Shown: positions 1 through 46,468 of the stretch, one piece after another | Position numbering within the stretch: the stretch's first letter is position 1 | How the letters are laid out: the number at the start of each line of letters is the position of its first letter | Source of the DNA: an uncultured Oscillospiraceae bacterium | Lineage (GTDB): Bacteria > Bacillota > Clostridia > Oscillospirales > Oscillospiraceae | Assembly (NCBI GenBank): GCA_944386985.1 | Contig: CALXDD010000020.1 | Span: 1-46,468, forward strand | Length of the DNA stretch: 46,468 nucleotides | Direction: 5' to 3' | The notes under the pieces: model-generated | The model's database searches: none | The model's input: only the letters and a program-made list of their open reading frames with translations | Told to the model about the DNA's origin: nothing | Position numbers and translations under genes: made by a program

Positions 1-251
1 AGGTTGCAGGCGGAGGCGAAGGAGAAGCGGGTGCGGGTGGAGTTGTCGCGGAAGATGGAGATGCCGAGGCCGGAGTCAAACACGCGGGTGGAGATATTGC
101 GCTCACGCAGATCGCGCAGGGCATCGGCTACGGTGAAAATGGCGTCGATTTCGTCATCGGTCTTGTCCCAAGTCCAATAGAAATCGTTCTTGTACATGTT
201 GTTGATCTTCAGGGTCTCCAGATGCTGGGCCAGCTTGGTCGTCTTGCTCAT
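1..251 (-). CDS. ygeW: Knotted carbamoyltransferase YgeW (N-terminal part)
   Basis: The reverse strand reads MSKTTKLAQHLETLKINNMY and continues to FRDNSTRTRFSFASAC, where the window ends, so only about 83 N-terminal residues are present. The S-T-R-T-R segment is the carbamoyl-phosphate binding loop of the aspartate/ornithine carbamoyltransferase superfamily, and the start closely resembles YgeW. YgeW proteins sit in clusters linked to purine/ureide catabolism and selenium-dependent hydroxylases; their physiological substrate is unsettled. The ATG at 251 lies 45 bp downstream of ygeY on the same strand, consistent with one operon. Family call is from memory but the match is strong. Confidence 0.85.
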   Translation of the reverse strand, partial: MSKTTKLAQHLETLKINNMYKNDFYWTWDKTDDEIDAIFTVADALRDLRERNISTRVFDSGLGISIFRDNSTRTRFSFASACN

Positions 252-296
252 AACGTAAAATCTCCTTTTTCGTATAGATTATTCAGATGAGAAAAG

Positions 297-1706
297 TTAC
301 TTGATGTCGTTGTTGGTGAGGCTCTGACGGAACTGGGTCACATCGGAAGTCTTATTCTCCTCCTTGTACAGGCCGGGAACGGCGGCGTACAGGGCGGCGC
401 AGGTCACCAGATCCTGCTTCCAGGTGATCTCGTTGGGGGCGTGGGCCTGGCTCTCGGCGCCGGGGCCGAAGCCAACGCAGGGGATGCCGTAGCGGCCCTG
501 AATGGCAACGCCGTTGGTGGAGAAGGTCCACTTGTCGGTGAGAGGACGGTTGCGCAGGTGCATGGCGTCATACTTGGGATCGGCGTCGGCGTGGCCGATG
601 CGCTTGTCGCCCCACAGGGCGTGGTGGGCGTCGATGAGGGCCTGGACGTGGGCGGCGCTCTCCTTGTTGATCCAGGTGGGGAAGAAGCACTCGGTCTCAT
701 AGACCTCGCCGGTCCAGGCGGGACGGTCATACATGTACATGGAGACCTTCACATCGTCGCCGTACTTCTTCACGGCGGGCAGCTGCCGGATCTCCTCCAG
801 GCAGGAGTCCCAGGTCTCGCCGGCGGTCATGCGGCGGTCGATGGAGATGGCGCAGCTGTCGGCCACGGCGCAGCGGCTGGGGGAGGTGTAGAAGATCTGG
901 CTGGTGGTGCAGGTGCCGCGGCCCAGGAAGCGGGCGTCCTCGTAGTGCTCGGGATTGTACTTGGGGTTCAGCATCTTCACGAGACCCTTGATCTCGGTGG
1001 AGTCGGCGTCGTCGTTCTCGTTGAGGGCCCGGACGTCCTGAAGGATGTCGGCCATCTTGTAGATGGCGTTATCGCCGCGCTCGGGAGCGGAGCCGTGGCA
1101 GGAGATGCCCTTCACATCCACCCGGATCTCCATGCGGCCCCGGTGACCGCGGTAGATACCGCCGTCGGTGGGCTCGGTGGAGATGACGAACTCCACCTGC
1201 TCCTTCTTGATGTTGTTGGCGGGGAAGTACTTGTTGACGATGTACTGCCAGCACATACCGTCGCAGTCCTCCTCCTGCACGGAGCCCACTACCATAATCT
1301 TATAGCCCTTGGGGATGAGGCCCAGATCCTTCATGATCTTGGCGCCATATGTAGCGGAGGCCATGCCGCCCTCCTGGTCGGAGCCGCCGCGGCCATAGAT
1401 AATGTCGTCGGTCTCGTAGCCCTTGTAGGGGTCCGCCTCCCAGTTGTTGATGTTGCCGATGCCGACGGTGTCAATGTGGGAGTCGATGGCGATGATCTTG
1501 TCGCCCTCGCCCATCCAGCCGATCACATTGCCCAGACCGTCGATCTCTACCTTGTCATAGCCCAGCTTCTCCATCTCGGCCTTGATGCACATGACCACGT
1601 CCTTTTCCTCGCAGCTCTCACTGGGGTGAGAGATCATGTCCCGGAGGAAACGGCTCATATCGTTCTTGTAGCCCTCAGCGGCAGCCTTGATCGCATCGAA
1701 ATTCAT
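297..1706 (-). CDS. ygeY: YgeY family M20-type metallohydrolase (selenium-metabolism-linked)
   Basis: A 469-residue M20-family amidohydrolase/peptidase. Visible metal-site motifs are IDSHIDTVG (about residues 75-83, His-x-Asp), [10 protein letters not shown] (about 106-115), and the acidic pair in SVQEEDCDG (about 142-150), followed by the small dimerisation domain. The sequence matches the YgeY class that accompanies YgeW and YgeX in purine-degradation and selenium-dependent molybdenum hydroxylase clusters; it probably hydrolyses an amide in that pathway, but the substrate is not established. The start ATG at 1706 is preceded by a GGAGG-like site, and a sigma-A promoter lies about 80 bp upstream. 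It is the first gene of a minus-strand operon with ygeW next. Confidence 0.88.
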
Positions 1707-1783
1707 TGCAGGATACCTCCATCATCTCATTTATAGTACTGTAGTATCGCATTCCAAATGGTTTACGGGGTTCATCTGCCTCT

Positions 1784-1811
1784 ATCATATCATAGAAAAA
1801 CCGGTTGTCAA
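1784..1811 (-). promoter_or_regulatory. Sigma-A promoter for ygeY-ygeW
   Basis: On the minus strand TTGACA (1811-1806) is followed by a 16-bp spacer and TATGAT (1789-1784). It reads into ygeY. The surrounding 100 bp are strongly AT-rich and also hold the divergent promoter. Confidence 0.7.
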
Positions 1812-1852
1812 ATAAAATTTTAGAAAACCTAAAAAATTTTTTGAGAAAACCG

Positions 1853-1880
1853 TTGATTTCTAAAAAAATTGTGGTATGAT
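1853..1880 (+). promoter_or_regulatory. Probable sigma-A promoter for the regulator and PLP enzyme genes
   Basis: TTGATT, a 16-bp spacer and TATGAT, directed at the regulator gene. A short dyad TTTAG-AAAAC-CTAAA lies just upstream between the two divergent promoters and is a candidate regulator site, though it is too short to be certain. Confidence 0.5.
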
Positions 1881-1941
1881 AATCCTGTGAAGTTGTATAA
1901 AGAATACAGTGTTTTTTCAGAAAAGGGGAGGTGGTAGCCCA

Positions 1942-2601
1942 TTGAACGCGAGTAAACTGGAGCTGCTCAAACAGATTGCGGCGGGACTTGCCGCGCAGTT
2001 TGGACCGCAATGTGAGGTCGTGATCCATGATCTGGCTGCGTCCAAGGTGGAGCACTCCATCGTCCACATTGAAAACGGCCACGTCAGCGGCCGGCATGTA
2101 GGAGACGGCCCCAGCAAGGTAGTGATGGAGCAGATCCTGTCCGGGGAGGAGGAGCACCAGGACCAGCTGGCTTATCTGACCAGAACGCCGGACGGCAAGA
2201 TATTGAAATCGTCTACCATCTATGTCAGGAACTCGGTGGGCAAAGTAGTGGGAATTATGGCCATCAACTATGACATCTCCGCCCTGCTGATGGCGGAGCA
2301 CGCCATTTCTGCGGTGACGGCCATCCCGGAGCGTCAGGAGAAGAAGGGGCAGGAGCGGATCACGGTGATCAACGTCAACGACCTTTTAGAGGAGCTCATT
2401 GAGCAGAGCGTGGCGCTGGTGGGAAAGCCCGTGGCCCTGATGAACAAGGACGACAAGGTGAAAGCCATCCAGTTTTTGAACAAACACGGCGCGTTTTTGA
2501 TTACCAAATCCGGTGATAAGGTGGCGAAATACTTCGGTATTTCTAAATATACACTCTATTCCTACATTGATACAAAACAGGAGGAAAAAAACAATGGGTA
2601 A
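1942..2601 (+). CDS. YheO/DauR-type PAS-HTH transcriptional regulator
   Basis: About 219 residues. The N-terminal half (LELLKQIAAGLAAQFGPQCE, then VVIHDL and GKVVGIMAINYD) is the YheO-like PAS domain; the C-terminal part (KVAKYFGISKYTLYSYID) is a helix-turn-helix. I chose the TTG at 1942 because a strong GGGGAGGTGG site ends 8 bp before it; an upstream in-frame ATG at 1909 overlaps that site and is less likely. The stop codon overlaps the start of the PLP-enzyme gene, so the two are translationally coupled. Members of this family control amino-acid catabolic genes such as D-amino-acid dehydrogenase. The likely targets are the coupled enzyme and the divergent ygeY-ygeW operon (inference). Confidence 0.8.
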   Translation: MNASKLELLKQIAAGLAAQFGPQCEVVIHDLAASKVEHSIVHIENGHVSGRHVGDGPSKVVMEQILSGEEEHQDQLAYLTRTPDGKILKSSTIYVRNSVGKVVGIMAINYDISALLMAEHAISAVTAIPERQEKKGQERITVINVNDLLEELIEQSVALVGKPVALMNKDDKVKAIQFLNKHGAFLITKSGDKVAKYFGISKYTLYSYIDTKQEEKNNG

Positions 2602-4075
2602 GATTGACCTGAGCATCCACAAGGAGGGCCTTGCGCACAACATTCAGAAGGCCAAGGAAAACAACATCATCATCCCCACCATCGCCCAGATGCAAAACCC
2701 TGAGACCATCCCCGAGAAGATTCAGGCGAAGCTGAAGGATGTGGGCTTGTGGGATGTGAATCCCCTGAATCTGTTCCGCATTACCTGGAAGAACGAGGCC
2801 AAGGAGTTTGGCGGCCTCTATCAGGCAGTGCCCAACTATGTGGAGATTCCTTCTGTTCTCTCCGGCGTACCCTGCCGGATTATCGCGATGGCGGGCAAGT
2901 GGTTCCCCACCGGCTGCCACAAGGTGGGCGCCTCCTTCGGCTGCCTGGCTCCCCGCCTGGTGACCGGTCAGTTTGACGCTACTTACCACCACGCCGTCTG
3001 GCCCTCCACCGGCAACTACTGCCGCGGCGGCGCCTTCAACTCCAAGCTCCTGGCCTGCGACAGCGTGGCCATCCTGCCCGCCGAGATGAGCAAGGAGCGC
3101 TTCGACTGGCTCTCCAAGATTGCCGGCCAGGTCATCGCCACCCCCGGCTGCGAGTCCAATGTGAAGGAGATCTTCGACAAGACCTGGGAGCTGAAGCAGG
3201 ACCCCACCATGATGATCTTCAACCAGTTTGAGGAGATGGGCAACCCCCTGTGGCACTACAATGTCACCGGCTACGCTCTGGCCGACCTCTTTGAGGCCGT
3301 CAAGCGTCCCGGCGACAACTTCGCCGGCGCCTGCTTTACCTCCGGCTCCGCCGGCACCATGAGCGCGGGCGATCTGCTGAAGGAGCGCTATCCCCACCTG
3401 AAGCTGGCGGTTGGCGAGGCGCTGCAGTGCCCCACCATTCTGGACAATGGCTTTGGCGGCCACCGGATCGAGGGCATCGGCGACAAGCACATCCCCTGGA
3501 TCCACAATGTGAAGAACACCGACATGGTCATCGACATTGACGATGAGGACTCCCAGCGCCTGCTGCGGCTGTTCAACACTCCCGAGGGTCAGAAGTACCT
3601 GAAGGAGGAGCTGAAGCTGGACGACGCGCTCATCGAGAAGCTGACCTGGCTGGGCATCTCCGGCATCGCCAACGTGCTGTGCTGCATCAAGATGGCCAAG
3701 TACTACGAGCTCACCGAGAACGATGTGGTGGGCACCGTCCTCACCGACAGCGCGGTGATGTACCAGAGCCGCATCGAGGAGCTCAACGAGATGCACGGCG
3801 CCTACAACGCCCACGAGGCATCTCTGGACCACAACCTCCACATGCTGGGCCTGAAGACCGACAGTATGATGGAGCTGACCTACACAGACCGCAAGCGGGT
3901 CCACAACCTGAAGTACTACACCTGGGTGGAGCAGCAGGCCCGCGATGTGAAGGATCTGAACGCCCAGTGGTACGACACCAAGGGTACCTGGGATGCCGTC
4001 CATGCTCAGGCCAAGGAGCTGGATGAACTCATTAACGAGTTCAACGAGGCCACCGGTCTGCTGAAGAGCCTGTAA
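2594..4075 (+). CDS. Fold-type II PLP-dependent enzyme, substrate unknown
   Basis: 493 residues, longer than typical serine/threonine dehydratases or cysteine synthases. TGCHKVGAS carries the probable Schiff-base lysine (Lys110); STGNYCRGGAF resembles the asparagine loop that holds the cofactor ring; TSGSAGTMSAG resembles the glycine-rich phosphate-binding loop. These place it in the tryptophan-synthase-beta/PALP superfamily. It overlaps the YheO-type regulator by 8 bp and is divergent from ygeY-ygeW, where a diaminopropionate ammonia-lyase (YgeX) is often found. It does not resemble YgeX as I remember it, so I do not use that name. It probably eliminates or replaces a beta-substituent on an amino acid. 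A long antisense open frame over it is a composition artefact. Confidence 0.75.
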   Translation: MGKIDLSIHKEGLAHNIQKAKENNIIIPTIAQMQNPETIPEKIQAKLKDVGLWDVNPLNLFRITWKNEAKEFGGLYQAVPNYVEIPSVLSGVPCRIIAMAGKWFPTGCHKVGASFGCLAPRLVTGQFDATYHHAVWPSTGNYCRGGAFNSKLLACDSVAILPAEMSKERFDWLSKIAGQVIATPGCESNVKEIFDKTWELKQDPTMMIFNQFEEMGNPLWHYNVTGYALADLFEAVKRPGDNFAGACFTSGSAGTMSAGDLLKERYPHLKLAVGEALQCPTILDNGFGGHRIEGIGDKHIPWIHNVKNTDMVIDIDDEDSQRLLRLFNTPEGQKYLKEELKLDDALIEKLTWLGISGIANVLCCIKMAKYYELTENDVVGTVLTDSAVMYQSRIEELNEMHGAYNAHEASLDHNLHMLGLKTDSMMELTYTDRKRVHNLKYYTWVEQQARDVKDLNAQWYDTKGTWDAVHAQAKELDELINEFNEATGLLKSL

Positions 4076-4102
4076 GGATTGAGAAAAAACCGCAGAATAC
4101 AG

Positions 4103-4141
4103 AAAAAAGGGCGCCTTGTCACTGACAGGGCGCCCTTTTTT
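4103..4141 (+). terminator. Rho-independent terminator after the PLP enzyme gene
   Basis: A 12-bp stem (GGGCGCCTTGTC with GACAGGGCGCCC, one G-T pair) with a 3-base loop, an A run before it and TTTTTT after it. Confidence 0.92.
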
Positions 4142-4306
4142 GTCTCGGAGCCTTTGCGGAGCGATTGCTCCTTCTCCTGCAGCGGATGGCTGCATGGAAA
4201 AATAGGGCTTCTCTTTTTGCTTAAAATATGTTAAAGTAGCCTGGACGGCTCTGCTTGACATTATGTGCGATAAGAAAAAGGAGCCCGATTGGGAAGGAGA
4301 ATAAAG

Positions 4307-4852
4307 ATGAAAAAAGTAAGTTTTGCAGTTTTGATTGGTATTTTCTGCCTGGCGATGCTGGCTGGTTGCAGCAGTCAGGAGGGACAGGCTCAGGACGGAT
4401 ATGGCGAAGGGGGCATGGGGGATACCATGCATACCTACTTCTTTGATTACACAGTGAACAGCGCCTATCTGTGCGACAGTTTTGAGGGATATACCGCCGC
4501 TCAGGAGGGGTATCAGCTGCTGGTGGCTGATGTGACGGTGAAGAACACCTTCCAGGAGAGTATCCCCATGTTTGACACCGACTTCCAGATCCAGTGGAGC
4601 TCCGATGCCGACGACGCCTATGATGTGCCGATCACCTACTATATGGACGCTCTCTCCGATCAGCAGCTTCCTTCGGAGTATGATCTGGGAGTAGACGAGG
4701 AGCGCAGCGGCCTCCTGGTTTTTGAGGTGCCGGAAGGGGAGACGGACTTTTCCATCTCCTACCTGGAGCTTTTTGATGATGAAAGCGAGGGAGATGTTTT
4801 CTTCGTGTATTTCACTGCAGAGCCCCAGAGTGATGACAGCGTCGCGGCATAA
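4307..4852 (+). CDS. Small lipoprotein, DUF4352-like
   Basis: About 181 residues. The N-terminus MKKVSFAVLIGIFCLAMLAG is a signal peptide ending in the lipobox LAGC, so the mature protein should be lipid-anchored at the outer face of the membrane. The rest is an acidic beta-rich domain with a pattern (YQLLVADVTVKNTFQESI) like the telokin-like DUF4352 family, which is often found on Gram-positive lipoproteins of unknown role. ATG 4307 has AAGGAGA 6 bp upstream; an in-frame ATG six codons earlier has no good site. It appears monocistronic, between two terminators. The 165 bp upstream hold no clear promoter that I can name. Confidence 0.75.
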   Translation: MKKVSFAVLIGIFCLAMLAGCSSQEGQAQDGYGEGGMGDTMHTYFFDYTVNSAYLCDSFEGYTAAQEGYQLLVADVTVKNTFQESIPMFDTDFQIQWSSDADDAYDVPITYYMDALSDQQLPSEYDLGVDEERSGLLVFEVPEGETDFSISYLELFDDESEGDVFFVYFTAEPQSDDSVAA

Positions 4853-4888
4853 GGGATTACTGTTCAGAGCTGTTTTGATGGAAACAAT

Positions 4889-4928
4889 GCAGCCAGTCCT
4901 CTTTTTTGGAGGGCTGGCTGCGTTTTTT
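4889..4928 (+). terminator. Rho-independent terminator after the lipoprotein gene
   Basis: A 13-bp stem (GCAGCCAGTCCTC with the near-perfect complement GAGGGCTGGCTGC, one G-T pair), a T-rich loop and a trailing GTTTTTTAT. It sits between convergent genes. Confidence 0.9.
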
Positions 4929-4948
4929 ATCAATCGGAAGCGAAGGGA

Positions 4949-6334
4949 TCAGATTGGCTCTGTGGGGTGCTCCCGGAAGGTTTCGCACTGGCGCAGCACC
5001 CTGGGAAAGGACCGCAGGAACAGTACCGAGGTCATGGTGGCGGCCACCAGATCAGCGATGGGCTCGGAAAAGAAGGTGGCCTCGGCACCGAAAAAGAACG
5101 GCAGGGCCAGAAGACCGGTGAAGAAGACGGTTTTGCGGAACAGGGAACAGAAAAGCGCACGGCGTACCTGGGCCAGAGCGGTCATCTCATCCACAAGGGG
5201 ATACTGAACGGCCAGGGGCAGCAGCATGCAGGTGAAGCGTTTGATATAGGTTACGGACCGGGCCATCGTGTCAGCATCATCGGTGAAGAGACGGGTAAAG
5301 AGGGGAGAGAGGGTGTAGGTCACCACCAGCATCAGGGTGCAGAAGAGGACACACAGCCCCACGATGACTTTCATGGCGCTGCGGATGCGGTCGGGCCGCC
5401 CGGCGCCGTAATTGAAGCTGATCACCGGTTGGCACCCCAGGGTGATGCCGCCCATGGGCATGGTGATCAGCAGCATGTAGCTTTGAACAATGGTGGCGCA
5501 GGCCACCAGCGTGTCGCCGAAGCCGGGGCCGCCATAGTGCTGGAGGACGGCGTTGAGGACGATGAGCAGTATGCTGTCGGTGGCGATGATCAGAAAGGGG
5601 GAAACGCCGAAGGCCAGCACCTTCCGGACGATGGCCCATCGAAAGCCGCCCCACCCCAGCCGGACGGGCATTTTCCTGCTCCGAAGACTCAGCAGCACAA
5701 AGGCGCAGGAGGCCATCTGGGAGAGCACTGTGGCGACGGCCGCCCCCGCCACCCCCAGGTCCAACAGGAAGATGAACACGGGGTCCAGCACGATGTTCAG
5801 CGCCGCGCCCAGCATCACCGTCCCCATACCGAGACCGGAGAAGCCCTGGCAGATGAGAAAGCTGTTCATCCCCGTGGCCATGAGGGCGAAGAAGGTACCG
5901 GCGGTATAGATGGTCATGTAGGTGTCGGCATAGGGAAAGGTGTCCGCACTGGCGCCGAACCACAGCAGCAGGTGCTCCTTGGTCAGAAGGAACAGAGCGG
6001 TGAGTCCCAGGGAAAGAACCACCAGCACCAGGAAGCAGGTATTCAAGATCCGCTGGGCCATGTCCTTTTGCCCCTGGCCCATCCGCATGGCCATGATGGG
6101 GGAGCCGCCCAGGCCGATGAGGGTGGCAAAGGAGGAGAGCAGCGTCACAATGGGACCGCAGACGCCCACTCCGGCCAGGGCCGTAGTGCCGATATCCGGG
6201 ATGTTGCCGATGTACATCCGGTCCACAATGCTGTACAGCACACTCACCAGCTGGGCGAGCATGGTGGGAATGGCCAGACGCAGCACCAGGGAAAAAATGG
6301 GGTCCTGCCCCAGATCGTTCTGCCGCTTTTTCAT
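4949..6334 (-). CDS. MATE family multidrug/cation exporter
   Basis: 461 residues with about twelve hydrophobic segments. The N-terminus (DPIFSLVLRLAIPTMLAQLV, then YSIVDRMYIGNI) and the repeat in the second half (GCQPVISFNYGAG) are characteristic of MATE transporters, which use H+ or Na+ gradients to expel cationic compounds. I chose ATG 6334 because GAGGAG lies 7 bp upstream; the frame extends to a TTG at 6358 without a better site. It is a single gene, convergent with the lipoprotein gene and divergent from hsp20. The substrate cannot be read from sequence. Confidence 0.88.
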   Translation of the reverse strand: MKKRQNDLGQDPIFSLVLRLAIPTMLAQLVSVLYSIVDRMYIGNIPDIGTTALAGVGVCGPIVTLLSSFATLIGLGGSPIMAMRMGQGQKDMAQRILNTCFLVLVVLSLGLTALFLLTKEHLLLWFGASADTFPYADTYMTIYTAGTFFALMATGMNSFLICQGFSGLGMGTVMLGAALNIVLDPVFIFLLDLGVAGAAVATVLSQMASCAFVLLSLRSRKMPVRLGWGGFRWAIVRKVLAFGVSPFLIIATDSILLIVLNAVLQHYGGPGFGDTLVACATIVQSYMLLITMPMGGITLGCQPVISFNYGAGRPDRIRSAMKVIVGLCVLFCTLMLVVTYTLSPLFTRLFTDDADTMARSVTYIKRFTCMLLPLAVQYPLVDEMTALAQVRRALFCSLFRKTVFFTGLLALPFFFGAEATFFSEPIADLVAATMTSVLFLRSFPRVLRQCETFREHPTEPI

Positions 6335-6472
6335 GGTGGTTCTCCTCTTCCTTTTCAAGCTGTGCCCTGACAGGCACAGTGCCTCTCGCAGTGGAGTAGT
6401 ATACCCTATTTCTGCTGGGGCGTAAAGAGGAGAATCGCAGCTTTTCGGGGAATTTTGAAGAAAAAGAAAATT

Positions 6473-6499
6473 TTAGCACTCTCTATGTCGGAGTGCTAA
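6473..6499. promoter_or_regulatory. CIRCE operator (HrcA-binding)
   Basis: TTAGCACTC, 9 bp, GAGTGCTAA: a perfect match to the CIRCE inverted repeat bound by the heat-shock repressor HrcA. It lies about 140 bp upstream of the hsp20 start and also in the divergent upstream region of the MATE gene; hsp20 is the obvious target. Confidence 0.95.
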
Positions 6500-6639
6500 A
6501 ATTCACAATTTGGACACAAAGAATGCAAGCTTTGTTCACAAACCGGGGATATACTAAAATCAAGAAATGAGAGAGAGGCAGGGAACCCTGAGGGGTGCCT
6601 CTCCACATTCCAAATATGGGATTGAAAGGATAATGAATT

Positions 6640-7062
6640 ATGTTTGGTATGATTCCCTTTGAGCGCAACGATAATCTGTTCAACGTGTTTGATAATTTTG
6701 AGCGCAATTTCTTCGGCGGCAGCAATGCCGTGGCCGCCTTCCGCACCGATATCCGGGATGAGGGCGACAAGTTCGTTCTGGAGGCTGAACTGCCCGGCTT
6801 CAATAAGGAGGATATCCAGCTCCATGTGAAGGACGGCATCCTCACCATCACTGCCCAGCACAACGAGTCCAACGACGAGAAGGACAAGAAGGGCAACTAC
6901 ATCCGGAGAGAGCGCCGGTACGGTTCCTTCACCCGGAGCTTTGATGTCTCCGGTATTCAGGAGCACGCCATCACCGCTGCCTATAACAACGGGGTGCTGG
7001 AGTTGAATCTGCCCAAGGCTCAGCCTGAGGCTCCTGTGTCCCGTCAGATCGAAATTCGCTGA
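6640..7062 (+). CDS. Hsp20/alpha-crystallin family small heat-shock protein
   Basis: 140 residues. The alpha-crystallin domain runs from about residue 35 (FRTDIRDEGDKFVLEAELPG) to 128, with the A-x-x-x-N-G-V-L-x-L motif near its end (AAYNNGVLELNLPK), and a short C-terminal tail whose I-E-I-R resembles the I-x-I oligomerisation motif. It is an ATP-independent chaperone that holds unfolding proteins in the cytoplasm. The perfect CIRCE element upstream predicts HrcA repression and heat induction, as for groE and dnaK operons. It is monocistronic, ending at a strong terminator. Confidence 0.95.
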   Translation: MFGMIPFERNDNLFNVFDNFERNFFGGSNAVAAFRTDIRDEGDKFVLEAELPGFNKEDIQLHVKDGILTITAQHNESNDEKDKKGNYIRRERRYGSFTRSFDVSGIQEHAITAAYNNGVLELNLPKAQPEAPVSRQIEIR

Positions 7063-7097
7063 TTGCTCTTTCCAAGCAGATTTTCATACAGGGGAAG

Positions 7098-7134
7098 GTC
7101 CCGCGTCCGCATTTGCCGGACGCGGGACTTTTTT
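7098..7134 (+). terminator. Rho-independent terminator after hsp20
   Basis: A 12-bp perfect stem (GTCCCGCGTCCG with CGGACGCGGGAC), 7-base loop, followed by TTTTTT. Confidence 0.93.
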
Positions 7135-7256
7135 GGTAGTGCGGACAAGTGGGCGTGCAGGCTGCCCGCGGCGTCCATCCGTGAAATTGGAGAAGGGACA
7201 TAAAGGGCATGTTAAGGTTCACAAATTCATGTAATCATATTTATGAAAGTATAATA

Positions 7257-7285
7257 TGGACAGTGAAACAGATATTTGCTATACT
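7257..7285 (+). promoter_or_regulatory. Probable sigma-A promoter for the 7.4-8.8 kb cassette
   Basis: TGGACA, a 17-bp spacer and TATACT, in a markedly AT-rich stretch (7200-7380). A leader of about 100 bp follows before the first Shine-Dalgarno site. Nothing else is recognised in this gap. Confidence 0.55.
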
Positions 7286-7393
7286 ATAAGTAAAAATAAG
7301 TCAAAAATGGCAGATAAAATGGCATTTATTCCAGAAAGATGGTAGTTTTTTGAAAAAGAAAACCGGGCGATTGAAGAAGGACGGAGGTGGTTC

Positions 7394-7468
7394 ATGGGGA
7401 GAGAAACAGGGCGCTTGTTTGTAAAGTGTATGAAACAGGATACGACTTTGAGGGAGGTATATTTATGA
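7394..7468 (+). CDS. 24-residue leader peptide ORF coupled to the exported protein gene
   Basis: ATG 7394 follows the site GGAGGTGG and encodes MGRETGRLFVKCMKQDTTLR plus EVYL, then TGA at 7466-7468. That stop overlaps the ATG (7465) of the next gene in an ATGA arrangement. The good ribosome site and the overlap suggest a translated leader that couples translation to the exported protein. It could instead be the trace of a longer gene. There is no homology evidence, so this is a positional inference. Confidence 0.4.
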   Translation: MGRETGRLFVKCMKQDTTLREVYL

Positions 7469-8001
7469 AGAAAACCATTAAGCGGTTTCGCAGAGTGCTT
7501 GCGCTGGGTTTCCTGTGCGCTATGCTACTGTCTTCCATGGCAATCTCGTATGCCTATACTGGAGATGTAATTTCTCCGAAGTCCGATTCGATTCACTACT
7601 ATGAAATTAGCAATAAGGTTTTCAAAAGAACGGAGAAAGAGTTGGAACAGGACATTTTTTCTGCTTGGGGAAAGGTTTCACAGTACATCCTGACAAACAC
7701 GGTAAGTCATACGCTTTCCTTAACTACACAGAAGACAGCAGGCGTCAGTTTCGATGCGGGTACGGTCGGAGCTACAGAAGCATTCACAAGATCGATAACA
7801 AAATCTTTCTCTGCAGCGGCGTATTATCCTGCTGATGCAAGTCGCTATAGCAAGTTGTCGATGTTTACTGAAACTAAGGTTTACACAGCGGATTTATATT
7901 ATGTGGTAGCGATGGGGACGCAGCCGCCGCAGAAAAACTATCGCGGGTCAGGATACGTGTATGAACCTGCTGATATCTATATCGAGGTGGTCTATCAATG
8001 A
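7465..8001 (+). CDS. Exported protein of unknown function, Ser/Thr-rich beta domain
   Basis: 178 residues. The N-terminus MKKTIKRFRRVLALGFLCAM is a typical Sec signal peptide with likely cleavage after SYA (about residue 32). The mature part alternates Ser/Thr with hydrophobic residues (TLSLTTQKTAGVSFDAGTVG, SITKSFSAAAYYP), a pattern of amphipathic beta strands. GAGGGAGGT precedes ATG 7465. The gene is more AT-rich than its neighbours and begins the coupled set 7394-8846. I do not recognise a family; a beta-pore or surface-binding role is only a guess from strand pattern. Confidence 0.7.
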   Translation: MKKTIKRFRRVLALGFLCAMLLSSMAISYAYTGDVISPKSDSIHYYEISNKVFKRTEKELEQDIFSAWGKVSQYILTNTVSHTLSLTTQKTAGVSFDAGTVGATEAFTRSITKSFSAAAYYPADASRYSKLSMFTETKVYTADLYYVVAMGTQPPQKNYRGSGYVYEPADIYIEVVYQ

Positions 8002-8846
8002 CGATGCCGAGGAAAAAGGTTCTTGGGGGCTTCTTTGTATGCGCCGCCGCGCTGGCACTCCTGATCTGGTATGGGGTAAAACAGCCGGAGCCGGGGCAGT
8101 GGCAGTCTCGACCCCTCTACGGCAGTTCCCTCTGCGACCGACAGCTGGGTAGCCCTTTTGCCGTCCAACTGGTGGCAACAAGAGACAGCGGATGGGATGG
8201 GGCTGCCGCGTCCTTTTATGCGGCCTTCGATGTGCCCTGGGCCTCTCTGGAGAATTGCAGCCTGACGAAAGCCGCGTCCATCGGGGGATATGACCTCTAC
8301 CAGGTCCAGGGAACGGTGACGATCACCGGAGATCCGGGGGAGGCGGAGTCCTTCCACTTGCGGGAACTCACCGTCAATGGCCAGACCATCTCGGGGGTGG
8401 AGAACCTGGTGTTTGAGGTGGAGCGGGAAGGAAATGACCGCTTCGCCTCGTTGGAGTTGCGGTCCTGCGCGGCGGGCGCGTTGGGCCTGGGACTGAAGGA
8501 CTACCACGCCTTTTTCCTCAATACCTCTGATGAGCCCCTCACCATCACCGCGGTGGAGGCGGCCCAGTATTCCACCGCCATCGGCGCCGTGGTGCAAGAC
8601 GGCGAGGTTCTGGACCTGCAAGACGGCCCTGTGGAGGTAGCGCCCGGGCAGGAGGTGGAGGTGCAGCTGATTTTTGAGCAGACGGAACAGGAGGAACTCA
8701 CCAGCTATTTCGCGGCGCCGGTGGTGTGGTACCGGGAGGACGGTCAGGAGCGGAGCGTCCAGCTGCAGACCTACCAGTCGGGGACGACCCTCTCCGATCA
8801 GGACATACAGCAGCTCGGCGATCTTCTGTTTCGTGACCGCGCCTGA
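7998..8846 (+). CDS. Membrane-anchored extracytoplasmic protein of unknown function
   Basis: 282 residues. A basic N-terminus and one hydrophobic segment (about residues 8-26, VLGGFFVCAAALALLIWYG) predict an N-in, C-out anchor or uncleaved signal; the rest is soluble, acidic and beta-rich. ATG 7998 overlaps the stop of the preceding exported-protein gene (ATGA), so the two are translationally coupled and probably work together at the cell surface. Base composition returns to the high-GC host pattern. No family was recognised. The gene ends at a terminator shared with the convergent khpA operon. Confidence 0.7.
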   Translation: MTMPRKKVLGGFFVCAAALALLIWYGVKQPEPGQWQSRPLYGSSLCDRQLGSPFAVQLVATRDSGWDGAAASFYAAFDVPWASLENCSLTKAASIGGYDLYQVQGTVTITGDPGEAESFHLRELTVNGQTISGVENLVFEVEREGNDRFASLELRSCAAGALGLGLKDYHAFFLNTSDEPLTITAVEAAQYSTAIGAVVQDGEVLDLQDGPVEVAPGQEVEVQLIFEQTEQEELTSYFAAPVVWYREDGQERSVQLQTYQSGTTLSDQDIQQLGDLLFRDRA

Positions 8847-8868
8847 CAGCCAGATCGGGATTTTGAGA

Positions 8869-8910
8869 AAAAAGCATCCGGGGCAATTTCTGTTGCCCTG
8901 GATGCTTTTT
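8869..8910. terminator. Bidirectional terminator between convergent operons
   Basis: An 18-bp near-perfect stem AAAAAGCATCCGGGGCAA with TTGCCCTGGATGCTTTTT around a 6-base loop. A and T runs on both sides allow it to end transcripts from both directions. Confidence 0.92.
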
Positions 8911-8913
8911 CTT

Positions 8914-9144
8914 TTAGTCTACGATATCCACCGTAACCTTCTGGCCGGTGCGCTGGGCGTAGGAGCGGATCAGGGTCCGGATCTCCTTGGCGATGCGGCC
9001 CTGGCGGCCGATCACCTTCCCCATGTCCTCGGGGGCAACGCGCAGCTCCAGCGTCAGTTCCCCGTCGCCTTCGATCTCTGTGACAGAAACGGCGTCAGGG
9101 TTCTCTACAAGGTTTTGGGCGATGTAGAGCAGCAAGTCCTTCAT
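8914..9144 (-). CDS. khpA: KH-domain RNA-binding protein KhpA (YlqC)
   Basis: 76 residues, one type-II KH domain. GKVIGRQGRIAKEIRTLIRS contains the G-x-x-G RNA-contact loop. In other Firmicutes KhpA pairs with KhpB (Jag) and affects cell elongation and small-RNA or mRNA binding. Its place directly after rpsP is the usual one. ATG 9144 has TGGAGGAG upstream and lies 19 bp from rpsP. The terminator follows at once. Confidence 0.95.
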   Translation of the reverse strand: MKDLLLYIAQNLVENPDAVSVTEIEGDGELTLELRVAPEDMGKVIGRQGRIAKEIRTLIRSYAQRTGQKVTVDIVD

Positions 9145-9163
9145 GCCGGTCTCCTCCAGCCGA

Positions 9164-9403
9164 TTAAAGAACGTCGACCTTCTTCAGCAGAGCACGAACG
9201 GTGTCGGTGGGCTGAGCGCCGCTCTTGATCCACTCCTTGGCGCGCTCGGCGTCGATCTTGATCTCAGCGGGAGACACGCAGGGATTGTAAGTGCCGATCT
9301 CCTCGATGAAGCGGCCGTCCCGGGGGAAGCGGCTGTCGGCCACCACAACGCGGTAGAAAGGAGCCTTCTTGGCGCCCATGCGGCGCAGTCTGATCTTAAC
9401 CAT
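9164..9403 (-). CDS. rpsP: 30S ribosomal protein S16
   Basis: 79 residues beginning [20 protein letters not shown], the S16 signature, followed by [19 protein letters not shown]. Length matches the family. ATG 9403 has TTTGGAGGATG upstream. It lies between ffh and khpA on the minus strand, the common Firmicute order. Confidence 0.98.
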
Positions 9404-9490
9404 GATTTACATCCTCCAAATAATATAGTAAAGAAATAATTTTATGCAATTGACAATTGAGAGAGCCAATTGACAATGATAAACAAAGAG

Positions 9491-10867
9491 TTACTTCAGG
9501 CGCTTTTTCCGGCCAAAGCCGTGCATTTTGCCCATGCCGCTCATCTTGCCCATGGCGCCGAGACCGGGGACGCGGCCCTTGGACAGCTGCCGGGTCAGCT
9601 GCTGCATCATCTCAAACTGCTTGAGCAGCCGGTTTACATCCGCGACCTCCAGCCCGCAGCCCGCGGCCACCCGGCGCTTGCGGCTGGCGTTGAGGAGGCC
9701 GGGATTCTCCCGCTCCTTGGGAGTCATGGAGAGAATGATGGCCTCGGTCCGGGCCAGCATCTTCTCATCGATCTGGGCGTTCTGCATCTGCTTGCCCAGC
9801 TGTCCCGGCATCATGCCGGCGATCTGGCTGAGATCGCCCATCTTCTTCAGCTGCTGCATCTGATCCAGATAGTCGCTGAGGGTGAAGCGGTTTTTCCGCA
9901 GCTTCTCCTCCAGCTTGGCGGCCTGCTTCTCATCAAAGCTCTGCTCCGCCTTCTCAATGAGTGAGAGCATGTCCCCCATGCCGAGAATCCGGGAGGCCAT
10001 CCGGTCGGGGTGGAACACGTCGATCATGTCCAGCTTCTCGCCGGTGCCGATAAACTTGATGGGCTTGCCGGTGGCGGCCCGAATGCTCAAAGCAGCGCCG
10101 CCACGGGCGTCGCCGTCCAGCTTGGTCAGCAGCACGCCGTCGATGCCCAGCGCCTCGTCAAAGGCGGTGGCGGCGTTCACCGCGTCCTGACCGGTCATGG
10201 CGTCCACCACCAGCATGATCTCGTTGGGGTGAACGGCGGCCTTGATCTTCTTCAGCTCCGTCATCAGCTGCTCGTCGATGTGGAGCCGGCCGGCGGTATC
10301 CAGCAAAATGGTATCGAAGCCGTTGTCCTTGGCGTAGCGCAGGGCGTGCTGGGCGATCTGCACCGGGTTGACCTGTCCAAGAGCGAACACCGGGATGCTT
10401 AGCTGTTCGCCCACCACCTGCAGCTGGGTGATGGCGGCGGGGCGGTACACGTCGCAGGCCACCAGCAGGGGGCGCTTGCCCATGCGGGACTTGAGGTACC
10501 CCGCCAGCTTGGCGCCGTTGGTGGTTTTACCGGCGCCCTGGAGGCCCACCATCATGATGATGGTCGGTCCGCTGGAGGCGAAGGCGATCTTGGCGTTGGT
10601 GCCGCCCATGAGAGCGGTGAGCTCCTCGTTGACGATCTTGATGATCTGCTGAGCGGGGGTCAGGCTCTCCAGCACGTCGGCGCCTACGGCCCGCTCCGTG
10701 ACGGAGGCAACGAAGTCCTTGACCACCTTGAAGCTGACGTCGGCCTCTAAAAGGGCCAGACGGACCTCCCGCATGGCCTCCCGCACGTCGGCCTCGGTGA
10801 TGCGGCCCTTGCCCCGCAGGCGCTTGAACGCCGCGTTTAATTTTTCGGAAAGGCCTTCAAAAGCCAT
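9491..10867 (-). CDS. ffh: Signal recognition particle protein Ffh
   Basis: 458 residues: N-terminal four-helix domain, G domain with GLQGAGKTT (P-loop), DTAGR and TKLDG motifs, and a C-terminal M domain rich in methionine (MPGQLGKQMQNAQ, and a Gly/Met/Lys-rich tail) that binds SRP RNA and signal sequences. It directs nascent membrane and secreted proteins to FtsY at the membrane. ATG 10867 lies 15 bp after the ylxM stop with GGAGAG upstream. The 87 bp to rpsP hold two copies of CAATTGACAAT, a small palindromic repeat. Confidence 0.98.
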   Translation of the reverse strand: MAFEGLSEKLNAAFKRLRGKGRITEADVREAMREVRLALLEADVSFKVVKDFVASVTERAVGADVLESLTPAQQIIKIVNEELTALMGGTNAKIAFASSGPTIIMMVGLQGAGKTTNGAKLAGYLKSRMGKRPLLVACDVYRPAAITQLQVVGEQLSIPVFALGQVNPVQIAQHALRYAKDNGFDTILLDTAGRLHIDEQLMTELKKIKAAVHPNEIMLVVDAMTGQDAVNAATAFDEALGIDGVLLTKLDGDARGGAALSIRAATGKPIKFIGTGEKLDMIDVFHPDRMASRILGMGDMLSLIEKAEQSFDEKQAAKLEEKLRKNRFTLSDYLDQMQQLKKMGDLSQIAGMMPGQLGKQMQNAQIDEKMLARTEAIILSMTPKERENPGLLNASRKRRVAAGCGLEVADVNRLLKQFEMMQQLTRQLSKGRVPGLGAMGKMSGMGKMHGFGRKKRLK

Positions 10868-10882
10868 GGATGTCTCTCCTTC

Positions 10883-11248
10883 TCATTCCTTCAGCGCCGC
10901 CACGGCGTCGCTGATCTGCTTCAGGCAGCTGTCGATGGTGGGATTTTCGTATTGGCGGTAGTTGATGGTCTTGATCTGCTGGGCGGCGGACAAAATCTTG
11001 TCCAGATCCCCCTGCATGGAAAGGAAACGGCGGATCAAGCCGGTCTTGTCCTCGATCTCCTGCATGATCCCCTCCGCCCGGACGATCACGTCCCGGACGC
11101 CCTGGCGGGAGATGCCGTTGTTCTCGGCGATTTCAGACAGGGACAGGTCTTCATTATAATAGAGATCAAAGAATTCCTTCTGCCGCTCGGTCAGAAGTTC
11201 CCCGTAAAAGTCATAGAGCATGGTCATGCGGTACGTCTGGTTTTTCAC
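10883..11248 (-). CDS. ylxM: YlxM family DNA-binding protein (UPF0122)
   Basis: 121 residues beginning MKNQTYRMTMLYDFYGELLT with the sigma-70 region-4-like helix-turn-helix FDLYYNEDLSLSEIAENNGI followed by SRQGVRDVIVRAE. YlxM is encoded with ffh throughout Firmicutes and is thought to modulate SRP function. The start is a GTG (11248) with GGAGGA 6 bp upstream. It is the first gene of the ylxM-ffh-rpsP-khpA operon. Confidence 0.95.
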   Translation of the reverse strand: MKNQTYRMTMLYDFYGELLTERQKEFFDLYYNEDLSLSEIAENNGISRQGVRDVIVRAEGIMQEIEDKTGLIRRFLSMQGDLDKILSAAQQIKTINYRQYENPTIDSCLKQISDAVAALKE

Positions 11249-11295
11249 GGGTGTTCCTCCTTTGTGTAAAGTGTAGCCGCTTTACAACTTCAACT

Positions 11296-11324
11296 ATGAT
11301 ACACGATCCTCCTCCAAAAGTCAA
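11296..11324 (-). promoter_or_regulatory. Sigma-A promoter of the ylxM-ffh-rpsP-khpA operon
   Basis: On the minus strand TTGACT (11324-11319), 17-bp spacer, TATCAT (11301-11296), about 50 bp before the ylxM start. Confidence 0.75.
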
Positions 11325-11347
11325 GGGGAATTTTCGGCGGAAAACGG

Positions 11348-11380
11348 AAAAAACTCCCCGGAGAAGGGAACTCCGGGGAG
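11348..11380 (-). terminator. Terminator of the NusG-II/Gx-transporter operon
   Basis: A 10-bp perfect stem (CTCCCCGGAG with CTCCGGGGAG), 7-base loop; on the minus strand it is followed by TTTTTT. Confidence 0.88.
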
Positions 11381-11399
11381 AAAAGAGGGGATTTCTTCT

Positions 11400-11885
11400 T
11401 CAAATACGGATGCGGCGGACCAGCACGCCGCCGGCAAGGCCGATGCAGACGCCGGCGATGGTGCCGGAGAGGACCAGGGCAGGGTAGTAGAAGGCCACGG
11501 CGGTGCTCCGGAGAACGGCCATGGCCACCAGGATCTGGCCCAGGTTGTGGCACACCGCTCCCGCCACGCTGACGCCGGTGACGGAAAACTTTCCGGTGGC
11601 CTTCAGGGCCATCATCACAAGGAGGCTCAAAATCGCTCCTGCCAGACTGTACCACAGGCTGAAGGCGTTGCCGAAGGTAAAGGACACCAGCAGCACCCGT
11701 ACCAGGGAGAGGCACCAGGCGGCCCGGGTGCCCATGCGGTAGAGGGCGAAGAGGACCACCAGATTGGTAAGGCCCAGCTTCACCCCCGGCACCGTTACCG
11801 AAAGGGGCACCAGACTCTCCACCCAGGACAGCACCATGGCCAGGGCGGTCAGCAGGGCAAAGCGGGCAATGTCACGGGTTTTCAT
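11400..11885 (-). CDS. Gx transporter family membrane protein
   Basis: 161 residues, five to six predicted membrane segments, beginning MKTRDIARFALLTALAMVLS. The motif PGVKLGLTNLVVLFALYRMG is typical of the family formerly named heptaprenyl diphosphate synthase component I, now grouped with small substrate-binding transporter subunits (ECF S-component-like). Function is unknown. ATG 11885 follows a GAGAGGAG site, 14 bp downstream of the NusG-domain-II gene; this pair recurs in Clostridia, often near Rnf or ApbE genes, which hints at a role in redox or cofactor biology. Confidence 0.85.
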   Translation of the reverse strand: MKTRDIARFALLTALAMVLSWVESLVPLSVTVPGVKLGLTNLVVLFALYRMGTRAAWCLSLVRVLLVSFTFGNAFSLWYSLAGAILSLLVMMALKATGKFSVTGVSVAGAVCHNLGQILVAMAVLRSTAVAFYYPALVLSGTIAGVCIGLAGGVLVRRIRI

Positions 11886-11899
11886 GGGGCAGTCTCCTC

Positions 11900-12256
11900 T
11901 CAGCTCACCGCGTCCACAGTGCTGTTCTCCCCGCCGATGACCTTTACCACCACCTTGTGGGGCAGACAGATGATGCTCTCGCCGCTGCGGCGGATCTCAC
12001 CGGTGCGCACACAGGTGTGGTCGCCGCAGTTGGCCTCGGTGATGGCGGCGGCGCCGTCATGGATCTTTAAAATATTGTAGTCCTCCTCCCCGATGGTGAT
12101 GGTGCGGTCCTCGCTGAGGGGGTAGCGGTCGTACTCCTGACCATCCACCGTTACCAGTACATACTGCCCCTCTCCGCCGGGGCGGAGGAAGAAAAACAGC
12201 ACTCCCGCCACAGTCAGCAGCAGGAGGATCAAAATCAGGTCGAAACGGCGCTTCAT
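11900..12256 (-). CDS. NusG domain II-containing membrane-anchored protein
   Basis: 118 residues. An N-terminal membrane segment (LILILLLLTVAGVLFFFL) precedes an extracytoplasmic NusG-domain-II fold with the conserved cysteine stretch NCGDHTCVRTGEI and SIICLPHKVVV. I chose ATG 12256 (GGAGGA upstream); the open frame extends far upstream only by chance. It forms an operon with the Gx-transporter gene. The three cysteines suggest a metal or disulfide site; the precise job is unknown. Confidence 0.85.
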   Translation of the reverse strand: MKRRFDLILILLLLTVAGVLFFFLRPGGEGQYVLVTVDGQEYDRYPLSEDRTITIGEEDYNILKIHDGAAAITEANCGDHTCVRTGEIRRSGESIICLPHKVVVKVIGGENSTVDAVS

Positions 12257-12291
12257 GGATTCCTCCGGTTTCAATTGATGGGAATAGATGC

Positions 12292-12320
12292 AGTATAGCA
12301 GAGATTTTTCCCCCTGGCAA
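12292..12320 (-). promoter_or_regulatory. Sigma-A promoter of the NusG-II/Gx operon
   Basis: On the minus strand TTGCCA (12320-12315), 17-bp spacer, TATACT (12297-12292), 36 bp before the NusG-II start codon. It is back-to-back with the small-RNA promoter. Confidence 0.7.
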
Positions 12321-12343
12321 GGCGGAGAGTGCAGGGAAAGCGA

Positions 12344-12372
12344 TTGACAGGACCCGGTCTCTTCGGTATAAT
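12344..12372 (+). promoter_or_regulatory. Consensus sigma-A promoter of a small RNA
   Basis: TTGACA, exactly 17 bp, TATAAT: a full consensus promoter. No coding region with a ribosome site follows within the next 150 bp; instead there is a set of hairpins ending in a terminator. Confidence 0.88.
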
Positions 12373-12378
12373 GGACAA

Positions 12379-12523
12379 TACCGGCAACGGCGGCTCCCGC
12401 CAGTGCCGGTTGTTGTTCGATATGCTCATCGTCGGACAATGGGAGCGTGACTCCGGCCTCAGGCCGCCGGAAAGCCGACGCCTGCCGCAGATCCTGGATC
12501 GGCGCAGGCGGTCGGCTTTTTCT
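12379..12523 (+). ncRNA. Candidate small non-coding RNA, about 145 nt
   Basis: Starts about 7 bp after the consensus -10 box. Predicted elements by eye: an ACCGGCA/TGCCGGT stem enclosing GGCGG/CCGCC (12380-12410); TTGTTCGA/TCGGACAA (about 12412-12438); GGCC/GGCC around TCA (about 12455-12465); and a long terminator stem with AAAGCCGAC/GTCGGCTTT (12471-12519) ending in TTTTT. It contains no plausible ORF with a ribosome site. It is separated from the next gene, which has its own promoter. It does not look like SRP RNA, RNase P RNA or tmRNA; 6S RNA was considered but the open central bubble was not evident. Function unknown. Confidence 0.65.
12471..12523 (+). terminator. Terminator of the candidate small RNA
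   Basis: A 15-bp stem with a single bulged G (AAAGCCGAC-GCCTGC with GCAGGC-G-GTCGGCTTT), a loop holding a small GATC-CTG-GATC hairpin, and TTTTT after it. Confidence 0.85.
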
Positions 12524-12731
12524 CCGTATCGGGGCCGTTTTCCGCGCCTTTTGCAGGCGTTCTCCGCCTGTACCGGTGGGCTTTTCTGTACAAAATACCG
12601 CTTCTTCTGTTACCGTTTGATACTTTTGTTTCCTCTCTGGCAGAGGGGGAAACTGCTGAAAAAACCCTGTAGTGGTCGAAAGAATTGGGGGATCTGTAGA
12701 AATTTGGAAGAAAAAAGTAGTAAATCTGCCA

Positions 12732-12760
12732 TTGACAGTAGTGTCTGGAAATGTTACAAT
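12732..12760 (+). promoter_or_regulatory. Sigma-A promoter of the 98-residue protein gene
   Basis: TTGACA, 17-bp spacer, TACAAT, about 40 bp upstream of ATG 12801. Confidence 0.8.
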
Positions 12761-12800
12761 TCAGTTACAATTTGTAATTACTTGAAAGGAGTGAGCGCCC

Positions 12801-13097
12801 ATGGCGAATGGACAGAAGGCGGAAGGCCTGATGTACAAGGGACATCCTCTCCGCCGTGTCGGAAATATGATCTATTACGGCTCTATGGCCGATCCTTATA
12901 TTATCCTCATGCAGGTGCGTGAGAGCAAGAAGGTGCAGGATTTAGATGTGGCCACCAAGGTCTCTCTGGAGCTGCAGCGGACTGCCCCCAATCTCAAGCC
13001 CCGTGACCGGATCGTGAAAAAGAGCGAGAAGGACAGCCTGTATTCCGCCCTGGATTTCGGCGGCGTCTGGCTGGAGCGGGCCCTGAGCGGCAAATAA
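12801..13097 (+). CDS. Conserved small cytoplasmic protein of unknown function
   Basis: 98 residues, basic, no signal or membrane segment. It reads like a small family I have seen in many Clostridia (pattern MYKGHPLRRVGNMIYYGSMA, later PRDRIVKKSEKDSLYSALD), always annotated hypothetical. GAAAGGAGTGAG precedes ATG 12801, and a near-consensus promoter drives it, so it is probably well expressed. The next gene starts 77 bp later with its own ribosome site. No function is proposed. Confidence 0.8.
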   Translation: MANGQKAEGLMYKGHPLRRVGNMIYYGSMADPYIILMQVRESKKVQDLDVATKVSLELQRTAPNLKPRDRIVKKSEKDSLYSALDFGGVWLERALSGK

Positions 13098-13174
13098 GCG
13101 AACTCCCCCTATGAAGGTTTAAGCGGAAGGAAGCAGAAGAAAGCAACGGAATTTGTACAGAAGAGGAGTAAGAA

Positions 13175-13894
13175 ATGCAGAAGAGAGTTCACAAGATCGC
13201 GCGTAAGGTTCTTATGATGACCCTGGCAGCCGCGGCGCTGCTGACCACCACGGCGGCCGCTGCCGACGTAGGCACGGTAGATGCCTCCGCACTCCGGCTG
13301 CGGCAGAGCGCCAGCACCAGTTCTGAGGTGCTGACCCTGATCCCCGACGGAGCCACCATCACCCTGGTGGGCGAGGAGGGCGACTGGTACCAGACCAGCT
13401 ACGGCGGCGCTACCGGGTATGTACATAAGGACTATGTGATCAATGTGATGTCGGAAGAGGAGGCTGCCGAGAAGGCCGCCGCCGCATCCGCTCTCTCCGC
13501 GGATACCACTGCCATCAAGCAGAGCGTGGTGGACACCTCCTGCACCTATATCGGCACCCAGTATGTATACGGCGGAGCGTCTCCCTCCGGCTTTGACTGC
13601 TCCGGCTTCACCATGTATATCTACCAGGGCTTCGGATATGCCCTGCCCCACTCCGCCACCGGCCAGATGTCCTATGGCGTGGAAGTGGCCAAGGATCAGC
13701 TGCAGATGGGCGATCTGGTGTTCTTCCTGGATACCCGCTACGCCAGCAGCGGCGCCAGCCATGTGGGCATCTATATCGGCGGCGGCAACTTCATCCACGC
13801 CCCCAACTCCAACGAGGTGGTGTCTATTGATACCCTCCAGAGCGGCTATTGGAGCAGAACCTATATTGGTGCCTGCCGTCTGATTGACGGCTGA
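13175..13894 (+). CDS. Secreted NlpC/P60 cell-wall hydrolase with SH3 domain
   Basis: 239 residues. Signal peptide about residues 1-29 (VLMMTLAAAALLTTTAAAA), bacterial SH3 domain about 30-90 (ALRLRQSASTSSEVLTLIPD, then GYVHKDYV), an Ala-rich linker, then the NlpC/P60 domain from about 117. The catalytic cysteine is Cys142 in FDCSGF, the histidine His196 in SHVGIYIG, and FIHAP carries the usual third polar site. Such enzymes cut D-gamma-glutamyl-meso-DAP bonds in peptidoglycan stems; the SH3 domain binds the wall. AGAGGAG precedes the ATG. Role in growth, separation or spore formation cannot be told from sequence. Confidence 0.92.
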   Translation: MQKRVHKIARKVLMMTLAAAALLTTTAAAADVGTVDASALRLRQSASTSSEVLTLIPDGATITLVGEEGDWYQTSYGGATGYVHKDYVINVMSEEEAAEKAAAASALSADTTAIKQSVVDTSCTYIGTQYVYGGASPSGFDCSGFTMYIYQGFGYALPHSATGQMSYGVEVAKDQLQMGDLVFFLDTRYASSGASHVGIYIGGGNFIHAPNSNEVVSIDTLQSGYWSRTYIGACRLIDG

Positions 13895-14027
13895 TTGCCT
13901 GAACGTGAAGAGAGGACATGCCAAAGGCATGTCCTCTTCGTCTGCTGTCAAGAAATTTTTTAAAGATCAGTCCGATGCGCTCCCCCTGCGGAGGGGGTGG
14001 AGCGTGTTTTGGAAAGGAGAACCCCAG

Positions 14028-14885
14028 ATGAAAGAAGAACACAAGCGTAAGCTTTGGGAATTTTTCTGGATGAACGTTGCCACCCTGATGATCTCGGTGG
14101 GCGTCTATTTTTTCAAGTTTCCCAACAATTTTTCCATGGGCGGCGTCTCCGGCCTGTCTGTGCTGCTGGGCAAGCTCCTGCCGGTCCTCTCTCCCTCCAC
14201 TTACAACTCCATCATCAATATTCTCTTCCTGATCCTTGGATTTCTGACGCTGGACCGGAACTTCGGCTTTCGGACGGTGTACTGTTCCCTGCTGTCCCTG
14301 GGGCTGATCCAGGTGTTCTCCTGGGTGGTGCCCCTGACGGCTCCCCTTACTGACGAGCTGATGCTGGAGCTGTTTTTCGCGGTGATCCTGCCGGCGCTTG
14401 GGTCCGCCATCCTCTTCAACATCGACGCATCCTCCGGCGGCACCGATATCGCCGCCATGATCCTGAAGAAGTATTCGGGCCTGGATGTGGGCCGGGCGCT
14501 GCTGATCACCGACATTGCCATTGCCGCCGGGGCGCTGGTGGTCTTTGACGCCAAGGCGGGGCTCTGCTCCCTCCTGGGTCTGGCGCTGAAGTCGGTGCTG
14601 GTGGACAGCACCATCGAGTCCCTCAACCGCCGCAAGGCGTTTTTTGTGGTGACCAGCCATCCGGAGGAGCTGTGCGACTATGTGATCCACACCCTTGGCC
14701 GGGGGGCCACTGTGTGGCAGGCCCAGGGAGCCTATACCCACGAGGCCCACTATATCGTCCTCACGGTTCTCTCCCGGGGGCAGGCGGTGGTGCTCCGCCG
14801 CCGTCTCAAGCAGGAGGATCCCAGGGCCTTTATGATTGTGGCCAACTCCAGCGAAATTTTCGGAAAAGGATTCCTCCAGCCCTGA
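14028..14885 (+). CDS. YitT family membrane protein
   Basis: 285 residues: about five membrane segments in the first 170 residues (DUF161 part, with FSMGGVSGLSVLLGKLLP and SSGGTDIAAMILKKYS) and a C-terminal soluble DUF2179 domain (AFFVVTSHPEELCDYVIHTL onward). The family is widespread in Firmicutes; transport function is suspected but unproven. I chose ATG 14028 with AAAGGAGA upstream; the frame is open farther upstream but lacks a ribosome site there. It ends at a strong terminator. Confidence 0.88.
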   Translation: MKEEHKRKLWEFFWMNVATLMISVGVYFFKFPNNFSMGGVSGLSVLLGKLLPVLSPSTYNSIINILFLILGFLTLDRNFGFRTVYCSLLSLGLIQVFSWVVPLTAPLTDELMLELFFAVILPALGSAILFNIDASSGGTDIAAMILKKYSGLDVGRALLITDIAIAAGALVVFDAKAGLCSLLGLALKSVLVDSTIESLNRRKAFFVVTSHPEELCDYVIHTLGRGATVWQAQGAYTHEAHYIVLTVLSRGQAVVLRRRLKQEDPRAFMIVANSSEIFGKGFLQP

Positions 14886-14914
14886 GGGGTGGAATTGAAA
14901 ACGCGAACAGCGGT

Positions 14915-14951
14915 AAAAAGGACCTGTATCCTGTGGGTACAGGTCCTTTTT
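14915..14951 (+). terminator. Rho-independent terminator after the YitT gene
   Basis: A perfect 14-bp stem (AAAAAGGACCTGTA with TACAGGTCCTTTTT) around a 9-base loop. Confidence 0.93.
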
Positions 14952-15057
14952 GCTGTCCGGATACAGAAGGCGGTAAAGTTTCCCGCTCCTCCGGCTTTCG
15001 ACGAAAACTGCCCGGCGGACAAGCTATACTTTTGGAAGAAGAGAACGAAAGAAAGGT

Positions 15058-15372
15058 GTGACTCGTTTGGAACTAAGAACCAAGCTGGCGGAGCGGACGC
15101 TGACCATCCGCCTCAGCGGGGAGCTGGACCACCACGGGGCCAAGGGCCTTATGGACCGGCTGGACGCCCTGATGGAGCAGAACCTCCCGGTGAAGACCAT
15201 TCTGGACCTGGAGGGCCTGACCTTTATGGACAGTTCCGGCATCGCCGTGATCCTCCGGGCCAAGCGGCGCATGGAGGCCCTGGGGGGCAACCTCATTGTG
15301 GTGAACATCCCCAAGCAGGCCGCCCGGGTGCTGGACACCGCCGGGCTCAGCCGGTATGTGAAACTCATATAG
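15058..15372 (+). CDS. spoIIAA: Anti-sigma-F factor antagonist SpoIIAA
   Basis: 104 residues, STAS domain. GELDHHGAKGLMDRLDALME and LTFMDSSGIAVIL match SpoIIAA; the DSSG motif (about residues 58-61) holds the serine phosphorylated by SpoIIAB. Dephosphorylated SpoIIAA frees sigma-F in the forespore. The start is a GTG (15058) or a TTG three codons later (15067), which has the better distance from GAAAGG. First gene of the spoIIA operon. A TATACT box lies upstream (about 15025) but a clear -35 or sigma-H element was not identified. Confidence 0.95.
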   Translation: MTRLELRTKLAERTLTIRLSGELDHHGAKGLMDRLDALMEQNLPVKTILDLEGLTFMDSSGIAVILRAKRRMEALGGNLIVVNIPKQAARVLDTAGLSRYVKLI

Positions 15373-15382
15373 GAGGTGCGCC

Positions 15383-15823
15383 ATGAAAGCCACCAATTAC
15401 ATAACCATCACCTTCCCCAGCCGCAGCGCCAACGAGGGCTTCGCCCGCATGGCGGCGGCGGCCTTTGCCGCTCAGCTGGACCCCACCTTAGAGGAGCTGG
15501 GGGACATCAAAACCGCTGTCAGCGAGGCGGTGACCAACGCCATCGTTCACGCCTACCCGGATACCCTGGGGAAGATCGTGCTGAAGGGCCGGATTCTGGA
15601 GGGGGACATTCTGGAGTTCACCGTCCGGGACTGGGGCTGCGGCATCGCCGATGTGGATCAGGCCCGCCAGCCTCTCTACACCACCGGCGGCGAGGAGCGC
15701 AGCGGCATGGGCTTTACCATCATGGAGAGCTTCATGGACACCCTCCGCATTACCTCCAAGCCCGGCCAGGGCACCAAGGTGGTGATGCGGCGGCGCCTCG
15801 CCCAGCGGGTAGGAAAGCGGTGA
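15383..15823 (+). CDS. spoIIAB: Anti-sigma-F factor SpoIIAB
   Basis: 146 residues, GHKL-type serine kinase. SEAVTNAIVHAYP (N box), RDWGCGIADVDQA (G1) and GEERSGMGFTIMESFMD (G2) are all visible. It binds and inhibits sigma-F and phosphorylates SpoIIAA. AGGAGG precedes the ATG, 10 bp after spoIIAA. Its TGA overlaps the GTG start of sigF, giving coupled synthesis of the anti-sigma factor and its partner. Confidence 0.96.
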   Translation: MKATNYITITFPSRSANEGFARMAAAAFAAQLDPTLEELGDIKTAVSEAVTNAIVHAYPDTLGKIVLKGRILEGDILEFTVRDWGCGIADVDQARQPLYTTGGEERSGMGFTIMESFMDTLRITSKPGQGTKVVMRRRLAQRVGKR

Positions 15824-16524
15824 ACCGGGAACTGCTGGAGGCTGCTCACCACGGAGACCAGCAGGCCTGTGAGCAGCTGATCCGGGAAAACGGCGGCCTC
15901 ATCTGGAGCATTGTCCGCCGCTACACCGGCCGGGGAGTGGAGGCGGAGGACCTGTACCAGCTGGGCTGCGTGGGCTTCCTCAAGGCCATCCGGGGCTTTG
16001 ACCTGGAGTACGGCACCCAGTTTTCCACCTACGCCGTGCCCAAGATCGCCGGGGAGATCCGGAGGTTTCTGCGGGACGACGGGCCGGTGAAGGTGGGCCG
16101 TGGCCTTCGGGAGCAGGCCATGACGGTGCTCAGCGCCCGGGAGCGGCTGGCCCACCAGCTGGGGCGGGAGCCCACCCTGTCGGAATTAGCGGCGGAAACC
16201 GGCTACACGGCGGAGGAGATCGCCACAGCGGAGCTGGCCTGCGCCCCGCCGGAGAGCCTCCAGCAGGAGGTGGGGGAGGGCCTCACGCTGGAGTCCACCC
16301 TGAAGGACGGGGAGGGCGAGGAGGGAATGGTGGAAAAAATCGCCCTCCGCAGCGCCGTGGAGGCGCTGCCGGAGAGCGAAAAAAAGACCATTCTGCTCCG
16401 CTTTTTCAAGGGGCTGACCCAGGCCCAGACGGCCCGGATTCTGTCGGTATCCCAGGTGCAGGTATCCCGTCTGGAGCGGCGGGCCCTGGACCGGCTCCGC
16501 CGGGAGTTTGCGGCCCGGGAGTGA
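15820..16524 (+). CDS. sigF: Forespore sigma factor SigF (SpoIIAC)
   Basis: 234 residues with sigma-70 region 2 (EDLYQLGCVGFLKAIRGFDL, then YGTQFSTYAVPKIAGEIRRF), region 3 and region 4 (GLTQAQTARILSVSQVQVSR). It directs the first forespore-specific transcription. The start is GTG 15820, which overlaps the spoIIAB stop; the longer open frame upstream is a shadow of spoIIAB. Its last about 119 bp are overlapped on the other strand by the C-terminal coding part of the TIGR03915-type gene. Confidence 0.95.
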   Translation: MNRELLEAAHHGDQQACEQLIRENGGLIWSIVRRYTGRGVEAEDLYQLGCVGFLKAIRGFDLEYGTQFSTYAVPKIAGEIRRFLRDDGPVKVGRGLREQAMTVLSARERLAHQLGREPTLSELAAETGYTAEEIATAELACAPPESLQQEVGEGLTLESTLKDGEGEEGMVEKIALRSAVEALPESEKKTILLRFFKGLTQAQTARILSVSQVQVSRLERRALDRLRREFAARE

Positions 16525-17266
16525 AAAAGGACGCGTCCTGAAACTCCGTCATAGTCTCCCAGTACCGCATGGGCATGTGGGTCCGGCGGGTTTTGGGGTT
16601 GTACCGCTCCTCTATGGCAATGGTGTCGTAAAATCGCTTCCAGAGGCGGCGGAAGTTTGCCTCCGTCTCGTCGGGGGCGGCCATGGTGAACTCCTCCAAG
16701 GGGGAGATGCACCACTTCCCATCCTGGGAGAGGAGCACCTCGTGGTGGCTCCGGTCGTAGAGGAGGAACCGCTCCCCCTGGCACCGGGCGCAGAAGTGGG
16801 GCCGCAGCAGAGGCAGTACCCGGTTTTTGGGCCGGATCTCTCCGGTGAGGACGCCGCCGAGGTCAGAGAACCGGACAAAGCCCTTAAGAAGGTGGGCCTC
16901 GCTCTCTAAATGCTGCACCGCTTTGGTGAGAGGCAGTACCTCGTCGGCGGTGAGGCGGCGGAGAAGGGAGGGGCCTTCCCGGAGAAGGCGGCGAATAAAG
17001 CGGTAGAGCATCATTTCCCGCTGGTCGGCGCAGGTGAGAAAGCCCTTCCACACAAGCTCCCAGGCCCGGGGGGAGAGCTCCGCCAGCTTGGTTTTCACCC
17101 GCTGGGCGTGACCCTCGTCGGTGACCACTTCCCGTACAGAAAACAGCGTAGGCTCCAAGGCCCCCGCGGACTGGATGTCCGCGGGGGTCTCGTGGTAGAG
17201 GTAGCTGTCAAAGACGCAGCAGAGGAAGCCGGGGAGGCTGCCGTCATAGCTGTAGAGAATCTCCAA
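16406..17266 (-). CDS. TIGR03915-type DNA-metabolism protein (DUF4130)
   Basis: 286 residues. It begins MEILYSYDGSLPGFLCCVFD and contains FVRFSDLGGVLTGEI, RPHFCARC and RRLWKRFYDTIAIEERYNPK, the pattern of the family named putative DNA repair or DNA metabolism protein (DUF4130). The family is usually encoded beside a radical SAM protein; none is seen in this window. The last about 40 residues are a Pro/Gly/Ala-rich tail read from the antisense of the sigF 3' end, so the tail looks acquired by extension into sigF. It overlaps the kinase gene by 23 bp and likely shares its transcript. The biochemical role is unproven. Confidence 0.8.
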   Translation of the reverse strand: MEILYSYDGSLPGFLCCVFDSYLYHETPADIQSAGALEPTLFSVREVVTDEGHAQRVKTKLAELSPRAWELVWKGFLTCADQREMMLYRFIRRLLREGPSLLRRLTADEVLPLTKAVQHLESEAHLLKGFVRFSDLGGVLTGEIRPKNRVLPLLRPHFCARCQGERFLLYDRSHHEVLLSQDGKWCISPLEEFTMAAPDETEANFRRLWKRFYDTIAIEERYNPKTRRTHMPMRYWETMTEFQDASFFTPGPQTPGGAGPGPAAPDGIPAPGIPTESGPSGPGSAP

Positions 17267-19157
17267 TCAGTTTGCCGCTCCTTTCTGCATCTCGTACGCC
17301 CTTCAGCGTCAGTTCCGCCTTGAAGAGGTCTCCGTCCACGCTGATGGCGAAGGTGCCGCCCATCAGTTCCATGAGGCTCTTGGCGATGTTCAGCCCTAAG
17401 CCGCTGCCCTCGGTGTGCCGGGAGGCGTCTCCCCGGACAAACCGCTCCATCAGCTCGTCGGCGCTGATGTTCAGAGGGTCCCGGGACACATTCTTCATAC
17501 TGAGGAGCACATGGCCCTCCTTCTCGCTGAGATCGATATACACCCGGCTGCCCGCCATGGCGTATTTGCACACGTTGCTGAGGAGGTTATCCAGCACCCG
17601 CCAGAGAAGCCGCCCGTCCGCCATGGCGGACACATTGCCCTGGTAGGTGCTCACAATGGTCTCCAGCTTTCCGGCGGTAAGGCGCTGGTCATAGTCGCCG
17701 ATGGCCTGATGAATGATCTCATTGACCACGATGGGCTGGAGCTCCACTTTCATGTTGCCGGTGGACGCCTTGCTGGCCTCCACCAGGTCTTCCGTCAGCT
17801 TCTTCAGCCGCCGGCTCTGCCGGTCCAGCACCGCCACATATTCCGCTGCCGTCTGAGGCAGCTCCTCCTTTTTCAGAAGATCCACATAGTTGACGATGGA
17901 GGTGAGAGGGGTTTTGATGTCGTGGGACACGTTGGTGATGAGCTCCGTCTTCAGCCGCTCCGACCGCATCCGCTGGTCCACCGCCCGGTTCATGCCCTCG
18001 CCGATGGCGTTGAGGTTTTCCCCGTGGCGCTTGAAGTCCCACAGCATCATGCGGGTGTCCACCTTGGCGTCCAGCTGTCCCTCCGCCAGAGCCTGCCCGG
18101 CCTTTTTCAGCCGTTGGAGGCTCCAGCTGAGGTATACCGCCCACACCAAAAGGAAGAAATCCATGGCAAGCATCAGGACCATCATGAACATATCCCAGTT
18201 GGCCCAATAAAAGAGGAAGGACTGGAGAACCAGAACGGCTGCGGTGAGTCCTGCCGCCCGCCATGTCATGGGCAGCAGGTGGAAAAACTCCACGAGGCCC
18301 CGGAAAAGGGCACGGACCAGACGCCGGGCAAAGCGCAGAATCCGCCAGCAGACTGTGTTTTCCCAGAAGCGGCCCAGCTTCAGCCGGGTGGAGAGGGTCA
18401 TCAGCAGGGCCAGCACCATGAAGCCCGCCGGAAGAAAGCTGAGACAGTAGAAAAAGAGGCGGAGAAGGGGGTCCAGGCTGTAGCTGAGGCTGTCCCAGAT
18501 CATGAACAGGAAGGACACCAGCACCGCGTCTCCGCAGAGGTAGAGATCCAGAGGAATCCGGTCCTGGACGTTGGGGACGATCCCCTCGGCACCCTTTTTG
18601 TGCCCGGCGGCACAGCAGAGAAATACGATGCCCACCATGGACAGCAGAATGGTGATGATGGCCGTAGGCATCAGAAGTGTACGGATGGGATAGACGGTGT
18701 CGAAGAGCAGTGCGATCTCATAGAAGGGATTTCTTCCCTTGCCCTCCTGAAAGCCGCCTACGGTGAGGACCGCCTGGTACTCCCCCTCGGGAAGGTTCCG
18801 GGCCTCGGTGATGTTGCCGGAGAGGTGCAGGTCCATTGAAAAGACGGCGTCCCGCCACGAGGGATCTCCCTGCTGGAGGACCACCTCCCCCTCGCTGTTG
18901 GTGATAGTGAGGGAGATCTGCCCGTAGTCGGACACGTCATAGTCCACGTCCCACAGGGCGTTGTGGCAGAGGGCCTCGGCGGTACCCTTGGCCGCCTCAG
19001 TGTCGGCATAGGTGAGGGGGGAGGGGGCCTCCTCATAATAGCCCTCGTTGTAGGCCACCACAAAGGCGATGGAGGAGAGAATGGCCACCAGGGACAGCAC
19101 CACCGTCAAAAACGCCGCAGCCACCTTCACCGGCAGGCTGCTCCGCAGATCAGACAT
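17244..19157 (-). CDS. Membrane sensor histidine kinase
   Basis: 637 residues. An N-terminal membrane segment (about 12-35), an extracytoplasmic domain (about 36-155), then several membrane segments to about residue 350, including a polytopic block (FLFMIWDSLSYSLDPLLRLF). The HisKA box is LITNVSHDIKTPLTSIVNYV, with N box NLLSNVCKYA and G2 box HTEGSGLGLNIAKSLMELMG. It phosphorylates the OmpR-type regulator encoded just upstream. ATG 19157 overlaps the stop of a 31-codon membrane-peptide ORF by 8 bp. The six or so internal membrane segments suggest a signal sensed within or across the membrane; the ligand is unknown. Confidence 0.9.
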   Translation of the reverse strand: MSDLRSSLPVKVAAAFLTVVLSLVAILSSIAFVVAYNEGYYEEAPSPLTYADTEAAKGTAEALCHNALWDVDYDVSDYGQISLTITNSEGEVVLQQGDPSWRDAVFSMDLHLSGNITEARNLPEGEYQAVLTVGGFQEGKGRNPFYEIALLFDTVYPIRTLLMPTAIITILLSMVGIVFLCCAAGHKKGAEGIVPNVQDRIPLDLYLCGDAVLVSFLFMIWDSLSYSLDPLLRLFFYCLSFLPAGFMVLALLMTLSTRLKLGRFWENTVCWRILRFARRLVRALFRGLVEFFHLLPMTWRAAGLTAAVLVLQSFLFYWANWDMFMMVLMLAMDFFLLVWAVYLSWSLQRLKKAGQALAEGQLDAKVDTRMMLWDFKRHGENLNAIGEGMNRAVDQRMRSERLKTELITNVSHDIKTPLTSIVNYVDLLKKEELPQTAAEYVAVLDRQSRRLKKLTEDLVEASKASTGNMKVELQPIVVNEIIHQAIGDYDQRLTAGKLETIVSTYQGNVSAMADGRLLWRVLDNLLSNVCKYAMAGSRVYIDLSEKEGHVLLSMKNVSRDPLNISADELMERFVRGDASRHTEGSGLGLNIAKSLMELMGGTFAISVDGDLFKAELTLKGVRDAERSGKLIGDSLQL

Positions 19158-19245
19158 AACGGCGGACCCTCCGGACGATGACCATGCCCACACCGGCCAG
19201 AATGGCCACGGGGAGGAGGCAGAAGAGCAAAACTTTTTTCAGCAT
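19150..19245 (-). CDS. 31-residue single-pass membrane peptide between regulator and kinase
   Basis: On the minus strand ATG 19245 follows AAGGAAGG at good distance and encodes MLKKVLLFCLLPVAILAGVG then MVIVRRVRRYV, stopping at TGA 19150-19152 inside the kinase start (8-bp overlap). It has a positive N-end, one hydrophobic helix of about 19 residues and an arginine-rich C-end (RRVRR). The ribosome site, clean hydrophobic helix and overlap with the kinase gene argue that it is translated. It could act as a kinase accessory peptide or only as a coupling leader. No homologue can be named from sequence alone. Confidence 0.6.
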   Translation of the reverse strand: MLKKVLLFCLLPVAILAGVGMVIVRRVRRYV

Positions 19246-19283
19246 AAGGATTCCTTCCTTTTCCAGTTTGTCGGGGAGGACGC

Positions 19284-19976
19284 TTACTTCATGTCCTCCA
19301 TTTTGTAGCCGAGGCCCCACACCACCTTCAGATACCGGGGCTCGGAGGGGTTGATCTCAATTTTTTCCCGCAGGTGGCGGATATGGACTGCCACGGCGCT
19401 CTCGGAACCGAGGGCCGCCTCGTTCCACACCAGCTCGTAGATCTGGGAGGAGGAGTAGACCCGTCCGGGGTGCTGCATGAGAAGATGGAGAATGTTGTAC
19501 TCCATGGGGGTGAGGCTCACCGGCTCTCCGTCCACAGTGACCCGCTTGCTCTCGTCGTCCAGCTCGATGCCGCCGATGACAAGACGGGAGGGCTTCTGGG
19601 CCATGCCCCCCAGGCGGGTGTACCGCCGCAGCTGGGAGCGGACCCGGGCCAGCACCTCCACCGGATCGAAGGGCTTGGTGATGTAGTCGTCAGCGCCTAC
19701 GTTGAGGCCCAGCACCTTGTCAGTGCTCTCGCTTTTTGCCGTGAGGAGAATAATGGGCACGTTGCAGCTCTCCCGCAGCTTGGCGGTGGCGGAAATCCCG
19801 TCCATTTCCGGCATCATGATGTCCATTAAAATGAGGTGGATCTCCTCCTTGGCCACCACGTCCAGGGCCTCCCGGCCGGTATAGGCGGTGAAGAGGGTGT
19901 AGCCCTCGGTGGATAAGTAGATTTTCAATGCGGCAACGATGTCCCTCTCGTCGTCGCAGATCAGAATATTGGGCAT
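19284..19976 (-). CDS. OmpR/PhoB-family response regulator
   Basis: 230 residues. Receiver domain with ICDDERD acidic pocket, phospho-acceptor Asp52 in LILMDIMMPEMDG, the Lys of ITKPFDP, and a winged-helix DNA-binding domain (LTPMEYNILHLLMQHPGRVY, ending VWGLGYKME). It is the first gene of the operon regulator, membrane peptide, kinase, TIGR03915-type gene. The intergenic region upstream holds 11-bp direct repeats typical of the sites such regulators bind, so autoregulation is likely. Confidence 0.95.
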   Translation of the reverse strand: MPNILICDDERDIVAALKIYLSTEGYTLFTAYTGREALDVVAKEEIHLILMDIMMPEMDGISATAKLRESCNVPIILLTAKSESTDKVLGLNVGADDYITKPFDPVEVLARVRSQLRRYTRLGGMAQKPSRLVIGGIELDDESKRVTVDGEPVSLTPMEYNILHLLMQHPGRVYSSSQIYELVWNEAALGSESAVAVHIRHLREKIEINPSEPRYLKVVWGLGYKMEDMK

Positions 19977-20043
19977 AGGGTCCGTACCTACCTTTCGCCA
20001 TCATTGTAGCACAGATGTTTTTAAGATAAAAGGGAAAGGTTCT

Positions 20044-20076
20044 TTAAGAAACCCTTAAGAACCGGTAAGAAAAGGG
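20044..20076. promoter_or_regulatory. Tandem 11-bp repeats, candidate response-regulator operator
   Basis: Three head-to-tail units of 11 bp: TTAAGAAACCC, TTAAGAACCGG and the weaker TAAGAAAAGGG. Related TTAAG or CTTAA elements lie at about 20021 and 20079-20092. An 11-bp spacing places sites on one face of the helix, as for PhoB/OmpR dimers. It lies between the regulator gene and the divergent glycosyltransferase gene, so either or both may be controlled. Confidence 0.55.
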
Positions 20077-20188
20077 ACTTAAGGAAATCTTAATTCCTAC
20101 CCCTCTTTTCTGTTAAACTTTTTTTGCTACCATGGTTTTTGTCCCAAAGAGACCTGCCTTTTGATTTCACCGAAGAGGAGGAGCCGCA

Positions 20189-21379
20189 ATGGAGGCATTG
20201 GAACATGTGACCATGGCGCTGGCGCTGCTTTTGAAAATCTTTACCTTATACTTTATATGTATAGCGGTCTTTACTCTGCGCCGCCGCCGTCCCGCACCCT
20301 ATGCATCGCCCAAGACACGGTTTGCCGTGGTGGTGGCTGCCCGGAATGAGGAACGGGTCATCGGTGGGCTGGTAGACAGTATTCTGGAGCAGAACTACCC
20401 CGCCGCTTTGCGGGACATTTATGTGGTGCCCAACAACTGCACCGACTTCACCGAGGCGGCCGCCGCGGCGGCGGGGGCGCAGATCATCCACTGCCTCAGT
20501 CCCGTCCGCAGCAAGGGCGGCGCTCTCCACCAGGCCCTTGGCCAGCTGATGGGGAAGGACTACGATGCCTTTGTGGTATTCGATGCGGACAATGTGGTCC
20601 ACCCGGACTTTCTGGCCCGGTGCAACGACGCCATGGAGGCGGGTGCCCGGGTGTGCAAGGGGCAGCACCGGGTGGGCAATCCGAGGAGCGGCGCCGTGGC
20701 CGGATGCTACGGTCTCTACTTCACCAGCTTTGACTGGGTGTTCAACCGGCCCCGGGCGGCCCTGGGGCTGTCGGCCAAGCTGGTGGGCACCGGCTTTGCG
20801 GTCCATCGGGAGGTGCTGGAGCGCCTTGGCGGGTGGAATACCTCCACCATCGCCGAGGACGCGGAGTTTGCCGCCCAGTGCGCCGCTGCCGGGTACCGGG
20901 TCCAGTGGGTGCCGGAGGCGGTGACTTACGACGAGGCCCCTACCCAGTTTGCCCTGTCCCTCCGCCAGCGCAAGCGGTGGTGCAGCGGGGTGATGCAGGT
21001 GGGCCGCCAGGAGGTGGGACGGCTGTGGAGCGGCCGGAGTCCCGCTCCGTTCCTCCGGTGGGATATGACCATGTTTCTCCTGGCTCCCTTTGCCCAGGCG
21101 GTGTCCGGGCTTCTTTTAGCGGTGAATGCCCTGTTGTGGGGGGACGTGGGGCTGCTGCTGGCCATGGCCCTGGCGGGGTACTGCGCCATGGCCCTGGGAG
21201 CGGGGGTGCTGTGCCTTTTGGGCGGGTACCGGATGGAGGAGATGACGGGAGCCGTTTTGCTGTTTCCCATTTTCATGGCCTCCTGGCTTCCCCTCCAGGT
21301 GCTCTCCCTTTTCCACGATACCACCTGCTGGAAGGCGATCCAGCACGAGGGACAGGGGGCGCGGCTCCCCACAGCGTGA
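20189..21379 (+). CDS. Membrane glycosyltransferase, family 2
   Basis: 396 residues. An N-terminal membrane helix (MALALLLKIFTLYFICIAVF) is followed by a GT-A domain: FAVVVAARNEERVIGGLVDS (nucleotide binding), FVVFDADN (DxD metal motif), TIAEDAEFAAQC (catalytic-base region, ED) and QRKRWCSG (Q-x-x-R-W), then three to four C-terminal membrane helices. This architecture fits processive or lipid-linked synthases of surface polysaccharide. The donor sugar is not readable. ATG 20189 follows AGAGGAGGAG. It is divergent from the two-component operon, across the tandem 11-bp repeats. Confidence 0.9.
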   Translation: MEALEHVTMALALLLKIFTLYFICIAVFTLRRRRPAPYASPKTRFAVVVAARNEERVIGGLVDSILEQNYPAALRDIYVVPNNCTDFTEAAAAAAGAQIIHCLSPVRSKGGALHQALGQLMGKDYDAFVVFDADNVVHPDFLARCNDAMEAGARVCKGQHRVGNPRSGAVAGCYGLYFTSFDWVFNRPRAALGLSAKLVGTGFAVHREVLERLGGWNTSTIAEDAEFAAQCAAAGYRVQWVPEAVTYDEAPTQFALSLRQRKRWCSGVMQVGRQEVGRLWSGRSPAPFLRWDMTMFLLAPFAQAVSGLLLAVNALLWGDVGLLLAMALAGYCAMALGAGVLCLLGGYRMEEMTGAVLLFPIFMASWLPLQVLSLFHDTTCWKAIQHEGQGARLPTA

Positions 21380-21414
21380 GAGCGCTTTTGATGATCAATT
21401 GAGACAATACAAAA

Positions 21415-21442
21415 GGTCGGAGCCTGTGCTCCGGCCTATTTT
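21415..21442 (+). terminator. Terminator after the glycosyltransferase gene
   Basis: A 9-bp stem (GGTCGGAGC with GCTCCGGCC, one G-T pair), 4-base loop, then TATTTT. Confidence 0.75.
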
Positions 21443-21454
21443 GCTGTATATAGG

Positions 21455-21499
21455 TTGACAGATGTAGCCCAATATGGTACGATTGGACTACAAAGGTAG
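21455..21499 (+). promoter_or_regulatory. Promoter and BlaI-type operator of the BlaI/M56 operon
   Basis: TTGACA (21455-21460), 17-bp spacer, TACGAT (21478-21483). The dyad GACTAC-AAAG-GTAGAC (about 21486-21501) covers the expected transcription start and resembles the TACA/TGTA-type dyads bound by BlaI/MecI; a half-site ATGTAG lies in the promoter spacer. This predicts autorepression by the first gene product. Confidence 0.6.
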
Positions 21500-21518
21500 A
21501 CCAAGGGAGGTGAGGAGA

Positions 21519-21902
21519 ATGGAGCAGCGACCGGTAATGCTGTCCGCCGGGGAGTGGCAGGTGATGGAGGCTCTGTGGGAGGGGCCCAAGACACTGATGG
21601 AATTGGTGCGGCTGCTGAAGGAACAGGTGGGCTGGGCCAAGAGCACGGTGACCACCATGGTCCGGCGGATGGAGGAGAAGGGACTTATCGCTTATGATCA
21701 GGAGGGCAGGACCAAGACCTTCCGGGCGGCGGTAAGCCGGGAGGAGGCAGCGGCGGCGGAGACGGAGTCCCTGCTGCGGCGGGCTTACCACGGCAGTGTG
21801 GGGATGCTGGTGAACACCCTGGCCAAACGGGAGTCCCTCACCCGGGAGGATATCGACGAGCTGTACGCTATTTTGCGGAAGGCGGAGGAGGATGTGCCAT
21901 GA
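21519..21902 (+). CDS. BlaI/MecI family transcriptional repressor
   Basis: 127 residues. Winged-helix domain LSAGEWQVMEALWEGPKTLM with KSTVTTMVRRMEEKGLI, then the dimerisation tail. The family represses beta-lactamase-type or stress genes and is inactivated by proteolysis triggered by an M56 sensor. ATG 21519 follows GGGAGGTGAGGA. Its stop overlaps the ATG of the M56 gene (ATGA). A matching dyad lies over the promoter. Confidence 0.92.
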   Translation: MEQRPVMLSAGEWQVMEALWEGPKTLMELVRLLKEQVGWAKSTVTTMVRRMEEKGLIAYDQEGRTKTFRAAVSREEAAAAETESLLRRAYHGSVGMLVNTLAKRESLTREDIDELYAILRKAEEDVP

Positions 21903-24103
21903 AGGAAGTGCTGTTGACCTCCGGTGTGCTGATCCTGGTGCTGGCCGCCCTGCGGCGGCTGATGCGAGGGCGGATCAGCCTGCGGCTCCAGTACGCCTTG
22001 TGGCTGTTGGCGGCGGTGCGGCTGCTGGTGCCGGCGCCCATTGGCCACAGCGCCCTCAGTCTGCTGAATTGGACGGAGGAGAAAGCGGTCTATGAGGCGG
22101 CTTCGCCGGGGGAGAACCTGGTGTCGGTCCCGGAGGTTCCGGCTGTGTCCACCGCCCCGGAGGCTCACCAGACGCAGCCGGTGTCCGGCGGCACAGCCGA
22201 CGGCGGGGTCTCCCCTGTCCGGGAGGGGGGAGGATCGTGGCTCACCTGGGTATGGCTCATGGGCTGCGCCGTCATGGCGGTCTGGTTCCTGGCGGTGAAT
22301 ATCAGATTCCGCCACCGGGCGAAAATAGGGGCAAAGCCGCTGGAGGCGGATTGCCCTCTGCCGGTGTTCCTGTCCGCCGCCGTGCCCTCCCCCTGTCTGG
22401 TGGGGCTTCTGCGGCCCAGGGTCTACCTCACCCCTGCCTGTCTGGAAAATCCCGACAGTCTCCGCCATGTGCTGGCCCATGAGGAGGTGCACTGGCGGCA
22501 TAAAGACCCCTGGTGGGCCCTTGCGCGGGGGATATGTCTGTGCCTCTACTGGTTTGATCCTCTGGTGTGGTGGGCGGCGGACCTGTCCCGGCGGGACGGG
22601 GAGCTTGCCTGCGACGAGGGGGCTATCCGCCATTTGGGCGAGGGGGAGCGGCTGGCCTACGGCAGAACTTTGGTGGCCATGGCGGCGGTAACCGCCTCCC
22701 CCTCCCGGCTTTTGCAGACCGCCACCACTATGGCCGACTGGCGGAGCGGCCTCAGGGAGCGGGTGGTGCTCATTGCCCGAAAGCCCCGGATGGCGGCGGC
22801 AGCGGCGATGTGCTTGCTGCTGGCAGTGAGCGTCGCTGTGGGCTGCACCTTCACCGGAGCGAAGGAGGAGAGGACTCTCCAGGAGAAGCTTATGGATCTG
22901 CCGGAGGAGTTGGCAGAGCTGGTGGAGGCGGAAGAGAACGCCGAAGATCCCGACTGCCTGGTTTCCTACCACGCCCCGGCATACGCCGGCGGCGGGGAGG
23001 CGGAGTGGGGCGGCTGGCTGATGGATGTATACCGCATGACCCACGGGGAGTTTGAGCGCACCTTCTACGCCTCCGACAGCAGCGGCTGGCACGCCGCGGC
23101 CCGGACGGAGGAAGCCTATTATACCTTCCTGATCCCCACAGACGTTCAGTGGGCACCGGAATTTTCCGAGGAATTCCAGGTCCTGCAGGAGGAACTGGCG
23201 GTCTGGATCTGGGAGCAGGTCCTGGCAGAGGAGGGGGCGGAGCTCTTCACCGATGGGGAGGTGCGTGAGGTCCTGGGCGCGACCTACACCTACCCCGGAC
23301 CCCACCGCTGGCCGGTGTACTACCCCGATCTCGCCATCAGCGGCTCCTACGAAAGGGCCATGGTCTTGACCCTCTCCCAGCCGGTGAAGCAGGGGGACGG
23401 AGGCATCTGGTGTGTGGAGCGGTGGAGGGATGAGAACAATACCTATCTCTGGTATCCCCGGGATATAGACCTGTCCGCAGCGGACTACTACGCCCAGCTC
23501 CAGGCCCAGGCAGATGCCGGGGAGGCGGACTGGGCACTGGACCCCCATGAAGTTGCCCTTCAAATGGTGCAGCAGTGGTACAGTTGGAACGATACCTACA
23601 CAGTAGCGGAGGACAGCCTCTTTGACGATCATACGGTGGATCATCTGGAGGAATATGATCTGTGGGTGTTCCCCTCCTGGGAGAAGGAGTATTTGGAGGA
23701 TGGATCTGTGGTGGAGGACGGTCTCTTCGAGATCATGGGACAGAAGATCTGCCCGTTCACCGAGGAGAAAGAGGGCTACTCTGCTTACCCGGAGAGCGAT
23801 GCCGTGATGGCCACGGGGGTAAAATACTTCATCTTGGCGGCCTATGGGGAGACGGAGCGCTGTGACGCCATGGAGGCCCAGCCAGTGGATGAGAGCGCTC
23901 TGGTCAATCAGCCCCTCTACAGCCGCCGCGCCAATTACATCCACGCCCCGGAGCGGCTGGAGGATGGAGCATACCGCCTCCGGCTGGACTATCTGCTGGC
24001 GGGCCAGAACGGAGACACTCCGCCGGAGGAGCGGCAGCGGGCGGAGCTGGAGATCGTGGAGCAAAACGGCCAATATCTGGTGCGGAGCTTCACCCTGACA
24101 TAA
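21899..24103 (+). CDS. M56 family membrane metalloprotease (BlaR1-like sensor)
   Basis: 734 residues. Membrane helices in the first 110 residues (LLTSGVLILVLAALRRLMRG; LQYALWLLAAVRLLVPAPIG; LTWVWLMGCAVMAVWFLAVN) and one near 300 (AAAMCLLLAVSVAVGC) surround a cytoplasmic M56 zinc protease domain with H194-EEVH-198 and the downstream ELACDE motif. The roughly 420-residue outer domain, from about residue 315, is acidic and rich in Trp and Tyr; unlike BlaR1 I see no penicillin-binding S-x-x-K/K-T-G pair. It therefore likely senses another wall or envelope signal and cleaves the coupled BlaI-type repressor. Confidence 0.85.
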   Translation: MKEVLLTSGVLILVLAALRRLMRGRISLRLQYALWLLAAVRLLVPAPIGHSALSLLNWTEEKAVYEAASPGENLVSVPEVPAVSTAPEAHQTQPVSGGTADGGVSPVREGGGSWLTWVWLMGCAVMAVWFLAVNIRFRHRAKIGAKPLEADCPLPVFLSAAVPSPCLVGLLRPRVYLTPACLENPDSLRHVLAHEEVHWRHKDPWWALARGICLCLYWFDPLVWWAADLSRRDGELACDEGAIRHLGEGERLAYGRTLVAMAAVTASPSRLLQTATTMADWRSGLRERVVLIARKPRMAAAAAMCLLLAVSVAVGCTFTGAKEERTLQEKLMDLPEELAELVEAEENAEDPDCLVSYHAPAYAGGGEAEWGGWLMDVYRMTHGEFERTFYASDSSGWHAAARTEEAYYTFLIPTDVQWAPEFSEEFQVLQEELAVWIWEQVLAEEGAELFTDGEVREVLGATYTYPGPHRWPVYYPDLAISGSYERAMVLTLSQPVKQGDGGIWCVERWRDENNTYLWYPRDIDLSAADYYAQLQAQADAGEADWALDPHEVALQMVQQWYSWNDTYTVAEDSLFDDHTVDHLEEYDLWVFPSWEKEYLEDGSVVEDGLFEIMGQKICPFTEEKEGYSAYPESDAVMATGVKYFILAAYGETERCDAMEAQPVDESALVNQPLYSRRANYIHAPERLEDGAYRLRLDYLLAGQNGDTPPEERQRAELEIVEQNGQYLVRSFTLT

Positions 24104-24116
24104 ATCATAAGAACAA

Positions 24117-24150
24117 AGGACCGGCAGCGGAATGTTCCGCTGCCGGTCCT
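24117..24150. terminator. Bidirectional terminator between the M56 gene and copA
   Basis: A perfect 16-bp inverted repeat (AGGACCGGCAGCGGAA with TTCCGCTGCCGGTCCT) separated by TG, with pyrimidine-rich DNA on both exits. Confidence 0.85.
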
Positions 24151-24170
24151 CTTTCGTTTGATGGAGAGAG

Positions 24171-24371
24171 TTACTTGATCTCCACCACCTCGTAGCCCGC
24201 GTCGGTGACGGCCTTGGTGAGGGCCTCGTTGCTGGCGTCGCCCTGGACTGTGGCGGTGCCCGCCTCTAAGTTCACTGTGGCGGTGACGCCGGGGAGAGCG
24301 CTCAGAGCCTTCTCCACATGGGCCTGGCAGTGGGCGCACATCATGCCCTTGATCACAATGGTTTTTGTCAT
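24171..24371 (-). CDS. Possible internally initiated CopZ-like copper chaperone (66 residues)
   Basis: In frame within the end of copA. ATG 24371 is preceded at 8 bp by AAAGGAGG, stronger than the site of copA itself, and the product (MTKTIVIKGMMCAHCQAHVE onward) has the full length and C-x-x-C motif of a stand-alone CopZ. Either the ancestral copA and copZ genes fused by loss of the copA stop and kept the copZ start, or the site is fortuitous. Whether both products are made needs expression data. Confidence 0.45.
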   Translation of the reverse strand: MTKTIVIKGMMCAHCQAHVEKALSALPGVTATVNLEAGTATVQGDASNEALTKAVTDAGYEVVEIK

Positions 24372-26681
24372 AGTAGTTTCCTCCTTTTTCTGATCGTCCG
24401 CTGTTTGGACGGACGGAGTTTCTGTTTTGCGTTCCCAGGTGGGCTTCCAGCGGCGCAGACGCAGGGCGTTGGATACCACGCACACGCTGCTGAGGCTCAT
24501 GGCCGCCGCGGCAAACATGGGGTTCAGTTTAAAGGCAAAGGGCAGGTAGAATACCCCGGCGGCAATGGGAATGCCGATGGTGTTGTAGAAAAATGCCCAG
24601 AAGAGATTTTCCTTGATGTTGCGGATCACCGAGCGGCTGAGCTGAATGGCGCTGACCGCGTCCCGGAGATCGCTCTTCATCAGCACCACGTCGCTGGACT
24701 CGATGGCGATGTCGGTGCCCGCCCCGATGGCAATGCCTACGTCGGCCCGGGCCAGGGCGGGAGCGTCGTTGATGCCGTCGCCCACCATGGCCACCTTTTT
24801 CCCATCTGCCTGGAGTTTGGCCACGCATTGCTCCTTGTCCTGGGGCAGCACCTCGGCAATGACGTGCTTGAGACCCAGCTGATTGCCGATGGCGTCGGCG
24901 GTGCGGCGGTTGTCGCCGGTGAGGAGCACCACATCGATGCCCATATCCTTCAATGCGCCGATGGCCCCGGCACTGGTGGGCTTCACCGTGTCCGCCACCG
25001 CCAGCATGCCGAGAAGCGCTCCGTCAGAGACGAAATACAGGGGCGTCTTCCCAGCCTCCGCCAGAGCCTGGGCCTCCCCGTCCAGAGAGGACACGTCCAC
25101 GCCCCGGCTCTCCATCATCCGCCGGTTCCCCGCCAAGAGCCGCTTGCCCTCCACCAGGGCCTCCACACCGCCGCCGGGGGTGGCGGTGAAGTTGTCCGCG
25201 GAAGCAAGGGCGATCCCCTGCTCGGCGGCGTGCTCCACCACGGCCTTCGCCAGGGGGTGTTCGCTGAGAGCCTCGGCGGAGGCGGCCAGCCGGAGGAACT
25301 CCGCTTCCGATACGCCGGAGGCGGGCCGCAGGTCGGTCACCCGGGGCCTGCCCTCGGTAACGGTGCCGGTTTTGTCCAGCACCACCGTGTTGATGTGGTG
25401 GAGGATCTCCAGGGCCTCGGCGGACTTGATGAGGATGCCGTGCTGTGCGGCCTTGCCGGTGCCCACCATAATGGCTACCGGGGTGGCCAGCCCCAAAGCG
25501 CAGGGGCAGGAGATCACCAGCACCGCAATGGCAATGGAGAGGGAGAAGCTGACGCTCTGGTGGCCCACAAAGTACCACAGCAGACCCGCCGCCAGGGCGA
25601 TGGTGATGACAGTGGGGACGAAGATGCCGCTGACCTTGTCCGCCAGCTTGGCAATGGGGGCCTTGGAGGAGGCGGCCTCATCCATGAGAGTGATAATCTG
25701 GGAGAGGGTGGTGTCCTTGCCCACCCGGGTGGCCCGGATCTCCAGGTAGCCCGCCTTGTTGATGGTGGCGGCGATGACGCCGTCTCCCTCGTCCTTCTCC
25801 ACCGGCAAACTCTCGCCGGTGATGGCGCTCTCATCCACGGCTCCGTGGCCGGAGAGGACGGTCCCATCCACAGGGATGCGGCCGCCCTGGCGGACGACCA
25901 CGGTGTCCCCGACAGCTACTTCGCCGATGGGAAGGGTGACCTCCCTGCCGTCCCGGAGCACCACGGCGGACTCGGGGGCCAGGGCGATGAGAGAGGCAAT
26001 GGCCTCGCCGGTTTTGCCCTTGCTGCGGGCCTCTAAGTATTTACCCACGGTAACCAGGGCCAGAATCATACCGGCGGACTCAAAATAAAGCTCTGGCATA
26101 TGGGAAATGTTGCCCTGGATCACAGTGATGGCGCTGTAGACGATGCCGGCAGTGGCGCCCAGGGCCACCAGGGAGTCCATGTTGGGGGCGCCCTGAAAAA
26201 GACGCTTGAATCCCACGGAAAAGTAGGCCCAGTTGACGGCGAGGATGGGGATCAGCAGGATCACCTGGGCGGCTACGAAGCGGTAGAAGCCGGCGGTGCT
26301 GGTGGGGTGGAGAAAGCCGGGCAGGGGCCAGTTCATCATGTGGCCCATGGCGATATAGAAGAGTGGGATGAGGAAGACCACGGAGATGATGAGGCGCTTT
26401 TTCATCCAGGCAATGTGTTTTGTCATCGCGTCCCGCTGGCCGTCCTTTTTGGACTGGGAGGCCAGCTCCGCGCCATAGCCGCCGTCCACCACGGCGGCCA
26501 CGATCTTATCGGGGGAGGTGGTGTCGTCGTAGTCCACCACCATGCTGCCGTTGAGAAGGTTCACACTGACGTCGCAGACGCCATCCACATGGCGGACGGA
26601 TTTCTCCACATGGGCGGAGCAGGCGGAGCAGGTCATGCCGGTGACGATGAATTTTTCATGGTGGAGAGGTTTTTCGCTCAT
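24171..26681 (-). CDS. copA: Copper-translocating P1B-type ATPase CopA with C-terminal CopZ-like domain
   Basis: 836 residues. N-terminal heavy-metal domain with C18-SA-C21, eight membrane helices with the transport motif SCPCALGLATP, the phosphorylation site VVLDKTGTVTEG, and the hinge GDGINDAPALARADVG. It exports Cu(I) (or Ag(I)). After the last membrane helices the frame runs without a stop through a linker into a second complete heavy-metal domain (M771 onward, C782-AH-C785), which resembles the separate chaperone CopZ. An AAAGGAGG site sits 8 bp before codon 771, so a free CopZ may also be made. The copper sensor csoR lies upstream on the same strand, beyond an inverted-repeat element. 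Confidence 0.93.
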   Translation of the reverse strand: MSEKPLHHEKFIVTGMTCSACSAHVEKSVRHVDGVCDVSVNLLNGSMVVDYDDTTSPDKIVAAVVDGGYGAELASQSKKDGQRDAMTKHIAWMKKRLIISVVFLIPLFYIAMGHMMNWPLPGFLHPTSTAGFYRFVAAQVILLIPILAVNWAYFSVGFKRLFQGAPNMDSLVALGATAGIVYSAITVIQGNISHMPELYFESAGMILALVTVGKYLEARSKGKTGEAIASLIALAPESAVVLRDGREVTLPIGEVAVGDTVVVRQGGRIPVDGTVLSGHGAVDESAITGESLPVEKDEGDGVIAATINKAGYLEIRATRVGKDTTLSQIITLMDEAASSKAPIAKLADKVSGIFVPTVITIALAAGLLWYFVGHQSVSFSLSIAIAVLVISCPCALGLATPVAIMVGTGKAAQHGILIKSAEALEILHHINTVVLDKTGTVTEGRPRVTDLRPASGVSEAEFLRLAASAEALSEHPLAKAVVEHAAEQGIALASADNFTATPGGGVEALVEGKRLLAGNRRMMESRGVDVSSLDGEAQALAEAGKTPLYFVSDGALLGMLAVADTVKPTSAGAIGALKDMGIDVVLLTGDNRRTADAIGNQLGLKHVIAEVLPQDKEQCVAKLQADGKKVAMVGDGINDAPALARADVGIAIGAGTDIAIESSDVVLMKSDLRDAVSAIQLSRSVIRNIKENLFWAFFYNTIGIPIAAGVFYLPFAFKLNPMFAAAAMSLSSVCVVSNALRLRRWKPTWERKTETPSVQTADDQKKEETTMTKTIVIKGMMCAHCQAHVEKALSALPGVTATVNLEAGTATVQGDASNEALTKAVTDAGYEVVEIK

Positions 26682-26762
26682 AGGGATACCTTCTTTCTGA
26701 GCCTCCTTTACCGGAGGGGAAGTTTTTTCTTTCTGACGGGGGATTGGGTTGGTTTATTGTCG

Positions 26763-26980
26763 TTACCCGACGGTGTATCGATACCTTGTCCTGCCTCCGG
26801 CGGCCTACTTTTCTCGTCAAAGAAAAGTAGGCAAAAGTTGACTTAGAACCTACGGTTCTAAGGATTCCCTTGGTTTCCCAAAACGGGAAGTCCTGTTCCG
26901 TTGTTGCTGGGAGTTGGTACGGGTGACGCTGCAACGGGGTGTCCGGGTTCCTCTCTTTCCGCGCTTCAGCGCGCTGCCTT
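26763..26980 (+). repeat. Left arm of a 0.54-kb inverted-repeat element
   Basis: About 218 bp, matched in inverted orientation by 27085-27301 (about 217 bp). From outside inwards: TTACCCGACGGTGT; CTGCCTCCG; hairpin GCCTACTTTTCT/AGAAAAGTAGGC (26803-26832); hairpin CTTAGAACC/GGTTCTAAG (26842-26862); a GTGACGCT block; and a CCGCGCTTCAGCGCGCT block. Arms are diverged in primary sequence but equal in length. No gene is supported within it. Confidence 0.75.
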
Positions 26981-27084
26981 GGTATTTGCAGAGGCCTCTG
27001 CTTTCGATGCTGGAAGATTTGCCAATAACGCTTACGCGCAGTTGCGGAAAAACGGTAGACGAAACAGCCATCATCAACCCAACG

Positions 27085-27301
27085 AAGGAGCGCGCCGAAG
27101 CGCGGCATTAGGCGTACCATGACACGTCCACGGAGCGTCACTCGTACAAAGCCACCGACACAAAGCCCCTCTGGCTACCCGATCTTGGTAACAGAAGGAG
27201 TTCTTAGAACCATTGGTTCTAAGCGAGTTTTTGGTGACTTTTTGCTCGCACAAAAAGTCACCCGTCGGAGGCAGAACACCAAACGAAACACCGTCGGGTA
27301 C
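27085..27301 (-). repeat. Right arm of the inverted-repeat element
   Basis: The inverted copy of 26763-26980. Its hairpin (GGTGACTTTTTG with CAAAAAGTCACC, 27233-27262) differs from the left-arm hairpin on both sides of the stem, so pairing is kept while sequence has changed; the second hairpin (27203-27223) keeps CTTAGAACC/GGTTCTAAG and changes only the loop. The 104-bp centre (26981-27084) shows no obvious further symmetry. The element separates csoR from copA. Confidence 0.75.
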
Positions 27302-27373
27302 CGACAGAAAAAATCACCTGCGTCAGCGGACAAAAAAGAGCCAGTCCCGGCGACTGAGGGGACAAAAAGCCCC

Positions 27374-27676
27374 CTACCGCATGAGTTTCTGCAGAAGCGT
27401 CACCAACTCGTCGATGACCTCGTCGTTTCCCTGGCGGATGTTGTCCGCCACGCAGGTCTTGATGTGATTGGCAAGGAGCTCCTTGCTGAAACTGTTGAGG
27501 GCCGCGTTGACAGCGGACACCTGGATCAGAATATCCGTACAGTAGATGTCGTTGTTCAACATCTCCTTGAGCCCGCGGATCTGTCCCTCAATGCGGCTGA
27601 GCCGGTTGTTCAGCCGCCGCAGTTCCTCGTCCTCCCGGTGCTTGTGCTTGCCGGAGGTGCAGCAGCAATCTTCCAT
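27374..27676 (-). CDS. csoR: CsoR-family copper-sensing repressor
   Basis: 100 residues. After a Cys/His-rich N-terminus (MEDCCCTSGKHKH) comes the four-helix DUF156 core: RLSRIEGQIRGLKEML, with the Cu(I) ligands Cys in NDIYCTD, His and Cys in NHIKTC (the C-H-C pattern). Cu(I) binding releases DNA and derepresses copper export. ATG 27676 follows GGGAGG. A matching operator overlaps its own promoter. copA lies 692 bp downstream on the same strand, past the inverted-repeat element. Confidence 0.92.
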   Translation of the reverse strand: MEDCCCTSGKHKHREDEELRRLNNRLSRIEGQIRGLKEMLNNDIYCTDILIQVSAVNAALNSFSKELLANHIKTCVADNIRQGNDEVIDELVTLLQKLMR

Positions 27677-27714
27677 TCGTGGAACCTCCCTCTTGGTTTG
27701 TTCGGACTTACTAT

Positions 27715-27738
27715 ATACCCTATGGGGGTATTTGTCAA
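27715..27738 (-). promoter_or_regulatory. csoR promoter with CsoR operator in the spacer
   Basis: On the minus strand TTGACA (27738-27733), 17-bp spacer and TATAGT. The spacer holds ATACCC-CCATAGGGTAT, the G/C-tract palindrome typical of CsoR sites (27715-27731 on the plus strand). Bound CsoR would block polymerase directly. Confidence 0.82.
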
Positions 27739-27742
27739 GAGG

Positions 27743-27775
27743 AAAAATACCGCCGGAAATTCCGGCGGCATTTTT
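27743..27775. terminator. Terminator after spoVAE (possibly bidirectional)
   Basis: An 8-bp perfect core stem (CCGCCGGA with TCCGGCGG) flanked by AAAAAT and ATTTTT; on the minus strand it follows the spoVAE stop. Confidence 0.75.
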
Positions 27776-28130
27776 ATCGTTTTTCTCCCGGCCTGCACAG
27801 AAGCGACGCCAAAAAGCCAAACAGTACCGCGGCGCCCACGCCGGCGGCGGAGGCGCTGAGGCCGCCGGTGAAGATTCCCAGCCAGCCTTGCTGTCCCACT
27901 GCCTGCTGCACACCCTTAGCAAGATTCGCCCCGAAGCCCGTCAGCGGCACCGTAGCACCCGCTCCGCCCCAGTCCGCAATGGGTCCGTATACACCGACAG
28001 CCTGTAAGATCACGCCTGCCACTACATAGCCCACTAAAATCCTTGCCGGGGTCAGTTGGGTCTTGTCGATGAGAATCTGGCCGATGGCACAGAAAATCCC
28101 GCCGCAGAGGAAGGCCCTGAGAAATTCCAT
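27774..28130 (-). CDS. spoVAE: Stage V sporulation protein AE
   Basis: 118 residues, hydrophobic, starting MEFLRAFLCGGIFCAIGQIL, with four probable membrane segments and the family pattern IDKTQLTPARILVGYVVAGV and GFGANLAKGV. Part of the inner-membrane SpoVA channel that moves dipicolinic acid in sporulation and germination. It follows spoVAD by 24 bp. The downstream terminator separates it from csoR. Confidence 0.93.
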   Translation of the reverse strand: MEFLRAFLCGGIFCAIGQILIDKTQLTPARILVGYVVAGVILQAVGVYGPIADWGGAGATVPLTGFGANLAKGVQQAVGQQGWLGIFTGGLSASAAGVGAAVLFGFLASLLCRPGEKR

Positions 28131-28154
28131 TCACATGTCCCATCCTTTCCAAAA

Positions 28155-29162
28155 TCAGCGCTCCACGCATACCGCGTGGCAGATGCCGGGGATGCTCTCC
28201 CCCTGGAAGGAGGAGGTGGGGGAGAGCAGAGCTCCGGTGGGGGCGAACAGCAGCCGCTTGAGTCGTCCGGCGGCCATCTGTCCAAGAAGATAGCCGTTGA
28301 AGACCGACGCGCTGCACCCGCAGCCGCTGGCTCCGCAGTGCATGTCCTGGCCCTGGAGGTCGAAGAGCAGCAGGCCGCAGTCGGTGTATTGCTCCCCCAG
28401 ATGGATGCCATCCTTTTCCATCAGCTCCCGGAGAAGCTGGCTGCCCAGCTTCCCCAGGTCCCCGGTGGCAATGAGGTCAAAGTCCGAAGGTGAGGCGCCG
28501 GTGTCCCGGAAAAAGGCGCTGAGAGTATCCGCAGCCGCCGGGGCCATGGCGGCGCCCATGTTGTTGGCGTCCCGGACCCCCAGATCCACCACCCTGCCGC
28601 AGGTGACGTGGGTGATTCGCGGCCCCTCCCCCTGGGCGGAGAGGATGGTGCAGCCGGCGGCGGTGGCGGTCCACTGGGCGGTGGGGGGACGCTGGGAGCC
28701 GTAGGGTACCGGCATGCGGTACTGCCGTTCGGCGGTGCAGAAATGGGAGGAGGTCATGGCTGCCACAGCGGTGGCAAATCCGCCGTCGATGAGCATGGAC
28801 CCCAGAGACAGGCTCTCCCCCATGGTGGAGCAGGCTCCGTACAGCCCGTAGAAGGGCGCCGGGAAATCCCGCAGGCTGAAGGCGGAGCCGATGCACTGGT
28901 TGAGGAGGTCCCCGGCCAGAATATAATTGAGGTCCTCCGCCGTCATGCCGGCCCGCTCCAGGGCACGGCGCAGCACCCGCTTCTGCATGGTGCTCTCCGC
29001 CTTCTCCCAGGTCTTCTCTCCGAAGAAGCTGTCCTCGCTGAGCTCATCAAAGGTGTCGGCCAGGGGGCCTTGCCCCTCCTGCCGCCCGCCGATGTTGGCG
29101 TGGGAAATAATGGTGGGAGGATGCTCAAGACGGACGGTCCGGCGTCCCACTCGCTTATTCAT
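28155..29162 (-). CDS. spoVAD: Stage V sporulation protein AD
   Basis: 335 residues, thiolase-fold protein. It begins MNKRVGRRTVRLEHPPTIIS and contains LYGACSTMGESLSLGSMLID and GASGCGCSASVFNGYLLG, all typical of SpoVAD, which binds dipicolinic acid. I chose ATG 29162 with AGAAGGG upstream; the open frame extends further by chance. A sigma-G-like promoter precedes it. spoVAC, normally immediately upstream, is not present here. Confidence 0.93.
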   Translation of the reverse strand: MNKRVGRRTVRLEHPPTIISHANIGGRQEGQGPLADTFDELSEDSFFGEKTWEKAESTMQKRVLRRALERAGMTAEDLNYILAGDLLNQCIGSAFSLRDFPAPFYGLYGACSTMGESLSLGSMLIDGGFATAVAAMTSSHFCTAERQYRMPVPYGSQRPPTAQWTATAAGCTILSAQGEGPRITHVTCGRVVDLGVRDANNMGAAMAPAAADTLSAFFRDTGASPSDFDLIATGDLGKLGSQLLRELMEKDGIHLGEQYTDCGLLLFDLQGQDMHCGASGCGCSASVFNGYLLGQMAAGRLKRLLFAPTGALLSPTSSFQGESIPGICHAVCVER

Positions 29163-29192
29163 TGGATATCCCTTCTCTCCTGACTTTGGCGG

Positions 29193-29221
29193 TAGTGTAC
29201 CCGAAGACGGCGGGATTATAC
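29193..29221 (-). promoter_or_regulatory. Candidate sigma-G (or sigma-F) promoter of spoVAD-spoVAE
   Basis: On the minus strand GTATA (29221-29217), 17-bp spacer and TACACTA (29199-29193), close to the forespore consensus G-h-A-T-R and CATAmTA. It agrees with forespore expression known for spoVA, but the match is partial. Confidence 0.45.
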
Positions 29222-29416
29222 GGCTTTGACGGCAAAAAATGGTGGAAAAAACCTGTGGGATATCGTATAATGGTAAAACATCGGAGCGCATAGAGGAGCG
29301 CTCGTGCAAAAAAATCCGTGAACTCCCCGTCCGGGCGGTCCCCCGGCGCGCTTCGGCGCGCCTTCCTTGCAGGGGGCGCGGCGGGGAGAAGCCATAGAAT
29401 CGGGAGGTCTTTACCA

Positions 29417-30025
29417 ATGGAAGAGAAACGGACCATCGGATATATTTGTCCCAAGTGCGGCGCGGCGGTGATCGCTGAGCGCAGCGCCTTCGCGCTGTCC
29501 GCCGGAACGGCGGCGGTGATCTGCGACTGCGGAAAATCCAAGCTGGTGCTGGACTACGATGGGGATACGTTCCATGTGACGGTGCCCTGCGGCATCTGCG
29601 GAGGGGAGCACACCGCCCGGGTGGACGCCAAGGCCATTCTCACCGGCAGGGGTGTCGCTCTCACCTGCCCGGAGACCCGGCAGTACTGCTGCCTCATGGG
29701 GGAGGACGGACGGGTCAGCGCCGGCATGCGGGAGCTGGCCATCACCGCTGACAAGATCAAAGCCCGGGAGGAGGACCCCCAGGCCTTTGTGGACAATGTG
29801 ATCATGTACGAGATCCTCTCGGAGCTGAAGGACATCGCCGGCCGGGGGGGTATCTCTTGCGCCTGCGGCTGCAAGCAGTACAACGTGGAGGTCCGGCCTG
29901 GGGCAGTGGATCTCATCTGCGGTGACTGCGGGGCCAAGCTGCGGCTGGACGCCGCCACCGACGATGATCTGGACCGGCTGTGCTGTCGGGACCGGCTGGA
30001 AATTCCGGGAAAGCGCCGGGATTGA
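29417..30025 (+). CDS. Multi-zinc-ribbon protein of unknown function
   Basis: 202 residues with at least five cysteine pairs or knuckles: ICPKCG (about 10), CDCGK (about 37), PCGICGGEH (about 56), CACGC and CGDCG near the C-end. They suggest two or three zinc ribbons, with a helical middle (ELAITADKIKAREEDPQAFV). No signal or membrane segment is seen. GGGAGG lies 8 bp before ATG 29417. The leader holds a GGCGCGC-TTCG-GCGCGCC hairpin (29345-29362) with no T run, and a TATAAT box at 29266. The CDF transporter gene follows after 20 bp, so a shared transcript and a metal-related role are possible. Confidence 0.7.
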   Translation: MEEKRTIGYICPKCGAAVIAERSAFALSAGTAAVICDCGKSKLVLDYDGDTFHVTVPCGICGGEHTARVDAKAILTGRGVALTCPETRQYCCLMGEDGRVSAGMRELAITADKIKAREEDPQAFVDNVIMYEILSELKDIAGRGGISCACGCKQYNVEVRPGAVDLICGDCGAKLRLDAATDDDLDRLCCRDRLEIPGKRRD

Positions 30026-30045
30026 GCCGGAAGGAGGAAGGAAGC

Positions 30046-31209
30046 ATGATCCAGTTTCTGGCAAAGCATCTGATTAAGGACTACCAGCAGGTGAAGCGGC
30101 CGGAGGTGCGGCAGAAGTACGGCCTTTTGTGCGGCACGGTGGGGGTCTGCCTCAATGTGCTGCTCTTCGCTGGAAAGGCCCTGGCCGGTATCCTCAGCGG
30201 GTCGGTGGCCATCACCGCCGATGCCTTCAATAACCTCTCGGACGCGGGTTCCTCGGTGGTGTCCATGCTGGGGTTCAAGCTGGCGGGGCAGAAGCCGGAC
30301 AGCGATCACCCCTTTGGCCACGGACGGATGGAGTACATCTCCGGCCTGGTGGTGGCCATGCTCATCGTTCTTATGGGCGTGGAACTTTTGAAGAGCAGCG
30401 TGGAGAAGATCCGAAACCCGGAGGAGATTACCCTCAGTGCGTTGACAGTGGCGATTCTGGTGGTGTCCATTGCCGTGAAGCTGTACATGAGCGCCTATAA
30501 CCGCTCGGTGGGGAAGAAGATCGACTCCGCAGCCATGGCGGCCACCGCCACTGACAGCCTCAGCGACGTGTGCGCTACTACGGTGGTGTTGGCGGCCACC
30601 CTGGCAGGACACTTCACGGGCCTCGCCATCGACGGCTGGTGTGGTCTCCTGGTTGCTGTCTTTATCCTCTACGCCGGGGGACGGGCGGCCTGGGACACCA
30701 TCAGTCCCCTGCTGGGACAGCCCCCGGAGCCGGAGTTTGTGGCGGAGGTGGAGCGGCGGGTGCTGGCCCACCCGGAGATTGTGGGCATCCACGATCTGAT
30801 CGTCCACGACTACGGACCCGGCCGCCTGATGATCACCCTCCACGCGGAGGTCCCCGCCGACGGGGATCTGCTGGCCCTCCACGACGCGGTAGACACGGTG
30901 GAAAACGAGCTGGCGGAGAACATGCACTGCATGGCCACCATCCACATGGACCCTGTGGTCTGCGACGAGGCCACCCAGGAGGTGCGCCAGCAGGTGGCGG
31001 AGCTGGTGCGGCAGATCGATGAGCGAATTACCATCCACGACTTCCGTATGGTCCGGGGCACCACCCACACCAATCTGATCTTCGACGCCCAGGTTCCCTT
31101 CGGCCTGAAGCGGACGGACAAGGAGATCGAACGGCAGATCAAAGCCCTGGTGCGGGGGATGAAGGGCAACTACTACGCTGTGGTGCGGGTGGAAAAGAGC
31201 TTTGTATAA
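30046..31209 (+). CDS. Cation diffusion facilitator (CDF) metal exporter
   Basis: 387 residues, six membrane helices and a cytoplasmic C-terminal domain. Metal-site motifs are DAFNNLSDAGSS in helix 2 and DSHPFGHGRME after it (the HPxGHGR CDF signature), with ATATDSLSDV in helix 5. The C-terminal part (HDLIVHDYGPGRLMITLHAE) is the ferredoxin-like dimerisation domain. It exports Zn, Mn or Fe by proton antiport. ATG 30046 follows GGAGGAAGG; the upstream frame extension overlaps the zinc-ribbon gene and is not used. Confidence 0.93.
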   Translation: MIQFLAKHLIKDYQQVKRPEVRQKYGLLCGTVGVCLNVLLFAGKALAGILSGSVAITADAFNNLSDAGSSVVSMLGFKLAGQKPDSDHPFGHGRMEYISGLVVAMLIVLMGVELLKSSVEKIRNPEEITLSALTVAILVVSIAVKLYMSAYNRSVGKKIDSAAMAATATDSLSDVCATTVVLAATLAGHFTGLAIDGWCGLLVAVFILYAGGRAAWDTISPLLGQPPEPEFVAEVERRVLAHPEIVGIHDLIVHDYGPGRLMITLHAEVPADGDLLALHDAVDTVENELAENMHCMATIHMDPVVCDEATQEVRQQVAELVRQIDERITIHDFRMVRGTTHTNLIFDAQVPFGLKRTDKEIERQIKALVRGMKGNYYAVVRVEKSFV

Positions 31210-31214
31210 GAAAA

Positions 31215-31236
31215 CCGCCGCCCGGAGGGGCGGCGG
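31215..31236 (-). terminator. Hairpin terminator between the CDF and ArsC-like genes
   Basis: A 9-bp stem (CCGCCGCCC with GGGCGGCGG) with a 4-base loop. The T run (GGTTTTC) is on the minus-strand exit, so it best serves the ArsC-like gene; it may also slow plus-strand transcripts. Confidence 0.6.
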
Positions 31237-31244
31237 ATATGGGC

Positions 31245-31580
31245 TTATTCCCAGCGTTCCCACACCTCCGGGCAGTAGCCCACGGTGGCATCCCGCCCGT
31301 TGCGGACGATGGGGGTATTGAAGAGCTGGGGATTTTCAAAGAGCTTCTCCTCGGCGGCGTCGGGGGTGATATAGGCCATATACAAGTCCTGGTAGGCCCG
31401 GCATTTGGTGTTTACCAGCTGCTCGAAGGAGAGCTTGCTGCGGATGGAGCGGTACTCCCCGGGGGAAAACCCCTTTTTGAAAAGGTCGATATACTGATAT
31501 TTGATGCGCCGCTCTTTGAACCAGCGCTCCGCTTTTTTGGTGTCGAAGCACTTGGAGGAGCCGAAAATCTGAATATTCAT
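31245..31580 (-). CDS. ArsC/Spx-family protein
   Basis: 111 residues, thioredoxin-like ArsC fold. N-terminus MNIQIFGSSKCFDTKKAERW has the single active-site cysteine (Cys11) where Spx proteins have C-x-x-C; the rest (RRIKYQYIDLFKKG; NTPIVRNGRDATVGY) fits the YffB/Spx/ArsC-like group. It could be a glutaredoxin-type reductase; arsenate reduction is not assured because no ars genes are near. ATG 31580 lies head-to-head with the sirtuin gene 29 bp away. Confidence 0.82.
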   Translation of the reverse strand: MNIQIFGSSKCFDTKKAERWFKERRIKYQYIDLFKKGFSPGEYRSIRSKLSFEQLVNTKCRAYQDLYMAYITPDAAEEKLFENPQLFNTPIVRNGRDATVGYCPEVWERWE

Positions 31581-31609
31581 TGGTGAAATTCTCCTTTGGA
31601 GGTGGAAGT

Positions 31610-32320
31610 ATGAAGGAATTGGAGCAATTGAAGCAGTGGGTGGAGGAGAGTCATCGGATCGTTTTCTTCGGCGGCGCCGGGGTCAGTACGGAAAGCGGTA
31701 TCCCGGATTTCCGCAGCACCGACGGACTCTATCACCAGCAGTACGCCTATCCGCCCGAGACCATTTTAAGCCATACCTTCTATAAAAGCAACAGGGAAGA
31801 GTTCTGGCGGTTTTATCGGGACAAGATGCTGTATCTGGATGCCCAGCCAAACGCCGCCCACAGGAAGCTTGCCCAGTGGGAGGAAGAGGGAAAGCTCACC
31901 GCGGTGGTGACCCAGAATATCGACGGGCTCCACCAGAAGGCGGGGAGCAAGAAGGTGCTGGAGCTCCATGGCAGCGTTCTGCGCAACTACTGCGAGAAAT
32001 GCGGCAAGTTCCACAGTGTGGAGGAGATCGCAGAGGTCGCCGGGGTGCCGAAGTGCCAGTGCGGGGGCTACATCAAGCCGGACGTGGTGCTCTACGAGGA
32101 GGGGCTGGACCAGCGGATTTTGGAGGAGTCGGTGCGGTGCATCGCCCAGGCGGATATGCTCATCATCGGCGGAACGTCCCTGGTGGTCTACCCGGCGGCG
32201 GGACTGGTGCGCTACTACCGGGGAAACCGGCTGGTGGTCATCAACAAAACGGAGCTTCAGAACGCCGGGGCGGACCTGACCATTCAGGCGCCTATCGGGC
32301 AGGTGCTGGGGGCGCTGTGA
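31610..32320 (+). CDS. cobB: Sirtuin, NAD-dependent protein deacylase
   Basis: 236 residues. VFFGGAGVSTESGIPDFRST is the Rossmann NAD site, TQNIDGLHQKAGS carries the conserved N-x-D and LELHGS the catalytic histidine; the zinc cysteines are CEKCG and CQCGG. It removes acetyl or acyl groups from lysine using NAD. ATG 31610 follows TTTGGAGGTGG. The tRNA-Leu promoter begins about 30 bp after its stop. Confidence 0.94.
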   Translation: MKELEQLKQWVEESHRIVFFGGAGVSTESGIPDFRSTDGLYHQQYAYPPETILSHTFYKSNREEFWRFYRDKMLYLDAQPNAAHRKLAQWEEEGKLTAVVTQNIDGLHQKAGSKKVLELHGSVLRNYCEKCGKFHSVEEIAEVAGVPKCQCGGYIKPDVVLYEEGLDQRILEESVRCIAQADMLIIGGTSLVVYPAAGLVRYYRGNRLVVINKTELQNAGADLTIQAPIGQVLGAL

Positions 32321-32348
32321 AAAATTGGCGGGAAGAAGAAAATAGTGG

Positions 32349-32377
32349 TTGACAAAGAGGGGAAAAATCGTTATAAT
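32349..32377 (+). promoter_or_regulatory. Consensus sigma-A promoter of the tRNA-Leu pair
   Basis: TTGACA, exactly 17 bp, TATAAT, 33 bp before the first tRNA. Confidence 0.92.
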
Positions 32378-32409
32378 AACCCTGCTGTCCATTTGAGGGG
32401 AGCAGAGAT

Positions 32410-32494
32410 GCGAGTGTGCTGGAACTGGTAGACAGGCACGTTTGAGGGGCGTGTGACAACCGTCGTACGGGTTCAAGTCCCGTCACTCGCACCA
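32410..32494 (+). tRNA. tRNA-Leu (anticodon GAG)
   Basis: Acceptor GCGAGTG pairs with CACTCGC, discriminator A and encoded CCA at the end. The anticodon loop reads TTTGAGGGG with GAG in the centre; a long variable arm (GTGACAACCGTCGTAC region) and the GGTTCAAGTCC T-loop are typical of class II leucine tRNAs. Confidence 0.95.
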
Positions 32495-32525
32495 CCTTTT
32501 CTCTCCAAGAACAGACAGCCTATGC

Positions 32526-32613
32526 GCGCGAGTGGTGGAATTGGCAGACTCGCTAGATTCAGGTTCTAGTGTTCATTACGGACGTGCGGGTTCAAGTCCC
32601 GCCTCGCGCACCA
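32526..32613 (+). tRNA. tRNA-Leu (anticodon CAG)
   Basis: Acceptor GCGCGAG pairs with CTCGCGC, discriminator A, encoded CCA. Anticodon stem CTAGA/TCTAG with loop TTCAGGT gives CAG; the long variable arm and GGTTCAAGTCC loop fit leucine. It is 31 bp after the first tRNA and shares its promoter. Confidence 0.95.
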
Positions 32614-32616
32614 TCG

Positions 32617-32652
32617 TCGGAGCAAGCTTTGTACTGCTTGCTCCGATTTTTT
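32617..32652 (+). terminator. Terminator of the tRNA-Leu operon
   Basis: An 11-bp perfect stem (TCGGAGCAAGC with GCTTGCTCCGA), 8-base loop, TTTTTT. Confidence 0.93.
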
Positions 32653-32818
32653 GCGTTCTCTGAAAAGTCCGCCTTGGGCGGGGCGGGCTGTGTTCTCCTC
32701 CATCCGGGCAGCTTAAAATATTTTGAAAAAAATGGAGCGGCCATGAATGGATTAGGGCAGGTGGATCGTATTGAGAGTGAGACCGGAAACGGCCACTTTG
32801 CAATAGGAGGACAATAAG

Positions 32819-33274
32819 ATGAAAAAACTGAGAGGATTGGTAGTTCTTGCACTGGTCGCAGCGGTGCTGACGGCGGTAGGCGTGTTCGCGGCAGGAAACG
32901 GCGCGGGCCGGGGAAGCTGGGGAAACCATTGCCGGTATGTGGACGCTGACGGCGACGGGGTCTGCGATAACCAGGGTGTGTACTGCCAGTTTGTGGACGC
33001 CAATGGCGATGGAATCTGTGACAACCATGGCACTTATTGCCAGCATGTGGATGCCAGCGGCGACGGGATCTGCGACACCCACGGCACGTACTGCCAATAT
33101 GTGGACGCCGACGGCGACGGGGTCTGTGACAACCAGTGCACCTATTGCCGCCATCTGGACGCTGACGGCGACGGCCTGTGCGACAGCTGCGGCGAGACCT
33201 GCCCCGCAGGGACCGGCGTTTCCTATGGCGGCGGCCGGCAGCACCACGGTGCGGGACGCGGCTGCGGGAGATAA
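32819..33274 (+). CDS. Secreted repeat protein with five Cys/Asp-rich 18-residue units
   Basis: 151 residues. Signal peptide of about 25 residues (VVLALVAAVLTAVGVFAAG). From about residue 38 there are five consecutive 18-residue repeats of the type C-x-x-V-D-A-D-G-D-G-x-C-D-N-x-x-x-Y, then a Gly/His/Cys tail. D-x-D-G-D-G is a calcium-loop signature (EF-hand/thrombospondin-3-like); two cysteines per unit could form disulfides or bind a soft metal. AGGAGG precedes the ATG. The ECF sigma and RsgI-type genes follow directly, so it may be the output of that system. No family name is assigned. Confidence 0.75.
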   Translation: MKKLRGLVVLALVAAVLTAVGVFAAGNGAGRGSWGNHCRYVDADGDGVCDNQGVYCQFVDANGDGICDNHGTYCQHVDASGDGICDTHGTYCQYVDADGDGVCDNQCTYCRHLDADGDGLCDSCGETCPAGTGVSYGGGRQHHGAGRGCGR

Positions 33275-33289
33275 AAGAGAGGGATTGCA

Positions 33290-33772
33290 ATGCGCAGTGA
33301 GCAGGAGGCATGCAGAGCCATCGAACGGTACGCGGATACCGTGCGGCGGCTGTGCATGATCCATCTGAAAAACGAGGCGGATACCGAGGATATTTTTCAG
33401 ACGGTGTTTTTGAAATATGTCCTCAGCACCACCCGTTTTCAATCGGAGGAGCACGAGAAGGCGTGGATGATCCGGGTGACCATCAACGCCTGTAAGGACC
33501 TGCTCAAAAGCGTTTTCCGCAGCCGGACAGTGTCTCTGGAGGAACTGCCGGAGGCGGTGGTGTCGGGCAGCAACGAGAGCCGGGAGGTATTGGAGGCGGT
33601 GCTGTCCCTGCCGAAAAAATACCGGGATGTGGTGTATCTCCACTACTATGAGGGCTATCCGGCGCCCCAGATCGGGGAAATTTTAGGGAAGAAGACCAAC
33701 ACGGTCTATACGCTCCTGACCCGGGCCAAGCAGTTGCTTCGGGAGAAGCTGGGAGGTGAGGAGGATGCGTGA
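33290..33772 (+). CDS. ECF-type RNA polymerase sigma factor
   Basis: 160 residues. Region 2 (AIERYADTVRRLCMIHLKNE then ADTEDIFQTVFLKYV) and region 4 (SLPKKYRDVVYLHYYEGYPA, IGEILGKKTNTVYTLLTRAK) are both complete. The gene overlaps the anti-sigma gene by 8 bp and follows the repeat-protein gene by 15 bp. A sigma factor coupled to an RsgI-type membrane anti-sigma is expected to respond to an extracellular signal. Confidence 0.92.
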   Translation: MRSEQEACRAIERYADTVRRLCMIHLKNEADTEDIFQTVFLKYVLSTTRFQSEEHEKAWMIRVTINACKDLLKSVFRSRTVSLEELPEAVVSGSNESREVLEAVLSLPKKYRDVVYLHYYEGYPAPQIGEILGKKTNTVYTLLTRAKQLLREKLGGEEDA

Positions 33773-34514
33773 ACAGCTGAAGGAGGCCCTGGATCAGGTC
33801 CAGGCCAGCCAGGAAATGAAGGAGAGGACCCTGGCCTATCTGGACCGCCGGACCCACGGTTTTCGCCGCGCTGCGCCCAGAGCGGCGGGGTGGGTGCTGG
33901 CGGCGGCCTGCTGCTTGGTGCTGATGCTGGTGGGCGGTACCCTCTATTTCACCCCTACCGCCGCCATCAGCGTGGATGTGAACCCCTCCCTGGAGTTGGA
34001 GGTCAACCGCTTCGACCGTGTGATCTCTGTGAAGGGCTACCAGGAGGACGGCCAGGCGCTGGCGGACTCGGTGGACCTCGGCCATCTCTCCTACACAGAG
34101 GCTCTGGAGCGGCTGATGGCCAGCGAGACGATCGTAAACTGCCTGGCCAATGAGGAGCTGCTCTCTATCACCGTGGTGGGCGACGAGACCCAGCGGACGG
34201 CTATTTTAGCGGAGGCGGAGCGCTGGGCCGCCGGGTCGGAGAATATCTGCTGCGGCGCCGGCAATCCGGAGGAGGTGGGGCATGCCCACGAGGCGGGGCT
34301 GTCCTTCGGCAAGTATCAGGCATTTCTGGAACTGCAGGCCCTGGACCCCTCCGTTACGGAGGAGGACGCGGCGGGGATGACCATGCGGCAGATCCAGGAC
34401 CGGATCGATGCCCTGACCGGCGGCTCCGCAGGACAGTGGACCTCTGGAGATACCTGCGGAAACGGGACTGGCGGCGGCCACCATGGCTACGGCTGGGGAG
34501 GACGTCATGAATAG
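33765..34514 (+). CDS. RsgI-type membrane anti-sigma factor
   Basis: 249 residues. A short cytoplasmic N-part (MREQLKEALDQVQASQEMKE onward, about 40 residues) would bind the sigma factor, followed by one membrane helix (GWVLAAACCLVLMLVGGTLY) and an outer domain containing AAISVDVNPSLELEVNRFDR, typical of RsgI-like anti-sigmas. The C-end is Gly/His-rich (GGGHHGYGWGGRHE), echoing the tail of the secreted repeat protein. ATG 33765 follows GGAGGTGAGG and overlaps the sigma stop; a GTG at 33756 is a weaker alternative. Confidence 0.85.
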   Translation: MREQLKEALDQVQASQEMKERTLAYLDRRTHGFRRAAPRAAGWVLAAACCLVLMLVGGTLYFTPTAAISVDVNPSLELEVNRFDRVISVKGYQEDGQALADSVDLGHLSYTEALERLMASETIVNCLANEELLSITVVGDETQRTAILAEAERWAAGSENICCGAGNPEEVGHAHEAGLSFGKYQAFLELQALDPSVTEEDAAGMTMRQIQDRIDALTGGSAGQWTSGDTCGNGTGGGHHGYGWGGRHE

Positions 34515-34566
34515 AGAAATGGACGGCGGCATCGCCCCCCGAAACGCCGCCCTGGCATGTAGAATT

Positions 34567-34597
34567 AAAAACGCCCGACAGATGTCGGGCGTTTTTT
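34567..34597. terminator. Bidirectional terminator between the RsgI-type and DtxR-type genes
   Basis: A 14-bp perfect stem AAAAACGCCCGACA with TGTCGGGCGTTTTT around GA, plus an extra T. It serves both convergent genes. Confidence 0.92.
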
Positions 34598-34604
34598 GCT
34601 GGAT

Positions 34605-34991
34605 TTATTTGGGTAAAAGCTGTTCCGGGTGACGGCGGACAAACTGTCGGATGGCGTCAAAGCTCTCAGCACTGATGACATGTTCCATTCTGCAGGCGTC
34701 CTCGGCGGCCACAGCGGGGTCTACCCCCAGAGCGGACAGCCAGCCGGCGAGAAAGGTGTGGCGCTCATAGATCCGCTGGGCGATCTCCAGCCCTGCCTCC
34801 GTCAGTGTGATGTGGCCTGCGCCGTCCACCTCCACATAGCCGTTTTCCCGGAGATTTTTCATGGCGATGCTGACGCTGGGCTTGGAAAAATCCAGCTCTC
34901 CGGCGATGTCGATAGCCCGGACGTGTCCGTTGCGCTGATGGAGCACCAGGATCGTCTCCAGATAGTTTTCAGCGGACTCCTGTATTTTCAT
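34605..34991 (-). CDS. DtxR/MntR-family metal-dependent regulator (short)
   Basis: 128 residues: winged helix (SAENYLETILVLHQRNGHVR, SKPSVSIAMKNLRENGYVEV) and the metal-binding dimerisation part (ERHTFLAGWLSALGV, ACRMEHVISAESFDAI) with the usual H-E-H pattern. It lacks the SH3-like C-domain, so resembles MntR. It probably represses Mn or Fe uptake genes elsewhere. ATG 34991 follows AGAGGAGG; the longer open frame upstream is not used. Confidence 0.9.
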   Translation of the reverse strand: MKIQESAENYLETILVLHQRNGHVRAIDIAGELDFSKPSVSIAMKNLRENGYVEVDGAGHITLTEAGLEIAQRIYERHTFLAGWLSALGVDPAVAAEDACRMEHVISAESFDAIRQFVRRHPEQLLPK

Positions 34992-35457
34992 AGGCGCCTC
35001 CTCTCTAAGCTCTGTGTTCGGCATACCGCAATATATAACGTATAGCGGCGCGATTGCAGCCGGTATGATGTTAAATATTTTATCACAGGGCGGCGTTTTT
35101 CGCAAGCGAGGGCCGCATGACAGGCCGGAAAGAACAGACTTGTGTTGATTTGATATATTATGATTTAATAATACACATCCCCGGGTTTGGAGGGAAGACG
35201 AAAAGAAACTTTACATGGAGAAAGCGAATTTTTGAGGAAAATTTCAAGAAATGGAAGGGCCATTCCGGAAAAACGGACAGAAGCACAAAAAGCACCAGGG
35301 GAATTTGTGGAGATTCGATAAGGGAACATTGTTGCAATCCATAGGGGTGTGTGATAAAATATGTATATCATTTTTGAGTTTTGCAGTGTTTTACATGAAA
35401 AGTGTTGAATTAAGTTATTAAAAATAATTCTACACAAATCCGGAGAGGGAGATCGAT
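34992..35457. other. 466-bp AT-rich intergenic region before the BMC-associated operon
   Basis: No gene is supported. It contains a TATATTATGATTTAATAATA stretch near 35155-35175 and a partly symmetric GATAAAATATGTATATC at about 35353-35369, both candidate regulator sites. The 90 bp before the TTG at 35458 are very AT-rich, fitting a promoter region, but I cannot point to an unambiguous -35/-10 pair. Base composition is unlike the flanking genes. Confidence 0.5.
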
Positions 35458-36357
35458 TTGGCCAGTGCCTACATGATATATATGGATGGCCGGTACGAGT
35501 GCCTGGGTGTGGAAGGGAATCTCCGGCGGGACCGCCAGGGGACCTTTCTGCTGTCCTTTCTGGATCAGGACTTTCAGGCGGTGGCTGACGAGGCCCAGAG
35601 CCTGCGGCGGCAGGCCTACCATATCGAGCAGATGTACCGGAGCTACCAGCAGCTGTGCGGCCGATTTCAGGAGACCCACCTCCTGTTCCGTCTGGAGCTG
35701 GAGCGGATGGCTGACAGCGCCGACAGCCTCTACGCCGTGGGGCAGTGGGCAGGGGAGATGGCCCGCTTCCAGACGCTGATGGCCGCCGCGGTGGCCCGGG
35801 TGTTGGATCGGGAGACCGGCGGCAGCGACACCGGCCGGCGGTACCGGCAGCTTTTGGAGGAGGTGTCGGAGCTGTCCCGCTTGGCGGACCGGCTCCATGA
35901 GAGCGTGGGGGTGCAGTATGCCTTTGCCTCCGGCCAGGGACAGCTGTGCCTGACCGCCAAGGATCTGCGGGCGCTGCTGTTTTTGTCCTTTGAATATCTG
36001 GTGTCCCAGGGGTATGCTCTGGGCCGCTGTCTCAACTGCGGCCGGTATTTTGTTCCCTTCTCGGTGAACACCTGCTACTGCGACCGGCCCGCCGGAGAGG
36101 GGCGGACCTGCAAGTCCTTTGCGGCCAAGGCCAATTACGCCAGAAAGCTGCAGGAGGATCAGGCCCGGAGCCTCTATGTCCGGCTGAACAATACCTATCA
36201 GATGCGGGTCCGCCGCGCGCCGGACAGCTATCCGGCGGAGGAGTACCACCGCTGGCGCCAGGAGGCGAAAGAGCTGCTGGCCCAGGTGGAGCAGGGCGGG
36301 ATGACCTGCGAAGAATATCAGCAGAAGATCGCGCTGCCCAAGCGGCGGCGGGGCTGA
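35458..36357 (+). CDS. DUF6076-like protein with C-terminal zinc finger
   Basis: 299 residues. The first 180 are helical; then CLNCGRYFVPFSVNTCYCDR followed by GRTCKSF gives a cysteine cluster like the CGNR/DUF6076 zinc-finger region, with a basic C-end (KRRRG). The start is a TTG (35458) with GGAGAGGGA 7 bp upstream; an ATG five codons on is the alternative. The alcohol-dehydrogenase gene follows after 20 bp, so this appears to be the first gene of the BMC operon. A nucleic-acid-binding or regulatory role is possible but unproven. Its link to BMCs is not one I know. Confidence 0.65.
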   Translation: MASAYMIYMDGRYECLGVEGNLRRDRQGTFLLSFLDQDFQAVADEAQSLRRQAYHIEQMYRSYQQLCGRFQETHLLFRLELERMADSADSLYAVGQWAGEMARFQTLMAAAVARVLDRETGGSDTGRRYRQLLEEVSELSRLADRLHESVGVQYAFASGQGQLCLTAKDLRALLFLSFEYLVSQGYALGRCLNCGRYFVPFSVNTCYCDRPAGEGRTCKSFAAKANYARKLQEDQARSLYVRLNNTYQMRVRRAPDSYPAEEYHRWRQEAKELLAQVEQGGMTCEEYQQKIALPKRRRG

Positions 36358-36377
36358 GAGAAAGAAGGAGCTTGCGC

Positions 36378-37592
36378 ATGGAACATCAGGTAATTGAGCT
36401 GGTGCAGCCCCGGCACACCCTGATTGGGGAGGGCAGCATCCAGGAGATCCCCCGGTATCTCCGGCGGATTCAGGACAATGTGACGGCTCTGGTGGTCACG
36501 GACCAGGGACTGGTGAAGATCGGGACGGTGAAGAAGGTCACCGATGAGCTGGAGCGGGCGGGTATCCGCTACTGCCTCTACGACGGTGTGCAGCCAAACC
36601 CCACCGTGGGCATCGTCAACGAGGCCATGGACCGCTACCGCCGGGAGAACTGCGGCTGTATCATCGCCATCGGCGGCGGCTCCCCCATCGATGTGGCCAA
36701 AGCTGTCAGCATCCTGGCGGTGAACGGGGGCCGGATCGAGGACTATGTGGGCGTGAACAAGTCTGCCCGTCCCGGGGCCCCCATTGTGGCGGTGAACACC
36801 ACCGCCGGCACCGGCAGCGAGGTGACCTGTGCCTATGTGATCACCGACGAGGTGAAGAATGTGAAGCTGGTGATGATGGACCCCAACTGTCTGGCCTATC
36901 TCGCCATTGACGATCCCACCCTGATGGTGGGGATGCCCCCGGCCCTGACGGCGGCCACCGGCATGGACGCCCTCACCCACGCGGTGGAATGCTACGTCTG
37001 CCGGGAGGCCACCCCTTACACCGACGGTCTGGCCCTGGAGGCCATCCGCCTGGTGGGAACGGCTCTGCGCCGGGCGGTGAAGGACGGCGGGGACATGAAG
37101 GCCCGGACGGACATGTGCTGGGCGGAGTATCTGGCGGGGCTTGCCTTCTCCAACGCTGGCCTGGGCCTCGGTCACAGCATCGCCCACCAGCTGGGGGCCC
37201 AGTACCACATCCCCCACGGGGAGGCCTGTGCCCAGATTCTGCCCCGGGTGATGGAGTTCAACACCCCCGCCTGCCGCGGGCGGATGGGGGAGATCGCCAA
37301 GGCTCTGGGGGCGGATACCTCCGGTCTTACCGAGGAGGAGGCCGCCCAGCTGGCGGCGGACAGCGTCCGGGATCTGTGCGATGATGTGGGCATCCGGCCC
37401 ATCCACGCCTGTGGATTTTCCATGGACGACATCGGCCTTCTGGCCCGGCACGCCATGGAGGACACCTGTATCCCCTCCAACCCCGTGACGCCCACGGCGG
37501 AGGAGGTGGAGCGCATCATTGCCAAAGCCTATTGCGAGGGACTGGTGGTGGAGGCCATCCGCCAGCAGGGAGTTGGAAGGGAGCGGACATGA
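36378..37592 (+). CDS. Iron-type (group III) alcohol dehydrogenase, BMC-associated
   Basis: 404 residues. NAD site IIAIGGGSPIDVAKAVSIL, phosphate loop NTTAGTGSEVT, and iron ligands in DALTHAVECYV and GLGHSIAHQLGAQYHIPHGE. It would reduce an aldehyde to the alcohol with NADH, recycling NAD within or beside the shell, as PduQ and EutG do. No clear encapsulation peptide at either end. ATG 36378 (GAAGGAG upstream) is chosen over a TTG two codons earlier. Its stop overlaps the pduL start (ATGA). Confidence 0.9.
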   Translation: MEHQVIELVQPRHTLIGEGSIQEIPRYLRRIQDNVTALVVTDQGLVKIGTVKKVTDELERAGIRYCLYDGVQPNPTVGIVNEAMDRYRRENCGCIIAIGGGSPIDVAKAVSILAVNGGRIEDYVGVNKSARPGAPIVAVNTTAGTGSEVTCAYVITDEVKNVKLVMMDPNCLAYLAIDDPTLMVGMPPALTAATGMDALTHAVECYVCREATPYTDGLALEAIRLVGTALRRAVKDGGDMKARTDMCWAEYLAGLAFSNAGLGLGHSIAHQLGAQYHIPHGEACAQILPRVMEFNTPACRGRMGEIAKALGADTSGLTEEEAAQLAADSVRDLCDDVGIRPIHACGFSMDDIGLLARHAMEDTCIPSNPVTPTAEEVERIIAKAYCEGLVVEAIRQQGVGRERT

Positions 37593-38236
37593 GCGAAAAT
37601 AAAATTGTGATCCAGGACCGGGAGCAGCAGCTGGTGACGACCTATGTGATCTACCGGGAGACCGGGCGGATCTTCGTGCCGGCGGCCTCCTCCAACCGCC
37701 ACGTCCATCTGACGGCGGAGACTCTGGCGCGGCTGTTTGGCCCCGGCTACCAGCTGACGCCTCAGAAGGCGCTGTCCCAGCCCGGCCAGTTTGCCGCGGC
37801 GGAGACGGTGACGGTGGCGGGTCCCAAGGGGGAACTGAAAAAGGTGCGGGTGCTGGGTCCGGTCCGGAAGGAGGACCAGGTGGAGATCTCCCGGACCGAC
37901 TCCTTTAAATTAGGGGTGAAGCCGGTGGTGCGGATGTCCGGCGACGTGGCCGGGACGCCGGGAATCAGGCTCATCGGTCCGGCGGGTGAGGTGGAGATCC
38001 CCCAGGGGGTCATTGTGGCAGCCCGGCATCTCCACCTGTCGCAGGAGCAGTGTGAGACCTACGGCCTCCGGGACGGACAAGTGATCTCCCTGCGCAGCAG
38101 CGGAGAGCGGGCCGCAATTTTGGAAAATGTGGTGGTCCGGTCGGGACCGGGCCATGATATGGAGGTCCATTTGGACACCGATGAGGCCAACGCCATGGCC
38201 ATGCCCAACGGCGAGATGCTGGAGGTCGTGCAATAA
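37589..38236 (+). CDS. pduL: PduL-type phosphate acyltransferase
   Basis: 215 residues with the two zinc-binding beta-barrel motifs SNRHVHLT (about 36-43) and AARHLHLS (about 145-152), and RTDSFKLGVKPVVRMSG between them, all diagnostic of PduL. It exchanges acyl-CoA with phosphate to make acyl-phosphate, recycling CoA inside the shell. The N-terminal extension (MSENKIVIQDREQQLVTTYV) differs from the amphipathic tag of Salmonella PduL. It overlaps the alcohol-dehydrogenase gene by 4 bp. Confidence 0.93.
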   Translation: MSENKIVIQDREQQLVTTYVIYRETGRIFVPAASSNRHVHLTAETLARLFGPGYQLTPQKALSQPGQFAAAETVTVAGPKGELKKVRVLGPVRKEDQVEISRTDSFKLGVKPVVRMSGDVAGTPGIRLIGPAGEVEIPQGVIVAARHLHLSQEQCETYGLRDGQVISLRSSGERAAILENVVVRSGPGHDMEVHLDTDEANAMAMPNGEMLEVVQ

Positions 38237-38253
38237 GGAGAACCGAGAGCAGA

Positions 38254-38919
38254 ATGGACAGAGAGCAGCTGCACAAGTTGATAGAGGAGGTCACCGGCGA
38301 GGTGGGCCTGCGGCTGGAGCGAAAGCAGGGCGGCAGACGCCGCTGCGGGGAACGGGTGGTGCTGCTGCCTGCCCCGGCGGCCTTTCCCCGGGAGCTGCAG
38401 GAGTGTCTTCTCCGGCGCTACAGCGGCGGATGGACTACCGTGGACCTCACCGGCGGCGGGGATCTCCCGCCTGAGCAGCTTGACCGGCAGCACCTCCAGG
38501 AGCTGGTGAGCCAGGCGGAGGTGGTGGCGCTGGCCGCGCCGCCCATTGCCCTTCTGCGGGAGATCGCCGCGGGGGAGGACGGCTCCGATCTGGCGTATCT
38601 GGTGATCCGGGCCATTTTGTGGGGGAAAAAGGTGGAGCTTCTGCTGGACTTCGACCCGCCGAAGTTTCGCCGCAACAGTTTTCTCGGCCAGGTGGCCGAG
38701 GCGGTGGACACCCTTCGCTCCATGGAGGTGGAGGTGGTGAACTACCGCCTGAGCCGCCCAAGGCAGGCGCTCATGGACCTGGTGACGGAGGAGGCGGTGC
38801 GGGAGGCGGCCAGAACCCGGGAGCGGGCCCTCTGGTGCGAGAAGGGCGCTATCATCACTCCCTCCGCACGGGACGCCATCCGGGAGCTGGGCGTGGAGAT
38901 CCGATACGAAAAGGAGTAG
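38254..38919 (+). CDS. BMC-associated protein of unknown function, possible cargo
   Basis: 221 residues. The N-terminus DREQLHKLIEEVTGEVGLRL forms an amphipathic helix followed by a basic linker, like BMC encapsulation peptides. The central part has alternating strands and helices (VVALAAPPIALLREIAAGED, GKKVELLLDFDPPKF) reminiscent of flavoprotein folds, and the C-end GAIITPSARDAIRELGVEIR resembles short helical segments found at the ends of BMC accessory proteins. I cannot name a family. It lies between pduL and the first EutN-type gene, with 4 bp to the latter, so it is part of the operon. Confidence 0.6.
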   Translation: MDREQLHKLIEEVTGEVGLRLERKQGGRRRCGERVVLLPAPAAFPRELQECLLRRYSGGWTTVDLTGGGDLPPEQLDRQHLQELVSQAEVVALAAPPIALLREIAAGEDGSDLAYLVIRAILWGKKVELLLDFDPPKFRRNSFLGQVAEAVDTLRSMEVEVVNYRLSRPRQALMDLVTEEAVREAARTRERALWCEKGAIITPSARDAIRELGVEIRYEKE

Positions 38920-38923
38920 AGCC

Positions 38924-39232
38924 ATGCAGTTAGCGAGAGTGAAGGGCACGGTGGTCAGCACCAACAAGGCGGAGACTCTCATGGGGATGAAGCTGCTGAT
39001 CGTCAAGCCCATTGATATTGAGACCTGGGAGGAGAAGGGCAATCTCCTGGTGGCCGTCGACGCGGTGGGCGCGGGAGAGGGCGAGGTGGTCATGGTGGTC
39101 AGCGGCAGCTCCTCCCGCCAGACCAGAATGACGGAGAACCGGCCCACGGATTTGACTATCGCCGCCATCATCGATACGGTGGACGTGGGCGGAAAGCGGG
39201 TTTTTGAAAAGTTTGTCAACGAGAAACACTGA
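38924..39232 (+). CDS. EutN/CcmL-type BMC vertex protein (first of three)
   Basis: 102 residues, single BMC-P domain: MQLARVKGTVVSTNKAETLM, then LLVAVDAVGAGEGEVVMVVS and the conserved end AAIIDTVDV. Pentamers of this fold cap the icosahedral vertices of the shell. ATG is 4 bp after the preceding stop. Similar proteins are at 41498 and 42069. Confidence 0.93.
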   Translation: MQLARVKGTVVSTNKAETLMGMKLLIVKPIDIETWEEKGNLLVAVDAVGAGEGEVVMVVSGSSSRQTRMTENRPTDLTIAAIIDTVDVGGKRVFEKFVNEKH

Positions 39233-39269
39233 GTGGGCCTGAGAGGGCGGGAAGCCGAGGTGGCAGGGA

Positions 39270-40583
39270 ATGGATGTCAAGGAAATGGTGATGAACGCGG
39301 GGATCTTAGGCGCCGGCGGCGCGGGATTTCCCACCCATGTAAAGATCAACTGTAAGGCGGAGGTAGTCATCGTCAACGGGGCCGAGTGTGAGCCTCTTTT
39401 GCGGGTGGACCAGCAGGTGATGGAGTTGTACGCCGCTGAGGTGGTGGAGGGGCTCCGCCTTGTGGTGGAGCACACCGGCGCCAAGGAGGGTGTCATCGCC
39501 CTGAAGGAACACTACCATGGGGCGGTGAAGGCATTGGAGGAGGCGGTAGAGGGGATGGACAATATCCGCCTTTATCTGCTGCGCTCCTACTACCCCGCCG
39601 GCGACGAGCAGCAGATTGTCCACGAGGTCACCGGCCGGGTGGTGCCCACCGGAGGACTTCCTCTGGACGTGGGGGCGGTGGTGTGCAATGCCAGTACCCT
39701 TTTGAATGTGGCCCATGCCGCCGCCGGGAAGAAAGTGGTGGAAAAGTATGTGACAGTGGGCGGTGCGGTGCGCCAGCCCAAGACGGTGAAGGTACCGGTG
39801 GGTACCTCCTGCCGGGAGCTGCTGGAGGCTGCCGGCGGCGTGACGGAGCCCTGCCGCTACCTCATCGGCGGGCCCTGCATGGGCAAGGTGGCGGAGGATC
39901 CCGACGTGCCGGTGACCAAGACCACCGGCGGCCTTCTGGCCATCCCGGTAAACCACCCCTATTGGAAGATGCGGGACGAGAAGCTCAATTTGCAGCTTAT
40001 CCAGTCGGTGTGCTGCCAGTGCTCCATGTGCACCCAGATGTGTCCCCGCAACGCCCTGGGGCTCAACGTGCAGCCCCACAAGGCCATGCGGACCATCGCC
40101 CAGGGCATCGACCTTTTGGGCGACGCCAACGGCATCTTTTCCTGCTGCAACTGCGGGCTGTGCACCTATTACGCCTGCAACTTCGGCCTCCATCCCTCCC
40201 AGGTGATGCAGGAGCTGAAGGGGGCCCTGATGGCCAAGGGCGTAAAGCCCCGGAAGGAGGTCTTCACTTCCGTGGACCGGGGGATCGAAAATAAAAAGGT
40301 GCCGGTGAAGCGGCTTGTCGCCCGGCTGGGACTGCAAAGCTATGATGTGGCCGCTCCCCTGGAGGACAAACTCCTCACCACCAGCTGCGTGCGGATCATG
40401 CTGCGCATGGGCGTGGGCGCTCCCAGCGTGCCGGTGGTGGCCGTGGGGGACAAGGTGCGGAAGAACACCCTGGTGGCGGACATCGCCCCGGGCAAGCTGG
40501 GCGTGAAGATGCACGCAAGCATCTCCGGCACGGTGACCGCCGTGACGGACAGCTACATTGAGATAAGGAAGGCGACGGTATGA
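39270..40583 (+). CDS. PduS-type iron-sulfur flavoprotein (RnfC-like)
   Basis: 437 residues. N-terminal RnfC-like glycine motif GILGAGGAGFPTHVK and NGAECEPLL, an SLBB-type segment (VTVGGAVRQPKTVKVPVGTS), two cysteine clusters for [4Fe-4S] (CCQCSMCTQMCPRNALG and CCNCGLCTYYACNFG) and a C-terminal barrel-sandwich-like part. In the Pdu shell, PduS reduces cobalamin and docks on PduT. No B12-dependent enzyme is seen here, so here it more likely moves electrons between NADH and a partner through the shell (inference). Its stop overlaps the start of the PduT-type gene. Confidence 0.9.
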   Translation: MDVKEMVMNAGILGAGGAGFPTHVKINCKAEVVIVNGAECEPLLRVDQQVMELYAAEVVEGLRLVVEHTGAKEGVIALKEHYHGAVKALEEAVEGMDNIRLYLLRSYYPAGDEQQIVHEVTGRVVPTGGLPLDVGAVVCNASTLLNVAHAAAGKKVVEKYVTVGGAVRQPKTVKVPVGTSCRELLEAAGGVTEPCRYLIGGPCMGKVAEDPDVPVTKTTGGLLAIPVNHPYWKMRDEKLNLQLIQSVCCQCSMCTQMCPRNALGLNVQPHKAMRTIAQGIDLLGDANGIFSCCNCGLCTYYACNFGLHPSQVMQELKGALMAKGVKPRKEVFTSVDRGIENKKVPVKRLVARLGLQSYDVAAPLEDKLLTTSCVRIMLRMGVGAPSVPVVAVGDKVRKNTLVADIAPGKLGVKMHASISGTVTAVTDSYIEIRKATV

Positions 40584-41125
40584 ACGCATTAGGGATGATC
40601 GAAGTAAACAGCATCCCCGCCGGTGTGGAGGCGGGGGACGCCATGCTGAAGGCCGCCGCCGTGGAGCTGGTGACGGCCCAGAGCGTCTGCGCGGGCAAGT
40701 ACATCGTGCTGATCACCGGCGAGGTGGCGGCAGTGCGGGAGAGCGTAGCGGCGGGAACCGCCGCCGCGGGAGTGAAGCTGGTGGACAGCATGGTCATCGC
40801 CAGCGTCCATCCCCAGGTGCCCCAGGCCATCAACGCCTGCACGGAGATCGGCCGGGTGGCCGCCGTGGGGGTGATGGAGGCATTCTCCCTCTGTGCGGCG
40901 GTGCTGGCGGCGGATGCGGCGGTAAAGGCCGCGGACGTGGAGCTGATGGAGATCCGGCTGGGCCGGGGCCTCGGCGGCAAGTCCTTTATCGTCCTCACCG
41001 GCGAGGTGGCGGCGGTCCGGGCCGCGGTGGACGCGGCGGAGAGCCTGGAGGAGACCGCGGGGCTTATGAACGACAGCGCGGTGATCCCGGCGCCTCACCC
41101 GGATATGGTACGGGCCCTTTATTAA
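40580..41125 (+). CDS. PduT-type tandem-BMC shell trimer protein
   Basis: 181 residues, two BMC domains (about 1-88 and 93-180: ALGMIEVNSIPAGVEAGDAM and AAVGVMEAFSLCAAVLAADA). Cys37 in QSVCAGKYIVL corresponds to the pore cysteine that holds a [4Fe-4S] cluster in PduT. Pairing with the PduS-type gene (4-bp overlap) supports an electron conduit through the shell. The 90 bp after it lead to the next gene with a new ribosome site. Confidence 0.92.
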   Translation: MNALGMIEVNSIPAGVEAGDAMLKAAAVELVTAQSVCAGKYIVLITGEVAAVRESVAAGTAAAGVKLVDSMVIASVHPQVPQAINACTEIGRVAAVGVMEAFSLCAAVLAADAAVKAADVELMEIRLGRGLGGKSFIVLTGEVAAVRAAVDAAESLEETAGLMNDSAVIPAPHPDMVRALY

Positions 41126-41215
41126 ACAAAGGTTTCTGCCCGGTCGGCTGTGCCGTCCGGAGAACATATTCATGAAATCAATACAACAGGATTTAAAATG
41201 TAGGAGGATACAATT

Positions 41216-41491
41216 ATGAAGTTAGCACTTGGTATGGTAGAGACCAGAGGTCTGATCGGCGCCATTGAGGCAGCGGATGCCATGGTAAAGGCCGCCAATG
41301 TCAAGCTCATCGGCAAGGAGCAGATCGGTTCCGGCCTGGTGACCGTGATGGTCCGGGGCGACGTAGGCGCGGTGAAGGCCGCTGTGGAGGCCGGTTCCTC
41401 CGCCGCCAAGGTGGTGGGCGAGTTGTACGGCGTCCATGTGATCCCCTCTCCCCACGACGACGTGGAGGCCATTCTGCCCACCCTGGGCTAA
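41216..41491 (+). CDS. PduA-type BMC hexamer shell protein (copy 1)
   Basis: 91 residues, single BMC domain, with the PduA-like pore segment [20 protein letters not shown]. It forms the hexagonal facets; the small Gly-Ser-Gly pore suits small polar metabolites. GTAGGAGG precedes the ATG. The copy at 41786 is nearly identical in DNA and protein except near the C-end and a few internal positions. Confidence 0.95.
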
Positions 41492-41497
41492 GGCGCC

Positions 41498-41773
41498 ATG
41501 GTTACCGGCGAGGTGGTTGGCTGCGTGGTGTCCACCGTAAAGGAGGAGGGCCTTCGCAATGTGCCCCTTTTGGTGGTACAGCTGATTGAGAAGGGCCAGC
41601 GGACGAAGATGATCGTAGCCGCGGACTCCACCGGTCAGGCGGGCCAGGGGGACTTCGTCTATGTCATCAGGGCCCGGGAGGCGTCCCGGATCTTCCGGCG
41701 GCCGCTGGTGCCCTCGGATGCGTCCATCGTTGGCTTTATTGATTCCTATAACCTATCCATTCAAAACGAATAA
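41498..41773 (+). CDS. EutN/CcmL-type BMC vertex protein (second)
   Basis: 91 residues: MVTGEVVGCVVSTVKEEGLR, LLVVQLIEKGQRTKMIVAAD, and the closing SIVGFIDSYNL. It begins 6 bp after the first hexamer gene. The sequence is clearly diverged from the other two vertex paralogues, so the three may occupy different vertices or form mixed assemblies. Confidence 0.92.
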   Translation: MVTGEVVGCVVSTVKEEGLRNVPLLVVQLIEKGQRTKMIVAADSTGQAGQGDFVYVIRAREASRIFRRPLVPSDASIVGFIDSYNLSIQNE

Positions 41774-41785
41774 GGAGAAAACGTT

Positions 41786-42064
41786 ATGAAATTAGCACTT
41801 GGTATGGTAGAGACCCGGGGCCTGGTGGGCGCCATTGAGGCCGCGGATTCCATGGTGAAGGCCGCCAATGTGAAACTCATCGGCAAGGAGCAGATCGGTT
41901 CCGGTCTGGTGACCGTGATGGTCCGGGGCGACGTGGGCGCGGTGAAGGCCTCCGTGGAGGCGGGCGCTGCCGCTGCCAAGCGGGTGGGCGAGCTGTACGG
42001 CGTCCATGTGATCCCCTCTCCCCACGACGATGTGGAGGCCATTCTGCCCACGGTAAAGGACTGA
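41786..42064 (+). CDS. PduA-type BMC hexamer shell protein (copy 2)
   Basis: 92 residues; long stretches of DNA are identical to the 41216 copy (including codon choice across the pore segment [18 protein letters not shown]), with substitutions such as [12 protein letters not shown] and [12 protein letters not shown] and a different last few residues (TVKD). GGAGAAAACGTT precedes the ATG. Recent duplication or gene conversion is the simplest explanation. Confidence 0.95.
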
Positions 42065-42068
42065 GCCC

Positions 42069-42356
42069 ATGCGGATGGCGCAGGTGGTGGGCAACGTGGT
42101 GTCCACCATCAAGGACAGGGGCTATGCCGGACAAAAGCTGATGATCGTGGATTTTTTGGATGAGGCGGGCCGCCGGACCGGCGAGACTGCCATCGTCTTC
42201 GACGCGGCCCAGTCCGGTGTGGGGGACGTGGTGCTGGTCAGCATTGACGGCGGCGCGTCCGGCATGCTGCTGGGCAGGGAAGTGATCGCGGATATGACCA
42301 TCTGCGGCGTGCTGGACAGCATGACCCTGGACGGGGACACCAGAACCTATTTGTAA
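42069..42356 (+). CDS. EutN/CcmL-type BMC vertex protein (third)
   Basis: 95 residues: MRMAQVVGNVVSTIKDRGYA, LMIVDFLDEAGRRTGETAIV, ending MTICGVLDSMTLDGDTRTYL. It starts 4 bp after the second hexamer gene, repeating the hexamer-vertex gene order. Confidence 0.92.
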   Translation: MRMAQVVGNVVSTIKDRGYAGQKLMIVDFLDEAGRRTGETAIVFDAAQSGVGDVVLVSIDGGASGMLLGREVIADMTICGVLDSMTLDGDTRTYL

Positions 42357-42361
42357 AGGAG

Positions 42362-42390
42362 CCATCCCGCCGGCAAATCCGGCGGGATGG
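42362..42390 (+). other. Intra-operon hairpin before the DeoC-like gene
   Basis: A perfect 12-bp stem (CCATCCCGCCGG with CCGGCGGGATGG) around CAAAT. No T run follows, so it is not a standard terminator; it may protect or process the shell-protein mRNA end. The in-frame ATG at 42387 lies inside it, which argues against that codon as the start of the next gene. Confidence 0.65.
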
Positions 42391-42413
42391 TGTCTGTGAG
42401 AGGAGGGACCGGC

Positions 42414-43130
42414 GTGGATCTGCGGCGGATCACCAAGGAAGTAGAGCGGCAGATGCTCCGGTCCACCCGGGGCAAGATTCGCCGGGGGGACCTGCTGTGG
42501 ACGCCATCCACAGTGTCCGGAGCTCTGTCGGCGGATGTACTGTGCCCGCTCTGTACCCCGGAGCGGGTGGAGCGGGTGTGCCGGGAGGCCCGGCGGCGCT
42601 CGGCGGCGGCGGTGACGCTGCTGCCCGCCTTCGTGTCCCAGGGCCGGGACCTGCTTGCCGGCAGTGCCACGGTGCTGACGGCGGCGGTAGGCTACCCCTG
42701 GGGGTCCCTGACGCCCAGCGCCCGGACGGCCCTCGCCAGGGACTGCATTGCGGCGGGGGCCGACGAGCTGGAGGTGGCGCTGGACCAGGCAGCGGTGAAA
42801 TCCGGGGCTCTGGCCCGGGAGCAGGAGGCCCTTGGCGAGCTGGTAAAGCTGGCCCGGTCAGGAGGGCGGACCCTCTCGGTGCTGGTGGATCTTCGCCTTC
42901 TGACGGAGTCGGAGCAGGTGGATGTGCTGACAGTGCTGCGCCGGTGCGGAGCGGATCTGGTGACCCTCCGCAAGTGCGCCGACCCGGCGGATGTGCGTCT
43001 GGCCCAGGAGCTGCTGGGCAGTCAGGCGGCGGTGAAGGCCGCCACCCATCAGCCGGAGGATTACCACCTGGCACGGTCCCTGCTGGATGCGGGGGCCCTG
43101 CGGGTCGGCGTCAGCCAGCTGGCGGAATAG
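42414..43130 (+). CDS. DeoC-like (deoxyribose-phosphate aldolase family) BMC cargo candidate
   Basis: About 238 residues. TAAVGYPWGSLTPSARTALA and GADELEVALDQAAVKSGALA match the DeoC beta-alpha barrel. In DeoC the Schiff-base lysine lies in a strand reading F-I-K-T-S-T-G; here the matching strand reads LVTLRKC, with Thr at that position, and the second active-site Asp is Glu. The later VKAAT lysine is kept. The N-terminus MDLRRITKEVERQML is an amphipathic helix like an encapsulation peptide. GTG 42414 has AGGAGGG 6 bp upstream. It probably acts on a different substrate or by a different mechanism from classic DeoC. Alignment is by eye. Confidence 0.75.
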   Translation: MDLRRITKEVERQMLRSTRGKIRRGDLLWTPSTVSGALSADVLCPLCTPERVERVCREARRRSAAAVTLLPAFVSQGRDLLAGSATVLTAAVGYPWGSLTPSARTALARDCIAAGADELEVALDQAAVKSGALAREQEALGELVKLARSGGRTLSVLVDLRLLTESEQVDVLTVLRRCGADLVTLRKCADPADVRLAQELLGSQAAVKAATHQPEDYHLARSLLDAGALRVGVSQLAE

Positions 43131-43143
43131 GAAGGATGAGCGC

Positions 43144-43190
43144 AAGGCCCCGCCGGGGGAGTTTTCCGGCGGGGCCTTGGTTTGTTTTCT
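43144..43190 (+). terminator. Terminator of the BMC operon
   Basis: A 13-bp perfect stem (AAGGCCCCGCCGG with CCGGCGGGGCCTT), 9-base loop, followed by GGTTTGTTTTC. Confidence 0.88.
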
Positions 43191-43199
43191 ACAGGTTGA

Positions 43200-43240
43200 A
43201 GCATGCCCCGGGAAGTTTTCCCAAAATTAACGGGGATGCC
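43200..43240 (+). other. Stem-loop in the leader of the phospholipase-like gene
   Basis: GCATGCCCCG pairs with CGGGGATGC (one bulge), enclosing GGGAA-GTT-TTCCC. It lies about 70 bp before the start codon. It could be part of a regulated leader or a chance structure. Confidence 0.3.
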
Positions 43241-43307
43241 TCTTGCAATGGTCCCGCCTTTGATGCAAACTATAAGAAATAGCTTACCAACCACAGGAGG
43301 AACTGTC

Positions 43308-44105
43308 ATGCCATCCCACTACGCCCACTGGTACTTTGGCAGCCTGGTCCAAAAGGCGCTGCCCGCTCCTCTGGCGAAGCTGGTCCGCAGCTGGCCGGAG
43401 CCTTTTCTGGCCGGTCTCCAGGGACCGGATGTGCTGTTTCACTACCATCCGCTGCGCCCAAACCCCATCAGGGGGGAGGGGAGCGCCATCCACAGCCGCT
43501 CCGGTCTGTGCTTTTTTACCCAGGCCCGGGACATTCTTTTGCAAAAGGATACTCCGGCAGGGCGCAGCTATCTGGCGGGCTTTCTCTGCCACTACATGCT
43601 GGATACCGCCTGCCACCCCCTGGTGGAGAAAGGCATGGCGGCGTCGGGGGCCTCCCACAGCTCGGTGGAGACAGACCTGGACCGCGTTTTGATGGCCCGG
43701 GACGGAGTGGACCCCTACGACAAGGCTTCCATGGACCTGCTGCCTGCCTCCCGGCCTTTGGCGGAGACAATGGCCCCTTTCTACCCTCCCGTGACAGCCG
43801 CCCAGATGGAGACGGCTCTCCGAGGCATGCGGCGGGATATTCGCCTGACCCGAGTGCGAAGCGGTGCGGCCCGGGCTGTGATCTTCCGGGTGCTCCGGAT
43901 GACCGGCACCTATGAGGGGTATCACGGCATCTTCTTTGATCCCCGGCCTCTGTCCGGCTGTGAGGAGAGCACACGGCGGCTGGTGGGGAAGCTGGAGGCG
44001 GCGGTAGAGGAGACGGCGGGGGAGATTGAGCGCTTTTTTACCGCAGTGGATCAGGGGGAATCCCTCAGTCAGCGGCTGAAATGGAATTTTGGAGGGACGT
44101 TATGA
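43308..44105 (+). CDS. Zinc-dependent phospholipase C family protein
   Basis: 265 residues, helical. Histidine/aspartate motifs HYAHW (about 4-8), GPDVLFHYHP (about 42-51), HSRSG and GFLCHYMLDTACHPLV (about 85-100) match the zinc-dependent PLC/S1-P1 nuclease-like family. There is no signal peptide, unlike secreted clostridial PLC, so it is likely cytoplasmic with an unknown phosphodiester substrate. ATG 43308 follows AGGAGG. Its stop overlaps the start of the MFS gene. Confidence 0.85.
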   Translation: MPSHYAHWYFGSLVQKALPAPLAKLVRSWPEPFLAGLQGPDVLFHYHPLRPNPIRGEGSAIHSRSGLCFFTQARDILLQKDTPAGRSYLAGFLCHYMLDTACHPLVEKGMAASGASHSSVETDLDRVLMARDGVDPYDKASMDLLPASRPLAETMAPFYPPVTAAQMETALRGMRRDIRLTRVRSGAARAVIFRVLRMTGTYEGYHGIFFDPRPLSGCEESTRRLVGKLEAAVEETAGEIERFFTAVDQGESLSQRLKWNFGGTL

Positions 44106-45343
44106 AGCATAAACTGACGGCGTTGGAGCGCAGTTGGGTTCTGTACGACGTGGGGAATTCCGCCTTTGTGATGATGACATCAACCATCATGCCTATCTTT
44201 TTTAAAAATCTCACCGCGGCCGCAGGAATGGCGGACTACGAATCCACCGCCTGGTGGAGCTACGCCACGGCAGTATGTACCTTGGTTGTGGCGGTGCTGG
44301 GCCCCATTTTGGGGGGCATGGCGGACCGGCGGGGCGGAAAGAAGCAGATCTTTACCTTTTTTGTGCTGCTGGGCTGTCTCTGCTGCGCCCTTTTGGGCTG
44401 GTCAGCAGGCTGGATGATGTACCTGGCGCTGTTCATTCTGGCCAAGGTGGGTTTTTCCGGCAGTCTGGTGTTTTATGACGCCATGCTGCCGGACGTGACG
44501 GAGGACGGCCGGGTGGACATGGTGTCCTCCAAGGGCTATGCCTGGGGATATTTGGGCTCCTGCCTGCCCTTTGTGGCATGCCTGGGGTTGGTGCTGACGG
44601 CGGAGCAGACGGGCCTCGGCACCGCCTTTGCCACCGCTATCGCCTTTGTGCTGACGGCGGTGTGGTGGCTGGGGGCCACAGTGCCTCTCCTCCGGCGCTA
44701 CCGGCAGACCCACCGGGCGGAGGGCACTGCCGCCACGGCGGCAAGACGGCTGCGGACAGCGCTGCGGGAGCTCTGGGACAACCGAAAGATCCGGCTGTTT
44801 TTGCTGGCGTTTTTCTTCTATATTGACGGCGTCTATACCATCATCGACATGGCTACCTCCTACGGCAAGGATGTGGGCATCAGCGACACCAATCTGGTGC
44901 TGGCACTGCTGCTGACCCAGATAGTGGCCTTTCCCTTCGCACTGCTCTTCGGCCGCATGGCGGACCGGTTCCGGACGGAAACCCTGCTGCAGGTCTGCAT
45001 CGGCGGCTACTTTTTTGTGGCAGTGTTCGCCCTGCAGCTGGACAAGGCCTGGGAGTTCTGGTTTCTGGCGGTGTGTGTGGCGGTGTTTCAGGGGGCCATT
45101 CAGGCCCTGTCCCGGTCCTGCTTTGCCAAAATCATTCCCAAAGAAAAGGCGGGGGAGTACTTTGGCTTTTTTGATATCTTTGGAAAAGGCGCTTCCTTCT
45201 TCGGCGCCCTGCTCATGGGCATCTCCACCCAGCTGTTCAACACCTCCAAGGCCGGAGTGGTGGCGCTGGCTCTGCTGTTCCCCCTGGGACTGGTGCTGCT
45301 GCGCCGGTCCATGGCGGCGGAGAGCGGAGAGGAAAGGGCATAA
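44102..45343 (+). CDS. MFS transporter, UMF1/ATG22-like
   Basis: 413 residues, about twelve membrane helices. The start ALERSWVLYDVGNSAFVMMT (W-x-x-Y-D-x-x-N-S-A/P-F) and GPILGGMADRRGGKKQ are marks of the UMF1/ATG22-like MFS group. In bacteria the substrate is unknown; amino-acid or related efflux is suspected. It overlaps the phospholipase-like gene by 4 bp, so the two are coupled. It ends at a terminator and the host-like DNA ends soon after. Confidence 0.88.
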   Translation: MKHKLTALERSWVLYDVGNSAFVMMTSTIMPIFFKNLTAAAGMADYESTAWWSYATAVCTLVVAVLGPILGGMADRRGGKKQIFTFFVLLGCLCCALLGWSAGWMMYLALFILAKVGFSGSLVFYDAMLPDVTEDGRVDMVSSKGYAWGYLGSCLPFVACLGLVLTAEQTGLGTAFATAIAFVLTAVWWLGATVPLLRRYRQTHRAEGTAATAARRLRTALRELWDNRKIRLFLLAFFFYIDGVYTIIDMATSYGKDVGISDTNLVLALLLTQIVAFPFALLFGRMADRFRTETLLQVCIGGYFFVAVFALQLDKAWEFWFLAVCVAVFQGAIQALSRSCFAKIIPKEKAGEYFGFFDIFGKGASFFGALLMGISTQLFNTSKAGVVALALLFPLGLVLLRRSMAAESGEERA

Positions 45344-45348
45344 AGAAA

Positions 45349-45391
45349 AAGAGGAGCGGCTGCCCCACAAGGGACAGCCGCGCTCTTTTTT
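45349..45391 (+). terminator. Terminator after the MFS gene
   Basis: An interrupted stem (about AGAG-GAGCGGCTG-CCCC with GGGA-CAGCCGCGCTCT) followed by TTTTTTG. Confidence 0.75.
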
Positions 45392-45558
45392 GCAGAGGGA
45401 AGTTACAGGTTCTTCTCGTAGAAATTAAAACAAATGTTTTTCTTTATTTTGTATAAATTTAATTTGCTTTTTTATCATTTAAAATAATATTTATCACGCA
45501 AAATCAAAACAAAGAAAATGAAATCAATAACGGTTACTAACACAGGACTATCGATACA
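45392..45558. other. AT-rich junction between host genes and the phage module
   Basis: About 165 bp with very low GC (AAATTAAAACAAATG, TATAAATTTAATTTG) in an otherwise high-GC region, directly between the MFS terminator and the minus-strand phage genes. It may be one end of an integrated prophage; no duplicated attachment core can be shown from one end alone. No gene is supported. Confidence 0.45.
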
Positions 45559-45690
45559 TCATAACAGCGTATCAATGTATGCGCTTAAGCAGAGTCCGGC
45601 TTTTTCTGCTGCTCGTTTGGCCCGCTCGACCGCATGGGTAGACAAACTTAATGTGACAATGGTGTGGCCATCCTCACCAACAATTGGCAA
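45559..45690 (-). pseudogene. Possible ribbon-helix-helix protein fragment
   Basis: In frame after the XhlA-like stop, the minus strand stays open for about 43 codons from a TTG at 45690 to TGA at 45559-45561. It encodes HTIVTLSLSTHAVERAKRAA followed by EKAGLCLSAYIDTLL. The strand-helix-helix pattern (V-T-L-S-L then A-V-E-R-A and L-S-A-Y-I) is typical of RHH regulators or antitoxins. No ATG and no ribosome site precede it, so it is either a remnant or a short gene with an unusual start. Low certainty. Confidence 0.35.
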
Positions 45691-45705
45691 GGCGGTATTT
45701 AAATA

Positions 45706-46020
45706 TTAAAAGCCAAAGCGTGCCAGTAGAAATCCGACCACGCCAGTAATAACTGCGGTGATTACGGTTTCCCAGCGTTTTCCCGGCAGCCCTTTAAGCG
45801 AGTTAAGATCAGCCAGTATTGTTGAGAGGCGATCTGTAATGTTTGTGTACTGCGTAGTGACAGTAGCCATTCCTCGTTCAAGCTGGCCGAGCCGATCATA
45901 GATCTTTTCGTGCGCCGCGGAACTTCGCTGTTTTTGTTCGTCAAGCGCACGCTCAAGAGCCTCCACGCGGCTAATTGAGACGCAGCTAATCCCGTTAATA
46001 GGGCAATCGTTTTCGTGCAT
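45706..46020 (-). CDS. XhlA-like phage lysis-associated protein
   Basis: 104 residues: a coiled-coil body (RVEALERALDEQKQRSSAAH, KIYDRLGQLERGM, TDRLSTILADLNSLKG) and one C-terminal membrane helix (VITAVITGVVGFLLARFGF). This architecture and its place next to a holin fit the XhlA/haemolysin-type family encoded in lysis modules of Firmicute phages. ATG 46020 lies 3 bp after the holin stop. Confidence 0.75.
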   Translation of the reverse strand: MHENDCPINGISCVSISRVEALERALDEQKQRSSAAHEKIYDRLGQLERGMATVTTQYTNITDRLSTILADLNSLKGLPGKRWETVITAVITGVVGFLLARFGF

Positions 46021-46023
46021 ACA

Positions 46024-46278
46024 TTACTCCTTAGGCTTAGTGTATGTCAAAGCCTGCGCACTGTCTCCGACACCTTTCGTGGTGGGATCTGCGACAATAC
46101 CAAGGATTGCAAGCACCGCAAAAACTGCATTTACAACAGCCAGCAGTTTGTTGCCAAGATCTCCAAGATCGAGCGTGATACCAAATACCGCCGCCACAAC
46201 TTGAATCAGGAGCAGCAAAGCCGGGATAAGGGCCACCCAAAATGTCTTGTTTTTCAGCCGAACTTTCCAATTAACCAT
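46024..46278 (-). CDS. Phage holin (phi LC3-type)
   Basis: 84 residues: charged N-end (MVNWKVRLKNKTFWVALIPA), two membrane helices with an LDLGDLG loop, and C-end GIVADPTTKGVGDSAQALTY, a typical pattern of phi LC3-family holins. It permeabilises the membrane for endolysin release. AAGGAGG lies upstream, and its start overlaps the stop of the upstream phage gene by 8 bp. Confidence 0.9.
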   Translation of the reverse strand: MVNWKVRLKNKTFWVALIPALLLLIQVVAAVFGITLDLGDLGNKLLAVVNAVFAVLAILGIVADPTTKGVGDSAQALTYTKPKE

Positions 46279-46468
46279 CGTTTACCTCCTTGCGCAAGCG
46301 GTCGATTACTGTCGCAGCTTCTTGGCGAGTCAGAGGCGCTTGGGGCTTTGTTCCGTCGAAGATCCCCTCATCCGTCAGTTTGTCCCAGGTGTTGGCCGCC
46401 CATCCGCTGGCCGTCTTTGCGGCCTGCTCCGCCTCGTATTGGGCCATATAGGTTTTAAATTCCTCGTA
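46271..46468 (-). CDS. C-terminal part of a phage structural or lysis protein
   Basis: About 65 C-terminal residues in frame to the window edge. The end WDKLTDEGIFDGTKPQAPLT followed by RQEAATVIDRLRKEVNDG is the SLH-like C-terminal motif common on phage amidases and tail-associated proteins of Clostridia. The gene continues outside the window, so the main domain is unknown. Its stop overlaps the holin start. Confidence 0.7.
   Translation of the reverse strand, partial: YEEFKTYMAQYEAEQAAKTASGWAANTWDKLTDEGIFDGTKPQAPLTRQEAATVIDRLRKEVNDG

Follow-up and report, generated by a model that had tools for sequence, protein, structure and literature searches.

How can a BMC operon function that encodes neither an aldehyde dehydrogenase (AldDH) nor a known signature enzyme? 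Such an operon lies at positions 35458-43130 of the window (the whole stretch of 46,468 nucleotides analysed, contig C20 of its genome), and all of its named BMC genes are open frames on the plus strand. The first gene encodes a DUF6076 protein of 299 residues (35458..36357; PF19553, E 3e-15), possibly a regulator of the operon, which occupies the equivalent position in all five operons of this type in the genus (61-80% identity; the G155 copy is cut by a contig end) and also occurs in the sugar-phosphate (SPU) locus L111 (36%). It is followed by an iron alcohol dehydrogenase (36372..37592; PF00465/PF25137), whose role is probably PduQ/EutG-like, the phosphotransacylase PduL (about 37589..38236; PF06130, E 5e-74), a PduM-like protein of 221 residues (38254..38919), BMC-P 1 (38924..39232; PF03319, E 6e-29), a PduS-type flavin/Fe-S protein assigned by profile matches (39270..40583), a PduT-type BMC-T with two PF00936 stretches (40580..41125; TIGR02526, E 3e-37, below its cut-off), BMC-H 1 (41216..41491; PF00936, E 8e-29), BMC-P 2 (41498..41773; PF03319, E 6e-18), BMC-H 2 (41786..42064; PF00936 match at 41795-42022), BMC-P 3 (42069..42356; PF03319 match at 42069-42317) and, last, a DeoC-like pseudo-aldolase with an N-terminal helix resembling an encapsulation peptide (42387..43130; TIGR00126, E 3e-21). 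The operon is flanked at its two ends by a sigma-70-like promoter-like site, TTGCAA-17-TAAAAT with an extended TG (35332..35360, plus strand), and a terminator-like hairpin with a 17-bp stem (43143..43179, plus strand), both matches to consensus only; a stretch similar to the promoter-like site stands at the equivalent place in an upstream alignment of four genus genomes.

The absence of AldDH and signature enzyme, reported by the first-pass annotation, was borne out by gene calls and by tblastn, which found no AldDH in the window with either an SPU AldDH or the genome's own EutE as query. In all ten SPU loci from other genera of the family an AldDH gene follows BMC-P1, a position taken here by a gap of 37 bp between BMC-P 1 and PduS (39233..39269, plus strand). 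As PduS directly follows BMC-P1 in four other species of the genus too, the missing AldDH is unlikely to be an accident of assembly. The relatives' loci also confirmed the suggested resemblance to DeoC-carrying SPU loci: the window PduL groups with SPU and aldolase-II-type PduL, apart from EUT PduL (tree support 100), PduS falls within the SPU PduS clade (support 99), and the alcohol dehydrogenase is 58-61% identical to those of SPU loci L108, L111 and L113. Among the SPU traits tested, the operon shows PduS and PduL of SPU lineage and three BMC-P, but has no DeoC with a catalytic lysine, no core AldDH and neither triosephosphate isomerase nor RpiB. RpiB had no match among the operon proteins scanned, nor among ten proteins tested that flank the SPU relatives. 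A second DeoC is kept in all nine family SPU loci whose contig reaches that far.

Could the remaining DeoC-like protein, or the 221-residue protein, supply a new signature activity, as the first-pass annotation had proposed? Purifying selection acts on both in the species pairs compared, and the 221-residue protein reaches no curated family score, as would be expected of a BMC with novel chemistry; even so, we consider such a BMC highly improbable. The DeoC-like protein scores 75.7 bits against the TIGR00126 cut-off of 117.3, and alignment reveals that the lysine we take to be the Schiff-base lysine of the aldolase has given way to T, V or S in 5/5 species and a conserved Asp to Glu in the same five, whereas both residues are kept in all SPU proteins aligned (6/6 DeoC1 and 5/5 DeoC2). 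The former aldolase may instead have taken on a scaffold-like role. For the 221-residue protein the match to PduM (TIGR04493, E 4e-5) reaches 23.5 bits against a cut-off of 50, so that it appears PduM-like by sequence but perhaps does not belong to the PduM family. Its AF2 model predicts, at moderate to low confidence, a helix at residues 3-24 that would resemble an encapsulation peptide. Relatives at 31-44% identity occur in ten SPU loci, beside AldDH and aldolases, which points to a structural role. The only two matches to solved structures, both to ribosomal L13 (E 0.3 and 0.9), were taken as chance. Novel BMC chemistry in this operon is thus not supported.

A genome-wide search for AldDH-family genes led to EutE on contig C1, where an ethanolamine locus (C1:7004-16749) carries EutV-W-A-B-C-L-E-M-T-S-P. 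EutB, EutC, EutL and EutP score above their NCBIfam cut-offs, EutE passes TIGR02518, and EutA falls just below its cut-off (556 against 598 bits). The first-pass annotation had named an AldDH and a signature enzyme in an adjacent satellite locus as the finding that would overturn its view; in essence that finding was made, with a complete acylating AldDH and an ethanolamine ammonia-lyase, on another contig and not adjacent. By tblastn the C1 locus contains no BMC-P, PduL, PduS or PduT-type BMC-T, and the gaps of the two loci are complementary, each missing what the other carries: EutE, EutBC and EutA are encoded on C1, phosphotransacylase and alcohol dehydrogenase in the window, and shell genes in both. 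A full EUT set is thus present, split over C1 and C20 rather than held in one locus. BMC-domain matches in this genome are confined to these two contigs, its three BMC-P matches all lie within the window operon, and its single PF06130 match is the window PduL. Only EutE, among five AldDH-family genes, stands beside BMC genes, and neither a relocated eut block nor a second BMC AldDH was found elsewhere in the genome. We therefore favour, at a probability of roughly 0.78, a split and hybrid metabolosome for ethanolamine utilisation, of which the window operon would encode one half.

The two loci travel together within the genus. The window-type PduS is present in 5 of 11 genomes and EutB in the same five (Fisher p 0.002), although the five carrier species may form one clade, so that the co-occurrence may reflect a single event, and four of the carrier genomes are only 76-90% complete. 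BMC-P matches in the five carriers are restricted to the window-type operon. According to tblastn, SPU AldDH, EutE and triosephosphate isomerase are absent from 5/5 window-type loci, and PduL, BMC-P, PduS and BMC-T from 5/5 eut loci of the genus; outside the genus, PduL and BMC-P are kept in all 12 eut loci examined. One set of loci fetched for comparison entered the analysis apart from L016-L019. In all five species EutE retains at its C terminus a peptide similar to encapsulation peptides. Genome G156 has two further AldDH-like genes: one on C95 also matches alcohol dehydrogenase and fits an AdhE fragment, and one on C17 is 35% identical to EutE, with reference BMC proteins finding no match in the 6 kb retrieved.

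These distributions also bear on whether the loci serve two separate organelles, the window BMC processing another aldehyde with a borrowed EutE and the eut enzymes working in an open or unshelled state. With BMC-H and BMC-P the window operon could feasibly build a shell alone, it has its own promoter-like site while a signal common with the eut locus was not found, and another DeoC, which the genome keeps on C5 outside any BMC locus, could make acetaldehyde. However, the genus eut loci have kept EutM, EutS and EutL in 5/5 species while the pentamer gene and phosphotransacylase are gone, the window-type operon never occurs without EutB among the 11 genomes, and SPU loci that do stand without EutB (G092, G137) retain their own AldDH, making two organelles an unlikely explanation. 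The BMC-H trees disagree on the ancestry of the genus EutM, which joined the SPU side in a first run (support 84) and the eut BMC-H in a rerun (support 92), neither starred; neither grouping could be rejected in two AU tests, at p 0.86 and 0.76.

The loss of key enzymes could mark an SPU operon without present function that is decaying towards loss, and in each species pair dN/dS peaks, among the operon genes tested, in the DeoC-like protein (0.24-0.36). Against such decay, which we judge the least probable of the alternatives, the open frames persist in five species, with identities of 61-98%, and the operon genes evolve under purifying selection, with dN/dS well below 1 (0.05-0.36; 10 of 12 genes tested, BMC-H excluded). 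The genes that would supplement the eut locus, namely PduL, PduS, BMC-T and BMC-P1, are among the most constrained.

On the split-organelle reading, the window operon would descend from an SPU-type operon that lost AldDH, the second DeoC and triosephosphate isomerase and retained shell, PduL, PduS, alcohol dehydrogenase and the PduM-like protein, and the C1 half from an EutVW-type ethanolamine operon that lost PduL, BMC-P, PduS and PduT. Following the functions familiar for these protein families, EutBC would convert ethanolamine to acetaldehyde and ammonia, EutE acetaldehyde to acetyl-CoA, and the window PduL acetyl-CoA to acetyl-phosphate, freeing CoA; the window alcohol dehydrogenase would regenerate NAD+ by forming ethanol, PduS would act as electron carrier, and the window BMC-P pentamers would seal a shell to which both loci contribute. 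We infer that the products of both loci co-assemble in one shell and that ethanolamine is the in vivo substrate. We further lean towards, with less assurance, an obligate natural hybrid in which reciprocal loss fused an SPU and a EUT BMC, with vertices, phosphotransacylase and electron carrier from one lineage, substrate enzymes and AldDH from the other, and the dead aldolase retained inside it in a structural or linker role.

Such an organelle would presumably entail co-expression of both loci, but no regulatory signal common to them was found, a point against it. With the EutV-type tandem ANTAR hairpin consensus (hexaloop A..G..) as guide, neither locus showed such hairpins in its leader, pairs occurring only in coding stretches of the window and ten other loci searched; the search is a weak one, as the leader of G031 also lacks them. 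Rfam yielded no riboswitch over 34500-43500 (two chance-level matches, E about 0.5) and only tRNAs on five source sequences, and upstream words shared between the two loci, compared in three of the five genomes, gave no convincing motif, since they were not clearly ahead of three shuffled versions of each. Salmonella reportedly separates its EUT and PDU compartments by regulation.

If the proposal is true, this organelle shows in a natural setting to what extent BMC families can exchange shells, cargo and enzymes, and it is a case of a signature enzyme retained after loss of its active site. Loci now filed under incomplete or unknown-function classes may then turn out to encode one half of a split organelle, and should be judged only against the whole genome. 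By the class definitions, MIC denotes AldDH without the full core and BUF no AldDH; the window operon alone comes near BUF, and together with C1 it is neither, since AldDH, phosphotransacylase, alcohol dehydrogenase and signature enzyme are all present.

With catalogue locus diagrams outside the comparison, we recognised no description of such a split organelle in the literature. SPU loci were described by Axen 2014 (PMC4207490) and Sutter 2021 (PMC8217296), which define them by triosephosphate isomerase and RpiB, respectively. The window operon shares with them gene order, PduL/PduS phylogeny, three BMC-P and the closing gene of the DeoC family at its 3' end, and differs in having lost AldDH, the second DeoC, triosephosphate isomerase and the catalytic lysine of DeoC. 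EutVW loci that in our own judgement are EUT2-like (for example G031:C50 and L127) match C1 in order and in carrying EutVWABCL, EutE, EutM, EutT, EutS and EutP; G031 holds a PduL-BMCP-PduS-BMCT block between EutT and EutS. Unlike these, C1 is without PduL, BMC-P, PduS, PduT and one BMC-H, for which the window supplies SPU forms. In PMC8217296, SPU3, SPU6 and HO main loci have satellite 'EUT modules' (EutABC and EutL), read as an added substrate; they too combine an SPU-type shell locus with genes for ethanolamine lyase at another place in the genome, whereas here it is the eut locus that provides the AldDH, no SPU signature enzyme is left and both halves are incomplete. The same paper describes the ACI BMC, whose AldDH is consistently encoded apart from the shell genes, in a satellite locus; unlike our case it belongs to Acidobacteria, has a class II aldolase as locus enzyme and is not described there as an ethanolamine system. 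Hybrid Pdu/carboxysome compartments in Salmonella combine shells from two BMC families at reduced activity (PMC12866334), which speaks against the proposal; the same paper cites Pdu/Eut hybrids from Sturms 2015. The Pdu/carboxysome hybrids were engineered or forced, whereas the one proposed here would be natural and kept in five species.

The microcompartment (BMC) operon at 35458-43130 of the window consists of open frames throughout and encodes, in order, DUF6076, an iron alcohol dehydrogenase (Fe-ADH), PduL, a 221-residue protein, BMC-P1, PduS, a PduT-type BMC-T, BMC-H1, BMC-P2, BMC-H2, BMC-P3 and a DeoC-like protein. A promoter-like site precedes the operon and a 17-bp terminator-like hairpin follows it. 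Reading these frames bore out the first-pass annotation, which had claimed an operon without an aldehyde dehydrogenase (AldDH) or a known signature enzyme: neither gene lies within 35458-43130. Directly 3' of the operon, 43203-44105 encodes a zinc-dependent phospholipase C family protein, of which a 36% relative adjoins the eut locus of G078 (L124). Among the other species of the genus with a window-type operon, this gene is kept in G156 (63%) and does not appear in the stretches from G150 and G154; the G155 contig stops short. At 32410-32610 and 32819-33274 lie two tRNA genes and, after them, a small protein in which DADGDG-type motifs recur.

The genome (2.99 Mb in 83 contigs, 95.5% complete, 2.3% contamination; the window is C20:1-46468) holds eight BMC-domain matches: the four on C20 fall inside the window, and the other four lie at C1:7474-10948, one of these scoring below cut-off. 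A eut locus occupies C1:7004-16749 (L015) with the order EutV, EutW, EutA, EutB, EutC, EutL, EutE, EutM, EutT, EutS, EutP. EutB, EutC, EutL and EutP score above their curated scores, EutA slightly under its own, and EutT contains a cobalamin adenosyltransferase domain; the names EutV and EutW rest on position and on general response-regulator and kinase matches. EutE reaches 769.7 bits against a cut-off of 620.1 for acetylating acetaldehyde dehydrogenase and, among six AldDH-family matches on five genes genome-wide (the one on C8 is AdhE-like), it alone adjoins BMC genes. BMC-P, PduL, PduS and PduT are absent from the C1 eut locus, and the three BMC-P matches and single phosphotransacylase match (PF06130) of the whole genome all fall in the window. 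We propose that the window operon, by descent of the sugar-phosphate (SPU) type, and the C1 eut locus are two halves of one ethanolamine organelle.

Within the genus, window-type PduS (84-100% identity) was found in five of the 11 genomes sampled and EutB in the same five (Fisher p = 0.002 for co-occurrence, where the five may form one clade). BMC-P has no match in four of the 11, and in G086 and G158 there is a BMC that has a class II aldolase together with an AldDH of its own. In all five genomes with the window-type operon its gene order is identical, the three BMC-P matches per genome all lie within it, and SPU AldDH and triosephosphate isomerase (TIM) are absent from it; PduL, BMC-P, PduS and BMC-T are likewise absent from all five eut loci (the G154 eut contig stops before EutV and the G155 operon contig inside DUF6076). 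A search with EutE as query detected no SPU-kind AldDH in the five genomes. Because completeness is 76-90% in the other four, compared with 95.5% here, genome-wide absences are weaker than absences inside loci in those four. The joint presence of both halves in five genomes makes contamination less likely as their source.

On the same strand after the eut genes, L015:1078-6979 encodes a type I phosphodiesterase, an MFS transporter, a glycerol-3-phosphate antiterminator, a GlpA-like FAD oxidoreductase and DUF1667. The phosphodiesterase is kept in all five species, the MFS gene being seen in G000, the window's genome, and G150 only. Since this phosphodiesterase gene set adjoins the eut genes and no EutH was found in G000, glycerophosphoethanolamine may be the organelle's ethanolamine source.

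Outside the genus, EutB was found in 22 of 149 family genomes besides this one, and 12 eut loci were compared (11 fetched from the 22, plus G221). All 12 contain PduL and BMC-P, and most lack PduS and PduT; G031 has both, with the EutVW order of the genus; its EutT and EutS flank a PduL-BMCP-PduS-BMCT block, and in the genus that interval is empty. Neither locus type depends on the other in general, since G052 and G089 hold both an SPU and an ethanolamine-type (EUT) locus, AldDH, PduL and BMC-P being encoded separately in the two, and an SPU locus occurs without EutB in G092 and G137.

A search of 400 family genomes with the 221-residue protein gave 16 with a match: three in the genus, three with short C-terminal matches that were left out (G013, G221, G316), and ten SPU-type genomes (G052, G089, G092, G137, G205, G250, G287, G321, G352, G378). 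All ten loci show the order PduL, 221-residue protein, BMC-P1, AldDH (467-469 residues in the seven with ends read); in the window operon, 37 bp separate BMC-P1 from PduS. ADH stands at the front in nine of ten, DeoC1 and DeoC2 come after the final shell gene in all nine loci whose contig reaches that far (G205 is cut), and TIM is next in eight of these nine, with none in the G089 stretch. AldDH is present in 0/5 window-type operons versus 10/10 SPU loci (Fisher p = 0.0003, kinship ignored). PduS and BMC-T are missing between AldDH and BMC-H in three of the ten (G205, G287, G378; loci L288, L291 and L286 of one genus, g53, with L286 cut by a contig end). In a reindeer MAG (L129:2885-4289) AldDH lies in two separate frames. 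A Synergistaceae locus (L131) shares the SPU plan. In the available parts of the sources, SPU loci were first defined by TIM and a DeoC-like aldolase (PMC4207490), and RpiB was named for the type in 2021 (PMC8217296); no RpiB occurs among ten flanking proteins checked near the SPU relatives. Quick trees, in which G031 and some SPU rows form long branches, cluster the PduS of the genus with SPU PduS (support 99) and its PduL with SPU and aldolase-II-type PduL, apart from all EUT PduL (support 100). Two BMC-H runs differ on whether the genus EutM leans to the SPU side.

The DeoC-like protein was aligned with five SPU DeoC2, of which one is from Synergistaceae and four belong to the family (DeoC2 of five other family loci were left out), and with six SPU DeoC1. 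Going by E. coli DeoC roles, we take the Schiff-base lysine, a second lysine and an aspartate to be the catalytic residues. KTSTG is intact in all five DeoC2, as are the second lysine and aspartate; DeoC1 keeps both lysines and the aspartate in 6/6. In the five genus proteins the Schiff-base lysine is replaced by T, V or S and the aspartate by E; the second lysine is kept in G000, G150 and G154 and is A in G155 and G156. An N-terminal helix resembling an encapsulation peptide is retained. Across three species pairs (Nei-Gojobori; BMC-H left out, some genes unavailable in some pairs), dN/dS is 0.24-0.36 for the DeoC-like gene, which ranks highest of the operon genes in every pair; the other nine genes compared span 0.05-0.33. 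All five aligned SPU DeoC2 (L108:5990-6814 and relatives) bear a C-terminal cysteine-rich, ferredoxin-like tail, unusual on an aldolase, with altered spacing in one and Fer4 matches below Pfam cut-offs.

The 221-residue protein weakly matches PduM, described in the accessible portion of PMC12108088 as a structural protein bearing an N-terminal signal sequence. Its AlphaFold model (mean pLDDT 77, four sequences) predicts an N-terminal helix at 3-24 with moderate to low confidence, followed by a low-confidence stretch. By eye, a short stretch like AIITPSARDAIRELGVEI recurs at its C end, in the same place in a PduL fusion, and close to the N-terminus of EutT (window ~38842-38900, L015 ~8395-8455, L109 ~8580-8642); it is perhaps a shared BMC docking element.

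In the proposed organelle, EutBC would split ethanolamine, which the phosphodiesterase beside the eut genes may release from glycerophosphoethanolamine, and EutE would yield acetyl-CoA; the window's PduL and ADH would recycle CoA and NAD+, and the window's pentamers would seal the shell. The enzyme steps are read from the gene families, and co-assembly is our inference. The consulted sections of PMC8217296 already describe satellite loci, the placement of an AldDH on one of them (ACI) and EUT modules that accompany SPU loci. The literature searched, which did not extend to that catalogue's supplementary locus diagrams, held no reciprocal loss leaving both halves incomplete with a dead aldolase kept; it is this combination, and not the satellites themselves, that appears new here. 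According to the same sections, Salmonella regulates EUT and PDU mutually exclusively, preventing mixed BMCs, and forced hybrid BMCs had lower activity in the part of PMC12866334 available; a natural merged pair would be notable for these reasons.
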